Shown: positions 1 through 64,000 of the stretch, one piece after another | Layout: every line of letters starts with the position of its first letter | Numbering within the stretch: the first letter of the stretch is position 1 | Assembly: GCF_000423065.1 (NCBI RefSeq) | Contig: NZ_AUHG01000018.1 | Span: forward strand, 1 to 64,000 | Length of the DNA: 64,000 nt | Reading direction: 5' to 3' | Origin: Christiangramia echinicola DSM 19838 | GTDB taxonomy: Bacteria; Bacteroidota; Bacteroidia; Flavobacteriales; Flavobacteriaceae | Notes under the pieces: generated by a model | What the model was told of the DNA's origin: nothing | The model's input: the letters and a program-made list of their open reading frames with translations, nothing else | Databases searched by the model: none | Made by a program: the position numbers and the translations under genes

Positions 1-1828
1 AAGCATCAAGGTAAACTGTGATGTCCTGGGTAGTAACTACAGGTGCAATATTATCAACTACAGTAACCGTTGCAGTAGCACTGTCTGAGTTCCCATTGAC
101 ATCAGTTACAGTAAGCTCTACAGTATTAGCGCCTACATTGCTACACTCAAAACTGGTAATATCAAGCTCGTATGTATCAATAGTACAGTTATCAGTAGAG
201 CCGTTGTCGATCTGAGCTGTTGTAATCGTAGCTGATCCAGTTGTATCCAACTGAACAGTAATATCCTGGGTAGTAACTACAGGAGCTGTTACATCTTGCA
301 AGGTCAACACTAAACCGTCAGAGCCGTCACATGCACCTGTACCACTTGCTGTTAAGGTCAGGGTAACCGAGCCTGCGATAACATCGGAAGGAGAGGGATT
401 ATAGGTTGTTGAAAGTGCTCCTGCATCATCAAATATCCCGGTTCCGCTAGTGGTCCATAAAGTTGTTGAAGGAGATCCTGTTACAGAACCGCTGATTGAA
501 GCAGTTGCTGCCGGACAAATGGTTTGATCTGTACCCGCATCAGCTGTATACTTCCCAAGAATATTCACATCCGTAGAACCCATTCCAGTACCTGAACAGG
601 TTCCATTAGTTAAGGAAGTAATAGAATAAGTTGTAGTTGAAGCCGGTGATACAACTACCTCTATGGTTGTACCTGCTGCCCCGTTAAAAGGAACTCCACC
701 AGTTAAAGTTCCTGAAATTGTGCCAGATCCCGTGAGTACAATACTAAGAGTTGTACTTTCTCCCTGGCAAATATTAACATTATTGGGGCTAAGACTTGCA
801 GTAGGAGTTTCATTAATAATCAGAGTGACCGGAGTTCGGGAGTTGCTAACACAGGCGCTGCTGTTTTGAGATTCAGCATAATAAGTTTTGGAGCCTATTT
901 GACTTAAAGTTGGAGAAACGCTCGTACCCCCAGAAGAATTTTCAAACCATACTACTGTAGCTCCTGCTGGCGGCGTTGCTGTTGCAGTAAGTGTTTGAAC
1001 GGGTGTAGACGAGCATTCTGTTTGATCACCCCCACTAATTGGTGCCGCAGGTGAAGTACAGGTGGCTGTAACATTTACCGTTCCCGTTATAGAGGCTGTT
1101 CCAGACTGATTTCCAACACCGCCACAACCAGATGCAGTCACCGTAAAATCATCAGAACCTATTGGTGTAGAACCAGAAGTTGTAATTGTAAGCATTCTTG
1201 TATAAGAACCATTACCTCCAGGATAGATATAAGGATTAGAGCCTCCACTAAAAGCTGCAGTTGTTCCAGCAGGTAGACCTGATACAGATAAGGTTACGTT
1301 ACAACTATTATTATTACCATTAAGTTCGACTTCAACATCATAAGTTGTACTATTCCCTTGCTCCACAATTTGAGTTGAAGGGGTCAAGCTGACACTATTA
1401 GGTTTTGAATCCGTAAAATAAGCATATCCAATTTTACCTGTAGCTTGGCCGGTAACTTTGAGCCTCAATGAATCTCCCGGACAGTTACACACGGTCCAAT
1501 TAGTCACAAATGACCCGTTCTCGTCTGTAGTCACAGACCAGGGTGCATAAGATTGATCAGTGTGTGTGGTGTTACAAGGCTGAGTGAGGTTTTTAACCCT
1601 AAGTTCAACTAATTCAAAAGGTTCAAAACCACTTCCCGAAAATACCGCATTTGATAAAGGCGCATAATCATCCTTATCTGTATTAACAGTAATTCCTTCA
1701 TCGGACACCAATTCCGTCTCATTTATAGTTTCAGTCTGAGCAAAACTCAATGAGATACTTAAAAACAGAAAAACGTTAAGGCACAACAAACCTAACTTTT
1801 TACCTGTTTCGGGTAAAAATAACTTCAT
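1..1828 (-). CDS. Large secreted repeat-rich adhesin-like protein (N-terminal part, runs off the window)
   Basis: The reading frame is open from an ATG at 1828 to the window edge, about 609 codons without a stop. The N-terminus has a signal peptide: MKLFLPETGKK, then a hydrophobic stretch ending in SLSFAQ. A serine-, threonine- and glycine-rich region of Ig-like/PKD-like beta modules follows. Near the left edge, 80-residue repeats carry motifs such as VVTTQDITV, TDNC and VTDVNGN, like the HYR-type modules of flavobacterial gliding adhesins and T9SS cargo. Expected role, from family knowledge, is a cell-surface adhesin exported by Sec and type IX secretion. The C-terminal sorting domain lies outside the window, so T9SS export is an inference. 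Substrate or partner is unknown. Confidence 0.82.
   Translation of the reverse strand, partial: MKLFLPETGKKLGLLCLNVFLFLSISLSFAQTETINETELVSDEGITVNTDKDDYAPLSNAVFSGSGFEPFELVELRVKNLTQPCNTTHTDQSYAPWSVTTDENGSFVTNWTVCNCPGDSLRLKVTGQATGKIGYAYFTDSKPNSVSLTPSTQIVEQGNSTTYDVEVELNGNNNSCNVTLSVSGLPAGTTAAFSGGSNPYIYPGGNGSYTRMLTITTSGSTPIGSDDFTVTASGCGGVGNQSGTASITGTVNVTATCTSPAAPISGGDQTECSSTPVQTLTATATPPAGATVVWFENSSGGTSVSPTLSQIGSKTYYAESQNSSACVSNSRTPVTLIINETPTASLSPNNVNICQGESTTLSIVLTGSGTISGTLTGGVPFNGAAGTTIEVVVSPASTTTYSITSLTNGTCSGTGMGSTDVNILGKYTADAGTDQTICPAATASISGSVTGSPSTTLWTTSGTGIFDDAGALSTTYNPSPSDVIAGSVTLTLTASGTGACDGSDGLVLTLQDVTAPVVTTQDITVQLDTTGSATITTAQIDNGSTDNCTIDTYELDITSFECSNVGANTVELTVTDVNGNSDSATATVTVVDNIAPVVTTQDITVYLDA
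14..283 (-). repeat. Two copies of an 80-codon repeat module inside the adhesin gene
   Basis: The sequence around 14-43 recurs at 254-283 with only a few substitutions and a period of exactly 240 bp, so the frame is kept. It encodes the start of each Ig-like module (VVTTQDITV). More copies probably continue beyond the left edge. Confidence 0.7.
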
Positions 1829-2629
1829 AATATGCTGGTTTTAGTTAAGAACTAATTGTTAAATACCTGTAGGGATAGGTATTTTGAGAGTAGGTAATAA
1901 AAAAAGAAGGAGCTGTTTAGTTTAAAAATGTAAATTTCTAAATGTTAAGCAATTAACAAATTTTAAAGAATTGTTCAATAGAAAAAATAAATTTTTCGAA
2001 GAATAGTGATTTTTAATCGCTAAAAAGCATAGCTGCCTAATAACCAGGAATTAAGGATAAATAGATTATTATTAGCCGTCAAACCGGAATATGTATTCTG
2101 ACTATGAAGAAACCTCCTATTAAAAATTTTGCTATTGTTTAATCCAGCTTAGAAGAGAAAGACCATAATATTCCCATAGTCATGGAAATGAAGTAGTAAA
2201 TGAAAATCAAATATATTCTGTATTCGACTTAAGCGATAAATTTAAATACGATATACACCGCAAGAATTACACTAAGCCCAAGAATAATATTCCGGTAAAG
2301 ATTGCTATAATCCTGAATCATAATTTATTGGTCTTGACTGGTAGGATAAAATTAGAGATGATAAAAAGGTTAATTTATAAGGGTTTTCCCCTATTTCCTG
2401 TTCGAAATTTCTTTTATGCAAACAATAGACCCAAGTCTTATATTTCAGTTTTAGGCCTGCTTAAGGACTTTATTACAACTCCAAAGCATTGAGCAAACCT
2501 GGTATTTTATTAGACAGGATGAGAGTTGCCTGGTGCTCCCGCCTGAAAATAGAGTGTTCCGCTCCCTCTTGGAGTGAGCTTCATTTTCATTTCGCTAATA
2601 AGAGCAAACCTGGCTTTTCCGAGAAATGA
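1829..2629. other. AT-rich stretch with no supported gene
   Basis: No reading frame here has a plausible protein. The promoter of the minus-strand adhesin gene should lie within the first 150 bases. A 12-base word, GAGCAAACCTGG, occurs at 2491 and again at 2602, which suggests decayed repeat material. No RNA gene or mobile element was recognised. Confidence 0.5.
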
Positions 2630-2657
2630 AAAAGTCCGCACTATCATGCGGACTTTC
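2630..2657 (-). terminator. Rho-independent terminator of the tRNA-Arg transcript
   Basis: On the minus strand AAGTCCGCA, a 6-base loop and TGCGGACTT form a 9-bp stem followed by a T run. It begins about 10 bases after the 3' end of the tRNA. Confidence 0.8.
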
Positions 2658-2666
2658 TGCTTTAAG

Positions 2667-2740
2667 TGACCCCGGCAGGATTCAAACCTGCAACCCTCAG
2701 AGCCGAAATCTGATGCGCTATTCAGTTGCGCCACGGGGCC
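2667..2740 (-). tRNA. tRNA-Arg (anticodon UCG)
   Basis: The minus strand folds into a full cloverleaf. The acceptor arms GGCCCCG and CGGGGUC pair with one G-U. The anticodon stem UCAGA/UCUGA encloses the loop UUUCGGC, which gives anticodon UCG (CGA and wobble codons of the CGN box). The T arm GCAGG/CCUGC holds a UUUGAAU loop. The discriminator is A and CCA is not encoded. The anticodon was read by eye. A spurious 74-codon frame on the same strand overlaps it. Confidence 0.93.
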
Positions 2741-2815
2741 TATTTTCAGTTATCAGTTATTAAATTTTCAAATCAAACTTAAAAAGGCAATTCTGAAACT
2801 TTTCACTTTGCAATA

Positions 2816-3265
2816 CTAACTTAATTTCTTTCTTACGATCGTAGAAATAGTTTTTCCATCAGCTTTTCCGGCTAACTTCCCTGAGGCCATTCCCATAACT
2901 TTTCCCATATCCTGCATTCCTGAAGCTCCTGTTTCAGCAATGATCTTTTCAACCTCAGCTTCAATTTCTGCTTCGCTCATTTGCTCAGGCAGGAATTGCT
3001 CAATAACCTCAGCTTGTCTCAATTCAGGCTCGGCAAGATCTTCTCTCCCCTGTTCTTTATAAATTTGAGCGCTATCTTTACGTTGCTTCACCAGTTTCTG
3101 CAAAAGTTTATTTTCTTCCTCCTCGGTAAGTCCGTCTTTAGAAGAAGATTCAGTATTAGCCATTAATATTCCACTCTTTACGGCTCTTAAAGCCTCAAGT
3201 TTAGCACTATCCTTAGCTTTCATAGCGGCTTTCATTTCAGCCATCACTTTATCCTGTAAACTCAT
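2816..3265 (-). CDS. yqeY: GatB/YqeY domain-containing protein
   Basis: 149 residues, the usual length of the stand-alone YqeY family. It is a largely helical, Lys/Glu-rich N-terminal region followed by the GatB/YqeY tail domain. The family resembles the tRNA-binding end of the amidotransferase subunit GatB, but its cellular role is not settled. Recognisable features are the opening MSLQDKVMAEMKAAMKAKD, the central EEE and KQRKDSA segments, and the Gly/Ala-rich C-terminal end with MGKVMG and a final TIVRKKLS. The gene is monocistronic. A TAnnTTTG-like element (AATATTTG) lies at 3271-3278, just upstream of the ATG. Confidence 0.9.
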   Translation of the reverse strand: MSLQDKVMAEMKAAMKAKDSAKLEALRAVKSGILMANTESSSKDGLTEEEENKLLQKLVKQRKDSAQIYKEQGREDLAEPELRQAEVIEQFLPEQMSEAEIEAEVEKIIAETGASGMQDMGKVMGMASGKLAGKADGKTISTIVRKKLS

Positions 3266-3370
3266 AGTTGCAAATATTATTGGTGCGAAGATAAAATTTT
3301 CTACACGAAATTACTACTTATTTATCCCTTCAAAATTAAGTATATTCAAGGTTCTAAATCAAATTAAACC

Positions 3371-4276
3371 ATGAAACGAATTCTGCTTTTCCTTCTCTTT
3401 ATTTTATCTCTTCAAAGTATTGACGCTCAGGAAAAATATATTGATAGTCTTTTTAAAGTTGATCAAGTTAAGACAGAAATTTATGCCGAAAAAGAAAATG
3501 AAGAATTGATCATTGATCTTTATCAGCCAGTAAATTCAGATACAAAAAGGCCGTTGATTGTTTTTATGCATGGTGGTGGTTTTGCCGGTGGAAGCCCGGA
3601 AAACCCACAGGAAACTAAATTCGCTAAAATTGCTGCTTCCAAAGGATATGCTGTCGGTCTCATCTCTTACCGACTTAAAAGAAGAGACAAGGACTCTGGA
3701 TTTGGCTGTGATTTTGAAGCTTCAGGAAAGATCAAAACATTTCAACTGGCTGCAGAAGATTTTATGGATGCGGTTAATTTCATGAAAATAAACGCCTCAA
3801 AATTCAGCATTGACCCTGAATATATTATAGTAGGCGGAAGTAGTGCAGGGGCCGAGGCAGTTCTTAACGCAGTTTATAATCCAGATCTAATGTTTGAAAG
3901 CGAAGAGAACTATAAAGATCTCAAATTTTCAGCTGTGATTTCTCTGGCTGGAGCAATAGTAGATGCACGTTATATCAAAGAGAACAATGCGGTTCCCGGT
4001 ATATTCTTTCATGGAACTGAAGACAACCTTGTTCCATACGCGACTGCTCCGCACCATTATTGCGATTCAAACAAACAAGGATATCTAATACTGGATGGTT
4101 CTAAAACGATCGTGGAAAAACTTGATACGCTTAATACTTCCTATTTATTCTATACGTTCGAAGGTGCACGGCATGAGATTTCAGGAATGCCGTTTGAGTA
4201 CTTCCCGGAGGTATTTAATTTTCTGAAAGAAGTCGTTTTCGAAAAGAATAAGATACAATCAAAAATATATCAATGA
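3371..4276 (+). CDS. Secreted alpha/beta-hydrolase, carbohydrate esterase or lipase-like
   Basis: 301 residues with a signal peptide (MKRILLFLLFILSLQSIDAQ). The esterase fold is shown by the oxyanion-hole motif HGGG at residues 67-70, the nucleophile elbow G-S-S-A-G with Ser158, a later Asp in GTEDNLVP and a His in GARHEIS. This matches the BD-FAE/esterase-lipase superfamily. It probably removes acyl groups from a glycan in the periplasm or at the surface. It overlaps the next gene by 4 bp (ATGA), so the PHP protein and GH2 are very likely co-transcribed. Natural substrate cannot be read from the sequence, and a peptidase-like activity is less likely. Confidence 0.8.
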   Translation: MKRILLFLLFILSLQSIDAQEKYIDSLFKVDQVKTEIYAEKENEELIIDLYQPVNSDTKRPLIVFMHGGGFAGGSPENPQETKFAKIAASKGYAVGLISYRLKRRDKDSGFGCDFEASGKIKTFQLAAEDFMDAVNFMKINASKFSIDPEYIIVGGSSAGAEAVLNAVYNPDLMFESEENYKDLKFSAVISLAGAIVDARYIKENNAVPGIFFHGTEDNLVPYATAPHHYCDSNKQGYLILDGSKTIVEKLDTLNTSYLFYTFEGARHEISGMPFEYFPEVFNFLKEVVFEKNKIQSKIYQ

Positions 4277-5460
4277 GAAAATCTGTATCGGCGATAATAC
4301 TAATTATCAGCTTCTGTTGTTCAGTTTCTGTAAACGCTCAGGAATACCAATGGTATAAAGGTAATTTACATACACACTCCTATTGGAGCGATGGAGATGA
4401 GTTTCCAGAAATGATCATGGAATGGTATAAAAATCATGATTATCAATTTGTAGCATTATCAGACCATAATATTATCGCTGAGGGTGTAAAAGCCAAAACT
4501 ATTCCTCAGGAAAAACTTTATGAAAAAGCTTTTAAAAGATACCTGAAAAAATATGGAAAGTACGGTGTGAAATATCGGGAAACAGCTAAGGGTTTCCAGG
4601 TACAGTTAAAAACTCTCGAGGAGTTTAAACCCCTGTTCGAAGAACCTGAAAAATTCATGATCTTCAAAGCTGAGGAAGTTACTTCTTATCTCGATGACAA
4701 AGCCGTACATATGGGAGCAATCAATATCGAGAACCTTATTAAACCCGAAAAAGGTGCGACGATCGTGGAGCTTATTCAGAATAATCTGGATGCTATAAAG
4801 GAGCATGGAGAAAAAATAGGCAAACCGGTGATGCAGCATCTTAACCATCCCAATTTCACTTTTGCGATTTCAGCCGAAGATATTATTCAGTTAGACGGGG
4901 AACGCTTTTTTGAAGTTTTCAATGGCCATCCTTATGTAAATAACTACGGTGATAGCATCCACGATAGTACTGAAAAAATGTGGGATCAGGTGAATATCGC
5001 CTACTATAATATGAATAAACCATTATTGCTGGGGATCGCTACAGATGACAGTCATCATTACCATCAGTTCAGTTCTAAATGGAGTAATGCCGGCCGTGGC
5101 TGGGTAGAAGTAAGATCTAAAGAATTAAAGCCAAACAGTATCATTACTGCTTTAGAGAATGGAGATTTTTACGCCAGTACAGGTGTGGAACTGAAAAATT
5201 TGACCTTTAAAGAAAACAGGATCTCCTTGGAGATAAAAACCGAAAAGAAAGTAAATTATAAAATTCAGTTTATTGGCGTAAAAAAAGGAAAGACCTCCAG
5301 TGAAATTCTAAAGGAAGTAGAAAATACTAAAACAGATTATAAGCTTCCAGATAATGTCCTATTTGTGCGAGCAAAGATTATCTCAGATAAATTGAAAAAG
5401 AATCCTTATAAAAAAGGTGATAAAGAAGTAGCCTGGACACAACCTGTCATTAAAAACTAG
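4273..5460 (+). CDS. Secreted PHP-domain (metal-dependent phosphoesterase-like) protein
   Basis: 395 residues with a signal peptide ending NAQ. The PHP fold is shown by H33-x-H35 (NLHTHSYWSDG) and D64-H65-N, which are metal ligands in this superfamily. Further metal-site candidates are HLNHPNF and TDDSHHYH in the second half. The C-terminal 100 residues look like a beta-rich accessory domain. Cytoplasmic PHP proteins are phosphoesterases, but secreted versions like this occur in PULs without a proven reaction. The gene lies between an esterase and a GH2 enzyme with a 4-bp overlap and a 3-bp gap, which suggests a role in glycan breakdown. The substrate is unknown. Confidence 0.75.
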   Translation: MRKSVSAIILIISFCCSVSVNAQEYQWYKGNLHTHSYWSDGDEFPEMIMEWYKNHDYQFVALSDHNIIAEGVKAKTIPQEKLYEKAFKRYLKKYGKYGVKYRETAKGFQVQLKTLEEFKPLFEEPEKFMIFKAEEVTSYLDDKAVHMGAINIENLIKPEKGATIVELIQNNLDAIKEHGEKIGKPVMQHLNHPNFTFAISAEDIIQLDGERFFEVFNGHPYVNNYGDSIHDSTEKMWDQVNIAYYNMNKPLLLGIATDDSHHYHQFSSKWSNAGRGWVEVRSKELKPNSIITALENGDFYASTGVELKNLTFKENRISLEIKTEKKVNYKIQFIGVKKGKTSSEILKEVENTKTDYKLPDNVLFVRAKIISDKLKKNPYKKGDKEVAWTQPVIKN

Positions 5461-5463
5461 CCC

Positions 5464-8037
5464 ATGAAATTTTCAAAATATTTACCAATACTTTTAATTC
5501 TTCTATGCAATTCAATTTCTGGACAACGACTCGTAAAAACAATGAACTCCGGGTGGGAATTTCAATTAGAAAATTCTGAAACTCCAGAAACGGTGAACAT
5601 TCCGCATACCTGGAATGCTGAAGATGCGTTTCAGGAAAATGCCGAATATTTTCGTGGTAAGGGGATTTATAAGAAGCAAATGACAGTTCCAGCAGCATGG
5701 GAGGAACAATCGGTTTTTCTAAAATTTGAGGGAGCGAATCAAGTCACTAAATTATTTATAAATGATAACCTGGCGGGAGAACATACTGGAGGCTACACTG
5801 CTTTCGTATTTGAAATATCTGAATTTCTGAAATTTGGTTATACAAATGAAATAAGGATCGAAGTTGATAATTCACATGATCTGGATATCCCACCTCTTGA
5901 AGCCGATTTCAATTTTTACGGCGGAATTTATCGTGATCTGGAATTAATCATAACCGGAAAAAGTCATTTTAATTTCGAGGGAGAAGCCGCCGGAAACCTA
6001 ATCGTGAAAACACCTGAAGTATCTAAGGACAAGGCAAAGATCAATTTTTCAGGAAGTCTCATACATTCTGAGGATAGCGAATTAAAACTCCAAATAGAAA
6101 TTTCAGATCCTTCCGGAAAAAAAGTTTCAGAATATGAAAAAGAAGTTGAGACAGAAGAGTTCTCTGTAGATTTCAATTTAAATGATCCAGCACTATGGTC
6201 TCCCGAAGATCCAACTTTATATGGATTATCGGCAAAATTGATCGATACTGATTCAGGTGAAGTTGTTGATACTTATTCTACAAAATTTGGATGTCGCTGG
6301 TTTAAAGCTGATCCTGAAAAAGGTTTTATACTAAATGGTAAACCTATAAAACTTATTGGAGCTAACAGGCATCAGGATTTTGAGAATATGGGAAATGCAG
6401 TTCCCAATTCTATTCACAGAAAAGATTACCAGATGATCAAAGATATGGGTGCTAATTTTATAAGGACAGCTCATTATCCGCAGGATCCTGAAGTTTATAG
6501 ACTCTGCGACGAACTTGGATTACTTGTCTGGACAGAAATTCCTGTGATCAATGATGTAACAGATTCTGAAGCGTATCACCAGAATTCCGTAAATATGTTG
6601 CGTGAGCAAGTACTGCAACTTTATAACCATCCTTCAATCGTCTTTTGGGGATATATGAATGAGATCTTTATCAGGCTTGTTTTCACTGGAGATATGAGTG
6701 AAGCTGATAAAAAGGCTAAGATCGAGACTTCGGTGAAATTAGCTGAAAAATTAGAGGCCGAAACTAAAAAACTTGATTCCTCCAGGTTAAGCGTAATGGC
6801 ATTACACGAAAATGAACTTTATAACACTTCTGGAATTGCAGATATCCCTGATGTTATTGGTTGGAATCTTTATTTTGGCTGGTATACCCAGGGACTGGAA
6901 AATCTTGGAAAATTCCTGGATCAGCAACACGAAAAGTATCCTGAGAGACCTATCTTAATTTCAGAATATGGACCAGGTAGTGATTCCAGAATTCAGACCA
7001 ATGATCCTAAACCATGGGATTTTAGTGAAGCTTACCAGCTAAAAAGTCATGTAAGTTACCTTAACCAGGTCATTGCAAGAACTTATATGATTGGAATGGC
7101 AGCATGGAATTTTGCCGATTTTGGTTCTTCCGGAAGGCAGGACAGCAGGTCCTTCATTAATCAAAAAGGGTTGGTGAATTTCAAACGGGAGCCGAAGGAT
7201 ATTTATCAGTACTATAAAGCCAGGCTCGTAGATGAAGACCTGGTATATATAGCCGGACGAAATTTTGAAAACCGAATTATAAAAAAATCTGAACCGGTTA
7301 AAATTAAAGTTTTTGCCAATAGTGAGAATGTTCAATTAAGTGTGGATGGCAAGAAAGAATTGACTTCAGATGTTATAGATAACATTGCGGAATTCAACCT
7401 TAATCTAACAGAAGGTGATCATCGTTTAAAAGCAGTTTCTGGAAACGCAGAACATTTCAGAAATATTACTGTTCAGTTTAGAGAAAACCTACTGGATAAT
7501 ATTGCCGCTTCTCCCCTACTCATTAATACTGGTAGCCATAGTGATTTTATTGACGAAGAAACCGGAGAGATCTGGATAAGTGACCAGGAATATTCAAGAA
7601 GTTTTGGATATGTTGGCGGAGAAACATTTCAGCAATCTGATAATAAATTCCAGGGAAGCGCATCCAATATAAAACTTACAACAAAAGAACCGCTTTATCA
7701 AACTATGAGAGAAGGTCTGGATGCTTATAATATTAATGTGCCTCAAGGCAAATATCGCATTTCATTATTAATGACAGAACCTAACCGGTCTGCCTCCACT
7801 AAAAGTATTTATAACCTGGGATCAGACGCTAAAACCACATCAGAAGAAGCAAGAGTATTCGATATAATGATCAACGGAAAAATGGTCGAAAAAGATCTTA
7901 ACCTGGCAGCTGAATACGGGATCTTAACCGCTGTTGAACTAAATTATATAGTTGAAACCAAAGATAATATTGAAGTGCAATTCAAAAGTAGTTCTGGAAA
8001 ACCTGTTCTTTCTGGGATCAGAGTAGAAAAACTATAA
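5464..8037 (+). CDS. Glycoside hydrolase family 2 (beta-galactosidase type)
   Basis: 857 residues with a signal peptide (ISGQ). The order is a sugar-binding jelly roll (from about residue 30), an Ig-like domain (about 180-275), a TIM barrel (about 280-590), then further beta domains. The general acid/base is Glu400 in WGYMNE and the nucleophile is Glu501 in ISEYG, both placed as expected for GH2. Family members are mostly exo-beta-galactosidases, and some are beta-glucuronidases or beta-mannosidases. It is the last gene of the plus-strand trio, so acetylated or substituted galactosides are possible substrates. Exact specificity cannot be told. Confidence 0.88.
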   Translation: MKFSKYLPILLILLCNSISGQRLVKTMNSGWEFQLENSETPETVNIPHTWNAEDAFQENAEYFRGKGIYKKQMTVPAAWEEQSVFLKFEGANQVTKLFINDNLAGEHTGGYTAFVFEISEFLKFGYTNEIRIEVDNSHDLDIPPLEADFNFYGGIYRDLELIITGKSHFNFEGEAAGNLIVKTPEVSKDKAKINFSGSLIHSEDSELKLQIEISDPSGKKVSEYEKEVETEEFSVDFNLNDPALWSPEDPTLYGLSAKLIDTDSGEVVDTYSTKFGCRWFKADPEKGFILNGKPIKLIGANRHQDFENMGNAVPNSIHRKDYQMIKDMGANFIRTAHYPQDPEVYRLCDELGLLVWTEIPVINDVTDSEAYHQNSVNMLREQVLQLYNHPSIVFWGYMNEIFIRLVFTGDMSEADKKAKIETSVKLAEKLEAETKKLDSSRLSVMALHENELYNTSGIADIPDVIGWNLYFGWYTQGLENLGKFLDQQHEKYPERPILISEYGPGSDSRIQTNDPKPWDFSEAYQLKSHVSYLNQVIARTYMIGMAAWNFADFGSSGRQDSRSFINQKGLVNFKREPKDIYQYYKARLVDEDLVYIAGRNFENRIIKKSEPVKIKVFANSENVQLSVDGKKELTSDVIDNIAEFNLNLTEGDHRLKAVSGNAEHFRNITVQFRENLLDNIAASPLLINTGSHSDFIDEETGEIWISDQEYSRSFGYVGGETFQQSDNKFQGSASNIKLTTKEPLYQTMREGLDAYNINVPQGKYRISLLMTEPNRSASTKSIYNLGSDAKTTSEEARVFDIMINGKMVEKDLNLAAEYGILTAVELNYIVETKDNIEVQFKSSSGKPVLSGIRVEKL

Positions 8038-8074
8038 AAAAAGCCCTGGCTCCAACAGGAAACCAGGGCTAATT
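8038..8074 (-). terminator. Terminator at the end of the PUL operon
   Basis: AGCCCTGG and CCAGGGCT form an 8-bp GC-rich stem with a 13-base loop. On the minus strand it is followed by seven T. It lies 16 bases after the GH3 stop codon. The plus strand has no good T run, so it mainly ends the minus-strand operon. Confidence 0.82.
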
Positions 8075-8089
8075 AACAAACCAAAACGT

Positions 8090-10366
8090 TTATTCTTTTA
8101 AAGTAAAAGAACCATCGAATTTTGAATCTGAAGATCCAGCTATGAAGAAATCGAATTCTCCAGGTTCTGCAACATGCTTCAACTCTGAATTATAAAATTT
8201 AAGATCCTCTGCATTCAGCTGGAAAGTCACCGTTTTAGACTCTCCTTTTTTAAGCATGATCTTTTTAAAACCTTTCAGTTCTTTTCCGGGAGGAGTAATG
8301 CTTCTTACTTTATCATGAATATAAAGCTGAACTATCTCCTCGCCGTCATGATCTCCAGTATTAGTTACCGTTGCGCTAAGCTCTATAGCACCAGTTTTTC
8401 CTAGCTCAGAAGAGTTAGCTTTTACATCACTATATTCAAAGGTGGTATAGCTTAACCCAAAACCAAAAGGCAGCAATGGCGAATTTGGAGAATCGAGGTA
8501 ATTAGTTTTAAATTTTTGGAATTCTCCGCTTTCTGGGCCCGGTCTTCCCGTAGTCTTCATTCTATAATGAATAGGAATTTGTCCTACATTTCTTGGCCAG
8601 CTATTGGTCAATTTAGCCGATGGATTAAAATCGCCAAATAGTACATCAGCTACAGCATTTCCGGCTTCAACTCCCGGATGCCAGATCTGTAAAATACTTA
8701 CCGGCAACGCCATTTCTTCTGAAATATCAAGAGGTCTCCCACTCATTAAAACCAGAACAACCGGTTTCCCAGTATGGGCAAGCTCTCTTATTAGTTTTTT
8801 CTGAGAATCTGGTATCGTGATATCTGTACGGCTGGCTGCCTCACCACTCATTTCGGTAGCTTCACCCACCACTGCAACAATTACATCTGAATTTTCAGCC
8901 AGATCAAGAGCCTCCTTCAGTAGGGTTTCAGGAGACTCATCATTGATCTGTATTCTAGGTCCGAAGACATTTACTTTTTTAGCAAAGGTTGTATCATTAG
9001 AAATATTGGCTCCTTTGGCGTAGTTAATATTTGCATCTGGAGCTACATTTTTAAGGCCTTGCAGGATGGGAATAGAAAGAGAAGGATCACCCGTAGGTGC
9101 CCAGGTTCCCAACATATTGTTCTTATTATTAGCCAGGGGACCAACCAATGCAATTTTGGCGTTTTTAGCTAATGGTAAAGTGTTATTATGTTTCTTAAGA
9201 AGAACAAAAGATCTTGTTGCCGCTTTACGGGCAAAATCCCTGTTCTCTTTAGTAAGTATATCCTTTTCCGGTCTGCTTTCATCTGAATATAAATAGGGAT
9301 CATCAAGCAGTCCTAATTTATGTTTTGCTTCCAGAATTCTTCTGGCAGCCTTTGTAATTTGCTCTTCGGAAACCTTTCCTTCATCTACAGACTTCTTTAG
9401 AGTGGTAAGAAAACCTTCTCCTACCATATCCATATCAAGCCCCGCGTTAATTGCCATTGCTGAAACTGCCTGTAGGTCCCCCATTCCGTGGGCGATCATT
9501 TCGTTCACAGAAGTATAATCTGAAACAACAAACCCTCCAAATCCCCATCTATCTCTAAGAAGATCTGTAAGCAGCCATTTATTTCCTGAAGCTGGAATCC
9601 CATCTATATCATTGAACGATGTCATTACACTGGCTACTCCGGCATCTACTGCAGCCTGGTATGGCGGAAGATATTCATTAAACATTTTTAAATGGCTCAT
9701 ATCAACCGAATTATAATCTCTTCCTGCCTCTGCCGCACCATATAACGCCATATGTTTAACGGTTGCGATCATTGTGTTGGGTGCAGTAAGATCTTCTCCC
9801 TGGTAACCTTCTACCATAGCTTTAGCAACCTGAGATCCCAGGTATGGATCTTCACCAGCTCCTTCTGCAATTCGACCCCATCTTGGATCTCTGGCAATAT
9901 CTACCATTGGTGAAAAATTCCAGTTTATACCATCTGCAGTAGCCTCTTTTGCGGCTAATTGAGCTGCTTCTTTCATAAGATCCATATCCCAGCTGGAAGA
10001 AAGCCCTAGCGGAATTGGATAGGTAGTCTTATACCCATGAATAATATCTGATCCTATTAATAAAGGAATTCCTAGCCTGGAAGACTTTACTGCAATTTCC
10101 TGGGCCTGTCTAACTTTTTCCGGGCTGGACACTCCAAAGACCCCTCCAACATTTCCTGCTTTTATCTTTGCTTCTACATCTTCGCTCACTACAGAACCTG
10201 TCGCTACTCCTCCTCCGGGTGTAAGTAAGTTTAGCTGACCGATCTTTTCTTCGAGGGTCATTTTAGACAATAATTCTTCAACCTGAGGAATATTGCTGTT
10301 GGTTTGAGCGATTGCCATTCCACTTAAAAAGATCATGAATAATCCTAGTGTCTTTTTCAATTTCAT
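8090..10366 (-). CDS. bglX: Periplasmic glycoside hydrolase family 3 beta-glucosidase
   Basis: 758 residues from the ATG at 10366. An open frame reaches back to 10483, but only this start gives a signal peptide (MKLKKTLGLFMIFLSGMAIAQ), and the extension would overlap the upstream gene. The GH3 N-terminal barrel has KHMALYGAAEAGRDYN and the nucleophile Asp at about residue 283 in VVSDYTS. The C-terminal domain has GEATEMSGEAASR, the usual acid/base region, and a fibronectin III-like end. It releases glucose from the non-reducing end of beta-glucosides. It is the last gene of the susC-susD-GH144 operon, so sophoro-oligosaccharides (beta-1,2) are the likely natural substrate. That assignment rests on context. 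Confidence 0.9.
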   Translation of the reverse strand: MKLKKTLGLFMIFLSGMAIAQTNSNIPQVEELLSKMTLEEKIGQLNLLTPGGGVATGSVVSEDVEAKIKAGNVGGVFGVSSPEKVRQAQEIAVKSSRLGIPLLIGSDIIHGYKTTYPIPLGLSSSWDMDLMKEAAQLAAKEATADGINWNFSPMVDIARDPRWGRIAEGAGEDPYLGSQVAKAMVEGYQGEDLTAPNTMIATVKHMALYGAAEAGRDYNSVDMSHLKMFNEYLPPYQAAVDAGVASVMTSFNDIDGIPASGNKWLLTDLLRDRWGFGGFVVSDYTSVNEMIAHGMGDLQAVSAMAINAGLDMDMVGEGFLTTLKKSVDEGKVSEEQITKAARRILEAKHKLGLLDDPYLYSDESRPEKDILTKENRDFARKAATRSFVLLKKHNNTLPLAKNAKIALVGPLANNKNNMLGTWAPTGDPSLSIPILQGLKNVAPDANINYAKGANISNDTTFAKKVNVFGPRIQINDESPETLLKEALDLAENSDVIVAVVGEATEMSGEAASRTDITIPDSQKKLIRELAHTGKPVVLVLMSGRPLDISEEMALPVSILQIWHPGVEAGNAVADVLFGDFNPSAKLTNSWPRNVGQIPIHYRMKTTGRPGPESGEFQKFKTNYLDSPNSPLLPFGFGLSYTTFEYSDVKANSSELGKTGAIELSATVTNTGDHDGEEIVQLYIHDKVRSITPPGKELKGFKKIMLKKGESKTVTFQLNAEDLKFYNSELKHVAEPGEFDFFIAGSSDSKFDGSFTLKE

Positions 10367-10373
10367 CTTTATA

Positions 10374-11174
10374 TTATTTTTTTGAATTTTTAAATAGCCA
10401 TTCCAGTAAATATGGTTCTGAGAAAGCTGAATCCCAGCTATTATGATTGTCATTTGGATAAAGTGATAATTTAGCGTTACCACCGGTATGATTAATTACC
10501 CTGGCCATCTCTTTTGATAACCTCGATGGAACCACATCATCTTTTTCTCCATGAAAGATCCAGATATTTAATCCGTCAGGATACTCTTTGGCGATCTCTG
10601 GATTCGCGCCACCACAAATTGCGAAAGCAGCTGCGAACATTTCTGGTTTTTTGTAAAGTATCTCATAAGTTCCCATTCCGCCCATAGAAAGTCCACCTAC
10701 ATATACTTTTTGATCATTAACAAATTTCTGTGCAATTACAGAATCCATCAGCTTCATCACCAGATCCAATGATCTGGTAGGTGCTTCAGTATTTTTAAAA
10801 TCAAAATGAAAAGGCATGGTGTCTCTTTTCACCTCCACCTTGGCCCAGTAATCATCTTTTGGAGCCTGAGGAAAAATTACAATTGCCGGAAACTCTTTCC
10901 TGTTTTCAGCTTTCAGGAAAAGGTCGCTACCATGAACCAACTGAGCTTCATTATCATCTCCTCTTTCACCGGCACCATGAAGTACTAGTACCACAGGATA
11001 CTCTTTGCTTTCAGAAAAATTATCAGGATATAAAATCCTATAATTAAGAGTATCGTTTTCAGAAATGAATTGCTCTCGTTTAAATTCATCCTTAGACTGA
11101 GCATCCATGCTGAACGGTACCAATAACAGGATCACCGCCAGGGCGATCAGTAAATATTTTAATCTATTTTTCAT
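10374..11174 (-). CDS. Exported serine esterase / dienelactone-hydrolase-like protein
   Basis: 266 residues using the ATG at 11174, which gives a signal segment (MKNRLKYLLIALAVILLL, then FSMDAQ). It overlaps the end of the upstream GH144 gene by 11 bp. Alpha/beta-hydrolase features are HGAGERG at the oxyanion region, nucleophile Ser163 in GLSMGG, Asp in HGEKDDVVP and His in NDNHNSW. This pattern is that of PHB-depolymerase/feruloyl-esterase-like proteins found in many PULs. It may remove acyl decorations (succinyl or similar groups are known on cyclic beta-1,2-glucans), but the substrate is an inference. Confidence 0.8.
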   Translation of the reverse strand: MKNRLKYLLIALAVILLLVPFSMDAQSKDEFKREQFISENDTLNYRILYPDNFSESKEYPVVLVLHGAGERGDDNEAQLVHGSDLFLKAENRKEFPAIVIFPQAPKDDYWAKVEVKRDTMPFHFDFKNTEAPTRSLDLVMKLMDSVIAQKFVNDQKVYVGGLSMGGMGTYEILYKKPEMFAAAFAICGGANPEIAKEYPDGLNIWIFHGEKDDVVPSRLSKEMARVINHTGGNAKLSLYPNDNHNSWDSAFSEPYLLEWLFKNSKK

Positions 11175-12543
11175 AAGTAAAACCAAGTTTATTAAGTCCA
11201 TTTTTCACTTCAGGAGCTCCCATAAAAAGGTCCCAGATCAAACCAGTGCGATAATTTTCTATCATTACCACCATTGGCCCCTGATCTATAGCCAGATACC
11301 TATCTGCTACCCATGGTTCACCATCAAGACTGAAGGCATCGTAAAATCCAGCAGGTCCCCAAACCAGTTCATTAAGATCTGTGAAGAAATACCTCATGGC
11401 ATCCATTGATTTTTCAGGAGTGTATGGAATTGAGCCTATTGCTGCCGTTGGTGAAACCACCCCTTTGTCTGTATCTGGAGAATGAGCTGTATAACCTATA
11501 CCATCATCTTCATTACGGGTATAACTGGCGGTTAAACCCCATGAATCTGGACCATAAGTTTTTGAATTATTCGGGTTTTCCTGAGTGTATTCATAATTGA
11601 TCAAGCTGTGATTAACATTCAGATCCCAATAATCGGCATATTTATCTGAAAGTCCTTTAGGATTTAGACCTAGATAAGAGTAATGCGCCCAGAATAATGG
11701 ACCAGCCTTATCTCCGCGAGTATTATGTTTCAGAATTAATGGCATACCATAAGCCTTTTTTTCTGTAGTGATTTTTCCACCGCGCGCCCAGCCTTCATGA
11801 TAGGCCTTAGCATCAATGGCATGATCTGGTGAAGAAGCTGCCAACACATAGGTGATAAGGCATTCGTTATAACCTTCGATCTTAAAATCCATTTCCCACT
11901 CATAAACAGGAGACCAGTGCCAGTAAATACCATTTTTATTATTGGTATACCAGTTCCATTCGATCCCTTTCCATAATTTATCATACTTTTTAGCTACTGC
12001 TTTTTCTTCTTCAGAACCATTCTTCAGGTATTCCCGAACAACGATAAAACCCTGGGCCAGAAAGGAAGTTTCAACAATATCCCCTCCATTATCCTTTTCA
12101 CCAAAAGCCTGAACAGCTCCGGTTTCACCATTAAGCCAGTGTGACCAGGCTCCGTGGAAACGTGGCGTTTTATCTAAAAAATCAGCAATTCTATCCAGTC
12201 TTGCCACTGCCGAATCCCTGGGAATAAAACCTCTCTCAATTCCAGTAACGATACTCATCAATCCAAACCCGGAACCTCCTGTGGTAACTACATGAGCATC
12301 GTTCTTTGGATAATTTCCATCTGGATGATATCTTTCACGAGCCATGCCTGAGTTAGGTTCAGCATAATCCCAGAAATATTTTAAAGTTTGCTTTTGAACT
12401 GTATCCAGTAAAGCTTCTTCAGAAAGCATCTGTTCCTGAGAAATTTCTTCAGCTATAAGTTTTTCAGATCCTTTATCTGAATTCTTACATCCGCATAGAA
12501 GAGAAACTGATATAAATAGAATTAGTAAAGTTTTATTAAGCAT
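11164..12543 (-). CDS. Glucoamylase-like lipoprotein, GH144 type (endo-beta-1,2-glucanase candidate), copy A
   Basis: 459 residues with a lipobox (SLLCGC), so probably an outer-membrane lipoprotein. It contains the 'glycoamylase' domain (PF10091) that defines GH144. Conserved blocks are YFWDYAEPNSGMARER, TTGGSGFG, DNGGDIVETSFLAQG and AIDQGPMVVMIENYRTG. Characterised GH144 enzymes (for example Chitinophaga pinensis Cpin_6279) cut linear beta-1,2-glucan to sophoro-oligosaccharides. It is a close paralogue of the next gene upstream in the operon. Some PF10091 proteins are outside GH144, so the activity is a strong family inference and not proven. Confidence 0.86.
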   Translation of the reverse strand: MLNKTLLILFISVSLLCGCKNSDKGSEKLIAEEISQEQMLSEEALLDTVQKQTLKYFWDYAEPNSGMARERYHPDGNYPKNDAHVVTTGGSGFGLMSIVTGIERGFIPRDSAVARLDRIADFLDKTPRFHGAWSHWLNGETGAVQAFGEKDNGGDIVETSFLAQGFIVVREYLKNGSEEEKAVAKKYDKLWKGIEWNWYTNNKNGIYWHWSPVYEWEMDFKIEGYNECLITYVLAASSPDHAIDAKAYHEGWARGGKITTEKKAYGMPLILKHNTRGDKAGPLFWAHYSYLGLNPKGLSDKYADYWDLNVNHSLINYEYTQENPNNSKTYGPDSWGLTASYTRNEDDGIGYTAHSPDTDKGVVSPTAAIGSIPYTPEKSMDAMRYFFTDLNELVWGPAGFYDAFSLDGEPWVADRYLAIDQGPMVVMIENYRTGLIWDLFMGAPEVKNGLNKLGFTYEK

Positions 12544-12573
12544 TTGGGTTGCTATTGAGTAAATAAATAAATT

Positions 12574-13965
12574 TTAATAGGTGAAACCTAGTTTATCCAA
12601 GCCCGTACTAATTTCGGGGTTGGACATAAATAAATTCCACGGCAACTGGGTTCTGTAATTTTCGATCATAGCAACTATAGGTCCCTGATCTATCGCAAGA
12701 TATCCGTCAGCATACCAATTATACTCTTCAGAAAAAGCATCATAGAATCCCATTTCTCCCCAAAGGTCTTCATGCTGTTCCTCATAAAAATATCTGAGAG
12801 CTGCCATAGATTCTTCAGGAGTATAAGGAAAAGAGGATAATGCGGCAGTGGGAGTAATTACTCCCAAATCATTGGTAGGGCTATGAGCCGCATATCCTTC
12901 TCTACTATCTGAGGCCGTTAGACCCCATGAATTCTCTCCATATCCTTCAAAATTCTTAGGATTGTCTACACTGTAATTATAATTTATCAAAGTGTGAGCT
13001 TCATTCTGTTGCCAGTAATTTGCGTATTGATCCTGTAGATTCCTTGGATCTAATCCAATAAATGAATAATGACTAAAAAATAAAGGTCCGCCAAGAGAAG
13101 AGCCTAAAGGCATATTTATATTATAGTGATTCCTATTAGTGACAATAGAACCGCCAGATGCCCATCCCTGAGTGTATACATCTTTAGAGATCGCATAAGT
13201 GGGTGAAGAAGCGGCCAGCACATAAACTATCAAAGATTCATTCCATCCTTTGATTTGAAGGTCTATGGCAAATTGATTATCTGGAGACCAGTGCCAGTAT
13301 AGCACATTTTCTCCCTGGGTATACCAGGTCCACTCTACTTCTTCCCAGATATTTGTGATCCTGGAATTGATATCATTTTCTTTTTCTGAACCATCATTAA
13401 AATATTCTCTGCAAATTAGTAGCCCCTGTATTAAAAAGGCGGTTTCCACGAGGTCTCCACCATTATCTGTTTCACTGAAAGGCCTGGTCTCGGCAGTACT
13501 GCCTAAATACCAGTGAGAAAATGCACCATGGTATGTAGGTACGGTCTCCAGAAAATCCAGGATTTTCTCTAAACGATCTCTAGCTTCTTCCCGGCTAACC
13601 CAACCACGTTCTACCGCCGTAGGAAACGATGCCAGTCCAAAGCCCGTACCGCCAGTAGTGACTATATCTGCACCCTGACCTCCATACGCATCATCCTGGG
13701 ATCTTTCGCGAGCCATTCCGCTATTAGATTCAGCAAAGTCCCAGAAATACTTAAAGGTTTGTTCCTGCACGAGATCTAGAAGCTCGTTATCTGTAAGAGA
13801 TTCTACGATAGGACCGTCGTCAGTTGAGCCATCATCTGTATTTACGTCATCTGAAGTATCTGGAACATAAGGCTCCTGATATCCTGGTCCAGAATCATCT
13901 GCACAAGACATAAATAACAGTAACCCTGCGAAAAGCCATAACCTGGAAAGATTGGTTTTGAACAT
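12574..13965 (-). CDS. Glucoamylase-like lipoprotein, GH144 type, copy B
   Basis: 463 residues, lipoprotein signal with LLLFMSC, then an acidic Asp/Thr/Gly-rich linker of about 35 residues (DTSDDVNTDDGSTDDG) that is absent from copy A and may extend the enzyme from the membrane. The catalytic domain aligns throughout with copy A: YFWDFAESNSGMARER, TTGGTGFG, DNGGDLVETAFLIQG, AIDQGPIVAMIENYRTQ. The two genes are 30 bp apart, a tandem duplication that has diverged. One copy may act at the surface and the other in the periplasm, or on different chain lengths (inference). Confidence 0.86.
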   Translation of the reverse strand: MFKTNLSRLWLFAGLLLFMSCADDSGPGYQEPYVPDTSDDVNTDDGSTDDGPIVESLTDNELLDLVQEQTFKYFWDFAESNSGMARERSQDDAYGGQGADIVTTGGTGFGLASFPTAVERGWVSREEARDRLEKILDFLETVPTYHGAFSHWYLGSTAETRPFSETDNGGDLVETAFLIQGLLICREYFNDGSEKENDINSRITNIWEEVEWTWYTQGENVLYWHWSPDNQFAIDLQIKGWNESLIVYVLAASSPTYAISKDVYTQGWASGGSIVTNRNHYNINMPLGSSLGGPLFFSHYSFIGLDPRNLQDQYANYWQQNEAHTLINYNYSVDNPKNFEGYGENSWGLTASDSREGYAAHSPTNDLGVITPTAALSSFPYTPEESMAALRYFYEEQHEDLWGEMGFYDAFSEEYNWYADGYLAIDQGPIVAMIENYRTQLPWNLFMSNPEISTGLDKLGFTY

Positions 13966-14046
13966 AGCCGTGTATTTCTCTGCACCAGTATGCTTTTTAT
14001 AGCCAGGGGGCAGAAATTAATAATAATTTGAAAAGTTTGATTAAAT

Positions 14047-14075
14047 AAAGCTCCAGAAACAAATCTGGAGCTTTT
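14047..14075 (-). terminator. Intra-operon hairpin between the LamG gene and the GH144 genes
   Basis: AGCTCCAGA, a 6-base loop and TCTGGAGCT form a 9-bp stem on the minus strand, followed by a short imperfect T tract. It lies just after the LamG stop codon and 80 bp before the GH144 start. It may be a partial terminator or RNA-stability element that keeps the binding genes more abundant than the enzyme genes. Confidence 0.55.
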
Positions 14076-14085
14076 CAACTGTAGA

Positions 14086-15801
14086 TTATTCTGATGCCAT
14101 ATCCTGAATTTCTTCAGGTGTAAGAACTTTATTGTAAAAAGTTAGATCATCCATATAACTTACATCAGACAAATGTCCCCATTCTGTAAAACGTGGGGCA
14201 CCAGACATGATCGATACCAGATCTGTCCCTGTCCAGTCTATTCCGCCAAATTCAGATTCTTTTACAGCCACACCATTAATATATACGGTAGCAGTTGTTT
14301 GAGATATAGTAAATGCAAGATGTACCCATCCAGCATCATTAGCCACATCTGCAGCAGTTCCGCCATCAACCCAGGTGTCAGCGGTACCGTCACCAACGTT
14401 CAATTTAAATCTCTGAAATCCATCGGCGCCATTTTCACGAAAAAATCTAAATCCTGAAGTTCGGTCGTTCTGTGCATCGGGACTATCACCATCCTCCGGT
14501 CCTACTACGATAATACCAGCACGGTTAGGACTGGCATTTACCTTATACCAAAATGCCGCACTAAAGTTAGGACTCAATAAGCCTTCAGAAGACATTGTTA
14601 AATAGGATCCTTCAGCTCCCGCATAGGCATTAGTACCTTCCACGGATTCTCCAGCAAAACCAGGATTACCTACAACAGTAACCTCACGATTAGAAGCTGC
14701 ATCCTGATATGATCCATCAAATGAAATTTTCAATGTTTCTGAAGATGCGCTTATCAGGCTCTGTATTTCTTCCTGTGAAAGCGCAGCATCAAAGAATCTT
14801 AACTCATCAATTGAACTTGTATCATGCAAGTGATTCCAGTAACTAAAAGTCTCTCCTCCAGCACCGATAGTCAACTGCTCAACTCCGGTCCAGTCTATAG
14901 CCATTCCAGCCATATTTCCGGTGTTAACCGGCATACCATCCAGGTAGATCACAGTTTCTTCTGAAGTTACGGTAAAAGCTACATGCACCCATTCGTCTGA
15001 GTTCGGGTCTATAGTACCACCATCATTCCATACTTCACCAGCGCCGGTACCAACATTCAACTTAATTGTTTGTGCATCAGCATTTCCTTCACGGAAAAGC
15101 CTAAACCCCTGTGTACGATTTTCATCGGCACCTGCTACCAAAATCCCTGCGCGATCTGGATCTCCACTTACTTTATACCAGAAAGTTGCGGTAAATTCAG
15201 TGCCTATAGATCCATCAAAAGGGTAATTTAAGTAAGAATCTGAAGCCCCGGTAAATGAGTTGGAACCAAGGAAGGATTCACCCGCAAAGCTTAAGTTACC
15301 GGTCACCTCTGAGCTTTTCAGAGTAATAAGGTCTACATAGTCACCATCGAAAGGCATATATAGAAACTCATTCTGAAATTTTGGAGTATATGGAGGTTCT
15401 TTACTAAAATTTACTGTTTTTGAAGTACTATTTCCATCCATATCTGTTGCCTTTATGGTAACCGAATGGTCCCCATTGGCAATATTATCATATGTAAGTT
15501 CTTCATTTACGATTCTATAATCTAAAAAATCGTTCATGGTAGCGATTACATTTCCATCTACCATTACTTCGATATTATCTATTTCAATATCATCAACTAC
15601 CTTGAACTTAATATCAACACTGGATATTTCATCTAAGACCTTAATGGTATTTCCATCAAGAGGAGCGCTAATTGTCACCTCGGGAGCACCCATATCTGCG
15701 CCTGCCTCTACAGGCGTAATTGGATCAATTCCATCACTACATGATGTTAACATCACGCATATAGAAAACAACCCTATAAATAATTTAAATATGTTTTTCA
15801 T
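14086..15801 (-). CDS. LamG-domain surface lipoprotein, likely glycan-binding (SusE/F position)
   Basis: 571 residues with a lipoprotein signal (SICVMLTSC). An Ig-like domain (about residues 40-135, with DNIEVMVDGNVIA and ATDMDGNST) is followed by two LamG/concanavalin-A-like jelly rolls (about 145-340 and 355-568). Each LamG unit repeats the blocks ATFWYKV/AAFWYKV, AGILVAG/AGIIVVG, EWVHVAFT/GWVHLAFT and SIDEL/YMDDL, so the protein holds an internal duplication. It lies directly after susD, where surface glycan-binding proteins are usual. No catalytic residues were seen, so binding is the likely role. Confidence 0.8.
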   Translation of the reverse strand: MKNIFKLFIGLFSICVMLTSCSDGIDPITPVEAGADMGAPEVTISAPLDGNTIKVLDEISSVDIKFKVVDDIEIDNIEVMVDGNVIATMNDFLDYRIVNEELTYDNIANGDHSVTIKATDMDGNSTSKTVNFSKEPPYTPKFQNEFLYMPFDGDYVDLITLKSSEVTGNLSFAGESFLGSNSFTGASDSYLNYPFDGSIGTEFTATFWYKVSGDPDRAGILVAGADENRTQGFRLFREGNADAQTIKLNVGTGAGEVWNDGGTIDPNSDEWVHVAFTVTSEETVIYLDGMPVNTGNMAGMAIDWTGVEQLTIGAGGETFSYWNHLHDTSSIDELRFFDAALSQEEIQSLISASSETLKISFDGSYQDAASNREVTVVGNPGFAGESVEGTNAYAGAEGSYLTMSSEGLLSPNFSAAFWYKVNASPNRAGIIVVGPEDGDSPDAQNDRTSGFRFFRENGADGFQRFKLNVGDGTADTWVDGGTAADVANDAGWVHLAFTISQTTATVYINGVAVKESEFGGIDWTGTDLVSIMSGAPRFTEWGHLSDVSYMDDLTFYNKVLTPEEIQDMASE

Positions 15802-15818
15802 TTTCTATTAAATTTTCA

Positions 15819-17372
15819 TTAGTTATTATTAACTATCTCCCCTAATATTGGGAATTCATCTATCTGGTCTTGATGATAGGTAACAAATGCTTTATCTGGT
15901 GTAAAAGTTCTACCTCCAAAACTCAGTTCATCATATCTTCCCAGTCTAACCATATCAAAAAATCGTTTACCCCATTCCAACGCAAGTTCTGCATATTTTT
16001 CATCTACCAGTTGATCTAAAGTAACTCCATTTATAGGTTGCAAACCAGCTCTCTCTCTAACCTGGTTTACGGCTTCATCTGCTGAAATTGAAGATGGCGA
16101 CGCGCCCTGTATTACAGCTTCAGCATACATTAGTAGTGTCTCAGCATAGCGATAAACTATATAATGCTTATTACTTCCATAAGCCGTACGTCCAGGTATT
16201 AATTGATTACTTGGCAAGTAATGTTTCCCACTTGAAAAGATATGTCTTGCATTATCCCTAAGAACATCTCCATCTCTTGTAGTTGGAGAAACAAAGTCTG
16301 GAAGAGATTCTGCGGTATAGGAGGTTGTATTGATTATACTATCAATACCATTTTGAGTAAACAGGACTGAAGTTTCCAAACGCTCTGTTTCTCCCCTATC
16401 TAACATGAAGGTAACATATTTCATACTTGGCTCAAAAAAGCCCCATCCTGCTCCAGCACCGGAAACGGCAGGCGTCCAGCCATTCGGACCATACGGCGCA
16501 TAAAGATGGGAAACTCTGTCACCAGTTCCTTCACCAAAATCTGAATACTGAAATTCATAAAGACTTTCATTGCTTAGTTTGCCGGGAGTTTTAAAAAGTT
16601 CGTAAAAATCAGGGTATAGACTGAATTTACCAGAATCTATTATTTCTCCGGTAGCGTCTGCAACTGCCTGATAATTCTCCAATTCCTGGTTAGCTAAAGC
16701 CTTAATGTGTAAAGCGGTATATTTTGTAACACCTCCAGGCAAATCGGTACGTTCATTAGGCCTCATGTCTAACAAGAATGGAATTGCCTCATCCATCTGA
16801 TCTGATAAATGTTGCATAACTTCATCTTTAGAAGGAACACTAGTTACGTCTGCAAATTCATCAAGATTTGAAGATTGAGGGATAAAAACCGCTCCATAAA
16901 CCTGTGACAATTGAAACAGTAGTACAGCTCTTAATACTTTCGCTTCAGCGATATACTGTTCTCCCAAGGCCTGGCCATCCTCATCTGCAAATTCCATATA
17001 TCTTTCTATTTGCTCCATGGCAGTATGGGCACGAATTATATCTTCATAATAGGTTTCCCATAAAGTTCTGGAACCAAAAAAGGAATTATCATATACGTAG
17101 CGATCCTGATTTTTAAGACCTTGTTGATCTCCAGCGGCATTCACATCATCCCCTCTGGTTGATACCACTAATGGTTGTTCCCAACCTCTAGCGGCTACAG
17201 ATTGGTAGACACCAATAAGAGAGAAAATCATGTCTTCAGTTTGTGTAAAATCTGTTCCCCCTGCAAAATTATTATTAAGTTCAGGTTGATCTAATTCATC
17301 TGCACAGCCTGCCAGTAGCAAACCTAGCATTGCTAAAAACAAATGGAATCGTTTTATTTTAAAATATCTCAT
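15819..17372 (-). CDS. susD: RagB/SusD family nutrient-uptake outer-membrane lipoprotein
   Basis: 517 residues with a lipoprotein signal (LGLLLAGC). SusD features are an N-terminal TPR-like helical region (LRAVLLFQLSQVYGAVF), the loop TDLPGGVTKYTALHIKALANQE, and the family's C-terminal region with YRYAETLLMYAEAV, VNQVRERAGL and LALEWGKRFFDMVRLGRYDEL. Family members cap the SusC transporter and bind oligosaccharides at the surface. It is 10 bp from the susC stop codon and is co-transcribed. The symbol denotes the family and not starch specificity. Confidence 0.93.
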   Translation of the reverse strand: MRYFKIKRFHLFLAMLGLLLAGCADELDQPELNNNFAGGTDFTQTEDMIFSLIGVYQSVAARGWEQPLVVSTRGDDVNAAGDQQGLKNQDRYVYDNSFFGSRTLWETYYEDIIRAHTAMEQIERYMEFADEDGQALGEQYIAEAKVLRAVLLFQLSQVYGAVFIPQSSNLDEFADVTSVPSKDEVMQHLSDQMDEAIPFLLDMRPNERTDLPGGVTKYTALHIKALANQELENYQAVADATGEIIDSGKFSLYPDFYELFKTPGKLSNESLYEFQYSDFGEGTGDRVSHLYAPYGPNGWTPAVSGAGAGWGFFEPSMKYVTFMLDRGETERLETSVLFTQNGIDSIINTTSYTAESLPDFVSPTTRDGDVLRDNARHIFSSGKHYLPSNQLIPGRTAYGSNKHYIVYRYAETLLMYAEAVIQGASPSSISADEAVNQVRERAGLQPINGVTLDQLVDEKYAELALEWGKRFFDMVRLGRYDELSFGGRTFTPDKAFVTYHQDQIDEFPILGEIVNNN

Positions 17373-17382
17373 AGCTGTTTTT

Positions 17383-20300
17383 TTAAATTTTAATATTTAC
17401 TCCGAATGTATATACACCTGGGATAGGATAAGTTTGATTATCTCTACCATCTGGCACTTCAGGTGTAAATCCATTGTAATCAAAGAAGGTCAATGGGCGT
17501 TCTGCTGTAACGTAAAAACGAATATCTGGATTAAAATCTCCATTAAACTCTGGTAATGTATAACCCAGGGTTACATTCTGAAGTCTTACAAAGTCCCCTT
17601 TTTCTACAAAAAAGCTATTAAGGAATTGGTTACTCCAGGGGTTTCTTATACCTCTCGCAGATGGATAGTCATTTGAGGTACCTGGACCATTCCAGCGATT
17701 AACTGCAAAATCCCTATCTATATTAGGATCTGGTGTCTGGCGAATAGCAAATCGTTTCATATTCGCAATCACATTTCCTCCCTGTCCAATAACATTCAAA
17801 TTAAAATCGAATGCTTTGTAGTTAAGTCCGAGATTGAACCCAAAATTGTAAGACGGTAAATAAGAACCTAGATCTACTCTATCCTGAGCATCTATCACCA
17901 TATCACCATTATGATCTACAAATCTAAAATCTCCTGGCGCAACTGTTAAACCGTTTGCAATTGCTGCTTGTGCTGCTGGGTCGGCTGCAATTTCTTCAGG
18001 AGTCTGATAAACACCAGCAACCTCAAGGCCGAAAAATGAGTTGATACTTCCTCCAACAACGCTTCGCTGTGCCACATCTCCTCCAGAAGTAAGATTTTCC
18101 TGACCAGCAAGATCTAAAATTTCATTCTTCAAAGTAGAGAAATTAGCTCCAATGCTGTAACCAAAATCTTCTGATACCTGTTTATTCCAATCTATGGCAA
18201 TCTCGAATCCAGAATTTTCTATAATTCCTACGTTCTGTCTTGTTGAACCAGGTACTAAAAGTCTTGAAACCGGTATAATCGCATCTCTAGTTTCTCTTGT
18301 AAAATAGTCGGCCTCGATAGACAACTGACTATCAATTAACCTGGCAGAAATACCTACGTTGGTTTCTGCTGTAACCTCCCATTTTAAGGCTTCAAAATCA
18401 CTACTTGTTACTAATCCCGGGTATCGCACATCTCCAAAAGCGGCATCAACCTCTGTTGAAGTAATTCCTCCCGTACTTGCATTTACATTAGCGTTTCCTA
18501 ATTCACCCCAGCTAGCTCTTAATTTAAGGAAATCGAAAAAACCATCATCCATAAATGATTCTTCTGAAATCACCCAACCTAGACCAACGGTAGGGAAATA
18601 ACCCCATTTTTCCTGGTATTTACTTGTACCATCTGCTCTGAAAGTTCCATATAACAGGTAACGATCATCAAAATTGTAAGCAACACGTCCAAAGTATGAG
18701 AAGAAATACTGTTGCACACCATTGTCTCCAACGCCATCTACATCTATAGTTTTAGATAGATCCAGGAAATAAGACTCATCTCCTATTCCGGGACCATTTG
18801 GAAAGTTTAATCCTTTAGCCTCTAATTGTTCAAATGAACGATCTCTAAATGAGGTACCTGCCAGAACTGTTAGATTATGTTTTCCAAAATCATTATTATA
18901 TGTTAAGGTATTATCCCAGGTTTGTTCTGAAAGTGTTTCCTGTCTTTTAATTAATTCTGCATTCTCCCTGAATGCATTTCCGTTACCAAAGAAATAAGGA
19001 AGCCTAACCTCTCTTGTTTCTAAAGTTTCAAAATTATGAGAGTATACCGTTTTAAAAGTTAATTCTTCTGGTATCAATTCATAAGACAAATCAAACGTCA
19101 TTAAAGTATTACGGATTTTATTTCTGTTTTCCGTATTCTCCATTAGAGGAAATGGATTTTGAGGGCCTCTATATCCTAAATCCTGTGCATTAGCATAAGG
19201 TCTAGGAAATGCATCTGTTTTAGTTGTATCTAGAACTGGCATAATTGGCACTGCGAAATAAGCAGAGCTAAATGCCGCATCCTCTGGACGGTACCTAGTA
19301 GCATTACTAAAAATTGTGGAAACACCAGCTTTTAAGCGGTCGGTTATATCTACATTTACTTTAGACCTTATATTAAATCGCTCATAGTCATTTTTCATTT
19401 TTAAAATACCTTCTTGTGAAAACTGACTTAATCCTAATGAATAGGTCACACTTTCTGATCCACCTGTTACTCCTAAACTGTGATTTTGTATAAGAGCATC
19501 ACGTAAAATCAGGTCGTACCAATCTGTATTTACATCTGGTATATTTGGGTTTACTCTGCTACGGCCATAGCGTTGCATGGCATTCTCTATAAAACTAGCT
19601 TCTGCTGCAGAACCAGATTCTCGTGCTAGTGTAGCAAATTGTTCAGCATTTGATAACTTAACAACATTCTGAGCGATTTGCATACCTTGATAACCATCAT
19701 AGGTTATTTGAGGTTTCTGATTCTTTTTACCGGACTTAGTTTCAATTAAAACTACACCATTGGCAGCCCTTACACCATAAATAGCAGACGCTGAAGCATC
19801 TTTTAGAACTGAAATTGTTTCAATTTCCTCACTATTCAAGAAATCGATGTCATCATAAAAGACACCATCTACCACATATAATGGATCTGAAGCTCCATCT
19901 CCTGTATAAGAACCTAGACCACGTACCCTTATGGTTGGTGATGTACCTGGAGCACCGCTACTAACAACCTGTAAACCTGCTACTTTACCCTGGAGTGACT
20001 GCATTGCAGATCCAGAAGGAGTTCTAGCAATATCTTCAGATTTAATAGTACTTATAGACCCGGTTAAGTCTACCTTCTTTTGAGTACCATAACCAACTAC
20101 AACGACTTCGTCAAGTTGACCAGCATCCTCTTGTAATACAACAGGATAATTAGAACTTTCAGTTATTTCGACATCCTGGGGAGCAAACCCTAGAAATGTA
20201 ACTGTAAATGTATCTCCTACTTCAACGCCTTCCAATGAAAAGTTCCCGTCAAAATCGGTTACATCATAAATCTCCTTACCGTTAACTTTTATTTCTGCTC

Positions 20301-20421
20301 CCGGTAAAGGAACCTGATCGGCACCGGTTACGATACCACTAATGGTTTTGGTTTGTTGTGCCTGTGCTACTCCTGTTAGGACTAAAAAAAGAAGACAAGC
20401 AAAGAATAGTTTTACTTTCAT
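17383..20421 (-). CDS. susC: SusC/RagA family TonB-dependent outer-membrane transporter
   Basis: 1012 residues from the ATG at 20421, which gives the signal peptide MKVKLFFACLLFLVLTGVAQAQ. The open frame extends 26 codons upstream, but those codons overlap the promoter. The order is a carboxypeptidase-regulatory-like domain (GIVTGADQVPLPGAEIKVNG), the SusC block DEVVVVGYGTQKKVDLTGS, a plug domain with IRVRGLGS and DPLYVVDGVFYDD, and a beta barrel ending VYTFGVNIKI. It imports oligosaccharides using TonB-ExbBD energy. It is the first gene of the seven-gene operon. Confidence 0.95.
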   Translation of the reverse strand: MKVKLFFACLLFLVLTGVAQAQQTKTISGIVTGADQVPLPGAEIKVNGKEIYDVTDFDGNFSLEGVEVGDTFTVTFLGFAPQDVEITESSNYPVVLQEDAGQLDEVVVVGYGTQKKVDLTGSISTIKSEDIARTPSGSAMQSLQGKVAGLQVVSSGAPGTSPTIRVRGLGSYTGDGASDPLYVVDGVFYDDIDFLNSEEIETISVLKDASASAIYGVRAANGVVLIETKSGKKNQKPQITYDGYQGMQIAQNVVKLSNAEQFATLARESGSAAEASFIENAMQRYGRSRVNPNIPDVNTDWYDLILRDALIQNHSLGVTGGSESVTYSLGLSQFSQEGILKMKNDYERFNIRSKVNVDITDRLKAGVSTIFSNATRYRPEDAAFSSAYFAVPIMPVLDTTKTDAFPRPYANAQDLGYRGPQNPFPLMENTENRNKIRNTLMTFDLSYELIPEELTFKTVYSHNFETLETREVRLPYFFGNGNAFRENAELIKRQETLSEQTWDNTLTYNNDFGKHNLTVLAGTSFRDRSFEQLEAKGLNFPNGPGIGDESYFLDLSKTIDVDGVGDNGVQQYFFSYFGRVAYNFDDRYLLYGTFRADGTSKYQEKWGYFPTVGLGWVISEESFMDDGFFDFLKLRASWGELGNANVNASTGGITSTEVDAAFGDVRYPGLVTSSDFEALKWEVTAETNVGISARLIDSQLSIEADYFTRETRDAIIPVSRLLVPGSTRQNVGIIENSGFEIAIDWNKQVSEDFGYSIGANFSTLKNEILDLAGQENLTSGGDVAQRSVVGGSINSFFGLEVAGVYQTPEEIAADPAAQAAIANGLTVAPGDFRFVDHNGDMVIDAQDRVDLGSYLPSYNFGFNLGLNYKAFDFNLNVIGQGGNVIANMKRFAIRQTPDPNIDRDFAVNRWNGPGTSNDYPSARGIRNPWSNQFLNSFFVEKGDFVRLQNVTLGYTLPEFNGDFNPDIRFYVTAERPLTFFDYNGFTPEVPDGRDNQTYPIPGVYTFGVNIKI

Positions 20422-20482
20422 ACTTGTAAGGTGTTTTTGCTTAATTTGTATTAGAAAGATACGCTCAAGCACTAAGTTTACG

Positions 20483-20514
20483 CAAACGTTATAGTACACA
20501 TCTACTACATCAAA
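20483..20514 (-). promoter_or_regulatory. Probable sigma-ABfr promoter of the PUL operon
   Basis: On the minus strand a TTTG (-33) at 20514-20511 is followed after 20 bases by AACGTTTG at 20490-20483, one mismatch from the Bacteroidota -7 consensus TAnnTTTG. The predicted start leaves a leader of about 55 bases before susC. Confidence 0.5.
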
Positions 20515-20610
20515 CTAATTTAAACTTTATAAGCCTAATTTACAAGTACTTACATAGACAATGAAGTATATTTTTTATTAAAAAAAAGATGAATGATGTA
20601 GTAATGTAGT
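20503..20610. promoter_or_regulatory. TACTACATCA inverted repeat, candidate operator of the PUL regulator
   Basis: TACTACATCA at 20503-20512 has its exact reverse complement at 20594-20603, 81 bases away. A second, partial minus-strand copy (ACTACAT) adjoins it at 20604-20610. The susC-proximal arm overlaps the -33 element. These are likely binding sites for the adjacent LuxR-type regulator (inference). Confidence 0.5.
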
Positions 20611-20649
20611 GGTGTTATTTTCATAATTTTTTGTCTTTTTCTTAAGAAT

Positions 20650-23388
20650 TCAAAAATTCTTAATTAGAAATTTTGTCAAATTCACATCACTATCAAGATC
20701 CATTTTTTTGCGTAATCTATAGCGATGTACCTCTACTCCTCGCACTGAAATTCCCATTAATGGGGCGATCTCCTTTGAGCTTAAGTTCATCTTTAAATAT
20801 GAACATAGTTTTAAGTCTTTACTCGTAAGCCTGGGATATTTTTGTAGGACATCCTTAAAGAAGTCTTCATGAACTTCATTAAAGTTAGTTTCAAACACCT
20901 TCCACTCATCCTTATTCTTAACTGCATTATTAATCTTATTCATAATATGTTTCAGGCGAAATTGATTGGAAAACTTGCCTTTATCCTTATTTAACTCTCC
21001 CTGAATCTCCATTAAAACTTCGTTCTTCTTTGCAGCCATCATAGTAGTATTGGCTAATTCCTTTCTTTTCAAGTCGATCTCGTTTATTAACCTTTCCTTT
21101 TCGATACGGTTTAATCTCTCAGAATGTTCCTTTTCAAACTTCGCTTCCAACTGCAACTGATGTTTTTTGAGTTTTTGTTGATTCATCCAATAAATGAAGA
21201 AGATTAATGCCAGTACAATTAGAAGATAAACCAATTTCATGTATCCCGAAAAATACCAAGGAGGTGCAATAGAAAATTCAAAATTAGTAGTTGAAACTTC
21301 ATTATTATTTCCAGAAGCACTTAATTTCAAGTGGTAATTTCCATGTTTCAGATTCCGGAAATTTAAAGTTCCGGATTCTATAGTACCACTTAGCGTCTCT
21401 TCTCCATCCAGGTTATATCTTAATTTATTAGCTTTCGAAACCGGCATTCCAGCTTTCACAGTAATATTATGTGAATTTTTATAAGATATAACCGGCTTTT
21501 TCTCCAATGAGTACCGTTGAATATCATCAGAGAATTCCTTTAAAAAAGGTTGACTAACCCATTGCTCCTTATTTTCCTTTCGAAGTATATTTAGATTAAT
21601 CCGGGCAAAACCATCATTAAGTGTTACATAACATATGGAGTCATTTTCCAGGATAAAATTCTCATTAGACTTTACAAGACGAAAATTTAAATCCTTTGGT
21701 CCCAGTGAAATTTGTTCATCCATAAGATCGGAAATTAGCAAATTCCCTGTTTCAGAATTTACAAACACATAGTGATCCGGACCATTACTGATCAATCCAG
21801 ATCCATTAAAACTCTTTAATTCATTAAATAGTTGAAAGTCATCCTGAAATGGATTGTATTTAAACCACTGATCATTGACATAAGCAATAATCTGGTTATT
21901 GATCTTATACACCTTGGGATTAAAATTCTCATTATCACCAAGTGATCTAATTTTTTCAATCTTCAGATCTTCAAAGTCACTATGAGAAATCTTATAGATG
22001 CCTTCATAAGGATGGGCTGCCCAGAATGTATTAATATCTTCAAAAACCACATTCTTCACAGGAAAGTTGAGTTCCTCAAGTTCACGTAAATCTCCGCTAT
22101 TTCTATTATATTTACTTACTCCAGTATAATGTGATATCAATAAATTGCTTGTGGTCTCATTTATTCTATCTATAGAGAAACTTCCTGTTCTGGTATCTAT
22201 GGGAATGAAACTTTTATCAATTATTTGATATACTCCCGTATTATGATTGGCATAAAGCACACCATCAATTTCTTCAAGATTCCAGGTGTGATCACCGGCA
22301 TTTTCAATTAACTGGAGCGCATCTCCGGTGAAACTATAAACTCCGGTATTGCTAGCAAGATAAAAATCACCTCTATATTTATGTAAATCATATACCGCAC
22401 CTAACTCACCGGTATTATCGGTATAAAATTTTATAGGAGCATTGAGATCTATCCTATCTACCCCTTTGTCCAGTGCTAACCAGAGTTTTTCCTTCGCGTA
22501 AGAAATACCAAGAATAGTATTATTCTGTAAGCCTGAAGTTCGGTTATATATATGAAAATCATCAGTCTTTAAATTATACTGAGCAATACCATTTTTAATA
22601 GTGCCTAATATTATTTCATCATTAGAAACAGATACTATATGATTTAGTTCAGAACGCTTAAGTAGTTCATTTAAATCAGGGTTTACCACCTTTGACAGCT
22701 TCTCATTAGAATATACATAAAGTGACTCTTTGCTTCCTATATAAAGTGTATCTCCCTTAGCTTCAATATCAATTATATTCACCCCATCCAAAAGGCTTAG
22801 ATCTCCCTGTAACTTTTTAATATTCTGATCCTTATCTAAATAAGACAACCCATTCTTCCTGGGAGCAAAGATCAATTTATCTTTATAAACCCCTAGAGCC
22901 GTGGAAACCACATCTTCTACTTTAGAAATCCTGTTTTCCCTATATTCATAAACTGCTCCAAAGGATCTAAAATAAATAGCCCCATTATGGGAGGTGATCT
23001 CCCAGAATTCGTCACTATTCATCCCGAATTTTTCCAATAATGGAGTTAATGATATATAATCCATACAACCATTAGGTGTTCTTTCCCAATACCCAAACTC
23101 CTGATAAGAACCAGTATAAACGCGATCATTATGTGGATATACAGAACGAATAATAGATTGACTTTCTAACGGAAATAATTCCCAGCTCAATCCGTCGAAT
23201 ACAAGTAATCCTTGATTATTTGCGGTATAGATCACCCCACTATCATCTACCGCAATATCCCAGTTTTGACTAGCTGCAGAATAATCTGTAGGTGAATAGT
23301 TTTGTATAGGTGGCACCAACTCTTGCGAATAAGTCTTGTTTAACAACAATCCTATTAAAATCAAGCATTTAAATGCATATATTTTCAT
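20650..23388 (-). CDS. Membrane-bound propeller-sensor / LuxR-type HTH transcription regulator of the PUL
   Basis: 912 residues. A signal peptide is followed by a long beta-propeller sensor (about residues 40-640, repeated YTANNQGLLVFDG-like blades). Then come a Y_Y_Y-type Ig domain (about 650-700), one membrane helix (about 713-736, KLVYLLIVLALIFFIYW), a coiled coil (about 740-800) and a C-terminal LuxR-like HTH (LTSKDLKLCSYLKMNLSSKE, then GVEVHRYRLRKKM). No histidine-kinase or receiver domain is present, so a periplasmic ligand would act on DNA binding directly across the membrane. It is unlike hybrid two-component systems, which carry the same sensor. It stands between susC and the sulfatase and probably controls both. 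Confidence 0.88.
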   Translation of the reverse strand: MKIYAFKCLILIGLLLNKTYSQELVPPIQNYSPTDYSAASQNWDIAVDDSGVIYTANNQGLLVFDGLSWELFPLESQSIIRSVYPHNDRVYTGSYQEFGYWERTPNGCMDYISLTPLLEKFGMNSDEFWEITSHNGAIYFRSFGAVYEYRENRISKVEDVVSTALGVYKDKLIFAPRKNGLSYLDKDQNIKKLQGDLSLLDGVNIIDIEAKGDTLYIGSKESLYVYSNEKLSKVVNPDLNELLKRSELNHIVSVSNDEIILGTIKNGIAQYNLKTDDFHIYNRTSGLQNNTILGISYAKEKLWLALDKGVDRIDLNAPIKFYTDNTGELGAVYDLHKYRGDFYLASNTGVYSFTGDALQLIENAGDHTWNLEEIDGVLYANHNTGVYQIIDKSFIPIDTRTGSFSIDRINETTSNLLISHYTGVSKYNRNSGDLRELEELNFPVKNVVFEDINTFWAAHPYEGIYKISHSDFEDLKIEKIRSLGDNENFNPKVYKINNQIIAYVNDQWFKYNPFQDDFQLFNELKSFNGSGLISNGPDHYVFVNSETGNLLISDLMDEQISLGPKDLNFRLVKSNENFILENDSICYVTLNDGFARINLNILRKENKEQWVSQPFLKEFSDDIQRYSLEKKPVISYKNSHNITVKAGMPVSKANKLRYNLDGEETLSGTIESGTLNFRNLKHGNYHLKLSASGNNNEVSTTNFEFSIAPPWYFSGYMKLVYLLIVLALIFFIYWMNQQKLKKHQLQLEAKFEKEHSERLNRIEKERLINEIDLKRKELANTTMMAAKKNEVLMEIQGELNKDKGKFSNQFRLKHIMNKINNAVKNKDEWKVFETNFNEVHEDFFKDVLQKYPRLTSKDLKLCSYLKMNLSSKEIAPLMGISVRGVEVHRYRLRKKMDLDSDVNLTKFLIKNF

Positions 23389-23419
23389 ACTGTGTATAGC
23401 TTTGAGCAGTTGTTGTGCA

Positions 23420-23442
23420 GGTGAAAATTAATAATTTTCACC
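23420..23442. promoter_or_regulatory. Perfect palindrome in the divergent regulator/sulfatase promoter region
   Basis: GGTGAAAATTA and TAATTTTCACC are 11-bp arms around a single central base. The site lies between the regulator start (23388) and the sulfatase start (23481), a typical place for an operator that controls both genes. Confidence 0.5.
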
Positions 23443-23480
23443 GAAAACTTTCGTAAATTTCAGTTTTTAAAATCGATTTC

Positions 23481-25175
23481 ATGCATAAATATCACTTTTC
23501 TTCTACATCCTTAATACTCCTTTTGATTTCAATTTCAATTTTCACAGGTTGTGGAGATAAAAAAGAAAAAGAAACGAAAAAAACAGACGTTCAAAAACGA
23601 CCAAACATTGTTTTTATAATGACCGATGATCACGCAGCACAGGCAATAAGTGCATATGGTCATCCGGTAAGTCAATTAGCACCAACTCCGAATATTGACA
23701 GGATCGCAAATAATGGTGCTCGCTTTTTAAATAATTTCTGTACAAATTCTATTTGCGGGCCTAGTCGAGCAGTAATTTTAACTGGAAAATTCAGTCATAT
23801 TAATGGATTTAGGATGAATGGCGAGACCTTCGACGGCTCCCAGCCCACATTACCTAAATTCCTGAAAGAAGCAGGGTACCAAACCGCTATAGTTGGAAAG
23901 TGGCATCTACATGGAAGACCACAAGGTTTTGACTACTGGAATATTTTAAATGACCAGGGCAACTATTATAACCCGCAATTCATAAATGAAAAGGATACAA
24001 CTATTATAAATGGCTACGCTACCGATATAATAACCGATATGGGTATTGAGTGGATTGATGTAAAAAGAAAAAAAGATGAACCCTTTTTCCTGATGGTACA
24101 TCATAAAGCGCCACACCGAAACTGGATGCCACCCCTTAGACATATAAATACCTATGACTCGATTAATTTCCCGTTACCAGATTCATACTTTTCCAAGCAT
24201 AAAGGACAGGTAGCCTCTCAACAGCAACTTCAAACTATATATGAAGATATGTATGATGGTCATGACCTCAAACTTAGCGTTGCTAAAGGGAGTGATTCAC
24301 TAAGAATTAATCCATGGACTTCCGATTTTGATAGAATGACAGATGAGCAAAGACAAGCATGGAATAATGGTTACAGACCCAAAAATGATGCTTTTCATGA
24401 TGCCAATTTAAAAGGGAGGGAACTTGCAAAGTGGAAAGGTCAGAGATACCTTCGAGATTACATGGGTACCGTGAAAGCTGTAGATGAAGGAGTAGGTAAA
24501 ATCCTTGATTATCTTGAAAAAGAAGGCCTTACCGAAAATACAATTATCGTATACACTACAGACCAGGGATTCTATCTCGGCGAGAAGGGTTTCTTCGACA
24601 AACGTTTTATGTATGAAGAATCATTGGCTATGCCATTACTAATTCAATATCCAAATGCGATCCAAAAAGGAATTACTATAGATGCCCTTACTCAAAATCT
24701 TGACTTCGCTCCTACCTTTCTTGATTTTGCAGGCGCTAAAATACCAGAGGCCATGCAAGGTAAATCCTTGAAACCGTTATTAACATCTAATCCTAGTTCA
24801 GAAAAATTCAGAAATGCTGTGTATTATCATTATTACGATTTTCCTGCATTCCATATGGTAAAAAGGCATTACGGAATTAGAACAGACAGATATAAACTAA
24901 TTCACTTCTATGACGATATAGATGAATGGGAGCTTTACGATCTTAAGGAAGACCCAAAGGAAGAGAACAATCGTTATAATGATCCCGAGTATGCGTCAAT
25001 TCAGAAAGAATTACATGCGGAATTGAATGAGCTACAGGAGAAATATGAGGTTACAGAAAAAGAATTTCAGACAACACCGAAGGAAAAAGTTGAGCAGGCC
25101 TATAAAAACTTTGCCCGACTGGCAGGCGAAGATCCTGATACCTATCCCGAAGAAAAGTCTAACGAAGTTAATTGA
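23481..25175 (+). CDS. Type I sulfatase lipoprotein (formylglycine-dependent)
   Basis: 564 residues with a lipoprotein signal (SIFTGC). The S1 sulfatase signature C-G-P-S-R begins at Cys92, the residue turned into formylglycine by a maturase. Metal ligands are visible in IVFIMTDDHA and in YTTDQGFYLGEKG, and the substrate-side Lys/His are in GKWHLHG and HHKAPH. The layout resembles N-acetylglucosamine-6-sulfatase/arylsulfatase-like PUL enzymes. It is expected to remove sulfate esters from a glycan in the periplasm or at the surface. Its divergence from the regulator ties it to the locus, although GH144 substrates are not normally sulfated. No maturase gene is in the window. Confidence 0.9.
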   Translation: MHKYHFSSTSLILLLISISIFTGCGDKKEKETKKTDVQKRPNIVFIMTDDHAAQAISAYGHPVSQLAPTPNIDRIANNGARFLNNFCTNSICGPSRAVILTGKFSHINGFRMNGETFDGSQPTLPKFLKEAGYQTAIVGKWHLHGRPQGFDYWNILNDQGNYYNPQFINEKDTTIINGYATDIITDMGIEWIDVKRKKDEPFFLMVHHKAPHRNWMPPLRHINTYDSINFPLPDSYFSKHKGQVASQQQLQTIYEDMYDGHDLKLSVAKGSDSLRINPWTSDFDRMTDEQRQAWNNGYRPKNDAFHDANLKGRELAKWKGQRYLRDYMGTVKAVDEGVGKILDYLEKEGLTENTIIVYTTDQGFYLGEKGFFDKRFMYEESLAMPLLIQYPNAIQKGITIDALTQNLDFAPTFLDFAGAKIPEAMQGKSLKPLLTSNPSSEKFRNAVYYHYYDFPAFHMVKRHYGIRTDRYKLIHFYDDIDEWELYDLKEDPKEENNRYNDPEYASIQKELHAELNELQEKYEVTEKEFQTTPKEKVEQAYKNFARLAGEDPDTYPEEKSNEVN

Positions 25176-25227
25176 GCTCAACTAAAACTGAAATGAGCTA
25201 ATTATTATTTCAGGTTTTTTAAATGAT

Positions 25228-25264
25228 AATTGGAATTTTTCCTAATTTTGGAAAAATTCCAATT
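25228..25264. promoter_or_regulatory. Perfect 15-bp inverted repeat around a TAATTTTG promoter element
   Basis: AATTGGAATTTTTCC and GGAAAAATTCCAATT flank a 7-base spacer and end two bases before the ATG at 25267. The spacer plus the next G reads TAATTTTG, a full match to the -7 consensus TAnnTTTG. A repressor bound here would cover the promoter, or the RNA hairpin would hide the start codon. Confidence 0.65.
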
Positions 25265-25266
25265 TT

Positions 25267-26526
25267 ATGGATTTCGACCGAATTAAAGAAAAACTAAATA
25301 TTCTAGCCGATGCTGCTAAATATGACGTTTCCTGCTCCAGCAGTGGTAGCAAAAGAAAGAATAGTAATAAAGGATTAGGTGATTCATCAGGAATGGGTAT
25401 TTGTCATTCCTATACACAAGATGGCCGCTGCGTATCTCTGCTTAAGATATTACTTACTAATCATTGCATTTTTGATTGTGCTTACTGTGTGACCAGGAAA
25501 AGCAACGATATTAAAAGAGCTGCATTCAAGGTACAGGAAGTGGTTGATCTTACCATTAGCTTTTACCGGAGAAATTATATAGAAGGATTATTTCTTAGTT
25601 CGGGCATCTTTAAAAGTCCAGACCATACGATGGAGCGATTAATTCAGGTCGCTAAAAAACTTCGGAAAGAAGAAAATTTCAATGGATATATTCATTTAAA
25701 AAGCATCCCCGGCGCCAGTGATGAACTCATGAGAGAAGCTGGACTCTATGCCGATAGATTAAGCGTAAATATTGAGATCCCTACTAAATCGGGACTAAAA
25801 CTACTTGCACCAGATAAAAAACACGAAGATTTCATGAAACCTATGAAAAAGGTTAAAGATGAGATCATTCAATATAAACAGGAATCTAAATTAATTAAGA
25901 GTACCCCTAAATATGCCCCTGCCGGTCAGAGCACCCAAATGATCGTAGGAGCAACAGGAGAGAGTGACCGAGATATAATGTATTCTTCTGCTTTTTTCTA
26001 TAAGAATTATAATATGAAACGGGTTTATTACTCTGGCTACGTACCAATTAGTACAGACCCCAGACTTCCGGCTATTGGAACCCAGGTTCCCATGCTTCGG
26101 GAAAATAGATTATATCAGACAGACTGGCTTATGCGCTTCTATGGTTTCGATATCAGGGAGTTATTAAATGACAGTTTTCAACATTTAGATATGGAAGTAG
26201 ACCCGAAATTAAGCTGGGCTCTACGTAACCGTCATCTCTTCCCTTTAGATATTAACATGGCTGATAAACAACTCTTACTAAGGGTTCCGGGAATAGGATT
26301 AAAATCTACAAATAAGATCGTCCAGGCCAGAAAATATAGAAAGCTCAACTGGCAGCACCTTCAAAAAATAGGTATCGCCATAAATCGTGCAAAGTATTTT
26401 ATTACCTGTGATTCCCGTGAAAAAGAATTGAAAGATCTAACCAGTGAGCAACTTAAACAAGTTATAATTAAGACCTCCCAAAGTAAATTCAGAAAAGAGT
26501 TAAGCCCACAACTAAGTTTATTTTAA
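25267..26526 (+). CDS. Putative DNA modification/repair radical SAM protein
   Basis: 419 residues. The radical SAM cluster motif is C67-x3-C71-x2-C74 (NHCIFDCAYC), preceded by the family motif GICHSYTQDGRCVSLLK. A C-terminal helix-hairpin-helix region (LLLRVPGIGLKSTNKIVQARK) suggests DNA contact. This matches the rSAM_link_UDG family (TIGR03916), always found beside a DUF4130 protein that is sometimes fused to uracil-DNA glycosylase. It is related to spore photoproduct lyase, but the reaction is not established. A one-base overlap (TAATG) with the next gene shows translational coupling. Confidence 0.88.
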   Translation: MDFDRIKEKLNILADAAKYDVSCSSSGSKRKNSNKGLGDSSGMGICHSYTQDGRCVSLLKILLTNHCIFDCAYCVTRKSNDIKRAAFKVQEVVDLTISFYRRNYIEGLFLSSGIFKSPDHTMERLIQVAKKLRKEENFNGYIHLKSIPGASDELMREAGLYADRLSVNIEIPTKSGLKLLAPDKKHEDFMKPMKKVKDEIIQYKQESKLIKSTPKYAPAGQSTQMIVGATGESDRDIMYSSAFFYKNYNMKRVYYSGYVPISTDPRLPAIGTQVPMLRENRLYQTDWLMRFYGFDIRELLNDSFQHLDMEVDPKLSWALRNRHLFPLDINMADKQLLLRVPGIGLKSTNKIVQARKYRKLNWQHLQKIGIAINRAKYFITCDSREKELKDLTSEQLKQVIIKTSQSKFRKELSPQLSLF

Positions 26527-27302
26527 TGCAGGATGCGGTACTTAAATATGATGGAAGTTTTAAAGGTTTTCTAACCTGCATATTCGATGCCTATGAGCAA
26601 AAATTGAATATTGTTGAAATAGTCCCGGCAGGGGAAGATCAAGGTCAGTTATTTAGTGATACGCATCAAATAATTTCAGACGAACTCAAAGCCCTAAGGG
26701 TTCTAAAAGGTTTAAAAGCGAAGGTTTCATCAACTGGAATGACCAGAATAAAATGGGCTTTTTTAAGTGAAGCTCCGGGAATAGAGATGAAATTATATGA
26801 AATGATCAGGTATATTTTTTCTAATAAGCAGAAAGTAGATACAGATTATTCTCATTCCGCGGTTCTATATATATCTAATATTGCCAAGCAGGTAGGAAGA
26901 GAAAAGCATCGAATGGAAGCATTTGTAAGATTCAGGCTTACCAAGGATGATATCTATTTTGCTATTATTGAACCGGACTTTAATGTATTACCTATTATCA
27001 TCAAACATTTCAAAAGTAGGTATGCAGATCAAAAATGGTTGATATATGATATCAAAAGAAGGATCGGTGCCTATTACGACCTTACCAAAACCGAATATGT
27101 CTCAATGGAATTACCTGAAGATATAGGTATTTCAGGCGGAAATCTAGAATATTTTGACCCCGGTGAAATCTATTTTCAGAAATTATGGAAAGAATATTTT
27201 GACTCCACAAACATCAAAAGCCGAGTAAACATGCGCCTTCACGTACAGCATGTACCTAAGAGATACTGGAAATATTTAAGTGAAAAGAGTCCTTTTGCAT
27301 AA
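26526..27302 (+). CDS. DUF4130 family DNA-metabolism protein, partner of the radical SAM enzyme
   Basis: 258 residues, matching TIGR03915/DUF4130 by opening (LKYDGSFKGFLTCIFDAYE), middle (VGREKHRMEAFVRFRLT) and the end (VPKRYWKYLSEKSPF). The longer homologues carry a C-terminal uracil-DNA glycosylase domain, which is absent here. It overlaps the radical SAM gene by one base. The two are expected to act together on damaged or modified DNA, by family association only. No catalytic residues can be named. Confidence 0.85.
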   Translation: MQDAVLKYDGSFKGFLTCIFDAYEQKLNIVEIVPAGEDQGQLFSDTHQIISDELKALRVLKGLKAKVSSTGMTRIKWAFLSEAPGIEMKLYEMIRYIFSNKQKVDTDYSHSAVLYISNIAKQVGREKHRMEAFVRFRLTKDDIYFAIIEPDFNVLPIIIKHFKSRYADQKWLIYDIKRRIGAYYDLTKTEYVSMELPEDIGISGGNLEYFDPGEIYFQKLWKEYFDSTNIKSRVNMRLHVQHVPKRYWKYLSEKSPFA

Positions 27303-27350
27303 TTAAAATTTGTTTAACTTTGTCTCTTCAACTAATTAAACATTTTAACA

Positions 27351-27605
27351 ATGAAAAAATTATTTTTACTATTTGCTGTTGCAACAATGTCTCTTTCTAT
27401 CTACTCTTGTAGAGAAACTACTGAAGAAAAATCTGAAGACGCTGTAGAATCTATGGGTGAGGATATGGAAAATGCTGCTGATGAAGCAGGAAATGAGCTA
27501 GAAGAAGCTGGACAGGATGTAGAAAATGCTGCTGAAAATGCAGAAAACGAAATGGAAGAAGAAGTAGAAGGAACTGATGATATGAACGCAGACGACGATA
27601 TGTAA
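27351..27605 (+). CDS. Small acidic lipoprotein, copy 1
   Basis: 84 residues. The lipoprotein signal ends in LSIYSC and is followed by a Glu/Asp/Ala-rich tail with heptad-like spacing (DEAGNELEEAGQDVENAAENA), probably a long amphipathic helix anchored at the membrane. There is no known domain. Such proteins are common in Flavobacteriaceae and are loosely reminiscent of YtxH or entericidin-type stress proteins, though function is unknown. It has its own terminator and is followed by a paralogue with the same CRETT sequence after the lipobox. Confidence 0.75.
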   Translation: MKKLFLLFAVATMSLSIYSCRETTEEKSEDAVESMGEDMENAADEAGNELEEAGQDVENAAENAENEMEEEVEGTDDMNADDDM

Positions 27606-27630
27606 TCATATCTTCTTTCTAAATAAAATT

Positions 27631-27657
27631 AAAGCCATTCATTGAATGGCTTTTTTT
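27631..27657 (+). terminator. Rho-independent terminator after lipoprotein copy 1
   Basis: AAAGCCATTC, a 3-base loop and GAATGGCTTT form a 10-bp stem followed by a T run. Confidence 0.88.
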
Positions 27658-27680
27658 AATTAACCCTAAATTTTATTACA

Positions 27681-27926
27681 ATGAAAAAGACAGTGATTTT
27701 ATTATTTGCCGCGATTTTCAGTCTTTCCATTTATTCCTGTCGTGAAACAACTCAGGAAAAAACAGAAGAGGCTGCTGAGGCTATAGGTGAAGACATCGAA
27801 GCCGGAGCAAAAGAAGCTGGTGAAAAGATTAAAAAGGGAGCCGAAAAAGTGGAACAGGAAATTGATGAGGAAATTCACGATACAGATGACGTGAACGGCG
27901 AAGAAGCGACAGATGATGCAGCTTAA
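27681..27926 (+). CDS. Small acidic lipoprotein, copy 2
   Basis: 81 residues, paralogous to the gene 75 bp upstream. Both share the lipobox LSIYSC, the mature start CRETT and the EDxE-rich helix. This copy has more lysine (GAKEAGEKIKKGAEKVEQE), so it is less acidic. It is bounded on both sides by terminators, so it must have its own promoter in the 70-bp gap or depend on read-through. The function is unknown. Confidence 0.75.
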   Translation: MKKTVILLFAAIFSLSIYSCRETTQEKTEEAAEAIGEDIEAGAKEAGEKIKKGAEKVEQEIDEEIHDTDDVNGEEATDDAA

Positions 27927-27947
27927 ATAGAAATCACCTTATTTGTG

Positions 27948-27975
27948 AAGCGAAGTTATCACTTCGCTTTTTTTA
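27948..27975 (+). terminator. Terminator between convergent genes
   Basis: AAGCGAAGT, loop TATC and ACTTCGCTT form a 9-bp stem followed by eight T on the plus strand. The T run overlaps the stop region of the convergent polyprenyl synthase gene. Confidence 0.85.
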
Positions 27976-28950
27976 TTTCTTACGCTCAATTACATAATTC
28001 ACCATCAATTCCAGACTGTCTCTATATTCAGATTTTGGGTAATCCTCGAGAATTAGCAAGGCTTCTTTTTGAAATTCCTTCATTCTCTTTACCGCATAGT
28101 CCAGGCCACCGTTATCTCTAACAAAATTTATTACTTCTCTTACTCTGCCGCGATCCTTATTATGGTTCTTTACAGAATTTATAAGCCAGTCCTTTTCCTT
28201 CTTAGAAACATTATTTAACGTATAGATCAACGGAAGAGTCATCTTCTGCTCCTTGATATCTATCCCGGTAGGCTTTCCTATCTTTTCGGTTCCATAATCA
28301 AATAGATCATCTTTAATTTGAAAGGCCATCCCAATAAGCTCACCAAATCTTCTCATCCTGGCGATTTCATTGCTTTCAGGTTTTACTGAAGCTGCGCCAA
28401 GACTACAACAGGCCGCAATTAGGGTTGCTGTTTTCTGACGGATAATATCATAATAAACCGTCTCGGTTATATCCAGCCTTCTCGCTTTTTCTATCTGAAG
28501 CAATTCCCCCTCACTCATTTCCTTTACCGCTACCGAAATAATTTTCAGCAGGTCAAAATCATTATTATCTATAGACAACAAAAGGCCTTTTGACAAGAGG
28601 TAATCCCCAACGAGTACGGCAATTTTATTTTTCCATAATGCATTAATGCTGAAAAAACCTCTTCTACGATTTGAGTCATCTACCACGTCATCGTGCACCA
28701 GAGTAGCGGTATGAATAAGCTCAATCACCGAAGCTCCGCGATAAGTTCTTTCATTCACACTCCCGTCTGAAACCATCTTGGCTACCAGGAATACGAACAT
28801 GGGACGCATTTGCTTCCCTTTTCTATTAACTATGTAGTGGGTAATTCTATTTAGAAGCGCAACTTTGGAGGACATGGATTCGAAGAACTTTTTTTCGAAA
28901 AGTTCCATTTCTTTCTCCACGGGAAGTTTTATTTGGGAAATAACCTTCAT
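27973..28950 (-). CDS. ispB: Polyprenyl synthetase (long-chain prenyl diphosphate synthase)
   Basis: 325 residues, the normal length for trans-prenyltransferases. The first Asp-rich motif is DDVVDDSNRRRG and the second is KDDLFDYG, both binding the Mg-diphosphate groups. GKQMRP and the QKT motif (RQKTATLIAACC) are also present. It elongates farnesyl diphosphate with isopentenyl diphosphate and probably makes the side chain of menaquinone. Chain length (hexa- to octaprenyl) cannot be judged. rlmN lies 58 bp upstream on the same strand. Confidence 0.9.
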   Translation of the reverse strand: MKVISQIKLPVEKEMELFEKKFFESMSSKVALLNRITHYIVNRKGKQMRPMFVFLVAKMVSDGSVNERTYRGASVIELIHTATLVHDDVVDDSNRRRGFFSINALWKNKIAVLVGDYLLSKGLLLSIDNNDFDLLKIISVAVKEMSEGELLQIEKARRLDITETVYYDIIRQKTATLIAACCSLGAASVKPESNEIARMRRFGELIGMAFQIKDDLFDYGTEKIGKPTGIDIKEQKMTLPLIYTLNNVSKKEKDWLINSVKNHNKDRGRVREVINFVRDNGGLDYAVKRMKEFQKEALLILEDYPKSEYRDSLELMVNYVIERKK

Positions 28951-29008
28951 AAAGGCCGTAAATATACATATTTAAACCGAAGGAATACCCGATATATTTA
29001 TAGGGAAA

Positions 29009-30052
29009 TTATGCAGATTTATTCGCTAGCTGTCCGCAAGCAGCATCTATATCCTTACCTCTGGATCGCCTTACGGTCACGGTGATTCCATTACGCTCTA
29101 ACATATCCTGATACATATTAGTTGCCTCTGAAGCTGCCTGTTGAAAATTCCCGTCATCAATAGGATTGTATTCAATAAGATTAACTTTACAGGGCACATA
29201 TTTACAGAATCTTACAAGTGCCTGAGCATCCTCACGGGTATCATTAATATTTTTCCAGACGATATATTCGTAAGTGATCCTGCTTTTAGTTTTAGAATAC
29301 CAGTATTCCAGGGCATCTTTAAGATCTTCAAGAGGAAAAGTTTCATTAAAAGGCATGATCTTAGTCCTTACCTCATTTCGGGCAGAATGCAATGATACCG
29401 CTAATTTGATCTTAGCTTCATCATCTGCCAGCTTTTTGATCATCTTTGGAACCCCAGAAGTTGAGATGGTAATTCGCTTAGGCGACATCCCCAGACCTTC
29501 GGGAGAAGTGATCTTCTCTACCGCTTTCATTACATTATTATAATTCATCAACGGCTCTCCCATTCCCATGAAAACAATATTTGAAAGAGGTCTATCAAAA
29601 TAAAGTCGGCTCTCGTTATCTATAGCAACCACCTGATCATAGATCTCATCAGGATTAAGATTACGCATCCTCTTTAGTTTTGCTGTTGCACAGAACTGGC
29701 AATCCAAACTACAACCAACTTGCGAGGAAACACAAGCAGTAGTTCTGGTCTTTGTTGGGATCAATACAGACTCAACCGTTAGGGCATCATGAAGTTTAAC
29801 AGCATTTTTAATGGTCCCGTCACTACTACGCTGCATTCTGTCAACACGAATGTGATTGATCACAAAATTATCCTTCAGCATTTGCCTCGTTTCCTTCGAA
29901 ATATTCGTCATATCATCAAAAGAATGAGCAGCTTTACTCCACAACCATTCATACACCTGAGAACCACGGAATGATTTATCTCCTTCAGAAACAAAGAATT
30001 TCTGTAGTTGCTCTTTAGTTAATGCCCGTATATCTTTCTTCTTGTCTTTCAC
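29009..30052 (-). CDS. rlmN: 23S rRNA (adenine2503-C2)-methyltransferase RlmN
   Basis: 347 residues. The radical SAM motif is C-x3-C-x2-C in CSLDCQFC, and the C-terminal methyl-carrier Cys is in DIDAACGQLA. SNIVFMGMGEPLMNY and ISTSGVP are typical. It methylates A2503 of 23S rRNA and A37 of some tRNAs. The start codon is GTG at 30052 (VKDKKKDIRAL); no good ATG lies nearby. It probably shares a transcript with the prenyl synthase downstream. Confidence 0.95.
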   Translation of the reverse strand: MKDKKKDIRALTKEQLQKFFVSEGDKSFRGSQVYEWLWSKAAHSFDDMTNISKETRQMLKDNFVINHIRVDRMQRSSDGTIKNAVKLHDALTVESVLIPTKTRTTACVSSQVGCSLDCQFCATAKLKRMRNLNPDEIYDQVVAIDNESRLYFDRPLSNIVFMGMGEPLMNYNNVMKAVEKITSPEGLGMSPKRITISTSGVPKMIKKLADDEAKIKLAVSLHSARNEVRTKIMPFNETFPLEDLKDALEYWYSKTKSRITYEYIVWKNINDTREDAQALVRFCKYVPCKVNLIEYNPIDDGNFQQAASEATNMYQDMLERNGITVTVRRSRGKDIDAACGQLANKSA

Positions 30053-30113
30053 GCTGCTAAATTACGAAGTTAAAACTGAATGCATCAGTCTTTTAAAAAT
30101 CAATAGCTTACAA

Positions 30114-30149
30114 AAAAGGCCATAAACCGAAAATCAGCTTATGGCCTTT
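30114..30149 (-). terminator. Terminator after queA
   Basis: AAAGGCCATAA and TTATGGCCTTT form an 11-bp stem with a 13-base loop, followed by T on the minus strand. It separates queA from rlmN. Confidence 0.85.
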
Positions 30150-30167
30150 AAATATTATAATGGTTGA

Positions 30168-31217
30168 TTAAATAATCAACATTGCATCTCCATAAGTATA
30201 GAATCTGTATTTCTCTTTTACAGCTTCCTCATATGCTTTTTTCATAAAGTCATGACCTGCAAATGCAGACACCATCATAAGCAAAGTAGACTTTGGCGTA
30301 TGGAAATTGGTGATCATACAGTTAGCGATATTGAAATCGTAAGGAGGAAAGATAAACTTGTTAGTCCACCCACCGAATTCGTTCAAGGTTTGGTCTGACG
30401 ATACAGCGCTCTCTAAAACTCTCATTACCGTAGTACCAACAGCACAAACTCTTCTTCTTTCAAGCTTTGCTTTATTAATAACATCTGTAGCGTCCTTCTG
30501 GATAAAGGCTTCTTCACTATCCATTTTATGTTTGCTAAGGTCTTCTACCTCCACCGGGCTAAAAGTTCCTAAACCAACATGAAGAGTAACTTCAGCAAAA
30601 TCCACACCTTTGATCTCTAACCTCTTAAGCAGATGCTTAGAGAAGTGCAATCCAGCTGTTGGGGCTGCAACTGCTCCTTCATTCTTTGCGTATATTGTCT
30701 GGTATCTCTCTTCGTCTTCCGGCTCTACATCTCTTTTGATATACTTTGGAAGTGGAGTTTGTCCCAGTTCTTTCAATTTAATTCTGAAATCTGTATAAGA
30801 TCCATCATAAAGGAATCTCAAGGTTCTACCTCTGGAAGTAGTATTATCTATAACCTCAGCAACAAGACTTTCGTCTTCACCGAAATAAAGTTTATTTCCA
30901 ATTCTAATTTTTCTGGCAGGATCTACAAGAACATCCCATAATTTAGTTTCAGGATTTAATTCTCTTAACAAGAAAACTTCAATTCTAGCCCCGGTCTTTT
31001 CCTTGTTACCATAAAGTCTGGCTGGAAAAACCTTGGTATTATTAAGAACCATCACATCTTCCGGCTCAAAATAATCGATTAAGTCTTTGAATTTTTTATG
31101 TTCAATCGTCTGCTCCTTGCGGTTAAGCACCATTAGCCTTGCTTCATCCCTATTTTCAGATGGATACTCAGCCAAAAGTTCATTAGGCAGTTCAAAATTG
31201 AAATTTGAAAGTTTCAT
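30168..31217 (-). CDS. queA: S-adenosylmethionine:tRNA ribosyltransferase-isomerase
   Basis: About 349 residues from the ATG at 31217 ([11 protein letters not shown], the usual family start). An in-frame ATG two codons upstream at 31223 is also possible. Family blocks are [31 protein letters not shown] and [19 protein letters not shown]. It moves the ribosyl group of SAM to preQ1 in tRNA, making epoxyqueuosine at wobble position 34. It is monocistronic, with a clear promoter and terminator. Confidence 0.95.
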
Positions 31218-31243
31218 TCCCATAGTTCCTGTTTTAAAGGCTG

Positions 31244-31275
31244 CAAATATACAATCTCAACATAGGGGTTGTCAA
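31244..31275 (-). promoter_or_regulatory. Promoter of queA
   Basis: The minus strand has TTG at 31275-31273 and TATATTTG at 31251-31244, 21 bases apart. This is an exact match to the Bacteroidota -33/-7 pattern, about 27 bases before the start codon. Confidence 0.7.
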
Positions 31276-31298
31276 GTAAATAAGTGTTTATTTAAAAA

Positions 31299-32525
31299 TT
31301 AAATAATTTCCTGTGTTTCAAAGCCGAGTTCTTTGAGATCTTTCCAAAAATCCGGGTAAGATTTTGAAACTACTCCGGCGTCTTTAATTGAAAACGAAGT
31401 TTTTAATGCAAGTGGTGCAAATGCCATCGCCATGCGGTGATCATTATAGGTTTCTATCAATATATCTTTAGCCAGGGTTTTAGTTGGCAGAAGATGTAGA
31501 CAATCATCGGTGATATGAACCCTGGCTCCGAATTTCTCCATTTCATTCTTTAATGCCAATAGCCTATCTGTCTCTTTGATCTTCAACGTATGTAAACCTT
31601 CCAGAACACATTCCATCCCCAGAGCCAGACAGGTTACAGCGATCGTTTGCGCAATATCAGGAGAGTTCCTAAGATCTTCATTGATTCTTATTGAACGTTT
31701 CATTTTCTCATTCTTAAGCAGAATAGAGTTCTTTGAATATTCAGTCTGGACCCCAAAATGCTGGTAGATCTCTGCCAGGCATGAATCACCCTGCCTGCTG
31801 TCTTTTCTGTAATTGGAAAGTTTGATTTCTGCAGATTCTGAAATAGCGGCAATACTATAAAAATAAGAAGCAGAACTCCAATCTGATTCTACTGCTATAC
31901 TCGCAGGTTCAAGTTTGTTAACAGGAGCAATATAGACGCGATCGTCCTTAAAGTTTCCTTCTATACCCGCTTGTTTAAGGATCTCCAGGGTCATTAAAAT
32001 ATAAGGAGTGGAAGTCACCTGACCTTCCAGGATAATTTCCAGACCATTAGGTAATGAGCTGCCAATAAGCATCAAAGCCGAAATGTACTGACTACTGATA
32101 TTTGCCTTTAATTTTACAGAATTTGCATGAAGCCTTTTACCTTTAATGATCAAGGGCGGAAATCCAACCTCATTTTTATACTCAATATCGGCACCCATTC
32201 TCTGCAACGCATCCACAAGTAACCTGATAGGTCTCTGCTTCATTCTTTTACTACCGGTGATCTCAACTTCACAACCTTCCTTGCAAGCGAAATAGGCCGT
32301 AAGAAAACGCATGGCTGTACCAGCATGATGAATATCTATAAGACCATCACCTTTTTCCAGAGCCTTTTTAAGGACCACTGTATCATCACTATTGGAGAGG
32401 TTTTCAATTTCAATTTCGGGATATAAAGCCTGAAGTATTAATAGCCTGTTAGACTCACTCTTTGAACCGGTGATCTGTAGATCGGCTTTAATTTCAGCCT
32501 GATTTTTATGTAGGGATAAATTCAT
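31299..32525 (-). CDS. aroA: 3-phosphoshikimate 1-carboxyvinyltransferase (EPSP synthase)
   Basis: 408 residues from the ATG at 32525 (MNLSLHKNQAEIKADL). A longer frame starts at 32549, but its first eight residues are not family-like. Substrate-binding blocks are TGSKSESNRLLIL, HHAGTAMRF, SSQYISALM, ETDRL and TYNDHRMAMAFAPLAL. It adds enolpyruvate to shikimate-3-phosphate, the sixth step of the shikimate pathway. The other aromatic genes of the window are about 6 kb upstream in a different transcript. It is somewhat shorter than E. coli AroA (427) and typical of Bacteroidota. Confidence 0.93.
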   Translation of the reverse strand: MNLSLHKNQAEIKADLQITGSKSESNRLLILQALYPEIEIENLSNSDDTVVLKKALEKGDGLIDIHHAGTAMRFLTAYFACKEGCEVEITGSKRMKQRPIRLLVDALQRMGADIEYKNEVGFPPLIIKGKRLHANSVKLKANISSQYISALMLIGSSLPNGLEIILEGQVTSTPYILMTLEILKQAGIEGNFKDDRVYIAPVNKLEPASIAVESDWSSASYFYSIAAISESAEIKLSNYRKDSRQGDSCLAEIYQHFGVQTEYSKNSILLKNEKMKRSIRINEDLRNSPDIAQTIAVTCLALGMECVLEGLHTLKIKETDRLLALKNEMEKFGARVHITDDCLHLLPTKTLAKDILIETYNDHRMAMAFAPLALKTSFSIKDAGVVSKSYPDFWKDLKELGFETQEII

Positions 32526-32554
32526 TTTACGAAATAAAGGAATGAACAACTAAA

Positions 32555-32809
32555 TTAATCTTTCTTTTGCTTCCCCCGAAATTGACCGAAGGCTAAAATA
32601 AATCCGTATAAAAATGCAGCCAGTAATTGCCCGATTATAAATCTCACTAATTTTCCATCTGCTGTTCTTTCTTTGAAAAAAGTAACAAAGGCGAATTCTC
32701 CATATTCAAATAACATGGTGATCACATTATATAAAACCAGGAATGAAAGGCCTAACCAGAATACAGATTTCCAGAAGGATCTTTGCGACACTATAGATTT
32801 AAACTGCAT
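32555..32809 (-). CDS. Small two-helix membrane protein, function unknown
   Basis: 84 residues with two hydrophobic segments (about 17-37, WLGLSFLVLYNVITMLF, and about 57-75, IIGQLLAAFLYGFILAF) and a basic C-terminal tail (RGKQKKD). No family function is recognised. It shares one base with the MazG-like gene upstream and is 29 bp from aroA, so it is part of that operon. Confidence 0.75.
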   Translation of the reverse strand: MQFKSIVSQRSFWKSVFWLGLSFLVLYNVITMLFEYGEFAFVTFFKERTADGKLVRFIIGQLLAAFLYGFILAFGQFRGKQKKD

Positions 32810-33135
32810 TATTTAAGCTTTTCGTTATTCTTATGCCTATCCTTATCTCGTTTGGTCTTGATATCTAATTTACGATCAAAAGCTTCCTGAAGGTCAACAC
32901 CCGTTTGATTCGCCAGGCATAATACCACGAACATAACATCTGCAAGTTCTTCACCCAGATCCTTATCCTTATCACTTTCTTTTTCGCTTTGCTCACCATA
33001 CCTGCGAGCAATTATCCGGGCTACTTCTCCAACCTCTTCGGTTAGTTGTGCCATATTGGTTAGTTCATTAAAGTAACGAACACCGTGTTCTTTTATCCAG
33101 TTATCTACCGCTTTCTGTGAGTTCGCTATTTCCAT
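32809..33135 (-). CDS. MazG-like nucleotide pyrophosphohydrolase
   Basis: 108 residues, matching the all-alpha NTP pyrophosphatase superfamily. The metal-binding blocks are QLTEEVGEVARI (E-x2-E) and GEELADVMFVVLCLAN (E-x2-D). Members hydrolyse non-canonical or excess nucleoside triphosphates to monophosphates. The C-terminus is very basic (KTKRDKDRHKNNEKLK). Its 5' end overlaps the 3' end of the DUF3857 gene by 35 bp, which implies translational coupling. Confidence 0.85.
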   Translation of the reverse strand: MEIANSQKAVDNWIKEHGVRYFNELTNMAQLTEEVGEVARIIARRYGEQSEKESDKDKDLGEELADVMFVVLCLANQTGVDLQEAFDRKLDIKTKRDKDRHKNNEKLK

Positions 33136-35155
33136 CTTCGATTGTTTTTTCCAAAACTATAGCTTCGCCATGTTTTTTAATAATATTCCTGTAAAACTTT
33201 TTTAAGAAATTATATTCCTGAGGTAGAAATGCAGTTTTCTTAATCATTATAAGGGAAGATAGGCGTATAATATTTCCAGATGCATTCAGAATAAATTTAA
33301 ACTCTCCATCATCTTCTCCAAGCTTTACTACTGAACTCTCTGGAAGCGAGACAACTTTATAACCTTCAGGTAGCATTATATTTATCAAATATTTCTTTAC
33401 TTCAGGATAATCATAGAATACAGGGTAGCTTCTGGTTTCATCCTTAAACGGATTCTCCTGAATTGCTTCAAACAACAAGGGTTTCAGGTATATTTTATCT
33501 CCTATGACATCTGTTGCAGCAGGGAGTTTAAATTCAAATTTCTCAATTATTTCTGCTCCTAAGTTTTCTTTATTTTCAACTTTATACTCACTAATTTCGA
33601 TATCTGGAACAAATTCCAGTCTTTCTTCAACATTATTATTCTGCTCCGGCTTGGAATGTTCCTCTCTAAACTCTTTTGCAAAAAGTCCGTTGTAATTTCT
33701 ATAATTCCTACCTATTGCTGTTGAACCTTCAAATTTGATGTTCATTCTTAAAGAATTTTCAGAAATATAATCGGGCATAAGATTTATCCATGAAGATTCT
33801 CCTCCTTCTTTAATCAATCTACCCTGCCAGTTACGAGCTCTTTTTGGAAGTTCGCCTATACCAGCATTTGGATCTGTAGCATCCATGAGAAATAAATTCC
33901 CGTCTATTCTAAGCCCTGCAACAACGTAATTGAAACCATCCCTGGTTGGAAAAAGAGGAATCCCATTGGATGGCGTACTCAATAATACAGGCTGAGCATC
34001 TAAATTGGCATATTTCAGCATAGATATCAACAATAGATTAATATCCCCTGTATTACCAGAACCTTCTTTAAAAGCCTTTTTTGTACCGTTATCCGGATAG
34101 AATCCAACATAATCGTTCCACTTTACTTTTTGCTTCACAAACGCAAAGATCTTTTCAGCTTTCATTCTAGGATCTGATAATCCAGAAAGTAACAGATCTA
34201 TTTCTTCATCATAAAATCCATCACGTTTTAATTCCTGGCCAACCCCAAGGTCATTATAAATAGATTTGGTTACGTCTTCCCAAGTTTGAGAGTAATTCTG
34301 AATGGTTGAATTTGGAAATTTGGTATACTGTAACTCCCAGTCTATAAAAGCTGCATAGGTATGTAGATTCTCCACATGGGATTCCTTCTTTAACGCTGGA
34401 ATATCATTTTCATTAATGGAATAAATATAATTAGTAAACTCAATTTTAGTGTTTTCCCTGGTTTGTTTCACTACGTGCATGCTCGAATTACGATTCATTG
34501 TAGAAAAAGTGTAACTATCCCTTTTAGTACTTTCTTCGAGTTTATATTGTAGGGGAGAACGCATATTTTGAAATTTACTGAAATAAAAATATTCGGGAAT
34601 TTTCACATCTACCTCTAGCCTATCAATTGGTATGTTATATTGCAATGGCAGTTTCCCTATAGATCCTATATAAGGAGATTTGATCTTGTAGGTGTACTCG
34701 ATCACACTACCTTCAGTAACAGCAGGCATGGTAAATTTGGTGACCGTCCAGTATTTTGATTTTTCCTCTTCAAAAACTTCATCGTTCTTTAACTTCTCTT
34801 CCTCAAGTTTCCCATCGATAAGATTATAGGTATATCCCTTTAAACTTGTTAAATCATCTTCATCAGATTTCCCGGTGTACTTTCTTATCTCTTTGGTAGC
34901 CCAATCAAAGCCCTCTTTGCTGTAAATTTTAATCCTTTCATGAACCTCTGTAATTAGGCGAAACCCATTATTTTTATCATAGTCATAATAAACCTTCTGA
35001 CTTCTGAAAAGTACCGCAGCGTTTGCATCTTTTTTTACGGGATGTTCCTTTTGCAGGACTTCCTCTTCTGATACTTTACCGAACTTATAGTTCTGACTGT
35101 TAAGTTGGAAAACAATAAAAAAAAGGATTGTTGTGGTCAGGTAGATTTGGCGCAT
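33101..35155 (-). CDS. DUF3857 / transglutaminase-like secreted protein lacking the catalytic Cys
   Basis: 684 residues with a signal peptide. A DUF3857 domain (about 60-230) is followed by a transglutaminase-like core and a C-terminal beta domain. At the place where its neighbour has GDCKGL, this protein reads SGNTGDINLLL, and the expected His is replaced in NYVVAGLRI, so the Cys-His pair is missing. It is therefore likely a non-catalytic relative. The function of DUF3857 proteins is not known. It lies 4 bp after the paralogue upstream and the two are co-transcribed. Confidence 0.82.
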   Translation of the reverse strand: MRQIYLTTTILFFIVFQLNSQNYKFGKVSEEEVLQKEHPVKKDANAAVLFRSQKVYYDYDKNNGFRLITEVHERIKIYSKEGFDWATKEIRKYTGKSDEDDLTSLKGYTYNLIDGKLEEEKLKNDEVFEEEKSKYWTVTKFTMPAVTEGSVIEYTYKIKSPYIGSIGKLPLQYNIPIDRLEVDVKIPEYFYFSKFQNMRSPLQYKLEESTKRDSYTFSTMNRNSSMHVVKQTRENTKIEFTNYIYSINENDIPALKKESHVENLHTYAAFIDWELQYTKFPNSTIQNYSQTWEDVTKSIYNDLGVGQELKRDGFYDEEIDLLLSGLSDPRMKAEKIFAFVKQKVKWNDYVGFYPDNGTKKAFKEGSGNTGDINLLLISMLKYANLDAQPVLLSTPSNGIPLFPTRDGFNYVVAGLRIDGNLFLMDATDPNAGIGELPKRARNWQGRLIKEGGESSWINLMPDYISENSLRMNIKFEGSTAIGRNYRNYNGLFAKEFREEHSKPEQNNNVEERLEFVPDIEISEYKVENKENLGAEIIEKFEFKLPAATDVIGDKIYLKPLLFEAIQENPFKDETRSYPVFYDYPEVKKYLINIMLPEGYKVVSLPESSVVKLGEDDGEFKFILNASGNIIRLSSLIMIKKTAFLPQEYNFLKKFYRNIIKKHGEAIVLEKTIEDGNSELTESGR

Positions 35156-35159
35156 TTTA

Positions 35160-37076
35160 TTAAGCTTTATTAATTGGAGCGATCACAGCTTTGCGATTAC
35201 TTAGGTGATGGATTTGATTTATAAAATCTTTGAATTTTTTGAATTTTTCAGGAGCCCATTCTCCTTCTTCAATTTGTAAATTTCTCTCCACTAGGATCAC
35301 CTCTGTATCTTCCTCATTTTCTACTGAAATTTTCAACTTCAAAGTTCCGAACTCGGTTTGAAGTTCTTTACTTCCTGGTAAGGCTTCAACAGTATAACCT
35401 TCAGGTAATATAAATCTGAATTGATTCTGATAACTTTTCCCTCTAAGTATCTGAATTGGATTTTCTCTGTTCTTATCTTTTTCGACCGTAAGATCAAAAT
35501 TTTCTATAAAATTTAAGGGAATCAGAAGTCGGTCACCAGCATTACTGCAGAAACGGTTTGCCTGGAACCTAAGCTTTTCTGAAAATTCAATATCATTTTT
35601 ATCATTTTTCAGAATTATAGAATCAAACATTACATTTTGAAACTGAGGCCAGTTTTCACGATAATAATTCATTTTTACATCTTCTGTTTGCAATTCCAGC
35701 AGGTAGATATCACCGTATGGAACCCCATAGCTATATCTATTTAAAGTAGCATCAAAACCTCCATTTTCGTTTATCTTAATTTCAGCAGAAGTCTTTTGTA
35801 AGTTGTCTTCTGCTGTGTATTTTTTAGTTCTTACGATCTCACCGCCTGTAGGTTTTATTTTTACAGCATAACGATCATCAGTAAAATCGCCTAAATAATT
35901 GAACGGGGCATCCTGACTGGTACATTCCAACCAGATATCATCTTTATTATCCATTGGAATACTGAGTATCACATGATTTCCTTGCATTTTAGTAAACTCA
36001 GGGTCTATATCTCTTTTAGGGCCGCCATAAATCACAGTATAATCAGATTCTATTCCCTGGGAAGCTAGCAATGCTTTAGTAAAGTTGGTCAGCCCTTTAC
36101 AATCACCATAACCCAACCTATCCACTTCCTGCGCATTATATGGCTTCCAGCCACCTATCCCAAGCATTACTGCTATATAACGAGTATTATCCTGAACATA
36201 TTTATAAATAATACGGGCTTTTTCTTCTTTGGTTTTCGCATTTTGAGTTAACCCAGAGACCTTACTAACGATTACCCCTGATAAATCTCCCTGCCCGGCA
36301 ACTAAATTATCATATTGCCATTTTCCAAAATCCTCCCAGTTTGTCGCCTTTCCTAAAATCCCTTCTAAAGAAAACTCTTCCAAAGCAACCATAAGCCTGG
36401 GGCTACTATTTCTAAAAGACGGACTCAATTCTTCATAGCTTTTAGCTGGAATATCTTCGGCTGTATAATCTAATTCATACTTGGAATATTCTTTACTTAT
36501 CGCCAGTCCATCCAGTTTTCTTTCTGTAAATCTTATTGGAATTCTTTCCTCATTAATGATCTTGTAAAAAGACTTTTCAACGCTAACCTTATACCCTTCT
36601 ACAGGCCACCAATCTGGCAGGAACGCAGAACTTTCAGTTCTAATTCTTGAGGAATAAATTACCGTATATGGATATTTTCGTGGAGTATATTCAAGGTAAC
36701 TAACCTTATTATCAGAGAATAGAACAAAGTTTTGAAAATTACTTTGAGAATTGAAATCCCGCTTTTTAAATTTCCTGATCTCGTCACCCTCAGCATTTAA
36801 TATCACAGCTTCCTGATCAAGAATAACCCTGCCTTTATCAAAATTCTCGTAAGCGTTTATAAAAGTTTCACCAGATTCATTAAGTACGGTTACAACTCTA
36901 TAGGTAAATATCTCAACATCATCTATATTTTCAATCTCTATCTCGGTGTGATGCTCACGAACTACAGCGTTTGCATTTAATAACATCTTTAGGTTAATAT
37001 CACTAACCTTATAGTTTTCCTGGCAATGTAGGGTAGAAAAAAGGCCAAGGAAAATAACAACAATAAAATTGCGCAT
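35160..37076 (-). CDS. DUF3857 / transglutaminase-like secreted protein with intact active site
   Basis: 638 residues with a signal peptide ending LHCQ. A DUF3857 N-terminal domain is followed by a transglutaminase core with the nucleophile Cys in GYGDCKGLTNFTKALL, His in GNHVILSIP and an Asp/Glu in WLECTSQDAPF. A C-terminal beta domain follows. It is probably periplasmic or outer-membrane associated. Enzymatic activity as a peptidase or crosslinker is possible but undemonstrated for the family. It is paired with a degenerate paralogue downstream. Confidence 0.85.
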   Translation of the reverse strand: MRNFIVVIFLGLFSTLHCQENYKVSDINLKMLLNANAVVREHHTEIEIENIDDVEIFTYRVVTVLNESGETFINAYENFDKGRVILDQEAVILNAEGDEIRKFKKRDFNSQSNFQNFVLFSDNKVSYLEYTPRKYPYTVIYSSRIRTESSAFLPDWWPVEGYKVSVEKSFYKIINEERIPIRFTERKLDGLAISKEYSKYELDYTAEDIPAKSYEELSPSFRNSSPRLMVALEEFSLEGILGKATNWEDFGKWQYDNLVAGQGDLSGVIVSKVSGLTQNAKTKEEKARIIYKYVQDNTRYIAVMLGIGGWKPYNAQEVDRLGYGDCKGLTNFTKALLASQGIESDYTVIYGGPKRDIDPEFTKMQGNHVILSIPMDNKDDIWLECTSQDAPFNYLGDFTDDRYAVKIKPTGGEIVRTKKYTAEDNLQKTSAEIKINENGGFDATLNRYSYGVPYGDIYLLELQTEDVKMNYYRENWPQFQNVMFDSIILKNDKNDIEFSEKLRFQANRFCSNAGDRLLIPLNFIENFDLTVEKDKNRENPIQILRGKSYQNQFRFILPEGYTVEALPGSKELQTEFGTLKLKISVENEEDTEVILVERNLQIEEGEWAPEKFKKFKDFINQIHHLSNRKAVIAPINKA

Positions 37077-37127
37077 TCCGGGGGGCTGGCTTAAAATTTA
37101 GCGCAATATATAAAAAATTAACGTTTT

Positions 37128-37580
37128 TTAACGTTTGTCCTTAGAATCTAATAAAATTGTAACCGGCCCATCATTTAATAAAGAGACTTTCATATCGCCT
37201 CCAAAAACTCCGGTGCCTACTTCTTTACCTAATTCCTGTTCAAACTTCAAAATGAATTTTTGATACATAGGCTCAGCGACTTCTGGCTTGGCAGCTTTTA
37301 TATAACTGGGACGATTTCCTTTTTTGGTACTGGCGTGTAAGGTAAACTGACTAACAATAATGGCATCCCCGTCTACACTTTTTAAGGATTCATTCATTAC
37401 GTCTTCCTCATCATTAAAGATCCTCATATTCACGATCTTTCTGCATAGCCAGTCAATATCCTCTTCGACATCTTCAGTTTCTACTCCCAGTAAAATCAAT
37501 AAACCCTGTTGCATAACAGCACAAACTTTATGATCTACCATTACAGATGCTTCGGAAACTCTTTGTATTACTGCTCTCAT
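37128..37580 (-). CDS. dtd: D-aminoacyl-tRNA deacylase
   Basis: 150 residues, full length. The two signature motifs are present: SQFTLHAST near residue 77 and NDGPVTILLDS at the end (the GPVT cis-Pro-type motif). It removes D-amino acids, mainly D-Tyr, and Gly mischarged on tRNA-Ala. It directly abuts rsgA (start at 37580, rsgA stop at 37581) and is the last gene of the aromatic amino acid series. Confidence 0.95.
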   Translation of the reverse strand: MRAVIQRVSEASVMVDHKVCAVMQQGLLILLGVETEDVEEDIDWLCRKIVNMRIFNDEEDVMNESLKSVDGDAIIVSQFTLHASTKKGNRPSYIKAAKPEVAEPMYQKFILKFEQELGKEVGTGVFGGDMKVSLLNDGPVTILLDSKDKR

Positions 37581-38528
37581 TTATTTCTGATATTGATCTA
37601 CTCGATAATTATCATCTTCCCCTTCCATGATCTGCAAATAACTTTTATACCTGGACCAGGCGATTTCACCTTCTTCCAGGGCATCTTTAATGGCACATTT
37701 TGGTTCCTCTATATGCAGGCAATTGTGAAATTTGCAATCCTGTTTTCTTTCAAAGAATTCGGGAAAATAATCTCTAATTTCTTCGCGATTCATATCTACT
37801 ACCCCAAATCCTTTGATACCCGGCGTATCAATGATCCTGGCATCAAAACTTAGATCGAACATTTCCGCAAATGTGGTGGTGTGCTGTCCCTGGCTATGTT
37901 GTCTGGAAATTTCAGAAGTTTTAAGATCCAGGCTGGGTTCTATGTGATTGATCAAAGTAGATTTTCCTGTACCACTGTGACCTGAGATCATGCTGGTCTT
38001 TCCAATCATCTTCTCCCTAACCTTATCTACGTTCTTCCCTTCTTTTGCCGAAATCCCTATACATTCATAACCCGCAGCACGATATAATTCAGCAAGATAT
38101 TTCACTTCTGCCAGCTCTTCAATAGAATAGGTATCCACTTTATTAAAAAGTAGTACCGCTTTAATTCCGTAGGCTTCAGCAGTCACCAGAAAACGATCTA
38201 TAAAGGTGGTAAGCGTTGGAGGATTATTCAGGGTAATCAAAAGAAAAACCTGGTCTATATTCGAAGCAATAATATGGGTTTGCTTCGATAGATTCACAGA
38301 TTTCCTGATAATATAGTTTTCACGCTCCGTGATCTTTTTGATCACCCCGGTCTGCTCCTCTACTCCTTCTTCCAGGTCAAACTGAACTTTATCACCCACC
38401 GCAACAGGATTAGTACTTTTAATCCCCTGGATCCTGAATTTCCCCTTAATCCTGCATTCATAAAATTCACCGTTATCAGCTTTCACATGATACCAGCTCC
38501 CTGTAGATTTATAAACCGTTCCCTGCAT
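37581..38528 (-). CDS. rsgA: Small ribosomal subunit biogenesis GTPase RsgA
   Basis: 315 residues with an N-terminal OB fold, a circularly permuted GTPase (NKVD before the P loop GHSGTGKSTLIN, then DTPGIKGFG) and a C-terminal zinc finger (C in QDCKFHNCLHIEEPKCAIK). It matures the 30S subunit. It is 97 bp after the DAHP synthase gene, in the same direction. Confidence 0.95.
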   Translation of the reverse strand: MQGTVYKSTGSWYHVKADNGEFYECRIKGKFRIQGIKSTNPVAVGDKVQFDLEEGVEEQTGVIKKITERENYIIRKSVNLSKQTHIIASNIDQVFLLITLNNPPTLTTFIDRFLVTAEAYGIKAVLLFNKVDTYSIEELAEVKYLAELYRAAGYECIGISAKEGKNVDKVREKMIGKTSMISGHSGTGKSTLINHIEPSLDLKTSEISRQHSQGQHTTTFAEMFDLSFDARIIDTPGIKGFGVVDMNREEIRDYFPEFFERKQDCKFHNCLHIEEPKCAIKDALEEGEIAWSRYKSYLQIMEGEDDNYRVDQYQK

Positions 38529-38625
38529 TTATGCTAAATTATTCATGTCTCGAATTCTATTTTATTGAATGCAAATTTATAGGAATAATTTCACAAGACC
38601 ACCTTAGTTTCATATCGCTTTAAAA

Positions 38626-39714
38626 TTACCTGATCCCATCTAAGATCTTTTGCTGATGATTAATAGATTCCTGGTGGATCGCCTTGAACATTCTAAGCAC
38701 GAATTCTTCACTAAGACCTTTCTCTTCACCTTCAAGCACCATTTTCCCCAGAATCTCATTCCATCTTTTGGTCTGCAGAATAGCCACATTCTTGTCTTTT
38801 TTCACCTGGCCTATCTCCTCAGCAATTTTCATTCTTTTCGAAAGTATCTCCAGGATCTGGCTATCTGTAATATCGATCTTGGATCTTAAAGCGGTTAGTT
38901 TATTCTGAAAATCTTCACTTGCAGAAATTTCCTTTCTTACCTTTAAATCTTCCATCATTTTGATAAGCGATTCCGGGGTAATTTGCTGCGCAGCATCACT
39001 CCAGGCTTTATCTGGCGTATGGTGAGTTTCAACCATAAGTCCGTCGTAATTAAGATCCAGAGCAGTCTGACAGAGATCAAAAATGATATCTCTTCTTCCG
39101 GCGATATGCGACGGGTCAAGAATTAGCGGAAGATCTGGAAATTTATTCTGAAGCTCAATCGGGATCTGCCATTCCGGATTGTTTCTGTATTTGGTCTTTT
39201 CGTATGCAGAAAAACCTCTGTGGATCACTCCAAGTTTGCTAATATCGGCAGTATGCAATCTTTCTACCGCTCCTAACCATAACGAAAGATCTGGGTTCAC
39301 CGGATTCTTCACCAAAACGATCTTATCTGTGCCTTTCAAAGCATCTGCGATCTCCTGAACTATAAATGGGGAAACTGTAGTTCTGGCCCCTATCCATAAA
39401 ATATCCACATCATGCTTTAAAGCAAGATCCACGTGGTTAGGATTAGCAACTTCGGTAGTGGTAAGCATTCCGGTTTCTTCCTTAGCTTTCTGAAGCCATT
39501 TTAAACCAAGAGCTCCAACACCTTCAAAGTTCCCCGGTCTTGTTCTGGGTTTCCAGATTCCAGCTCGTAATACTGTTGCATCACTATCCTTAAGCTGGTG
39601 AGCGATCGTTAATACCTGTTCTTCTGTTTCGGCACTGCAAGGTCCTGCAATTACCAATGGGTGTGATAATCCGAAATCATCCAACCATGTTCTAAGTTCT
39701 GCTTTATTTTCCAT
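38626..39714 (-). CDS. aroF: Bifunctional 3-deoxy-7-phosphoheptulonate synthase / chorismate mutase
   Basis: 362 residues. The N-terminal DAHP synthase domain (about 1-260) is of the AroA-beta/KDO8P-like type: VIAGPCSAETEEQ, LRAGIWKPRTRPGNFEG, DILWIGARTT, LILDPSHIAGRRD and GLMVETHH. The C-terminal chorismate mutase type II (about 265-350, LRSKIDITDSQILEILSKRM) follows. It thus catalyses both the first shikimate step and the entry to Phe/Tyr, and the mutase domain commonly confers prephenate feedback. It overlaps tyrA by 11 bp. The symbol is a family name and not an isozyme assignment. Confidence 0.92.
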   Translation of the reverse strand: MENKAELRTWLDDFGLSHPLVIAGPCSAETEEQVLTIAHQLKDSDATVLRAGIWKPRTRPGNFEGVGALGLKWLQKAKEETGMLTTTEVANPNHVDLALKHDVDILWIGARTTVSPFIVQEIADALKGTDKIVLVKNPVNPDLSLWLGAVERLHTADISKLGVIHRGFSAYEKTKYRNNPEWQIPIELQNKFPDLPLILDPSHIAGRRDIIFDLCQTALDLNYDGLMVETHHTPDKAWSDAAQQITPESLIKMMEDLKVRKEISASEDFQNKLTALRSKIDITDSQILEILSKRMKIAEEIGQVKKDKNVAILQTKRWNEILGKMVLEGEEKGLSEEFVLRMFKAIHQESINHQQKILDGIR

Positions 39715-40588
39715 TTTCTATAATTTTAATTTCCTCGTTTTGATTTATTCCGTTTAATACTTCTCTGATATGATTTGTTCTTTCCATTTCACTAAAAACC
39801 TCTTCAAAATTATCATCTTCCATGAGTTTTCTAAAATGTTTCAAATTTGAAATATATTCATCCAGCGTCTCCATGACATTCTTCTTATTCAGATTGAAAA
39901 TTGGAGTCCACATCGCCGGAGAACTTTTGGCCAGTCTTACCGTGGAGGCGAATCCACTCCCCGCGAGATCGAAAATATCCCTTTCATTCTTCTCCTTTTC
40001 CAGAACTGTTTTTCCTAGCATAAATGAACTTATATGCGACAAATGAGAAACATAGGCGATATGACGATCGTGAGATTTAGGATCCATATACCTGATTTTC
40101 ATCCCAATGGCCTGAAATACTTCTAGAGCTCTTTCCTGAAGTTTGAAGGCTGTTTTTTCAACCTCACAGATAATATTCGTCTTATTCTTGAATAGTCCAT
40201 GAATGGCCGCAGTTGGCCCTGAGAATTCTGTTCCTGAAATTGGATGACCAGACAGGTAATTCCTCCTCTTAGGATGATCTGATACCTTTTCACAAAGATG
40301 CTCTTTGGTGGACCCTGCATCTGTAACTACACAGTTATCATTTACCAGATCAAGGATCCTGGGCAAAACTTCCAGCGAAGCATCCACCGGAATAGCCAGA
40401 TATACAAGATCTGCCTTGGCAAGGTCTTCGAAAACTGCCTTGTGATCTATCAATCCAAGATCTAACGCCTTTTGCAGGTGCTCCTCATTAGCATCTATCC
40501 CGTAAACTTCCACCTGTTTAATTACAGATTTAAGATCGAGGGCAAAAGAGCCACCAATTAAACCGACACCTATTACAAAAACCTTCAT
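39704..40588 (-). CDS. tyrA: Prephenate dehydrogenase
   Basis: 294 residues. The Rossmann motif is GVGLIGGSFALDL, followed by VYLAIPVDA, DAGSTKEHL, and GHPISGTEFSGP; HIAYVSHLSHI is the C-terminal dimer domain. It oxidises prephenate to 4-hydroxyphenylpyruvate with NAD. It overlaps both neighbours (4 bp with the aminotransferase, 11 bp with the DAHP synthase), so the four genes are translationally coupled. Confidence 0.93.
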   Translation of the reverse strand: MKVFVIGVGLIGGSFALDLKSVIKQVEVYGIDANEEHLQKALDLGLIDHKAVFEDLAKADLVYLAIPVDASLEVLPRILDLVNDNCVVTDAGSTKEHLCEKVSDHPKRRNYLSGHPISGTEFSGPTAAIHGLFKNKTNIICEVEKTAFKLQERALEVFQAIGMKIRYMDPKSHDRHIAYVSHLSHISSFMLGKTVLEKEKNERDIFDLAGSGFASTVRLAKSSPAMWTPIFNLNKKNVMETLDEYISNLKHFRKLMEDDNFEEVFSEMERTNHIREVLNGINQNEEIKIIENGK

Positions 40589-41730
40589 TTTTTTATTCTT
40601 TTTAAAGCTTCATTTATAACTTCTTCACTGGCGCAAAGGGAAAACCTAACATATCCTTCTCCCTGAGATCCAAAAATGAATCCCGGTGCAATAAAGATGT
40701 CTTTTTTATAAAGCAGATCGTTTACTATATCTTCAGAGGTTTTTCCTTCTGGTGTTTTAGCCCAAACAAAAAGCCCCGCCTGATCATCTCTAACTTCACA
40801 GTTCAATTCAGAAATTAGTTCCAATATTTTTTTCTTCCTTTTAGCGTAGATCTTATTCTGTTTCTCGAACCAGGCCCCTGATAACTTCAACGCTTCTACC
40901 GCTCCAGCCTGAACCGGGTAGAACATCCCGCTATCCATATTAGATTTCACCTTCAAAACAGAATTGATGTTTTTCTGACTTCCAGCCAGCATACCAACTC
41001 GCCAACCGGCCATGTTAAAGCTTTTACTTAAAGAATTTAATTCCATTACGTAATCACTCAAACCATCTTTTTGAAGGATACTTCTTGGATCATCATTCTG
41101 GATAAAACTATATGGATTATCATTTACCACAAGGATCTTATGCTTCTCAGCAAATTCAGTTAATTCAGCAAAAAAATCATCTGGTGCTTTAGATCCAGTA
41201 GGCATATGCGGGTAATTCACCCACATCAACTTTACTTTGCTCAGGTCTTCGCCACTTAATTTCTTTAGATCTGGCAGCCAGTCATTCTCTGCTCTTAATT
41301 CATAATTGCGCTCCTTCGCATCCAGTAATTTAGAAACCGAACTGTATGTGGGGTAACCGGGATTAGGCAATAAAACCTCATCCCCGGGATTTAAAAAGGT
41401 CATGGAAATATGCATGATCCCTTCTTTACTTCCCATTAAAGGAAGAATTTCGGTCTCCGGGTCCAGCTTAAGATCATAGAATTTTTCGTAAAATCCTGCG
41501 ATGCCATTTCTTAATTCGGTAACACCTTTATATGGTTGATACTGGTGTGCGCCATTAGAAGAAAGTGCTCTATTCAGCGCCTCCACTACCTGTGGGGGCG
41601 GGGCAAGATCTGGACTCCCAATTCCAAGGTTGATAATAGGTTTCCCTTTCGCTCTTAGATCGGCAACTTCACGAAGCTTTTTCGAAAAGTAGTATTCCTG
41701 TACCGTATCAAGTCTTTTAGCCGTTATCAT
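40585..41730 (-). CDS. Class I/II aminotransferase, likely aromatic
   Basis: 381 residues, fold type I PLP enzyme. The Schiff-base Lys is in NSLSKSFNMAGWRVG, and other PLP contacts are in MGSKEGI and NPGYPTYS. By similarity alone it looks like aspartate/LL-diaminopimelate aminotransferase types. Its place between pheA and tyrA, with 4-bp overlaps on both sides, indicates the final transamination of phenylpyruvate and 4-hydroxyphenylpyruvate. Confidence 0.87.
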   Translation of the reverse strand: MITAKRLDTVQEYYFSKKLREVADLRAKGKPIINLGIGSPDLAPPPQVVEALNRALSSNGAHQYQPYKGVTELRNGIAGFYEKFYDLKLDPETEILPLMGSKEGIMHISMTFLNPGDEVLLPNPGYPTYSSVSKLLDAKERNYELRAENDWLPDLKKLSGEDLSKVKLMWVNYPHMPTGSKAPDDFFAELTEFAEKHKILVVNDNPYSFIQNDDPRSILQKDGLSDYVMELNSLSKSFNMAGWRVGMLAGSQKNINSVLKVKSNMDSGMFYPVQAGAVEALKLSGAWFEKQNKIYAKRKKKILELISELNCEVRDDQAGLFVWAKTPEGKTSEDIVNDLLYKKDIFIAPGFIFGSQGEGYVRFSLCASEEVINEALKRIKK

Positions 41731-42554
41731 ACAAGATTGTTTTTATAGATCCCTAATATTTTTAAATCCTCAGTCATTAATTTCAATACATCAATCGCTT
41801 TTTCAAGATCTTCATGTTTCTCAAAGATCACGTCAACAAAAAATGAATATTTCCAGGGCTCATCAATAATAGGTAGAGACTGGATCTTGGTCATATCGAG
41901 ATAACAATCTCTCATGATATTCAGAATTGAAACCAGACTTCCTCTTTCGCTTTTCAGAAAGAATTTTAAAGATGCTTTATCCAGTTTTACACCGTTCGGT
42001 TTTTGTCTCTCTGTACCCAGAACCAGAAACCGCGTAGCATTACTTTTAATGGTATGAATTTCCTTTGCCAGAATTTCAAGTCCGTACATTTCAGCCGCGG
42101 CTGGACTTGCAACTGCAGCCACTTTCGTCAATCCTTCTTCAGAAATTCTCTTGGCTGCCTCCGCCGTATCTGCATCTTCGATCAATTTTATATGAGGATG
42201 TTTCTTAAAGAACTCTTTACACTGTAACAGGGCCATTGGATGAGAAAATACTTTTTTAATATCCTTTATCTCCTGTCCTGCAACAGCCATCAGGTTCATA
42301 TTTACCGGAGTATAATGCTCCCCGATCACACTCAGGTTGTATTCGTCTATCAGGGCATAATTTGGGAGAATTGAACCAGCAATACTATTCTCTATTGCCA
42401 TTACTGCCTCGTTAGTTTCGTTAGATGCCAGTTTTTGTGCAAGCTCGTGAAAAGACATATGTTCCATCACCGCTACGTCTTTGTGATAGTAATCCATTGC
42501 CACCAAATGGTGAAACGAACCTTTAATTCCCTGAATGCCGACTTTCTTATTCAT
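41727..42554 (-). CDS. pheA: Prephenate dehydratase
   Basis: 275 residues. The prephenate dehydratase domain carries the catalytic TRF motif (NATRFLVLG), and AMAIENSIAGS is typical. A C-terminal ACT domain follows (KSERGSLVSILNIMRDCYL), the Phe-sensing feedback module. It converts prephenate to phenylpyruvate. There is no fused chorismate mutase, which instead sits on the DAHP synthase of the same operon. It is the first structural gene after an attenuator with a Phe/Tyr-rich leader. Confidence 0.93.
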   Translation of the reverse strand: MNKKVGIQGIKGSFHHLVAMDYYHKDVAVMEHMSFHELAQKLASNETNEAVMAIENSIAGSILPNYALIDEYNLSVIGEHYTPVNMNLMAVAGQEIKDIKKVFSHPMALLQCKEFFKKHPHIKLIEDADTAEAAKRISEEGLTKVAAVASPAAAEMYGLEILAKEIHTIKSNATRFLVLGTERQKPNGVKLDKASLKFFLKSERGSLVSILNIMRDCYLDMTKIQSLPIIDEPWKYSFFVDVIFEKHEDLEKAIDVLKLMTEDLKILGIYKNNLV

Positions 42555-42563
42555 ATAGGTACC

Positions 42564-42597
42564 AATAAAAAAAGTCCCGATCTAAGATCGAGACTTT
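42564..42597 (-). terminator. Attenuator terminator before pheA
   Basis: The minus strand reads AAAGTCTCGATCT, one base, then AGATCGGGACTTT (one G-U pair) and seven T. It is 25 bases after the leader-peptide stop codon and 10 bases before pheA. Eight bases of its 3' arm (GATCGGGA) are duplicated in the leader at 42633-42640. Confidence 0.9.
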
Positions 42598-42621
42598 TAT
42601 ATAATTTTATGTATTAATTAA

Positions 42622-42699
42622 TCATATAGCATTCCCGATCCTATCTCTGGTATAGAAATAAAAATAATAGAATGCGTTCCAATTAATTATACTTGTCAT
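42622..42699 (-). CDS. Phe/Tyr attenuation leader peptide of the aromatic operon
   Basis: A 25-codon frame (ATG at 42699, TGA at 42622-42624) encodes MTSIINWNAFYYFYFY followed by TRDRIGNAI. Seven consecutive aromatic codons, three Phe and four Tyr, follow an upstream Trp. Downstream codons contain GATCGGGA, identical to the terminator's 3' arm, so they can pair with its 5' arm. If ribosomes stall on scarce Phe-tRNA or Tyr-tRNA, this antiterminator would form and pheA would be transcribed. The mechanism is inferred by analogy with enterobacterial pheA; the codon run and the repeat are direct observations. Confidence 0.9.
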   Translation of the reverse strand: MTSIINWNAFYYFYFYTRDRIGNAI

Positions 42700-42718
42700 T
42701 TTCAATATTAATGAAAGA

Positions 42719-42748
42719 CTAAAGTAATCTTTAAATTTTAGAATCAAA
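42719..42748 (-). promoter_or_regulatory. Promoter of the pheA leader
   Basis: The minus strand carries TTTG at 42748-42745, an 18-base spacer and TACTTTAG at 42726-42719, one mismatch from TAnnTTTG. Its start point would be 10-15 bases before the leader ATG. Confidence 0.55.
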
Positions 42749-42904
42749 GTTTTTCGCCTTCAAATTTTATACTTTTCTGATATTCGAAATAACCATAAGG
42801 TTTTAATACTAATAACAATTTATCTCTCTTGATTTTCGTTGAAACTTTGAATTATTTTCATCGGGATCCCTAATAATTTATTCCTAATTTTGAAATCGAA
42901 AGCT

Positions 42905-43822
42905 ATGTCTATAAGCGTAAACAACATATCGAAACATTTTGGAAGCCAGAAAGCGCTAAACGAGGTTAATTTTGAGATTTCAGGAGGTGAAATTGTAGGT
43001 TTTCTTGGTCCGAACGGAGCAGGGAAATCTACTTTAATGAAAATACTTACTGGTTATTTACAACCTGATGGAGGCTCTGCTCAAATAAGTGGTCTGGGAC
43101 TAAAAGATAATGTTTCTGAGATTCAGCAACAAATAGGATACTTGCCAGAACACAATCCTTTATATACTGAAATGTTCGTTCGGGAATATTTAAGATTCAA
43201 TGCTTCTGTATATAAGATCAACAAAGACCGCGTTGAGGAAATTATCAAACTTACCGGACTTACCCCTGAGGCCAACAAAAAAATAGATCAGCTTTCTAAA
43301 GGTTATCGCCAGCGAGTAGGTCTTGCCGCTGCGCTTTTACATGATCCCGAAGTCTTGATCCTGGATGAGCCAACTACTGGTTTGGACCCAAATCAATTGG
43401 TGGAGATTAGATCTTTGATTAGAAATATTGGAAAACCTCAGGATAATGGTAAACCTGGAAAAACTGTTTTTCTTTCTACCCACATTATGCAGGAAGTCGA
43501 AGCCATTTGTGACCGCGTAATCATTATAAATAAAGGAGAGATCGTTGCCGATAAAAGAATGAAAGATCTTAGGGAGAATAATGAACAGGTCATCTTCGTG
43601 GAATTCGATTACCGTATTGAAGAGGTAGCTCTTCAAAAAATCCCGAATCTCACCTCGGCAAAAAATACAGGCGGATTTACTTACGAAATGATCTTCGACA
43701 CTAAAAAAGACATGAGACCGGCAATTTTCGACTTCGCTCATGACAACGGACTCAAAACCCTTCAGCTGAATCATAAAACCAAGAACCTGGAAAGTCTTTT
43801 CGCTGAACTAACTAATTCTTGA
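42905..43822 (+). CDS. gldA: Gliding-motility ABC transporter ATP-binding protein GldA
   Basis: 305 residues from the ATG at 42905. The frame could also open at TTG 42890, but that codon is part of a TAATTTTG promoter element (42885-42892), so the ATG is correct. ABC motifs are Walker A GPNGAGKSTL, signature LSKGYRQRVG, Walker B LILDEPTTGLDPNQ and H-loop STHIM. The MSISVNNISKHFGSQKALN start matches GldA, the ATPase acting with GldF and GldG in flavobacterial gliding. Those two genes are not adjacent here. Confidence 0.88.
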   Translation: MSISVNNISKHFGSQKALNEVNFEISGGEIVGFLGPNGAGKSTLMKILTGYLQPDGGSAQISGLGLKDNVSEIQQQIGYLPEHNPLYTEMFVREYLRFNASVYKINKDRVEEIIKLTGLTPEANKKIDQLSKGYRQRVGLAAALLHDPEVLILDEPTTGLDPNQLVEIRSLIRNIGKPQDNGKPGKTVFLSTHIMQEVEAICDRVIIINKGEIVADKRMKDLRENNEQVIFVEFDYRIEEVALQKIPNLTSAKNTGGFTYEMIFDTKKDMRPAIFDFAHDNGLKTLQLNHKTKNLESLFAELTNS

Positions 43823-43964
43823 TTTTTTGATAGCTTCATCGATAGAAAATAGATGAAATGTTACCATGAACTTGATTAACTACGTTGAATCTTCGATTTC
43901 AGGATTCCGAGGAAAGAAACCGAATCAAATTCAGCTTGACGAAAATTTGAGTTTTCAAACAGCC

Positions 43965-44720
43965 TTAATTTTCCTCAAAAATCAGCTTTCCTCGAAAATG
44001 TTCTTCCACATCTACCTCTGGAGGTCGATTCACCGAAATTATATCTCCATAGCTAAAAATATCTCCTTTTAGACTTTGTTGAGGGTTCACAATTAACTTA
44101 TTGGTCCCACGGTGAAAAAGATCATAATTCTGAACGATTAGATCTCTTGCTTCAAGTCGGCCATCACCCGCTGCAAAGAAACCGTCAAAATTTTCAACGC
44201 TTCCCGTAAGGAAGAAATGAGAATAATTATCGTTCGTAATTCTTAGATTTTTGACATTCAAATCGAGTTTAAAATTTCCATCTGTATGAATTTCGGGATC
44301 TAAGGCCTGGTTTTCTGAAACCAACCAGAGTTCTTCAAAATTTAAAGTCCCAATACTTTCTAATTGAATATTACCAGCATGCCTTAAATATTTCAAATCG
44401 GGTATGGTCACATAAACACTCGTGACTCCGTATTCCCGGAAAAAATTACACCTGTTGTCATTTTTCAGAATCAATCGTCCTGCTTCGACTTCTACTGAAA
44501 TCTCATTCAACAGGTTTTCTCCGGTTTCCACTATTACTTTCTGTTGATCACCCTGTTCAATATAAAGCTTGATCTTATCATAGACTATTATCTCATCGAA
44601 ATTTTCAACAAGGATTTCCTCCTGAATAATATCTCCGGATTTTTGTAGACAGTTCCCGGCCTCTTCAGAATCACAGCCTACGAAACCAATTATTGCCAGT
44701 AAGTATATTATCTTTCTCAT
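43965..44720 (-). CDS. DUF2807 (GIN domain) lipoprotein
   Basis: 251 residues with a lipobox (IIGFVGC). The GIN domain consists of repeated short beta strands (FDEIIVYDKIKLYIEQGDQQ, then YVTIPDLKYL and KLDLNVKNLRI) forming a beta helix. These proteins are common at the Bacteroidota surface but have no settled function. It overlaps the PagL-like gene upstream by 4 bp and is probably co-transcribed with it. Confidence 0.82.
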   Translation of the reverse strand: MRKIIYLLAIIGFVGCDSEEAGNCLQKSGDIIQEEILVENFDEIIVYDKIKLYIEQGDQQKVIVETGENLLNEISVEVEAGRLILKNDNRCNFFREYGVTSVYVTIPDLKYLRHAGNIQLESIGTLNFEELWLVSENQALDPEIHTDGNFKLDLNVKNLRITNDNYSHFFLTGSVENFDGFFAAGDGRLEARDLIVQNYDLFHRGTNKLIVNPQQSLKGDIFSYGDIISVNRPPEVDVEEHFRGKLIFEEN

Positions 44721-45820
44721 AATCTGTATCCTATTGAAAATTCAACCGCTTCCGCATTCGCCCCATGGGATCTCACGGTAACCGACGCCCTCCAGTCATC
44801 TGTTATCTTTCGCTCCAGGCCAACCCTGTTATAGACCTGTTCTACATAATCTGTATAAGGGTAATACGCATAATAGCCCAGTTGAGTGATCAACGACATT
44901 TTGTTAAAGGTTAATTTATGACCTACAAAAAGGCCTAGCCTTTTAGAGTCCTCATCCCCTTTTGTTCCTTTCTGAGGAAAAGCCGCGGCCTGGTAATTAA
45001 TAAATTCTTCTAAGGAACGTGAAAAGAACAATTCCGCGCCACCCTGCAACGTACTTTTATGATTCAATACTTTATCGGCATAGGCTGATAAGGTTAAAAA
45101 TGGCAGTTTTGGTGAACCTACCACACCCGAGGTATTAAAGCCACTACGCACGGCAAAATTATAATGAAATGGCTCTGTATATTTTTCTGCCTTATCTCCA
45201 GGGATATAATCAGGCTGATTATTATGGTCCAGCAAATAGTTCAAGCCTACGTTTAAGGTAAAAGTATTCGTGCTATGATTCGGTGAACCAGTGTCGGCAT
45301 TAGAATAGTGAATGATCGTCACCCCGGCATTTACACCAAGCCCACCAATTATATTTTCTTTACGAAAGTTACCCATCAAATAAGTGGAACTTAAAAAACG
45401 AGTACCATAGGCATTGTTGAGATAGTTCGTGTCTGGATCATATGGATTTGTAGTATAGGCTATCCCCTGCCCAATCCTGAACATTAATAATCTCTTTAAA
45501 GCATAGAAACTAAAATGTCCATAAACCGAGTAATTCTCACCAAGATTAGTATTTTTCATATCCTGGTAAATGAAAGAATATCCAAAATCGGGATAATTAT
45601 ACCTGCTTTCCCATTTTTCCAGTCCGTAGGTTTTCCTGTTATAGCTTATTAGAAAACCGTTTGGATGATCTGTGATCAAGTGAGCGATATCCGGATTATG
45701 CTCCAGGATAGAACCATAAAAATAACTGGCATCCAGAGAGAAATATTTCTTAGGTTTCTCTTGCTGTCCAAAAGAAATAAAGCTGCAAAGAAAGAGCAGA
45801 AAGGGGGCAATTCTTTTCAT
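44717..45820 (-). CDS. Acyloxyacyl hydrolase / PagL-like outer-membrane protein
   Basis: 367 residues with a signal peptide (LCSFISFGQ). The beta-barrel pattern of alternating aromatic residues is clear, and the C-terminus ends in a barrel-type strand (VEFSIGYRL). It resembles PF09411, lipid A 3-O-deacylase, in which a His-Ser pair near the C-terminus acts. Candidates here are SHGANAEAVEF near the end. It would trim an acyl chain from lipid A in the outer membrane. A TAGATTTG element lies at 45828-45835. Confidence 0.72.
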   Translation of the reverse strand: MKRIAPFLLFLCSFISFGQQEKPKKYFSLDASYFYGSILEHNPDIAHLITDHPNGFLISYNRKTYGLEKWESRYNYPDFGYSFIYQDMKNTNLGENYSVYGHFSFYALKRLLMFRIGQGIAYTTNPYDPDTNYLNNAYGTRFLSSTYLMGNFRKENIIGGLGVNAGVTIIHYSNADTGSPNHSTNTFTLNVGLNYLLDHNNQPDYIPGDKAEKYTEPFHYNFAVRSGFNTSGVVGSPKLPFLTLSAYADKVLNHKSTLQGGAELFFSRSLEEFINYQAAAFPQKGTKGDEDSKRLGLFVGHKLTFNKMSLITQLGYYAYYPYTDYVEQVYNRVGLERKITDDWRASVTVRSHGANAEAVEFSIGYRL

Positions 45821-45879
45821 AAGTTGGCAAATCTAACATATTTACGAAAAAAACTGCTATAAGTTTTATCCTCAGAAAA

Positions 45880-46833
45880 TTAAAATACAGCTTTGGCTAT
45901 TCGCTCGATATTACTGCTTTTCCCCATAGAATAATAATGCAGTACCGGAGCTCCACCTTCCATCAATTCTTTAGATTGCTGAATACACCATTCGATCCCA
46001 ACCTGTCTTACTTCTTTATTGTTCTTGCATTTTTCAACTGCAGAAATCAAAGGTTCTGGAATATCAATTTTGAAGACCTGCGGTAACATTTGTAAATGCC
46101 TGGAAATGGCAATAGGCTTAATTCCGGGAATTATCGGGACATCAATTCCAGCATTCCTGGCCTCTTTCACAAATTCAAAATATTTTGAATTATCAAAGAA
46201 CATTTGGGTAACCACATAATCTGCACCTGCATCAACTTTTTCTTTCAATCTTTTCAAATCTGAATTTAAGGATGGAGCTTCCACATGTTTTTCAGGGTAT
46301 CCTGCCACACCAACACAAAAATCAGCCTTATCATCGGCCTCAATAACATCATGCAAATATTTCCCTTTATTGAGATTCTGAATCTGCTTTACCAGGTCGC
46401 ATGCATAGTGATGCCCTCCATTAGATGGTTCAAAGAATTTCTGATGGCTCATCGCATCACCACGAAGAGCCATCACGTTCTCAATTCCCAGGTAATGACA
46501 ATCAACAAGTAGATATTCAGTTTCTTCTTTAGAAAAGCCACCGCAAAGCACATGAGGGATGGTGTCCACATTGTATTTATGCTTTATCGCCGCACAAATC
46601 CCCACCGTCCCGGGACGCATACGAGTGATCTTCCTATCAAACAGTCCGTTGCGGTCAATATAAACATACTCCTCCCGGGAAGTCGTCACGTCTATAAACG
46701 GCGGTTCAAATTCCATCAAAGGATCTATGTTGTCATAGAGTTCCTGGATATTTTTCCCTTTTGTCGGCGGAATAATTTCAAAGGAAAACAATGTTTTCCC
46801 ATTTGCCTTTTTAATGTGTTCGGTAACTTTCAT
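45880..46833 (-). CDS. metF: 5,10-methylenetetrahydrofolate reductase
   Basis: 317 residues, full-length bacterial type. FAD/folate-site blocks are FSFEIIPPTKG (catalytic Glu), HVLCGGFSKEETEYLL, NVMALRGD, VGVAGYPEKH and VTQMFFDNSKYFEFV. It makes 5-methyl-THF, the methyl donor for MetH directly upstream. The 212-bp gap between them holds a dispersed repeat, but the order and strand suggest one transcript under the SAM-I riboswitch. Confidence 0.95.
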   Translation of the reverse strand: MKVTEHIKKANGKTLFSFEIIPPTKGKNIQELYDNIDPLMEFEPPFIDVTTSREEYVYIDRNGLFDRKITRMRPGTVGICAAIKHKYNVDTIPHVLCGGFSKEETEYLLVDCHYLGIENVMALRGDAMSHQKFFEPSNGGHHYACDLVKQIQNLNKGKYLHDVIEADDKADFCVGVAGYPEKHVEAPSLNSDLKRLKEKVDAGADYVVTQMFFDNSKYFEFVKEARNAGIDVPIIPGIKPIAISRHLQMLPQVFKIDIPEPLISAVEKCKNNKEVRQVGIEWCIQQSKELMEGGAPVLHYYSMGKSSNIERIAKAVF

Positions 46834-46853
46834 TTTTGAACTTTTATTCTTTT

Positions 46854-47043
46854 TATTGGGGCGTTGCCCTTCGGGCCGGGCTTTTCACTTTATCTTTTAG
46901 CACCATGCTTCGACAGGCTCAGCTTCGTACTAAAAGGATGCCGCTGCAATCCCTAACGCAGATTTTTCAATTCACCTTTTTTTCTCCTTCTAAACCTGTT
47001 TCAGCTTCTCTTGAGATTCTGAAACAAGTTCAGAATGACGACT
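46854..47043. repeat. Composite dispersed intergenic repeat between metH and metF
   Basis: The left part (GGGGCGTTGCCC, GGGCCGGGC, CTGCAATCCCTAACGCAG) is the same family as 63533-63635 in opposite orientation. A different unit, TGCTTCGACAGGCTCAGC, is inserted within it. The right end carries CTGAAACAAGTTCAGAATGACG-type sequence, shared with 49797, 53908 and 63147. No transposase is present. Confidence 0.72.
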
Positions 47044-47045
47044 TT

Positions 47046-49781
47046 TTAATCAGCAATATTAGGATTCAACCACTTTTCTGCTTTTTTATATTCTATTCCT
47101 TTTCTTTCGGCATAATCCTTAACCTGATCTTCTTTGATTTTTCCGAGACCAAAATATTTAACTTCAGGATTAGCAAAATAATAACCACTTACACTAGCCG
47201 CAGGCCACATCGCCAGGCTTTCAGTAAGCTCAACCCCGATTTTTTCCTTTACTTTAAGAATCTCCCAGATCGTTAGTTTTTCCAGATGATCCGGGCACGC
47301 AGGATAACCAGGTGCTGGCCGGATACCTTTATACTCTTCTTTGATCAAGGCCTCGTTGGTAAGATTCTCTGTTTCGGCATACCCCCAATCTTCTGTTCTC
47401 ACTTTCTTATGCAGGTATTCAGCAAAAGCTTCGGCTAATCTATCAGCCAGGGCTTTGATCATGATCGAGTTGTAATCATCCAGATCCCTTTCAAACCCCT
47501 GCGCTAATTCCTGGGTTCCAAAACCTGTAGTCACACAAAAACAGCCTATATAATCCTGAACGCTATTTTCTTTTGGAGCTATAAAGTCTGATAACGCATA
47601 ATTCGGCTGGGCTCCATGCTTTTTCAATTGCTGACGAAGTGTTCTGAAAATGGCAGTTTTCTGTTCTGAATCTTCAGAAAATTTTACTTCAATATCATCG
47701 TCTTCAACAGAATTCGCTTCAAATAATCCAAATGTAGCTTTAGCCTTCAGCAGTTTTTCCTTCAAAATTCGTTGTAGTAAAACCTGGGCATCTTCAAATA
47801 AACTCTTGGCTTGCTCTCCAACTTTTTCATCTTTCAGAATATCTGGATAGCGGCCATGCAGATCCCAGCTCCTAAAAAATGGAGACCAGTCGATATATTC
47901 CAGTAAATTTGAAAGATCAAAGTCCTCTATCACCTGTGTACCGAGCTTATTCGGTTTTTTGATCTCCGTTTTCTTCCAGTCAATTTGAAATTTATTTTTT
48001 CGGGCTTCTTCAATACTTAGAAATGATTTCACCTTACTTCGCTTCTTGAAATTAAGGCGGAAAGTATCATAGTCGGTTTTAAGATCACGCTTGTATTTTT
48101 CTTTCGTACTCTCTTTCAGCAATTGTCCAACAACAGTCACCGCCCGGGAAGCGTCATTTACATGCGCAACGGCATTCTTATATTGCGGATCTATTTTAAC
48201 TGCGGTATGCGCTTTAGAAGTTGTTGCACCACCTATCAATAAAGGGACAGAAAAATCCTGACGTTCCATTTCCTTCGCCAGAAATACCATCTCATCAAGG
48301 GACGGAGTAATAAGTCCGCTGAGACCTATGACATCTACATTCTCTCTTTTGGCTGTTTCGATGATCTTCTCGGGTGGCACCATCACACCAAGATCGATGA
48401 TCTCGTAGTTATTACATCCCAAAACTACAGCCACGATGTTTTTACCAATATCATGCACATCACCTTTGACAGTAGCCATTAATACTTTTCCAGCCGACTG
48501 TCTTTTATTCGATTTATCGGCTTCGATATAAGGTAATAAATGCGCTACGGCTTTTTTCATTACGCGGGCAGATTTTACTACCTGCGGCAGGAACATTTTA
48601 CCACTTCCGAAGAGATCACCCACTACGTTCATCCCAATCATTAATGGACCTTCGATCACATCTAAAGGTTTTTCAGCTTCTATGCGCGCCTGTTCAATAT
48701 CTTCAAGAATATAGGCATCAATTCCTTTTACCAGGGCATGTGTAATTCTATCCTGTAATGCTTTCTCGCGCCAGGAAAGGTCTATTTTATTCTCTTTTTT
48801 CCGACCTACCACATTTTCAGCAAAGTCCAGTAAACGCTCGGTAGCATCATCCCTGCGATCTAAAATTACATCTTCTACGTGTTCCAGAAGTTCTTTTGGA
48901 ATCTCATCATAAACTTCCAGCATCGAAGGATTCACGATCCCTATATTCATCCCGGCTTTGATCGCATGATATAGGAAAACTGAATGCATGGCTTCCCGTA
49001 CCGGGTTATTCCCACGGAAGGAAAATGAAACATTGCTCACTCCACCGCTCACACTACAGTACGGCAAATTTTCTTTAACCCATCGGGTACCTTCTATAAA
49101 GTCGATAGCGTTTCTTTTGTGTTCATCCATTCCAGTTCCCACCGGGAAAATATTCAGATCAAAAATGATGTCTTCCGGAGGAAATTTTACCTGATTGACG
49201 AGAATGTCATAGGAGCGTTTGGCAATTTCAATGCGACGTCCATAATTATCTGCCTGCCCTTTTTCGTCAAAAGCCATCACGATCACCGCAGCACCATAAC
49301 GTTTGATCTTTTTCGCATGAGAGATGAATTCTTCTTCCCCTTCCTTTAAACTGATGGAATTCACCACGCATTTCCCCTGAACTACCTGAAGTCCGGCCTC
49401 AATGATATCCCATTTGGAACTATCTATCATAATAGGCACACGGGAAATATCGGGTTCAGCAACCACGAGATTGAGGAACTTTATCATGGCTTCTTTCCCT
49501 TCAATAAGGCCATCGTCCATGTTCACGTCGATGATCTGTGCACCGTTTTCTACCTGTTCCCGGGCAACTTCCAGCGCTTCATCAAACTTCTCTTCTTTAA
49601 TGAGACGCAGGAATTTTTTAGATCCGGCAACATTGGTTCGTTCTCCTACATTTATAAAATTACTATCCGGTGTGATCACCAAAGGTTCCAGACCTGATAG
49701 CTTTAGAGGTCTAACGGTCCCTCCCGGCCTCAGTGGGGAGGCGTCTATCTTGTTAACTGAATTTGTACCTGTTGTACTCAT
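47046..49781 (-). CDS. metH: Methionine synthase, folate/cobalamin/activation half
   Basis: 911 residues, equal to E. coli MetH from the pterin-binding domain onwards. The methyl-THF domain (about 30-300, [15 protein letters not shown]) comes first, then the cap and cobalamin domain (GDVHDIGKN, with the His ligand of B12), and last the SAM-dependent reactivation domain ([14 protein letters not shown], at about 830). The homocysteine domain is a separate gene directly upstream, so the enzyme is split in two. It depends on B12; no B12-independent metE is in the window. Confidence 0.95.
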
Positions 49782-49796
49782 AATTCATAATTTTTC

Positions 49797-49877
49797 GTCA
49801 CCCTGAACTTGATTCAGGGTCTCTTATTCTTTATAAATCGGTTGATTGTTGAGATGCTGAAACAAGTTCAGCATGAC
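49797..49877. repeat. Dispersed repeat between the metH halves, entering the coding region
   Basis: An imperfect inverted-repeat element: CCCTGAACTTGATTCAGGGT on the left and GCTGAAACAAGTTCAGCATGACG on the right. Its right half lies within the 3' end of the homocysteine-domain gene. Confidence 0.75.
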
Positions 49878-50886
49878 GTTCTTCTTTGTTTTCTGAAGGG
49901 ATCGGTCTTGGCTTGTAACCCTTTGTAATCTCTGCTATTGCTTTAATGTGTTTTGGAGTGGTTCCGCAGCAACCGCCGAGGATATTTACCAGACCTTTAT
50001 CAAGATATTCTTCGATTTGAGCTGCCATTTCCCGGTCATCCTGATCGTACTCACCAAATGCATTAGGTAAGCCCGCATTAGGATAGGCAGAAACACCGGA
50101 GTTCGCATAGCGATTCAGAACTTCCAGGTGCGGAGTCAGTTGTTTTGCACCAAGTGCGCAATTAAAACCAACGCTTAAAAGTGGAATATGAGACACTGAA
50201 ATAAGGAAAGCTTCTGCCGTCTGGCCGGAAAGGGTTCTTCCGGAAGCATCGGTAATGGTTCCGCTTACCATGATCGGAATATCAAGATTCAGTTCTTCTT
50301 TTAATTCTTCGATCGCAAAAAGTGCTGCTTTCGCATTCAATGTATCAAATACGGTTTCTACCAGAAGAACATCTGCTCCACCTTCGATCAATGCTTTTGC
50401 TTGTTGCTTATAGGCTTTCCGAAGCTGATCAAAAGAAATTGCGCGATAGCCGGGATCGTTCACATCCGGACTCATACTCGCCGTTTTGTTGGTGGGACCT
50501 ATTGCACCAGCTACGAATCTTGGTTTCGATGGATCTTCAGCAGTGACCTGCTCCGCTACACCTTTCGCAATTCTGGCCGACTCAAAATTAAGCTCGTAAA
50601 TGAACTCTTCCATTTGATAATCGGCCATCGCGATGGTAGTTCCGGAGAAAGTATTGGTTTCTACAATATCGGCTCCGGCATCAAAGTATTTTCGATGGAT
50701 GGTGGCAATAGCTTCAGGTTGGGTAAGGGAAAGCAGGTCATTATTTCCTTTCAAAGAAACGGGCCAGTCGGCAAAACGTTTTCCGCGGAAATCGTCTTCA
50801 GAAAATTTATATTCCTGAAGCATGGTACCCATGGCACCGTCTAGTATTAATATTTTTTGAGAGAGTAACTCTTCTAATTTCGACAT
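49831..50886 (-). CDS. metH: Methionine synthase, homocysteine-binding half
   Basis: 351 residues of the homocysteine S-methyltransferase domain (DGAMGTMLQ start, [17 protein letters not shown], and the zinc ligands in [14 protein letters not shown]). The last 15 or so residues ([15 protein letters not shown]) are encoded by an intergenic repeat, so the natural end was probably earlier. It works with the product of the next gene to methylate homocysteine. It is the first gene after the SAM-I riboswitch. Confidence 0.95.
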
Positions 50887-50939
50887 GATTATTCAAATAA
50901 TACGATATCAAAAAAAGAAGACTGGAAAGAATTCTGTTT

Positions 50940-51039
50940 GTTATCTATCCGAGACTGAACTCAGTAGAATGTAGCACCTTCTCCTAAGGAGGGTTGCTAA
51001 GGTTTCACAGGGTCTAATCCCTCAACCTTTCTTGATAAC
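50940..51039 (-). ncRNA. SAM-I (S-box) riboswitch controlling metH-metF
   Basis: P1 is GUUAUC (51039-51034) with GAUAAC (50945-50940). The core matches the S-box consensus: UCAAGAAAGGUUGAGGGA, then ACCCUGUGAAACCUUAGCAACC, then AAGGUGCUA. P2 is AAGGUU/AACCUU, P3 is CUCCU/AGGAG and P4 is ACUGA/UCAGU. No clear terminator follows before the ATG at 50886, so control may be translational. High SAM is expected to lower metH expression. Confidence 0.95.
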
Positions 51040-51068
51040 GAATGTTAGTAAACAATGAACTTAGGGGA

Positions 51069-51100
51069 CAAATATAATGTTATAATATACCCAAGAGCAA
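51069..51100 (-). promoter_or_regulatory. Promoter of the metH riboswitch transcript
   Basis: The minus strand has TTG at 51100-51098 and TATATTTG at 51076-51069, 21 bases apart. The -7 consensus is fully matched, with the aptamer starting about 30 bases further on. Confidence 0.72.
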
Positions 51101-51117
51101 GGATTTAAGAAAATTTT

Positions 51118-51540
51118 TTATAAAACCTTCTCGCCATTTAATTGAATGGAATAACTGATCTCAGCAGCTTTTTCCAGCATTTTAGATACTGAGCAATATT
51201 TATCCATAGATAGTTTTACTGCTCTCTCCACTTTCGCTGCAGGAACGTCCCCCTTCAGAATAAAATCAAGATGTATCTTTTTGAAAACATTAGGTATCGC
51301 TCCATCTTCACGATAACCATCCACCTCAACCTGAAGATCTTCCAGCTCATGATTCTGCTTTTTCAGGATCATGACCACATCTATACTGCTACATCCAGCA
51401 ATCCCGCGGAGAATAAGATCCATGGGACTTGAACCTTTAGGCTCATCATCAGATTTATTGTCCAGAAGAACAATATTGCCGCGCTCGTTTACAGTTTCAA
51501 ATAGATAATTATCGTTGATTCTTTTTAAGCTGATCTTCAT
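51118..51540 (-). CDS. OsmC family protein
   Basis: 140 residues, the full OsmC/Ohr fold. The two redox cysteines are in GIAGCSSIDVVMILKK and in DKYCSVSKMLEKAA. Family members reduce organic hydroperoxides, but this small subgroup (YhfA-like) may act on other substrates. It lies beside sulfur metabolism genes with its own likely promoter upstream. Confidence 0.88.
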   Translation of the reverse strand: MKISLKRINDNYLFETVNERGNIVLLDNKSDDEPKGSSPMDLILRGIAGCSSIDVVMILKKQNHELEDLQVEVDGYREDGAIPNVFKKIHLDFILKGDVPAAKVERAVKLSMDKYCSVSKMLEKAAEISYSIQLNGEKVL

Positions 51541-51604
51541 GTTTATCGAATTTTCACCAAAGATAATATTCCTAAATTGAAATCAGAATCTCGAATTAAC
51601 AGAA

Positions 51605-52099
51605 TTATACCTTTTCCAGATGGTCATCAAGCTGTAAAAGTCCGGCGGTAAATCCTTCCTGGAATCCCATATTTAAAATTGCAACCAGCGCCTCCTCAGT
51701 TTCATACGTCGTTTCAATAGTTACCAGCGTATGAGAACCTTCAGGTTCAAACTCCACTTTCCAGGTCGATTTTGGTAATTCTTCATTAACAACCCCGTTT
51801 TCATCACAGAACGAATCTAATCCTACGAATCTTTGTTCCTGTACAATTTCTTTGTATTCGGCCAGGGCATAATGCTCTTCACCTTCGGGACTCTGCATAG
51901 CATATAACCAACTTCCATTTTCCCTGAAATTCATCCGTTTAGTTTTGGCTTTCCATGGTTTTGGCGCCCACCATTTATCCAGGGTTTCAGCACGTGTCCA
52001 GGCAGACCATACCACATCTAAGGGGGCGGCAAATTCTTTTTCCACTATAATAGTCCGCTTTTCTTTATTAATTTTAAACTCCAATTTTAATGTTTCCAT
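51605..52099 (-). CDS. SRPBCC / AHSA1 domain-containing protein
   Basis: 164 residues of a Bet v1-like cavity fold: VEKEFAAPLDVVWSAWTRAETLDKWWAPKPW is characteristic of the AHSA1-like subfamily. The end, GFQEGFTAGLLQLDDHLEKV, fits as well. Ligand unknown, though members are often near stress or ArsR-type genes. It shows no clear link to its neighbours. Confidence 0.87.
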   Translation of the reverse strand: METLKLEFKINKEKRTIIVEKEFAAPLDVVWSAWTRAETLDKWWAPKPWKAKTKRMNFRENGSWLYAMQSPEGEEHYALAEYKEIVQEQRFVGLDSFCDENGVVNEELPKSTWKVEFEPEGSHTLVTIETTYETEEALVAILNMGFQEGFTAGLLQLDDHLEKV

Positions 52100-52237
52100 T
52101 TGCTTTAAAAATTTGAATAAAATGCATTGTTTCAGAAAAATAAAATCAACCTAAATTAGGATATTAAAACATAAGTAATTGAGAATAAGAAGTTAAAACC
52201 AACAAAATTATAGGTTCCCAAAATTAATTTTACAGCA

Positions 52238-53302
52238 TTAAACACTAATACTTTTCACCACTTCTCGTTTTGCTTCTTTTTTAGTTCCGTCGAAACCTTC
52301 AACCCCGCCTACAGTCGTGTACTTCAACACATACTTCTTATCTGGATTGATTCGCGCATAAGCACTCTGGCACATGATCGCAGCTTCGTGAAAGCCAGAC
52401 AATATTAGCTTCAGTTTTCCTTTATAGGTATTCACATCGCCTATCGCATAAACCCCGGGAATATTAGTTTGGTAATCATAAGAATTATCTACTTTGATCG
52501 CATTCTTTTCAATTTCCAACCCCCAGCTTCCAATAGGTCCAAGTTTTGGCGATAACCCGAATAGTGGAATAAAATCATCTACTTCCCTGAACTCTTCACC
52601 ACGCGCTTTATCCTTATGCCGAATGACCACTTTCTCCAAATGATCCTTCCCTTGGAGGCCAACAACTTCTGCATTGGTGATCATTTCAATTTTTCCAAGT
52701 TTAGCCAATTCTGAAACTCTTTCTACGGAATCTAATGCTCCACGGAATTCTTCCCTTCTGTGTACTAAAGCAACTTCTGAAGCAACATCGGCTAAATAAA
52801 TCGCCCAATCTAAAGCAGAATCCCCGCCACCAGCGATCACTACACTTTTATTACGATACACTTCAGGATCCTTAATAAAATAAGATACTCCCTTATCTTC
52901 AAAATCTGCGATATTAGGAATTGGAGGTTTGCGTGGCTCAAAAGAACCAAGTCCGCCTGCAATTGCAACAACGGGGGCGTGATGCTGAGTTCCCTTATTC
53001 GTAGTTACAATGAAAGTCCCGTCATCAAGTTTTTCTAAAGTTTCAGCTCGCTCTCCAAGTGTAAAACCAGGCTCAAAAGGTTTTATTTGCTCCATTAGAT
53101 TCTTAACAAGATCACCCGCAAGGATCTCTGGAAATGCGGGAATATCGTAAATAGGTTTTTTGGGATAGATCTCGGAACACTGTCCGCCAGGTTGAGGGAG
53201 AGCATCAATTAGATGTGTTTTTAGTTTTAGAAGTCCCGCTTCGAATACGGTAAACAATCCTGTGGGTCCTGCTCCAATGATCAGGATATCTGTTTTAATC
53301 AT
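52238..53302 (-). CDS. Ferredoxin-NADP reductase, thioredoxin-reductase-like type
   Basis: 354 residues. FAD-binding GAGPTGLF and NADPH-binding GGGDSALDWA Rossmann motifs are present, and the thioredoxin reductase CxxC is absent, which marks the YumC/type-2 FNR family. GVYAIGDVNTY is the FAD C-terminal motif. It overlaps the siroheme gene by 8 bp, so it is the last gene of the sulfite reduction operon. It likely passes NADPH electrons through ferredoxin to sulfite reductase (context inference). Confidence 0.9.
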   Translation of the reverse strand: MIKTDILIIGAGPTGLFTVFEAGLLKLKTHLIDALPQPGGQCSEIYPKKPIYDIPAFPEILAGDLVKNLMEQIKPFEPGFTLGERAETLEKLDDGTFIVTTNKGTQHHAPVVAIAGGLGSFEPRKPPIPNIADFEDKGVSYFIKDPEVYRNKSVVIAGGGDSALDWAIYLADVASEVALVHRREEFRGALDSVERVSELAKLGKIEMITNAEVVGLQGKDHLEKVVIRHKDKARGEEFREVDDFIPLFGLSPKLGPIGSWGLEIEKNAIKVDNSYDYQTNIPGVYAIGDVNTYKGKLKLILSGFHEAAIMCQSAYARINPDKKYVLKYTTVGGVEGFDGTKKEAKREVVKSISV

Positions 53303-53888
53303 TTTTCTCCTTTTTATATATTAAAGATTCAGTAATACTATTCATTTGTTCCACTTTGGCTTCGAAATCACCTTTGATGGATTTTCGATATTCATTCAAA
53401 TTCTCCACCATTTCATTTACATTTTCGGGAATCACTTCTTCAAAAAACTGTCGTAAACGCTTTGCGGTTGTTGGTGATTTTCCATTAGTGGAAATGGCGA
53501 TTTTCACATGCCCTTTATTTACGATCCCGCCCATATAGAAATCGCATAACTCCGGTGTATCTGCGATATTCGCCAGTAAAAATCTTTTTTTGGCGTCTTT
53601 ATACACTCTTTTATTGAGTTTTGCATCGTTTGTTGCAGCGATTACAAAATGCCGCTTCTTAAGATATTTTCGTTTATACCTTCCCTTTGTCAATTTAGCT
53701 CCGTGTTTTCTGGCAAGCTCTTCTGTTTCCGGTAAAAACCATTTTGCTACCAACTCTACCTTCGCATTAGGACTGGATTTAAATAGAAAATGAAGCTTTT
53801 CGTGACCTACATTTCCACCACCAACTACCAAAATTTTAAGTTGATTCACTTTTAAAAAAACCGGATATAATTCGTTTCTCTCTTCCAT
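53295..53888 (-). CDS. Precorrin-2 dehydrogenase / sirohydrochlorin ferrochelatase
   Basis: 197 residues, equal to the N-terminal CysG (CysG-B) or Met8p. The NAD motif is VVGGGNVGHEKLHFL, followed by FVIAATNDAKLN and VKIAISTNGKSPTTAKRLRQFFEEV. With CobA it makes siroheme, the cofactor of the sulfite reductase in the same operon. Methyltransferase and dehydrogenase are two genes here, unlike the fused CysG of E. coli. Confidence 0.92.
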   Translation of the reverse strand: MEERNELYPVFLKVNQLKILVVGGGNVGHEKLHFLFKSSPNAKVELVAKWFLPETEELARKHGAKLTKGRYKRKYLKKRHFVIAATNDAKLNKRVYKDAKKRFLLANIADTPELCDFYMGGIVNKGHVKIAISTNGKSPTTAKRLRQFFEEVIPENVNEMVENLNEYRKSIKGDFEAKVEQMNSITESLIYKKEKND

Positions 53889-53907
53889 TTTTTTGTTTAA
53901 TAATTCG

Positions 53908-54001
53908 CATTTCGACTCCGCTCAATGTGACAAACTTTTATTTTGTCAAGCTGAACTCGATTCAGGTTCTCTAGAGATCCTGAATCAAGTTCAGGATGAC
54001 G
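53908..54001. repeat. Dispersed intergenic repeat between cobA and the siroheme gene
   Basis: Contains TTTCGACTCCGCTCAATGTG followed by GTCAAGCTGAACTCGATTCA and ATCCTGAATCAAGTTCAGGA, the same units as at 63147-63245 in the other order. It is non-coding and interrupts an operon without breaking it. Confidence 0.78.
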
Positions 54002-54011
54002 TGTTTAAGTT

Positions 54012-54800
54012 TTAAGCTGCTCCTACTTTTACATATTTCGATCTCGGAAGGTTTTTTACATTCTGAAAAACTGTTTGCAAAGCATTCGCTTCCCGAACCA
54101 CCTCACCAATGACTATAATGGCAGGTGCGCCCAATTGTTTTTCTGAAACGATATTTTCAATCGTTTTGATAGTCCCAAAACCTGACTGCTCATTTACCGT
54201 AGTTCCATTTTGGATAATTCCTACGGGAATATCTTCCTTTCCGAAACCACTAAAAACCTCTACGATTTCTTTCAGTTTTCCCATTCCCATGAGAATCACC
54301 ACAGTTGCTGTGGATTGTGCGGCTAAACGAACATCATTCGATATTTTTCGCTGGGAAGTAGTTCCTGTAATCACCCAGAAACTTTCTGAAGTTCCTCTTT
54401 GTGTGAGCGGAATACCAACATTGGCCGGCACCGCGATCGAAGAGGTGATTCCTGAGACCACCGCCGTTTCCAATCCATGTTTCCTGGCATAGTTGATCTC
54501 TTCAGATCCCCTTCCGAAAATAAAAGGATCTCCTCCTTTAAGTCTTACCACATGTCCTCGCTCCCGGGCATATTTTACGATCAATTCATTGATCTCTTCC
54601 TGAGGAAGGCGATGTTTATCCTTTCGTTTTCCCACAAAAATATGTCTCGCTTGGGGTGCATATTCCAATAGGTCTATATTGATAAGGGCATCATACAGAA
54701 TTACGTTAGCCGACTTTAAAGTATTCAAAGCCTTTACCGTGATCAATTCCGGATCTCCCGGCCCGGCGCCTACAACCGTAAGTTTTGGTGAATTAAACAT
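54012..54800 (-). CDS. cobA: Uroporphyrinogen-III C-methyltransferase
   Basis: 262 residues from the ATG at 54800 (MFNSPKLTVVGAGPGDPELI). The longer frame from 54827 lies inside the sulfite reductase gene. The start overlaps that gene's end by 8 bp. SAM-binding blocks are VGAGPGDPELITVKA, LKGGDPFIFGRGSEEI and GITSSIAVPANVGIPLTQRG. It converts uroporphyrinogen III to precorrin-2, the first step to siroheme. Confidence 0.95.
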   Translation of the reverse strand: MFNSPKLTVVGAGPGDPELITVKALNTLKSANVILYDALINIDLLEYAPQARHIFVGKRKDKHRLPQEEINELIVKYARERGHVVRLKGGDPFIFGRGSEEINYARKHGLETAVVSGITSSIAVPANVGIPLTQRGTSESFWVITGTTSQRKISNDVRLAAQSTATVVILMGMGKLKEIVEVFSGFGKEDIPVGIIQNGTTVNEQSGFGTIKTIENIVSEKQLGAPAIIVIGEVVREANALQTVFQNVKNLPRSKYVKVGAA

Positions 54801-56886
54801 TCTGTACCTCCTTCGTTCTATAAGCATCCACTCTATTCAGAAATAACTGCGCATCCTCTAAATACTTGCTGGCAAAGTCTTCGCTGGGTTCATGCTGGTT
54901 TAACTGGTATGCAAATTCTTTAAATGTGGTCGCTAGATCGATCTTGCCGGTTTCAACAAATAGTTCATCAAATTGAGCAATGATTCCAGCCTGAGTATTC
55001 GTCTTTACATCTTCAGCCAGCAGCAAGGCTTTCGCTGAATTTACTATCGAAGTGTACGCGTGATAAATACTATCTGCCCAGTCCTTTCGTTCCATCGCAG
55101 ATTTCGCATTATCGATCTTTTCTTCACTTTCGAATAAAAGGGTCGCAATTAGATCTATCACAACCCCAGCACATTCTCCTACTCCAACAGCTTTGATATA
55201 AGGCGATTCATGCCCCCAATCCACAAAGTCATTTTCGGTAAGATTGGAAGTATCAGCCAGGTCTTTCAGCAGATCATAGAAATAGGTCTTTTCTTTTCGA
55301 TCATAGTATTCCACGAATTTTTCATCCTGTTCTGAATTGGCTTCAAAATCATTTAACAATACGCGAAGAGCTTCCGGACCACGTTTACTGGGAACCTTTA
55401 CCAGTTTATCAGCAAATCTCCCCTGACCATTTCCTAAAGTTCCGCCACCCAGCAATACCTGAAGTGCCGGAGCAACCGTTTTCCCGACTTTTATAGACAT
55501 ACCCTGGAAGCCGATTTCAGCCATATTATGCTGGCCGCAGGCATTCATACATCCGCTGATCTTTATGGTGATATCCTTTCCATTCGTGAATTGTGGATAT
55601 TCTTCCTTTAGAACATCTTCCAGCACATCGGCGATTCCGGTACTGCTAGCAATTCCCAGATTACAGGTATCGGTTCCCGGGCAGGCCGTAATATCTACGG
55701 TTTTATTATAGCCGGTTTCTGCATAGCCCAGCTTTTTTAATTCTGAATAAAAGAAAGGAAGAAATTCTTCACGTACATGACGTATCAGAATATCCTGTCT
55801 TAGGGTTAATCTTATTTCGTTTCCGGCATATTTCTTTACCAGACCTGCCAGCTGTCTCGCGCCACCAGTATAAAAATCCCCTAACGGAACCCGAATTCCA
55901 ATAGCGAATAAGCCTTCCTGCTTCTGGGCAGACACATTGGTTTTCTTCCAGTTTTCGAATTCTTTCTCATCGCCAATTTCTACAGAAGGAACTTCTACAT
56001 CCTGCAAAGGCGGGGCTGCTTCAAATTTCTCAATTTCAAATTTTGGTTGCTTCTGAGAAAGGGCCGTCTTCTGTTCCTCGACCAGCTTCATAAAAGCTTC
56101 TTTTCCGATATCCTTCAGAAGGAATTTCATTCTTGCTTTTAATCGTTTTGCACGTTCACCATGACGATCAAAAACCCGCAGAACACCTTCAATTAGAGGT
56201 ATGATCTCTTCCGCAGGTAAAAAGTCATATAACTCATCTGCATGCCGGGGTTGTGAGCCCAGACCGCCACCAAGCATTACTTTGAATCCGCGTTTTCCGT
56301 CCTTCAGTTTGGCGATAAAACCAAGATCATGTATATAACTAAGGGCAGTATCTTCATCTGAAGAAGAAAAGGACATCTTAAATTTTCTACCCATTTCCTG
56401 GCAAATAGGATTACGAAGAAAAAATTGAAATACAGCGTGTGCATATGGTGAGACATCGAAAGGCTCGTTGGGATCTATCCCAGCGGTTGGCGAAGCTGTA
56501 ATATTTCTTACCGTATTCCCGCAGGCTTCCCTAAGAGTAACATCATCTTTTTCCAGTTGCGCCCAAAGCTCGGGAGTCCTGTCCAGACTCACGTAATGGA
56601 TCTGGATATCCTGTCTGGTTGTAATATGCAGCCGACCTTTGGAATACTCATCTGAAACATTAGCGATCCGGTGTAATTGTTCTGAAGTTACCTTTCCAAA
56701 CGGCAGTTTTATACGAACCATTTGAACTCCAGACTGTCGCTGTCCATAGACTCCACGTGCCAGGCGCAGGCTACGAAATTTCTCTTCATCAGCCTTTCCT
56801 TCGCGAAAAAGCCTGATCTTTTTTTCTAAATCCAGGATATCTTTCTCGACAACGGGATTTTCAATTTCGGTTCTAAAACTTTGCAT
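54793..56886 (-). CDS. Assimilatory sulfite reductase (siroheme, ferredoxin type) with C-terminal HEPN domain
   Basis: 697 residues. The duplicated nitrite/sulfite reductase core (about 1-540) has TTRQDIQIHYV and LRQDILIRHV, and the siroheme/4Fe-4S ligands C-x5-C (ACPGTDTCNLG) and C-x3-C (GCMNACGQHN). About 120 C-terminal residues (EKIDNAKSAMERKDWADSIY, HAYTSIVNSAKALLL) look like a HEPN domain; the R-x4-6-H nuclease motif was not seen. Sulfite and not nitrite is the likely substrate, judged from cysH and the met genes. An attenuator with a Cys/Met leader precedes it. Confidence 0.9.
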   Translation of the reverse strand: MQSFRTEIENPVVEKDILDLEKKIRLFREGKADEEKFRSLRLARGVYGQRQSGVQMVRIKLPFGKVTSEQLHRIANVSDEYSKGRLHITTRQDIQIHYVSLDRTPELWAQLEKDDVTLREACGNTVRNITASPTAGIDPNEPFDVSPYAHAVFQFFLRNPICQEMGRKFKMSFSSSDEDTALSYIHDLGFIAKLKDGKRGFKVMLGGGLGSQPRHADELYDFLPAEEIIPLIEGVLRVFDRHGERAKRLKARMKFLLKDIGKEAFMKLVEEQKTALSQKQPKFEIEKFEAAPPLQDVEVPSVEIGDEKEFENWKKTNVSAQKQEGLFAIGIRVPLGDFYTGGARQLAGLVKKYAGNEIRLTLRQDILIRHVREEFLPFFYSELKKLGYAETGYNKTVDITACPGTDTCNLGIASSTGIADVLEDVLKEEYPQFTNGKDITIKISGCMNACGQHNMAEIGFQGMSIKVGKTVAPALQVLLGGGTLGNGQGRFADKLVKVPSKRGPEALRVLLNDFEANSEQDEKFVEYYDRKEKTYFYDLLKDLADTSNLTENDFVDWGHESPYIKAVGVGECAGVVIDLIATLLFESEEKIDNAKSAMERKDWADSIYHAYTSIVNSAKALLLAEDVKTNTQAGIIAQFDELFVETGKIDLATTFKEFAYQLNQHEPSEDFASKYLEDAQLFLNRVDAYRTKEVQNV

Positions 56887-56904
56887 GATCTTGATTATTT
56901 AAAT

Positions 56905-56945
56905 GAAAAAAGTCCTTTTAAGAATGACACTTAAAAGGACTTTTT
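56905..56945 (-). terminator. Attenuator terminator before sulfite reductase
   Basis: AAAAGTCCTTTTAAG, a 7- to 8-base loop and CTTAAAAGGACTTTT form a long stem on the minus strand followed by T. It lies between the leader peptide and the sulfite reductase ATG. The leader's stop region carries CTTAGAAG, which can replace CTTAAAAG of the 3' arm. Confidence 0.88.
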
Positions 56946-56970
56946 ATAATTCAGTTTATAAAATGGACTT

Positions 56971-57033
56971 CTAAGTATGAGGCGAATAGCACATACACAT
57001 ATAACAAATGATATTTTTAAGATATTGGATCAT
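56971..57033 (-). CDS. Cys/Met-rich attenuation leader peptide of the sulfite reductase gene
   Basis: A 20-codon frame (ATG at 57033, TAG at 56971-56973) encodes MIQYLKNIICYMCMCYSPHT. Three Cys and two internal Met codons lie within six positions of one another. An in-frame ATG at 57054 overlaps the cysH stop. Its last codons (CTTAGAAG, 56968-56975) can pair with CTTTTAAG in the 5' arm of the next terminator. It resembles Cys-rich uORF leaders described in mycobacteria, but the function here is an inference from codons and structure. Confidence 0.78.
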   Translation of the reverse strand: MIQYLKNIICYMCMCYSPHT

Positions 57034-57046
57034 AGTTCTTTCAGGC

Positions 57047-57706
57047 TTATGCATGTAAACCGCACTCTCTATTAGATAATACTTTTGTAGGATCGAAATA
57101 TTTAAATTCGTTCGGTAATTTATTTTTTTTGAGATATTCGTCCAGCTTTTCATCGCTCCAGTGGTAAAAAGGACTCACTTTAAGTAAGCCGTCTTTACTA
57201 TAACTCAGGATATCTATACTATCTCGAAAAGCTGTCTGACCCTTTCTAAGATTCGTAAACCACACATCTGGTTGTTCAAGTGCCATTGCTCTTTGAAAAG
57301 GTTCTAATTTCACCTGTTTGGTATATTCTTCGTGCAATGGACTATTCACATCCGGAATACCATTATTCAAGGCATCTCTGTAAGCTGCGGTTTGTTTCGG
57401 GGTATATAATTTGACATTCAAATTAAGCTGCTTTATTACTTCATCTGCATGCCTGTAGGTTTGAGGAGTATTATAACCTGTATCGCACCATACCACGGTA
57501 GTATCCGGTTTTTCAGTAATTACCGCGTGTAAAATTGCCGCCTCGTATGGCCGAAAATTCGTTGTGATCACGGGTTTTCTGCTATTTACCAATACCCATC
57601 TAATCACTTCTGGAGGGTCTATCCCCTTTAGCTGACTGTTCAAAGCCTTTAATTCTTTTGCCGAATACTTTCTCATAATCCCTCTTTTTTCCAAAGTCGC
57701 TTCCAT
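57047..57706 (-). CDS. cysH: Phosphoadenosine phosphosulfate (or APS) reductase
   Basis: 219 residues. PAPS-reductase blocks are VITTNFRPYEAAILH, VWCDTGYNTPQTYRHAD, WFTNLRKGQTAFR and the catalytic C-terminal motif RECGLH. The two Cys pairs (CC...CxxC) that ligate the 4Fe-4S cluster of APS reductases are not seen, so PAPS may be preferred. It produces sulfite for the next gene. ATP sulfurylase genes (cysD, cysN), often adjacent in flavobacteria, are absent from the window. Confidence 0.92.
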   Translation of the reverse strand: MEATLEKRGIMRKYSAKELKALNSQLKGIDPPEVIRWVLVNSRKPVITTNFRPYEAAILHAVITEKPDTTVVWCDTGYNTPQTYRHADEVIKQLNLNVKLYTPKQTAAYRDALNNGIPDVNSPLHEEYTKQVKLEPFQRAMALEQPDVWFTNLRKGQTAFRDSIDILSYSKDGLLKVSPFYHWSDEKLDEYLKKNKLPNEFKYFDPTKVLSNRECGLHA

Positions 57707-57810
57707 AAAACTATAATCCTATCGGTTTACTAGGTTTTAAGCAAAACTAAACTTCGCCTGTTTAAACACCAATTATTTCCTTAATAAAAATCTTATTTTA
57801 ACACTTCAGG

Positions 57811-58227
57811 CTATTGCGTGATAGCAATATCTTCCAAAGTGTTTTCACCAAGTACATTTAGTGAAGCATCCCTCACCTGTATCATCAGTTTATGAACTGA
57901 ACAGGTATTCTCATCAGGACAATCATCACACTTTTCATAATAATTAAGGCTAACGCAGGGAACCATTGCGATAGGCCCTTCTAAAACCCGGATCACTGCG
58001 GTCATTTTTATTTCCTGAGGTTCTTTTATTAAATAATAACCTCCGCCTTTACCCTTTTTCGAGCCTAGAAATCCTGATTTTCTGAGTTCCAGCATAATAC
58101 TCTCCAGGAACTTCTGAGAAATATTCTCACTTTCAGATATCTCTGAGGCCTGGACCGGATTCCTGTCCTTTTTTCTGGCGATGTACGCCAGTGCCTTAAT
58201 TCCGTACTTGGTCTTTTTGGAAAGCAT
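57811..58227 (-). CDS. Rrf2 family transcriptional regulator
   Basis: 138 residues. The winged HTH is at the N-terminus (TKYGIKALAYIARK, KFLESIMLELRKSGFLGSKKG, GGGYYL). Four cysteines (91, 100, 103, 109) lie in PCVSLNYYEKCDDCPDENTC, the region that binds an Fe-S cluster in IscR/NsrR, though the spacing is different. Family members include IscR and the cysteine regulator CymR. Embedded between metZ and cysH, it likely regulates sulfur assimilation; the signal (cluster, O-acetylserine or other) is unknown. Confidence 0.9.
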   Translation of the reverse strand: MLSKKTKYGIKALAYIARKKDRNPVQASEISESENISQKFLESIMLELRKSGFLGSKKGKGGGYYLIKEPQEIKMTAVIRVLEGPIAMVPCVSLNYYEKCDDCPDENTCSVHKLMIQVRDASLNVLGENTLEDIAITQ

Positions 58228-58259
58228 AGGACGAATATAAAATATTCCCTTTGCTTTCT

Positions 58260-59477
58260 CTAATTGTTCAACGCGTTTTTTAAATCCTTAATTATATCAT
58301 CTATATGTTCCAATCCAACGGAGATCCTTACAAGTCCGTCGCTAATTCCCGCATCCAGACGCTCACTTTCACTAAGCTTACTATGAGTTGTAGAAGCCGG
58401 ATGCGTAACTATGGTCCTGGTATCCCCGAGATTTGCCGACCTGCTGCAAAGCTGAAGTCGGTCAATAAATCTTCTACCAGCTTCTATTCCTCCTTTTATT
58501 TCGAAGGCGACCACATTCCCTCCTAGTTTCATCTGTTTTTTGGCAATTTCATATTGCGGATGAGATCTTAAAAATGGATATTTCACATTTTCAGTTTCGT
58601 CCAGGGTTTCCAGAAACTCAGCCACTTTTAAGGCATTTTCGCAATGCCTTTCTAAACGAACCGGAAGGGTTTCCAGGCTTTTAGAAAGTATCCAGGCATT
58701 GAAAGGAGAAAGTGCCGGCCCTGTATTTCTACTGAAAAGATAAATTTCCCGAATTAGATCTTCTCTACCTACAGTGACTCCACCAAGGACCCTACCCTGC
58801 CCGTCTATTAATTTAGTAGCCGAATGTAGTACCAGGTCTGCCCCAAATTTTATCGGATTCTGTAAATACGGAGTTGCAAAACAGTTATCGATGATCAGAA
58901 TCAGATCATGCTTTCTGGCAATTTCACCCAGATATTCCAGATCCAGAATATCAACTCCGGGATTGGTTGGAGATTCTGCAAAAAGGACTTTGGTTTCCGG
59001 TTTAATTAGTGCTAGAATATCTTCAGGTTGATTCACATCAAAATAGGAATGTGAAATATTCCACTTCGGAAAATACTTCGTAAACAAGCCATGGGTAGAA
59101 CCAAAAACCGATCTTGCCGCCACAATATGATCTCCACTATTCAGCAAAGCCGCCAGGGTGGAAAATACAGCCGCCATACCAGTAGCAAAAGCGTAGCCTC
59201 CTTCTGCGCCTTCCATCTTCACAATTTTCTCCACAAGTTCTGAAGTATTCGGATTGGTAAATCGGCTATAGATATTACGTTCTTTCTCTTCGGCAAAACT
59301 CGCTCTCATATCTTCTGAATCTTCAAAGACATAACTTGAAGTAAGAAAAAGCGGCACAGAGTGCTCCTGAAATTGAGTTCTTTCACTTTGGGTTCTTACA
59401 GCAATCGTCTCAAAATTCTCCTGAGAATAGGCGTTTCCGTTTATTTGTTCTGTCCCGATAGCTTGTAGGTTTTCCAT
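58260..59477 (-). CDS. metZ: Trans-sulfuration PLP enzyme, O-succinylhomoserine sulfhydrylase-like
   Basis: 405 residues of the Cys/Met metabolism PLP family. The PLP Lys is in LHSATKLIDGQGR, and YSRFTNPNTSE, ATGMAAVFSTL and AESPTNPGVDI are typical. The HSATK...GRVLGG form favours MetZ, which makes homocysteine from an acylated homoserine and sulfide. Cystathionine gamma-synthase is the alternative. A second enzyme of this family, metY, is three genes upstream in the same series, so the two may use different acyl groups or act under different conditions. Confidence 0.87.
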   Translation of the reverse strand: MENLQAIGTEQINGNAYSQENFETIAVRTQSERTQFQEHSVPLFLTSSYVFEDSEDMRASFAEEKERNIYSRFTNPNTSELVEKIVKMEGAEGGYAFATGMAAVFSTLAALLNSGDHIVAARSVFGSTHGLFTKYFPKWNISHSYFDVNQPEDILALIKPETKVLFAESPTNPGVDILDLEYLGEIARKHDLILIIDNCFATPYLQNPIKFGADLVLHSATKLIDGQGRVLGGVTVGREDLIREIYLFSRNTGPALSPFNAWILSKSLETLPVRLERHCENALKVAEFLETLDETENVKYPFLRSHPQYEIAKKQMKLGGNVVAFEIKGGIEAGRRFIDRLQLCSRSANLGDTRTIVTHPASTTHSKLSESERLDAGISDGLVRISVGLEHIDDIIKDLKNALNN

Positions 59478-59483
59478 CTTATT

Positions 59484-60557
59484 TTAATTTAATCGTTCAG
59501 ATATTTTTAAAATATCTCCAAATACTCCCCTTGCAGTCACCTCTGCCCCAGCACCGGCTCCTCGAATCACCAAAGGCTGATCTTTATAGGATTCGGTATA
59601 GATCTCAAAAACATTATCGGCTCCTTCAATTTGTCCCAGAACTGAGGATTTTGGTTCATTGATAAGTTTTGCTTCCAGTTCCCCGGTTTCGGCATTTAAT
59701 TCACCTATATATCGCAGAACATCATTGGTAAGTTTCTTAGTTTTAAAATTCCTAAAATGAACATCCAGTTCTCCAGTTCTTTTGTTGAACTCATCCAAAG
59801 TTGTATTTCCATTCAATTGCTTCGGAATTAAAGACTGGATCTTTACTTCTTCAAATTCCTTTTGCAATTCCAGTTCACGGGCAAGAATGAGCAATTTTCT
59901 ACCAACATCCTTTCCACTCAGGTCTACCCTTGCATCAGGTTCAGTATACCCCAATACACCTGCTTCCTTAAGCACTTCTGAAAATTCTTTTTCTTCTTCA
60001 GAATACGTATTGAAAATATAACTCAGGGAACCAGAAAAAACTCCTCTTATTCTCGTCACTTTCTCTCCGGAAAGGTGCAGAATTCTCAAAGTTTCGACTA
60101 TCGGAAGTCCTGCACCAACATTGGTTTCGTAAATGAACTTCTTGTTATTTTTCTTCAGTTCTTCTCTCAACTTTCTATAAAATTCGGTAGACAGGGTATT
60201 AGCAACTTTATTAGCCGCGATAATATGACTTCCGGAATTTATCAGCGAGATGTAATTTTCTGGAAATTCGTCACTGGCCGTTGTATCTATGGAAACAAGA
60301 TTCTCAAAATCATTTCTTCTGAAATACTCCTGAATATCCTCAAAAGAATAGCGCTGCGAATTAGTTTTGAACCCGTTATTCCAACCAGATTTTATCCCGT
60401 TTGGGTTTAGAAAAGCATGGGAAGAATCTGCCACCAGGATCACTTTTACAATGATGCCTGATGATTTCTTCAGATGTTCCTCAGATTTGGCAAGTTGTTC
60501 CAGCAGTTTGCTGCCTACTTTACCCGGCCCAAACAGAGCGAGATGAATCGTTTTCAT
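59484..60557 (-). CDS. hom: Homoserine dehydrogenase
   Basis: 357 residues, matching the C-terminal half of ThrA/MetL. The NAD(P) motif is LFGPGKVGSKLLEQL, and ANKVANTLS, YETNVGAGLPIVETLR, GVFSGSLSYIFN, LGYTEPDARVDLSGKDVGRKL and the catalytic Lys in this last block are visible. No aspartokinase or ACT domain is attached. It supplies homoserine for metX, whose 3' end overlaps its start by 38 bp. Confidence 0.92.
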   Translation of the reverse strand: MKTIHLALFGPGKVGSKLLEQLAKSEEHLKKSSGIIVKVILVADSSHAFLNPNGIKSGWNNGFKTNSQRYSFEDIQEYFRRNDFENLVSIDTTASDEFPENYISLINSGSHIIAANKVANTLSTEFYRKLREELKKNNKKFIYETNVGAGLPIVETLRILHLSGEKVTRIRGVFSGSLSYIFNTYSEEEKEFSEVLKEAGVLGYTEPDARVDLSGKDVGRKLLILARELELQKEFEEVKIQSLIPKQLNGNTTLDEFNKRTGELDVHFRNFKTKKLTNDVLRYIGELNAETGELEAKLINEPKSSVLGQIEGADNVFEIYTESYKDQPLVIRGAGAGAEVTARGVFGDILKISERLN

Positions 60558-61533
60558 ATCTTTTTTGTGTTATTTGAAATATTGGTTTTAAAAATTGATT
60601 GAGCTGATCTGTCTCGATCAGAAATGCATCGTGCCCATGAATTGATCTTATTTCATGAATGCTGATATTTGGTTTTAACAGGGATAATTCCACGTAGGTA
60701 TTCCAATTCTCTTCCGCCAAGAAAAACAGATCTGAATTCACTGTTACCAGGTGCACATTCCCCTTGATCCTGTTGGCTGCTTCCAAATAATTTCCGCTGC
60801 CATCACTAATATCAATCGTAGTGAGCAAATGATTCATCAATTTATAAGAAGGAAGCGTGAAGCGGTTCTTCAACTTTTCGCCATGATGCAAAAGCCAGTT
60901 TTCAACTTCAAAACTTTGGTTTTCCTTGTTTCTTTTTCCTTCAAATTTTTGAGCCAGCGAATGCGGAGTCCTGTAAAAGGTCATCGCATGCATACGGGCA
61001 TCATGAACAGGATTAGATGAATTATTCAAAATATGATCCTGTATTCTGCAATTGGCCACCAGCCAGTCGGTAGATTTGTAATCGCAGGCGATCGGAATGA
61101 TATTCTCAGCCAGGTCTGGTTTTAAAACTGCCAGTTCCCAGGCCAGTGCACCACCTATACTTCCACCAATAATGGCAAAAAGCCTGGTAATATTCAGCTT
61201 TTCCAATGCCAGTGACTGAATCTTTGCAATATCTCTTAATCTGAATTCCTTATAATTTTCAAAGAACTGATCTTCGTGACCTTTGAATCCGTTGCCGGGA
61301 ATATTAAAGGCAAGCACGCAGAACTTATCTATCTCGATACATTTATTTTTACCTATAAGATCCTTCCACCATCCTTTGCTTCCTGTAACCAGCGAGTTAC
61401 CGGTTAGGGCATGATTTACCAATATGATCGGGGCCTCTGTTGGCTTTTTTCCGAAGAACTGGTAGCTCAGGTGAATATCCTGAACAGTTCCTGCGGAATT
61501 TTTAAAGTTTTCTATTTTAATCTCTTCAAGCAT
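60520..61533 (-). CDS. metX: Homoserine O-acetyltransferase
   Basis: 337 residues from the ATG at 61533 (MLEEIKIENFKNSAGTV). A frame extension to 61587 covers a hairpin and is not family-like. The alpha/beta-hydrolase fold has VNHALTGNS, nucleophile Ser in IGGSIGGALAWE, Asp in VTVNSDLFFLAEE and His in SIHGHDAFLIE. It activates homoserine with acetyl-CoA (or succinyl-CoA; acyl preference cannot be read with certainty). It lies between metY and hom, all coupled. Confidence 0.9.
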   Translation of the reverse strand: MLEEIKIENFKNSAGTVQDIHLSYQFFGKKPTEAPIILVNHALTGNSLVTGSKGWWKDLIGKNKCIEIDKFCVLAFNIPGNGFKGHEDQFFENYKEFRLRDIAKIQSLALEKLNITRLFAIIGGSIGGALAWELAVLKPDLAENIIPIACDYKSTDWLVANCRIQDHILNNSSNPVHDARMHAMTFYRTPHSLAQKFEGKRNKENQSFEVENWLLHHGEKLKNRFTLPSYKLMNHLLTTIDISDGSGNYLEAANRIKGNVHLVTVNSDLFFLAEENWNTYVELSLLKPNISIHEIRSIHGHDAFLIETDQLNQFLKPIFQITQKRYENDSSRSVWAG

Positions 61534-61546
61534 CTCTTTTAATTTA

Positions 61547-61576
61547 ATCCGGAAAAGGCCTTGACCTTTCCCGGAT
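61547..61576 (-). other. Hairpin between metY and metX
   Basis: A 12-bp stem (ATCCGGGAAAGG with CCTTTTCCGGAT on the minus strand, one G-U) and 6-base loop, with no T run. It may be an RNA processing or stability element within the operon. Confidence 0.45.
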
Positions 61577-61596
61577 CTATTAACCAAACCAACATT

Positions 61597-62889
61597 TTAA
61601 ACCAATGATTTCTTTTTAATTTGCGCAAAGGCCTCCTTGAGATCTGCCTTTAGATCCTCCACATCTTCAAGCCCAACAGAAAGCCGAATTAAGTCTGGAG
61701 TCACTCCCGTAGAAGCTTGCTCCTCTTCAGTTAATTGCTGATGCGTAGTACTTGCCGGGTGAATGATCAGTGATTTTGTATCTCCAATATTTGCCAGAAG
61801 TGAAAATACTTTTGACTCATCTACCACGGTTTTCGCAGCTTCAAATCCTCCTTTTACTCCAAAGGTTACCAGTCCGCTTTGACCTTCCGGAAGATATTCC
61901 TGGGCTAGTTTGTGATATTTACTGGATTTCAGACCTGGATAATTAACCCATTCTACTTCCTCCTGCTCCTGAAGCCATTCAGCAAGTTCCAGAGCATTTT
62001 TACTATGTTCTTTGATCCTGATCTTTAAAGTTTCCAGTCCCTGGATGATCTGGAAAGCGTTGAAAGGACTTAAGGCTGCACCATGATCTCTTAAACCTTC
62101 TATTCTCACTTTGGCGATAAATGCCGCTTCTTCGAGAGCTTCATGATAAACTAGCCCGTGGTATCCTGGTGAAGGCTCGGTGAACTCTGGGAATTTTCCA
62201 TTAGCCCAGTCAAATCTACCTGCATCGATGATCACGCCACCAAGCGCGGTTCCATTTTCGTTTATATATTTAGTTAAAGAATGAATTACGATATCTGCAC
62301 CATGTTCTATAGGATTCAGCAAATAAGGTGTAGCAACCGTATTATCTACAATAAATGGAACTTTAAAAGCTTTAGCTTCCCTGGAAATTCCTTTAAGATC
62401 CAGTACATCCAGTTTAGGATTTCCCACAGATTCAGCGAAGAATACCCGGGTATTTTCCTTTGCTGCTTTGGTGAAATTTTTAGGATCTGAAGGATCTACG
62501 AAAGTGGTAGTGATCCCGAATCTCGGTAATGTATTCTTAAATAGGTTATAAGTCCCTCCGTAAAGACTGTTGGAAGAAACGATATGGTCTCCGGCTTTAA
62601 GTAAAGTAAGTAGCGCTGTATTAGTCGCTGCTGTTCCAGAAGCGGTAACTACCGCTGCTATACCACCTTCCAGCGCCGCCAGCCGCTGTTCCAGAATATC
62701 CAGGGTTGGATTATTGATCCTGGTATAAATAAACCCGGGTTCGGCCAGAGAAAATAGATTTGCCGCGTGATCTGAATTATTGAAAACGTAAGAGGTGGTT
62801 TGATAAATTGGTACTGCTCTTGTTCCACCATTTTGTGTTACATCATGTCCTGCATGTAATGCTTTTGTTGAAAAATTCTTTGTGCTCAT
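61597..62889 (-). CDS. metY: O-acetylhomoserine sulfhydrylase
   Basis: 430 residues, longer than MetB/MetZ as is typical for MetY. The PLP Lys is in HSLTKYINENGTALGG, and HAGHD, AVPIYQTTSYVF, SGTAATNTALLT and SVGNPKLDVLD are characteristic. It makes homocysteine directly from O-acetylhomoserine and sulfide produced by the genes downstream. It is the first gene of the sulfur operon and lies 40 bp after an attenuator hairpin. Confidence 0.93.
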   Translation of the reverse strand: MSTKNFSTKALHAGHDVTQNGGTRAVPIYQTTSYVFNNSDHAANLFSLAEPGFIYTRINNPTLDILEQRLAALEGGIAAVVTASGTAATNTALLTLLKAGDHIVSSNSLYGGTYNLFKNTLPRFGITTTFVDPSDPKNFTKAAKENTRVFFAESVGNPKLDVLDLKGISREAKAFKVPFIVDNTVATPYLLNPIEHGADIVIHSLTKYINENGTALGGVIIDAGRFDWANGKFPEFTEPSPGYHGLVYHEALEEAAFIAKVRIEGLRDHGAALSPFNAFQIIQGLETLKIRIKEHSKNALELAEWLQEQEEVEWVNYPGLKSSKYHKLAQEYLPEGQSGLVTFGVKGGFEAAKTVVDESKVFSLLANIGDTKSLIIHPASTTHQQLTEEEQASTGVTPDLIRLSVGLEDVEDLKADLKEAFAQIKKKSLV

Positions 62890-62928
62890 AATATTGATTT
62901 TAAAAATGTTGATTTTGACCTAATAAAG

Positions 62929-62962
62929 AAGTCCCCCTGATATGCTATTACCAGGGGGACTT
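62929..62962 (-). terminator. Attenuator terminator before metY
   Basis: On the minus strand AAGTCCCCCTG and CAGGGGGACTT form an 11-bp GC-rich stem, followed by TCTTTATT. It is 24 bases after the leader stop codon and 40 before metY. Confidence 0.85.
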
Positions 62963-62985
62963 TTTGAATTGAACTTTATAACTAA

Positions 62986-63093
62986 TTAAATTCTCCGGTT
63001 TTGGCAATAGTTTGTCATGTGACGCATACACATCATATCCATACACATAGTCATCATTAGGTTACAAGTAGTTCTCATTAGTTCTCTTAACAT
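62986..63093 (-). CDS. Met/Cys-rich attenuation leader peptide proximal to metY
   Basis: A 35-codon frame (ATG at 63093, TAA at 62986-62988). Ten codons are Met and four are Cys, with the run NLMMTMCMDMMCMRHM in the middle. The likely start could instead be the ATG at 63078. Such a Met/Cys density is not expected by chance. It precedes a strong terminator and the first methionine gene. The antiterminator is weaker than in the other leaders (ACCGG may pair with CUGGU at the base of the 5' arm). Methionine or cysteine sensing is inferred. Confidence 0.82.
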   Translation of the reverse strand: MLRELMRTTCNLMMTMCMDMMCMRHMTNYCQNRRI

Positions 63094-63146
63094 TTAAAAC
63101 TCGATTTGGGAGCTTTGATATTTTACTGTTTCGTTTTTTTCTTTTT

Positions 63147-63245
63147 CGTCAAGCTGAATTTGATTCAGCTTCTCAATAGATCCTGAATCAAGTTCAGGAT
63201 GACGGTTTATTTTATTTCAACACTTCGACTGCGCTCAGTGTGACA
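63147..63245. repeat. Dispersed repeat between the two metY leaders
   Basis: GTCAAGCTGAATTTGATTCA, then ATCCTGAATCAAGTTCAGGA and CACTTCGACTGCGCTCAGTG. The units match those at 53908-54001. It separates the distal leader and terminator from the proximal ones. Confidence 0.78.
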
Positions 63246-63260
63246 AAAATCTGGATATAA

Positions 63261-63291
63261 AAAAAGCCGCTGCGGTTGGCAGCGGCTTTTT
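63261..63291 (-). terminator. Attenuator terminator of the distal Met/Cys leader
   Basis: AAAAAGCCGCTGC and GCAGCGGCTTTTT form a 13-bp stem with a 5-base loop and T run on the minus strand. CCGCAGCG of its 3' arm is duplicated in the leader at 63326-63333. Confidence 0.9.
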
Positions 63292-63310
63292 GCATTTATA
63301 TCTTTTCAGG

Positions 63311-63379
63311 TTATGCAATAGAGTGCGCTGCGGAAGTCTCCGGCATCATACACATCATATTACAAATTATACTGATCAT
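63311..63379 (-). CDS. Met/Cys-rich attenuation leader peptide, distal copy
   Basis: A 22-codon frame (ATG at 63379, TAA at 63311-63313) encodes MISIICNMMCMMPETSAAHS and IA. The run C-N-M-M-C-M-M is followed by codons containing CCGCAGCG, which is identical to the terminator's 3' arm and can pair with its 5' arm. Ribosome stalling in the Met/Cys run would leave this segment free and allow read-through. It has its own promoter at 63400-63431. The first gene downstream is metY, beyond the second leader. Confidence 0.85.
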   Translation of the reverse strand: MISIICNMMCMMPETSAAHSIA

Positions 63380-63399
63380 TTTTATTATTATTTCGTTTA

Positions 63400-63431
63400 C
63401 AAAGATAACGACGGACTTTTTTAATTTCCAA
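63400..63431 (-). promoter_or_regulatory. Promoter of the metY leader transcript
   Basis: The minus strand has TTG at 63431-63429 and TATCTTTG at 63407-63400, 21 bases apart, an exact -7 consensus. No comparable promoter is seen just before the proximal leader, so both leaders probably share this transcript. Confidence 0.72.
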
Positions 63432-63532
63432 GCGTTTAGATAAAAATTATTGAAAATAAATTTTTCGAGGTCTTTTTATAAGGATATAAAAATTAGACTG
63501 TTGTTTCATTAATTTATTCGGAAATGTCTTCT

Positions 63533-63635
63533 GCGTTAGGGATTGAGCGGGTTGTTTGAGCTCTCCCGGTTTTTCACCAGGAAGCGAGCCGCGAAAGCCC
63601 GGCGCAAGCCCTTTTCGGCGCAGCGCAACGCCCCA
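63533..63635. repeat. Dispersed GC-rich intergenic repeat
   Basis: CTGCGTTAGGGATTG at one end, GAAAGCCCGGCGC in the middle and CAGCGCAACGCCCC at the other. It is the same family as 46854-46970 in inverted orientation. A 74-codon frame across it (translation LNWGVALRRKGLAPG) is not a gene. Confidence 0.78.
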
Positions 63636-63715
63636 ATTCAGTATACTAATTACCAAAAACAGGTTGAACAAAGCCTATAAAAAATCGAAATTGGATAAAA
63701 TGACGTTAAATGCAA

Positions 63716-63744
63716 TTGCCATGATATGAATTTTTATACATTTG
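63716..63744 (+). promoter_or_regulatory. Promoter of metK
   Basis: TTG at 63716-63718 and TACATTTG at 63737-63744, 18 bases apart. The -7 consensus is exact. Transcription would start near 63750, just before the aptamer. Confidence 0.75.
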
Positions 63745-63759
63745 TAACCAACATATTGA

Positions 63760-63827
63760 AAGGGATAGATTTGACTGATTGCAACCCTATTATACTTTGA
63801 AGAAGTATTTTAAAATGCTAAAGCAGA
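63760..63827 (+). ncRNA. SAM-II-like riboswitch upstream of metK
   Basis: AAGGG at 63760 pairs with CCCUA at 63785. Between them AGAUUUGACUGAUUGCAA closely follows the SAM-II core (UGAUUUAACCGUAUUGCAA in the Sargasso Sea metX aptamer). The 3' part has AUGCUAAAGCAG, in which GCUAAA is conserved and CAG can pair with CUG of the loop to form the pseudoknot. An extra hairpin AUACUU/AAGUAU lies between the two. The identification is by eye from consensus. Confidence 0.65.
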
Positions 63828-63896
63828 ATGTTTACTACACTCCACTTAGCTCTTCACGTCAAATTTTTCCATTCTTATAATTAAAAAAGGAATTGA

Positions 63897-64000
63897 ATGG
63901 CTTATTTATTTACTTCAGAAAGTGTTTCTGAAGGGCACCCGGATAAAATTGCAGATCAGATTAGTGATACCTTACTTGATAATTTCCTGGCTTTTGACGG
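63897..64000 (+). CDS. metK: S-adenosylmethionine synthetase (5' end only)
   Basis: The ATG at 63897 opens a frame that runs off the window. The 34 visible residues, [20 protein letters not shown] and QISDTLLDN, contain the MetK N-terminal motif [11 protein letters not shown] with the ATP-binding His. The enzyme makes SAM from methionine and ATP, the end product of the pathway in the divergent operon and the ligand of both riboswitches here. Confidence 0.95.

Follow-up and report, generated by a model that had tools for sequence, protein, structure and literature searches.

Tandem Met/Cys-rich leader peptides before metY in Christiangramia: candidate attenuators in series at a place held elsewhere by the SAM-I riboswitch

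What is the role of two short reading frames, both dense in methionine and cysteine codons, that stand in tandem upstream of metY? We addressed this question in a window of 64,000 nucleotides of Christiangramia echinicola DSM 19838 (the whole stretch of DNA that was analysed) and in related loci. The first gene downstream of both frames is metY itself, encoding O-acetylhomoserine/O-acetylserine sulfhydrylase (minus strand, 61597..62889; TIGR01326, 637.8 bits against a cut-off of 495.1). Read along the minus strand, the order is a promoter, a 22-codon frame (leader 1, 63379-63311), a terminator, an interspersed repeat, a 35-codon frame (leader 2, 63093-62986), a second terminator and then metY, which starts at 62889; the original prediction had placed two Met/Cys-rich frames of these lengths in this region. 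Such frames are rare, as only 2 of the 736 ATG frames of this size class on both strands of the window reach at least six Met/Cys per 12 residues, namely leaders 1 and 2, and among 3000 dinucleotide shuffles of 62890-63440 one Met/Cys-rich frame arose in two and two frames in none. Past metY, same-strand genes at 53295..61587 (family matches, several below the curated cut-off) comprise a metX-like gene, a homoserine dehydrogenase-like gene, a second Cys/Met PLP enzyme, an Rrf2 regulator, PAPS reductase-like and sulfite/nitrite reductase-like genes, a uroporphyrinogen-III methyltransferase and a siroheme synthase N-terminal domain. They may be co-transcribed with metY and, because they resemble methionine and sulfur-assimilation genes, methionine and cysteine are fitting signals for this locus.

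No family in Rfam 15 matches 62889-63500 at gathering score, neither a SAM-I nor a SAM-II aptamer is found before metY at that score, and on this basis we rejected a known riboswitch beneath the leaders. Riboswitches do occur elsewhere in the window: a SAM-I riboswitch (50938-51041, minus strand) precedes the methionine synthase gene metH (47046-50886, minus strand), which is split into two genes of 351 and 911 codons, the end of the first resembling a read-in repeat, and a SAM-II riboswitch (63755-63831, plus strand) precedes metK, divergent from metY. Several leader and SAM-I loci likewise have a SAM-II riboswitch close to metY on the other strand. Between metK and the leader-1 promoter lies a GC-rich block at 63540-63640.

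Whether the two leaders share a transcript depends on where transcription begins. A Bacteroidota-type promoter (minus strand, 63400..63431; TTGG at 63431-63428 and TATCTTTG at 63407-63400) precedes leader 1 in the window, and our strict pattern is found before leader 1 in 22/23 Christiangramia, 7/9 Salegentibacter and 5/5 Gillisia loci and in 0/17 others; for a relaxed pattern the corresponding counts are 21/23, 7/9, 2/5 and 8/17. Taking these three genera together, the strict pattern stands before leader 1 in 34/37 loci and before leader 2 in 0/38, the relaxed pattern in 30/37 and 0/38, against shuffled controls in which the strict pattern occurs in 20 of 2680 and the relaxed pattern in 6 of 2680. 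Within Christiangramia, none of 24 loci has a strict promoter before leader 2, which bears out the earlier suggestion that only the leader distal to metY has a clear promoter, and the gates accordingly appear to act in series in these three genera. Before leader 2 of the other loci, mostly from Flavobacterium, the strict pattern is present in 2/42 and the relaxed pattern in 26/42; outside Christiangramia, Salegentibacter and Gillisia, each attenuator would seem able to stand alone.

The interspersed repeat (minus strand, 63147..63245) lies between the two attenuators and outside the switch itself. Its copies in the window (GTCATCCTGAACTTG; CACTGAGCGCAGTCGAAGTG) are found at 63147-63245, 53908-54000, 49863, 49797 and 47025, and repeat-related fragments occur between the leaders of several relatives. 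The repeat had originally been suspected of splitting a duplicated attenuator. It is indeed present, but we reject this origin because repeat fragments, sought with a list of short patterns, are absent between the leaders in 9/23 Christiangramia loci and in all 14 loci of Salegentibacter and Gillisia, and because the two leaders differ in both arm and terminator. The tandem is found in 9/9 Salegentibacter and 5/5 Gillisia loci and in 14 further loci, mostly from Flavobacterium, and its presence across these genera and Christiangramia indicates that it is old rather than a copy split by a repeat.

As in trp-type attenuators, each leader is a short ORF in which codons for the pathway's product are abundant, and its conservation suggests that it is translated. 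By sequence and fold, an intrinsic terminator lies between each leader ORF and metY, as had been proposed; with a lenient search, a terminator-like hairpin was found within 130 nt of all 134 tabulated leader frames (54 of leader 1 and 80 of leader 2, one more frame, in L101, having been omitted as unrelated). Computation also predicts for each leader an antiterminator that excludes the terminator and would be freed by a stalled ribosome, with co-variation that is clear for leader 1 and weak for leader 2.

Leader 1 (MISIICNMMCMMPETSAAHSIA), recognised by its open frame and its conservation, carries the Met/Cys run ICNMMCMM. Terminator 1 (minus strand, 63259..63287), AGCCGCTGCC-AACC-GCAGCGGCT followed by a U run, has its stem-loop at 63287-63265 with a predicted energy of -17.1 kcal/mol, and the U run reaches 63259, in agreement with the transcript end expected at 63261. 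The candidate antiterminator arm is GCAGCG (63326..63331, minus strand), formed by Ala-Ala codons, which complements CGCTGC in the 5' arm of terminator 1. A candidate protector pairing (1:2) lies upstream, where the Cys-Asn codons TGTAAT (segment 1, 63359..63364, minus strand) complement ATTGCA at 63319-63314, the last bases of leader 1.

Conservation of these pairings was assessed on an alignment (A1) drawn from 95 distinct loci, of which 52 matched the terminator-1 pattern and 50 were aligned; L058, in which a stop precedes the arm, and L103, truncated at the edge of its stretch (with MRFTMCHMCRMMSETSAE as leader 1), were omitted, and the pattern missed L011, L027 and L041, where leader 1 is present. 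Every one of the 50 rows has an open frame of 18-23 codons, even though the selecting pattern required no frame; in L087, leader 1 is without the characteristic Met/Cys run. Terminator 1 is paired in 100% of cells, the arm with the terminator in 97%, and the protector in 93.7%, with 13 double-change cells in the latter against 3.8 in shuffles. One position changes jointly in the arm and in both arms of the terminator: 34 of 50 rows read C-G-C, and the other 16, three of which are out of register by one base, read A or G-U-A. This triple change may be a single event on the tree; in Flavobacterium the arm is mostly GCAGAG, and both terminator arms change along with it. In three of the 50 rows (L057, L102 and L109, offset by one base in the MAFFT alignment) the arm is retained though read in another frame, which places selection in these rows on the RNA rather than on the peptide. 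The protector and the arm/terminator pairings together would give leader 1 the classical 1:2, 2:3 and 3:4 set. Taken locus by locus, the arm is weak evidence, mostly no better than shuffles: the fraction of shuffled tails that score as well ranges from 0.005 to 0.19 (median 0.06), with 20/54 loci at 0.05 or below. An inner helix of leader 1, paired in 72.6% of cells on the MAFFT alignment, is poorly aligned and was not counted as strong evidence, and we do not claim a small hairpin before the arm, which is paired in 70.5% of cells against 77% in a slid register. In L107 and L109, one more short frame, MKIAIYNPRRCCRMCS, which has no evident terminator, follows leader 1 and precedes metY.

Leader 2 (MLRELMRTTCNLMMTMCMDMMCMRHMTNYCQNRRI), likewise recognised by its open frame and conservation, carries the Met/Cys run NLMMTMCMDMMCM. 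Some leaders contain few Met/Cys residues, among them leader 2 of L025. Terminator 2 (minus strand, 62929..62962), AAGTCCCCCTGGTAATAGCATATCAGGGGGACTT followed by a U-rich tail, has a predicted energy of -23.6 kcal/mol. The candidate antiterminator arm, CTATTGCCA, spans Tyr-Cys-Gln codons (63002..63010, minus strand) and is complementary to TGGTAATAG in terminator 2. Across loci, the last codons of leader 2 (Tyr-Cys/Tyr-Gln) hold GCTATTRCCA, which complements TGGTAATAGC at the end of the terminator 5' arm and in its loop; this pairing holds in 93.7% of cells in an alignment (A2) of 42 of the 80 leader-2 loci, a further 28 going into alignment A3 and 10 into neither. In Flavobacterium the pairing is between TTGCCAAAAG and CTTTTGGTAA or a shorter form. 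Co-variation of this antiterminator is slight, with one double change and 194 of 500 shuffles scoring as high, and its pairing mostly reflects sequence conservation. The stem of terminator 2 shows compensating double changes at 7/9 pairs. Judged locus by locus, the fraction of shuffled tails that match the complementarity of the leader-2 arm is at 0.05 or below in 65/80 loci, and the 15 that miss this level (worst 0.88) include L075, L051, L087 and L060. No protector was found for the leader-2 arm, and in one genus (G123) terminator 2 looks decayed by eye. Between the leader-2 attenuator and metY, 14/105 loci (L060, L061, L067, L070 and ten others) share a conserved frame some 50-63 codons long that ends in ..KSLLFQMYDLEEEDLF; one example searched against Pfam matched no family above cut-off.

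From these features we consider it highly probable that metY is controlled by ribosome-mediated transcription attenuation that senses the charging of methionine and cysteine tRNAs, with two gates acting one after the other on a single transcript. Both leader peptides would sample Met and Cys codons during translation, and when charged Met-tRNA or Cys-tRNA runs short, the ribosome would stall in the Met/Cys run. The stalled ribosome would leave the arm free (GCAGCG for leader 1; GCTATTRCCA or a close variant for leader 2), and the free arm would capture the 5' arm or loop of the terminator, allowing RNA polymerase to continue to metY. With both amino acids ample, the ribosome would cover the arm, the terminator would fold and transcription would end. 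Since both gates must be passed, repression should multiply.

A simple footprint model, in which 9 bases downstream of the A-site codon are taken as covered, agrees with such a switch. With the A site on N7, M8, M9, C10, M11, M12 or P13 of leader 1, the best free fold is predicted to hold the antiterminator, which is absent from the best fold once the A site is at T15 or beyond. In leader 2, an A site on any tested codon from M13 to H25 permits the antiterminator, and one on M26 or beyond does not; M26, the last methionine of leader 2, is in the model too close to the arm, such that a stall there would not free it.

It had been argued that the initiator tRNA does not complicate this scheme, a view that now appears too simple: a shortage of methionine should also limit initiation, complicating any attempt to sense it by translation, and the folds predicted for untranslated leaders differ between the two. 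For leader 1, the predicted untranslated fold holds the protector in 28/50 rows, the antiterminator in 13/50 and neither in 9/50, and for leader 2 the antiterminator in 38/42 rows, these defaults being energy predictions with small differences (-18.8 against -18.1 kcal/mol for leader 1 of the window). We offer only as a tentative and rather doubtful idea that opposite defaults (an untranslated leader 1 off, an untranslated leader 2 on), combined with the arrangement in series, would enable the operon to distinguish scarcity of elongator Met-tRNA or Cys-tRNA from a general failure of initiation, and that such a charging sensor has repeatedly been swapped with SAM-I at one orthologous gene. Were the defaults truly opposite, they would answer the special problem of sensing methionine through translation.

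The original prediction had staked itself beforehand on the frames being present where close relatives carry the same gene, and both leaders precede metY in 23 of 24 Christiangramia genomes, the contig of the 24th having 167 bases upstream and leader 2 alone visible. MetY of the named Christiangramia neighbours is up to 97% identical to that of the window. Across the 95 distinct loci, which are skewed to near relatives by the choice of the best 80 of at least 572 confirmed matches, the Met/Cys cut-off finds both leaders in 51, leader 1 alone in 3 and leader 2 alone in 29, the count for leader 1 being too low, as L037 ends early, leader 1 of L103 lies just beyond the scanned stretch and that of L075 falls below the cut-off.

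Leaders of this kind also occur before other genes. In Flavobacterium, leader-1-type frames stand before cysE, the cysteine synthase gene cysK, cysJ and cysI; one precedes a PLP-enzyme gene in L159, and another, in the genus G102, a metX relative 54% identical to that of the window. In another family of the order (L160:340-597), two tandem Met/Cys-rich frames, the second with TCCCTMTMCCCNCCC, precede a small DUF2061-like gene (identified by eye), followed by cysH and cysD. Within the genome of the window, our leader-2 model (R2) has a single match at E 1e-5 or better, which lies at metY, and across 130 genomes leader 2 is found in seven at that level, always at metY. Six weaker matches of the leader-1 model (R1) in the genome of the window, at 39 bits or less, look like noise and were rejected as further copies, and we dismissed as chance an R1 match of 54 bits in G351, which has neither a Met/Cys frame nor a reference sulfur gene in the fetched stretch.

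What, then, controls metY where the leaders are absent? SAM-I precedes metY in 11 of 12 named loci without leaders (the twelfth, L065, ends early) and in 0/8 leader loci tested in the same scan. We extended this comparison to a family census of one genome per genus, in which metY is present in 85 of 130 genera. Among the matches listed, from which weak leader or SAM-I matches beside metY may be missing, together with 14 leftover genera read by eye and with Rfam, SAM-I lies directly upstream of metY in 61 genera, leaders in 14 and both in none. SAM-I stands 91-237 bases upstream in at least 59 genera, with two more found by scanning; leader 1 is placed before metY by the model in at least 12, including G025, whose match is weak (34 bits) but adjoins metY and has a Met/Cys frame. 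Two leader genera were added by eye, G048 and G030, the leaders of the latter lying at the end of another contig and presumably linked to metY. In the stretch scanned, none of the 14 leader genera has SAM-I before metY. The remaining 10 genera have neither; among them, G027 carries SAM-II upstream of metY, and G053 may possess a leader that differs in sequence. If the two elements were independent, an overlap of zero would have a probability of 5e-10, uncorrected for kinship. When 54 metY rows of our choosing are placed on a tree, the leader state needs seven changes, at least three of them forced by well-supported branches, in a bootstrap that had not converged. As the leaders occupy the place held by SAM-I in most metY genera, metY would there respond to tRNA charging, and also to cysteine. 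Five leader genera (L139-L143) have SAM-I directly between metY and metX, an arrangement that may subject the two genes to different signals, and in G150 (L144) metX is likewise preceded by SAM-I, which there lies about 1.1 kb beyond metY.

This exchange bears on other explanations of the leaders. Runs of Met and Cys are a typical feature of metal-binding peptides, and the leader peptides might themselves be functional in such a way, with the terminators merely ending small transcripts. Neither leader matches Pfam, as short peptides rarely do; against functional peptides stand also the three of 50 rows in which the C-terminal codons track the RNA arm and not the peptide, the placement before genes for sulfur amino acids and the exchange with SAM-I, and we regard this explanation as very improbable. 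It is also unlikely, if less so, that one gate alone senses amino acids while the other is constitutive or decaying and kept by descent. This would accommodate the 29 loci in which the Met/Cys cut-off recognises leader 2 without leader 1 (some of which end early or had leader 1 missed), the genera with leader 1 alone, the relaxed promoter before leader 2 in 26/42 loci outside Christiangramia, Salegentibacter and Gillisia, and the apparently decayed terminator 2 of G123, but it sits poorly with the retention of both leaders in all 37 loci of those three genera that have enough upstream sequence.

The two gates could also differ in signal, leader 1 answering mainly to methionine and leader 2 to methionine and cysteine, with additive or AND logic. 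Cys runs in leader 2 of many Flavobacterium loci, and a leader before a cysH gene that reads TCCCTMTMCCCNCCC, speak for such a division, against which conserved Cys codons are found in leader 1 too and the mix varies by species; we hold it to be a real possibility without favouring it. Being compatible with attenuators in series, it would refine that explanation.

Ribosome-mediated attenuation itself is old knowledge, and known means of methionine control include SAM riboswitches, T-boxes and the MetJ repressor, the SAM-I riboswitch sensing SAM directly. An attenuator that counts Met and Cys codons would be another answer to methionine control, with the puzzle that methionine also starts every protein. 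In the open-access literature, judged from titles, the beginnings of abstracts and some passages, we found no description of a Met-codon attenuator. Unnamed leader-peptide attenuators before amino-acid operons have been reported in Flavobacterium psychrophilum, of the same family (PMC9723704); section 19 of that paper names no Met/Cys operon and the words "metY" and "methionine" are absent from its main text, though its supplement may list metY, and part of the present finding may therefore already stand there.

The attenuators of the trp/his/thr type in enterobacteria share with the present ones a leader peptide with codons for the product, predicted alternative pairings (1:2, 2:3 and 3:4) and an intrinsic terminator, and leader 1 appears to have all four segments; the differences are the Met and Cys codons, the presence of two in series, the occurrence in Flavobacteriaceae, and a leader-2 arm that pairs with the terminator loop and the end of the 5' arm, with no protector found. 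In the Salmonella mgtCBR leader (PMC3641672), described by its authors as a singular example, tandem attenuators respond one to ATP and the other to proline; there too a leader holds two short ORFs, each part of an attenuator, whereas here both leaders carry the same kind of codon and precede a biosynthetic gene. Mycobacterial polycysteine ORFs (Canestrari 2020, as cited in PMC13236596), reported there as leaderless short ORFs acting by translation attenuation and, by title, cysteine-responsive, similarly place Cys codons before sulfur genes; unlike them, the present leaders have intrinsic terminators and Met codons. The SAM-I riboswitch (RF00162) holds the same position before metY, has no peptide and was not found there together with the leaders in our sample. 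The family offers a natural experiment, with several switches, in which the same gene is under a SAM sensor or a presumed tRNA-charging sensor, and it supplies like attenuators in tandem, the logic of which could be studied in a laboratory strain such as Flavobacterium johnsoniae.
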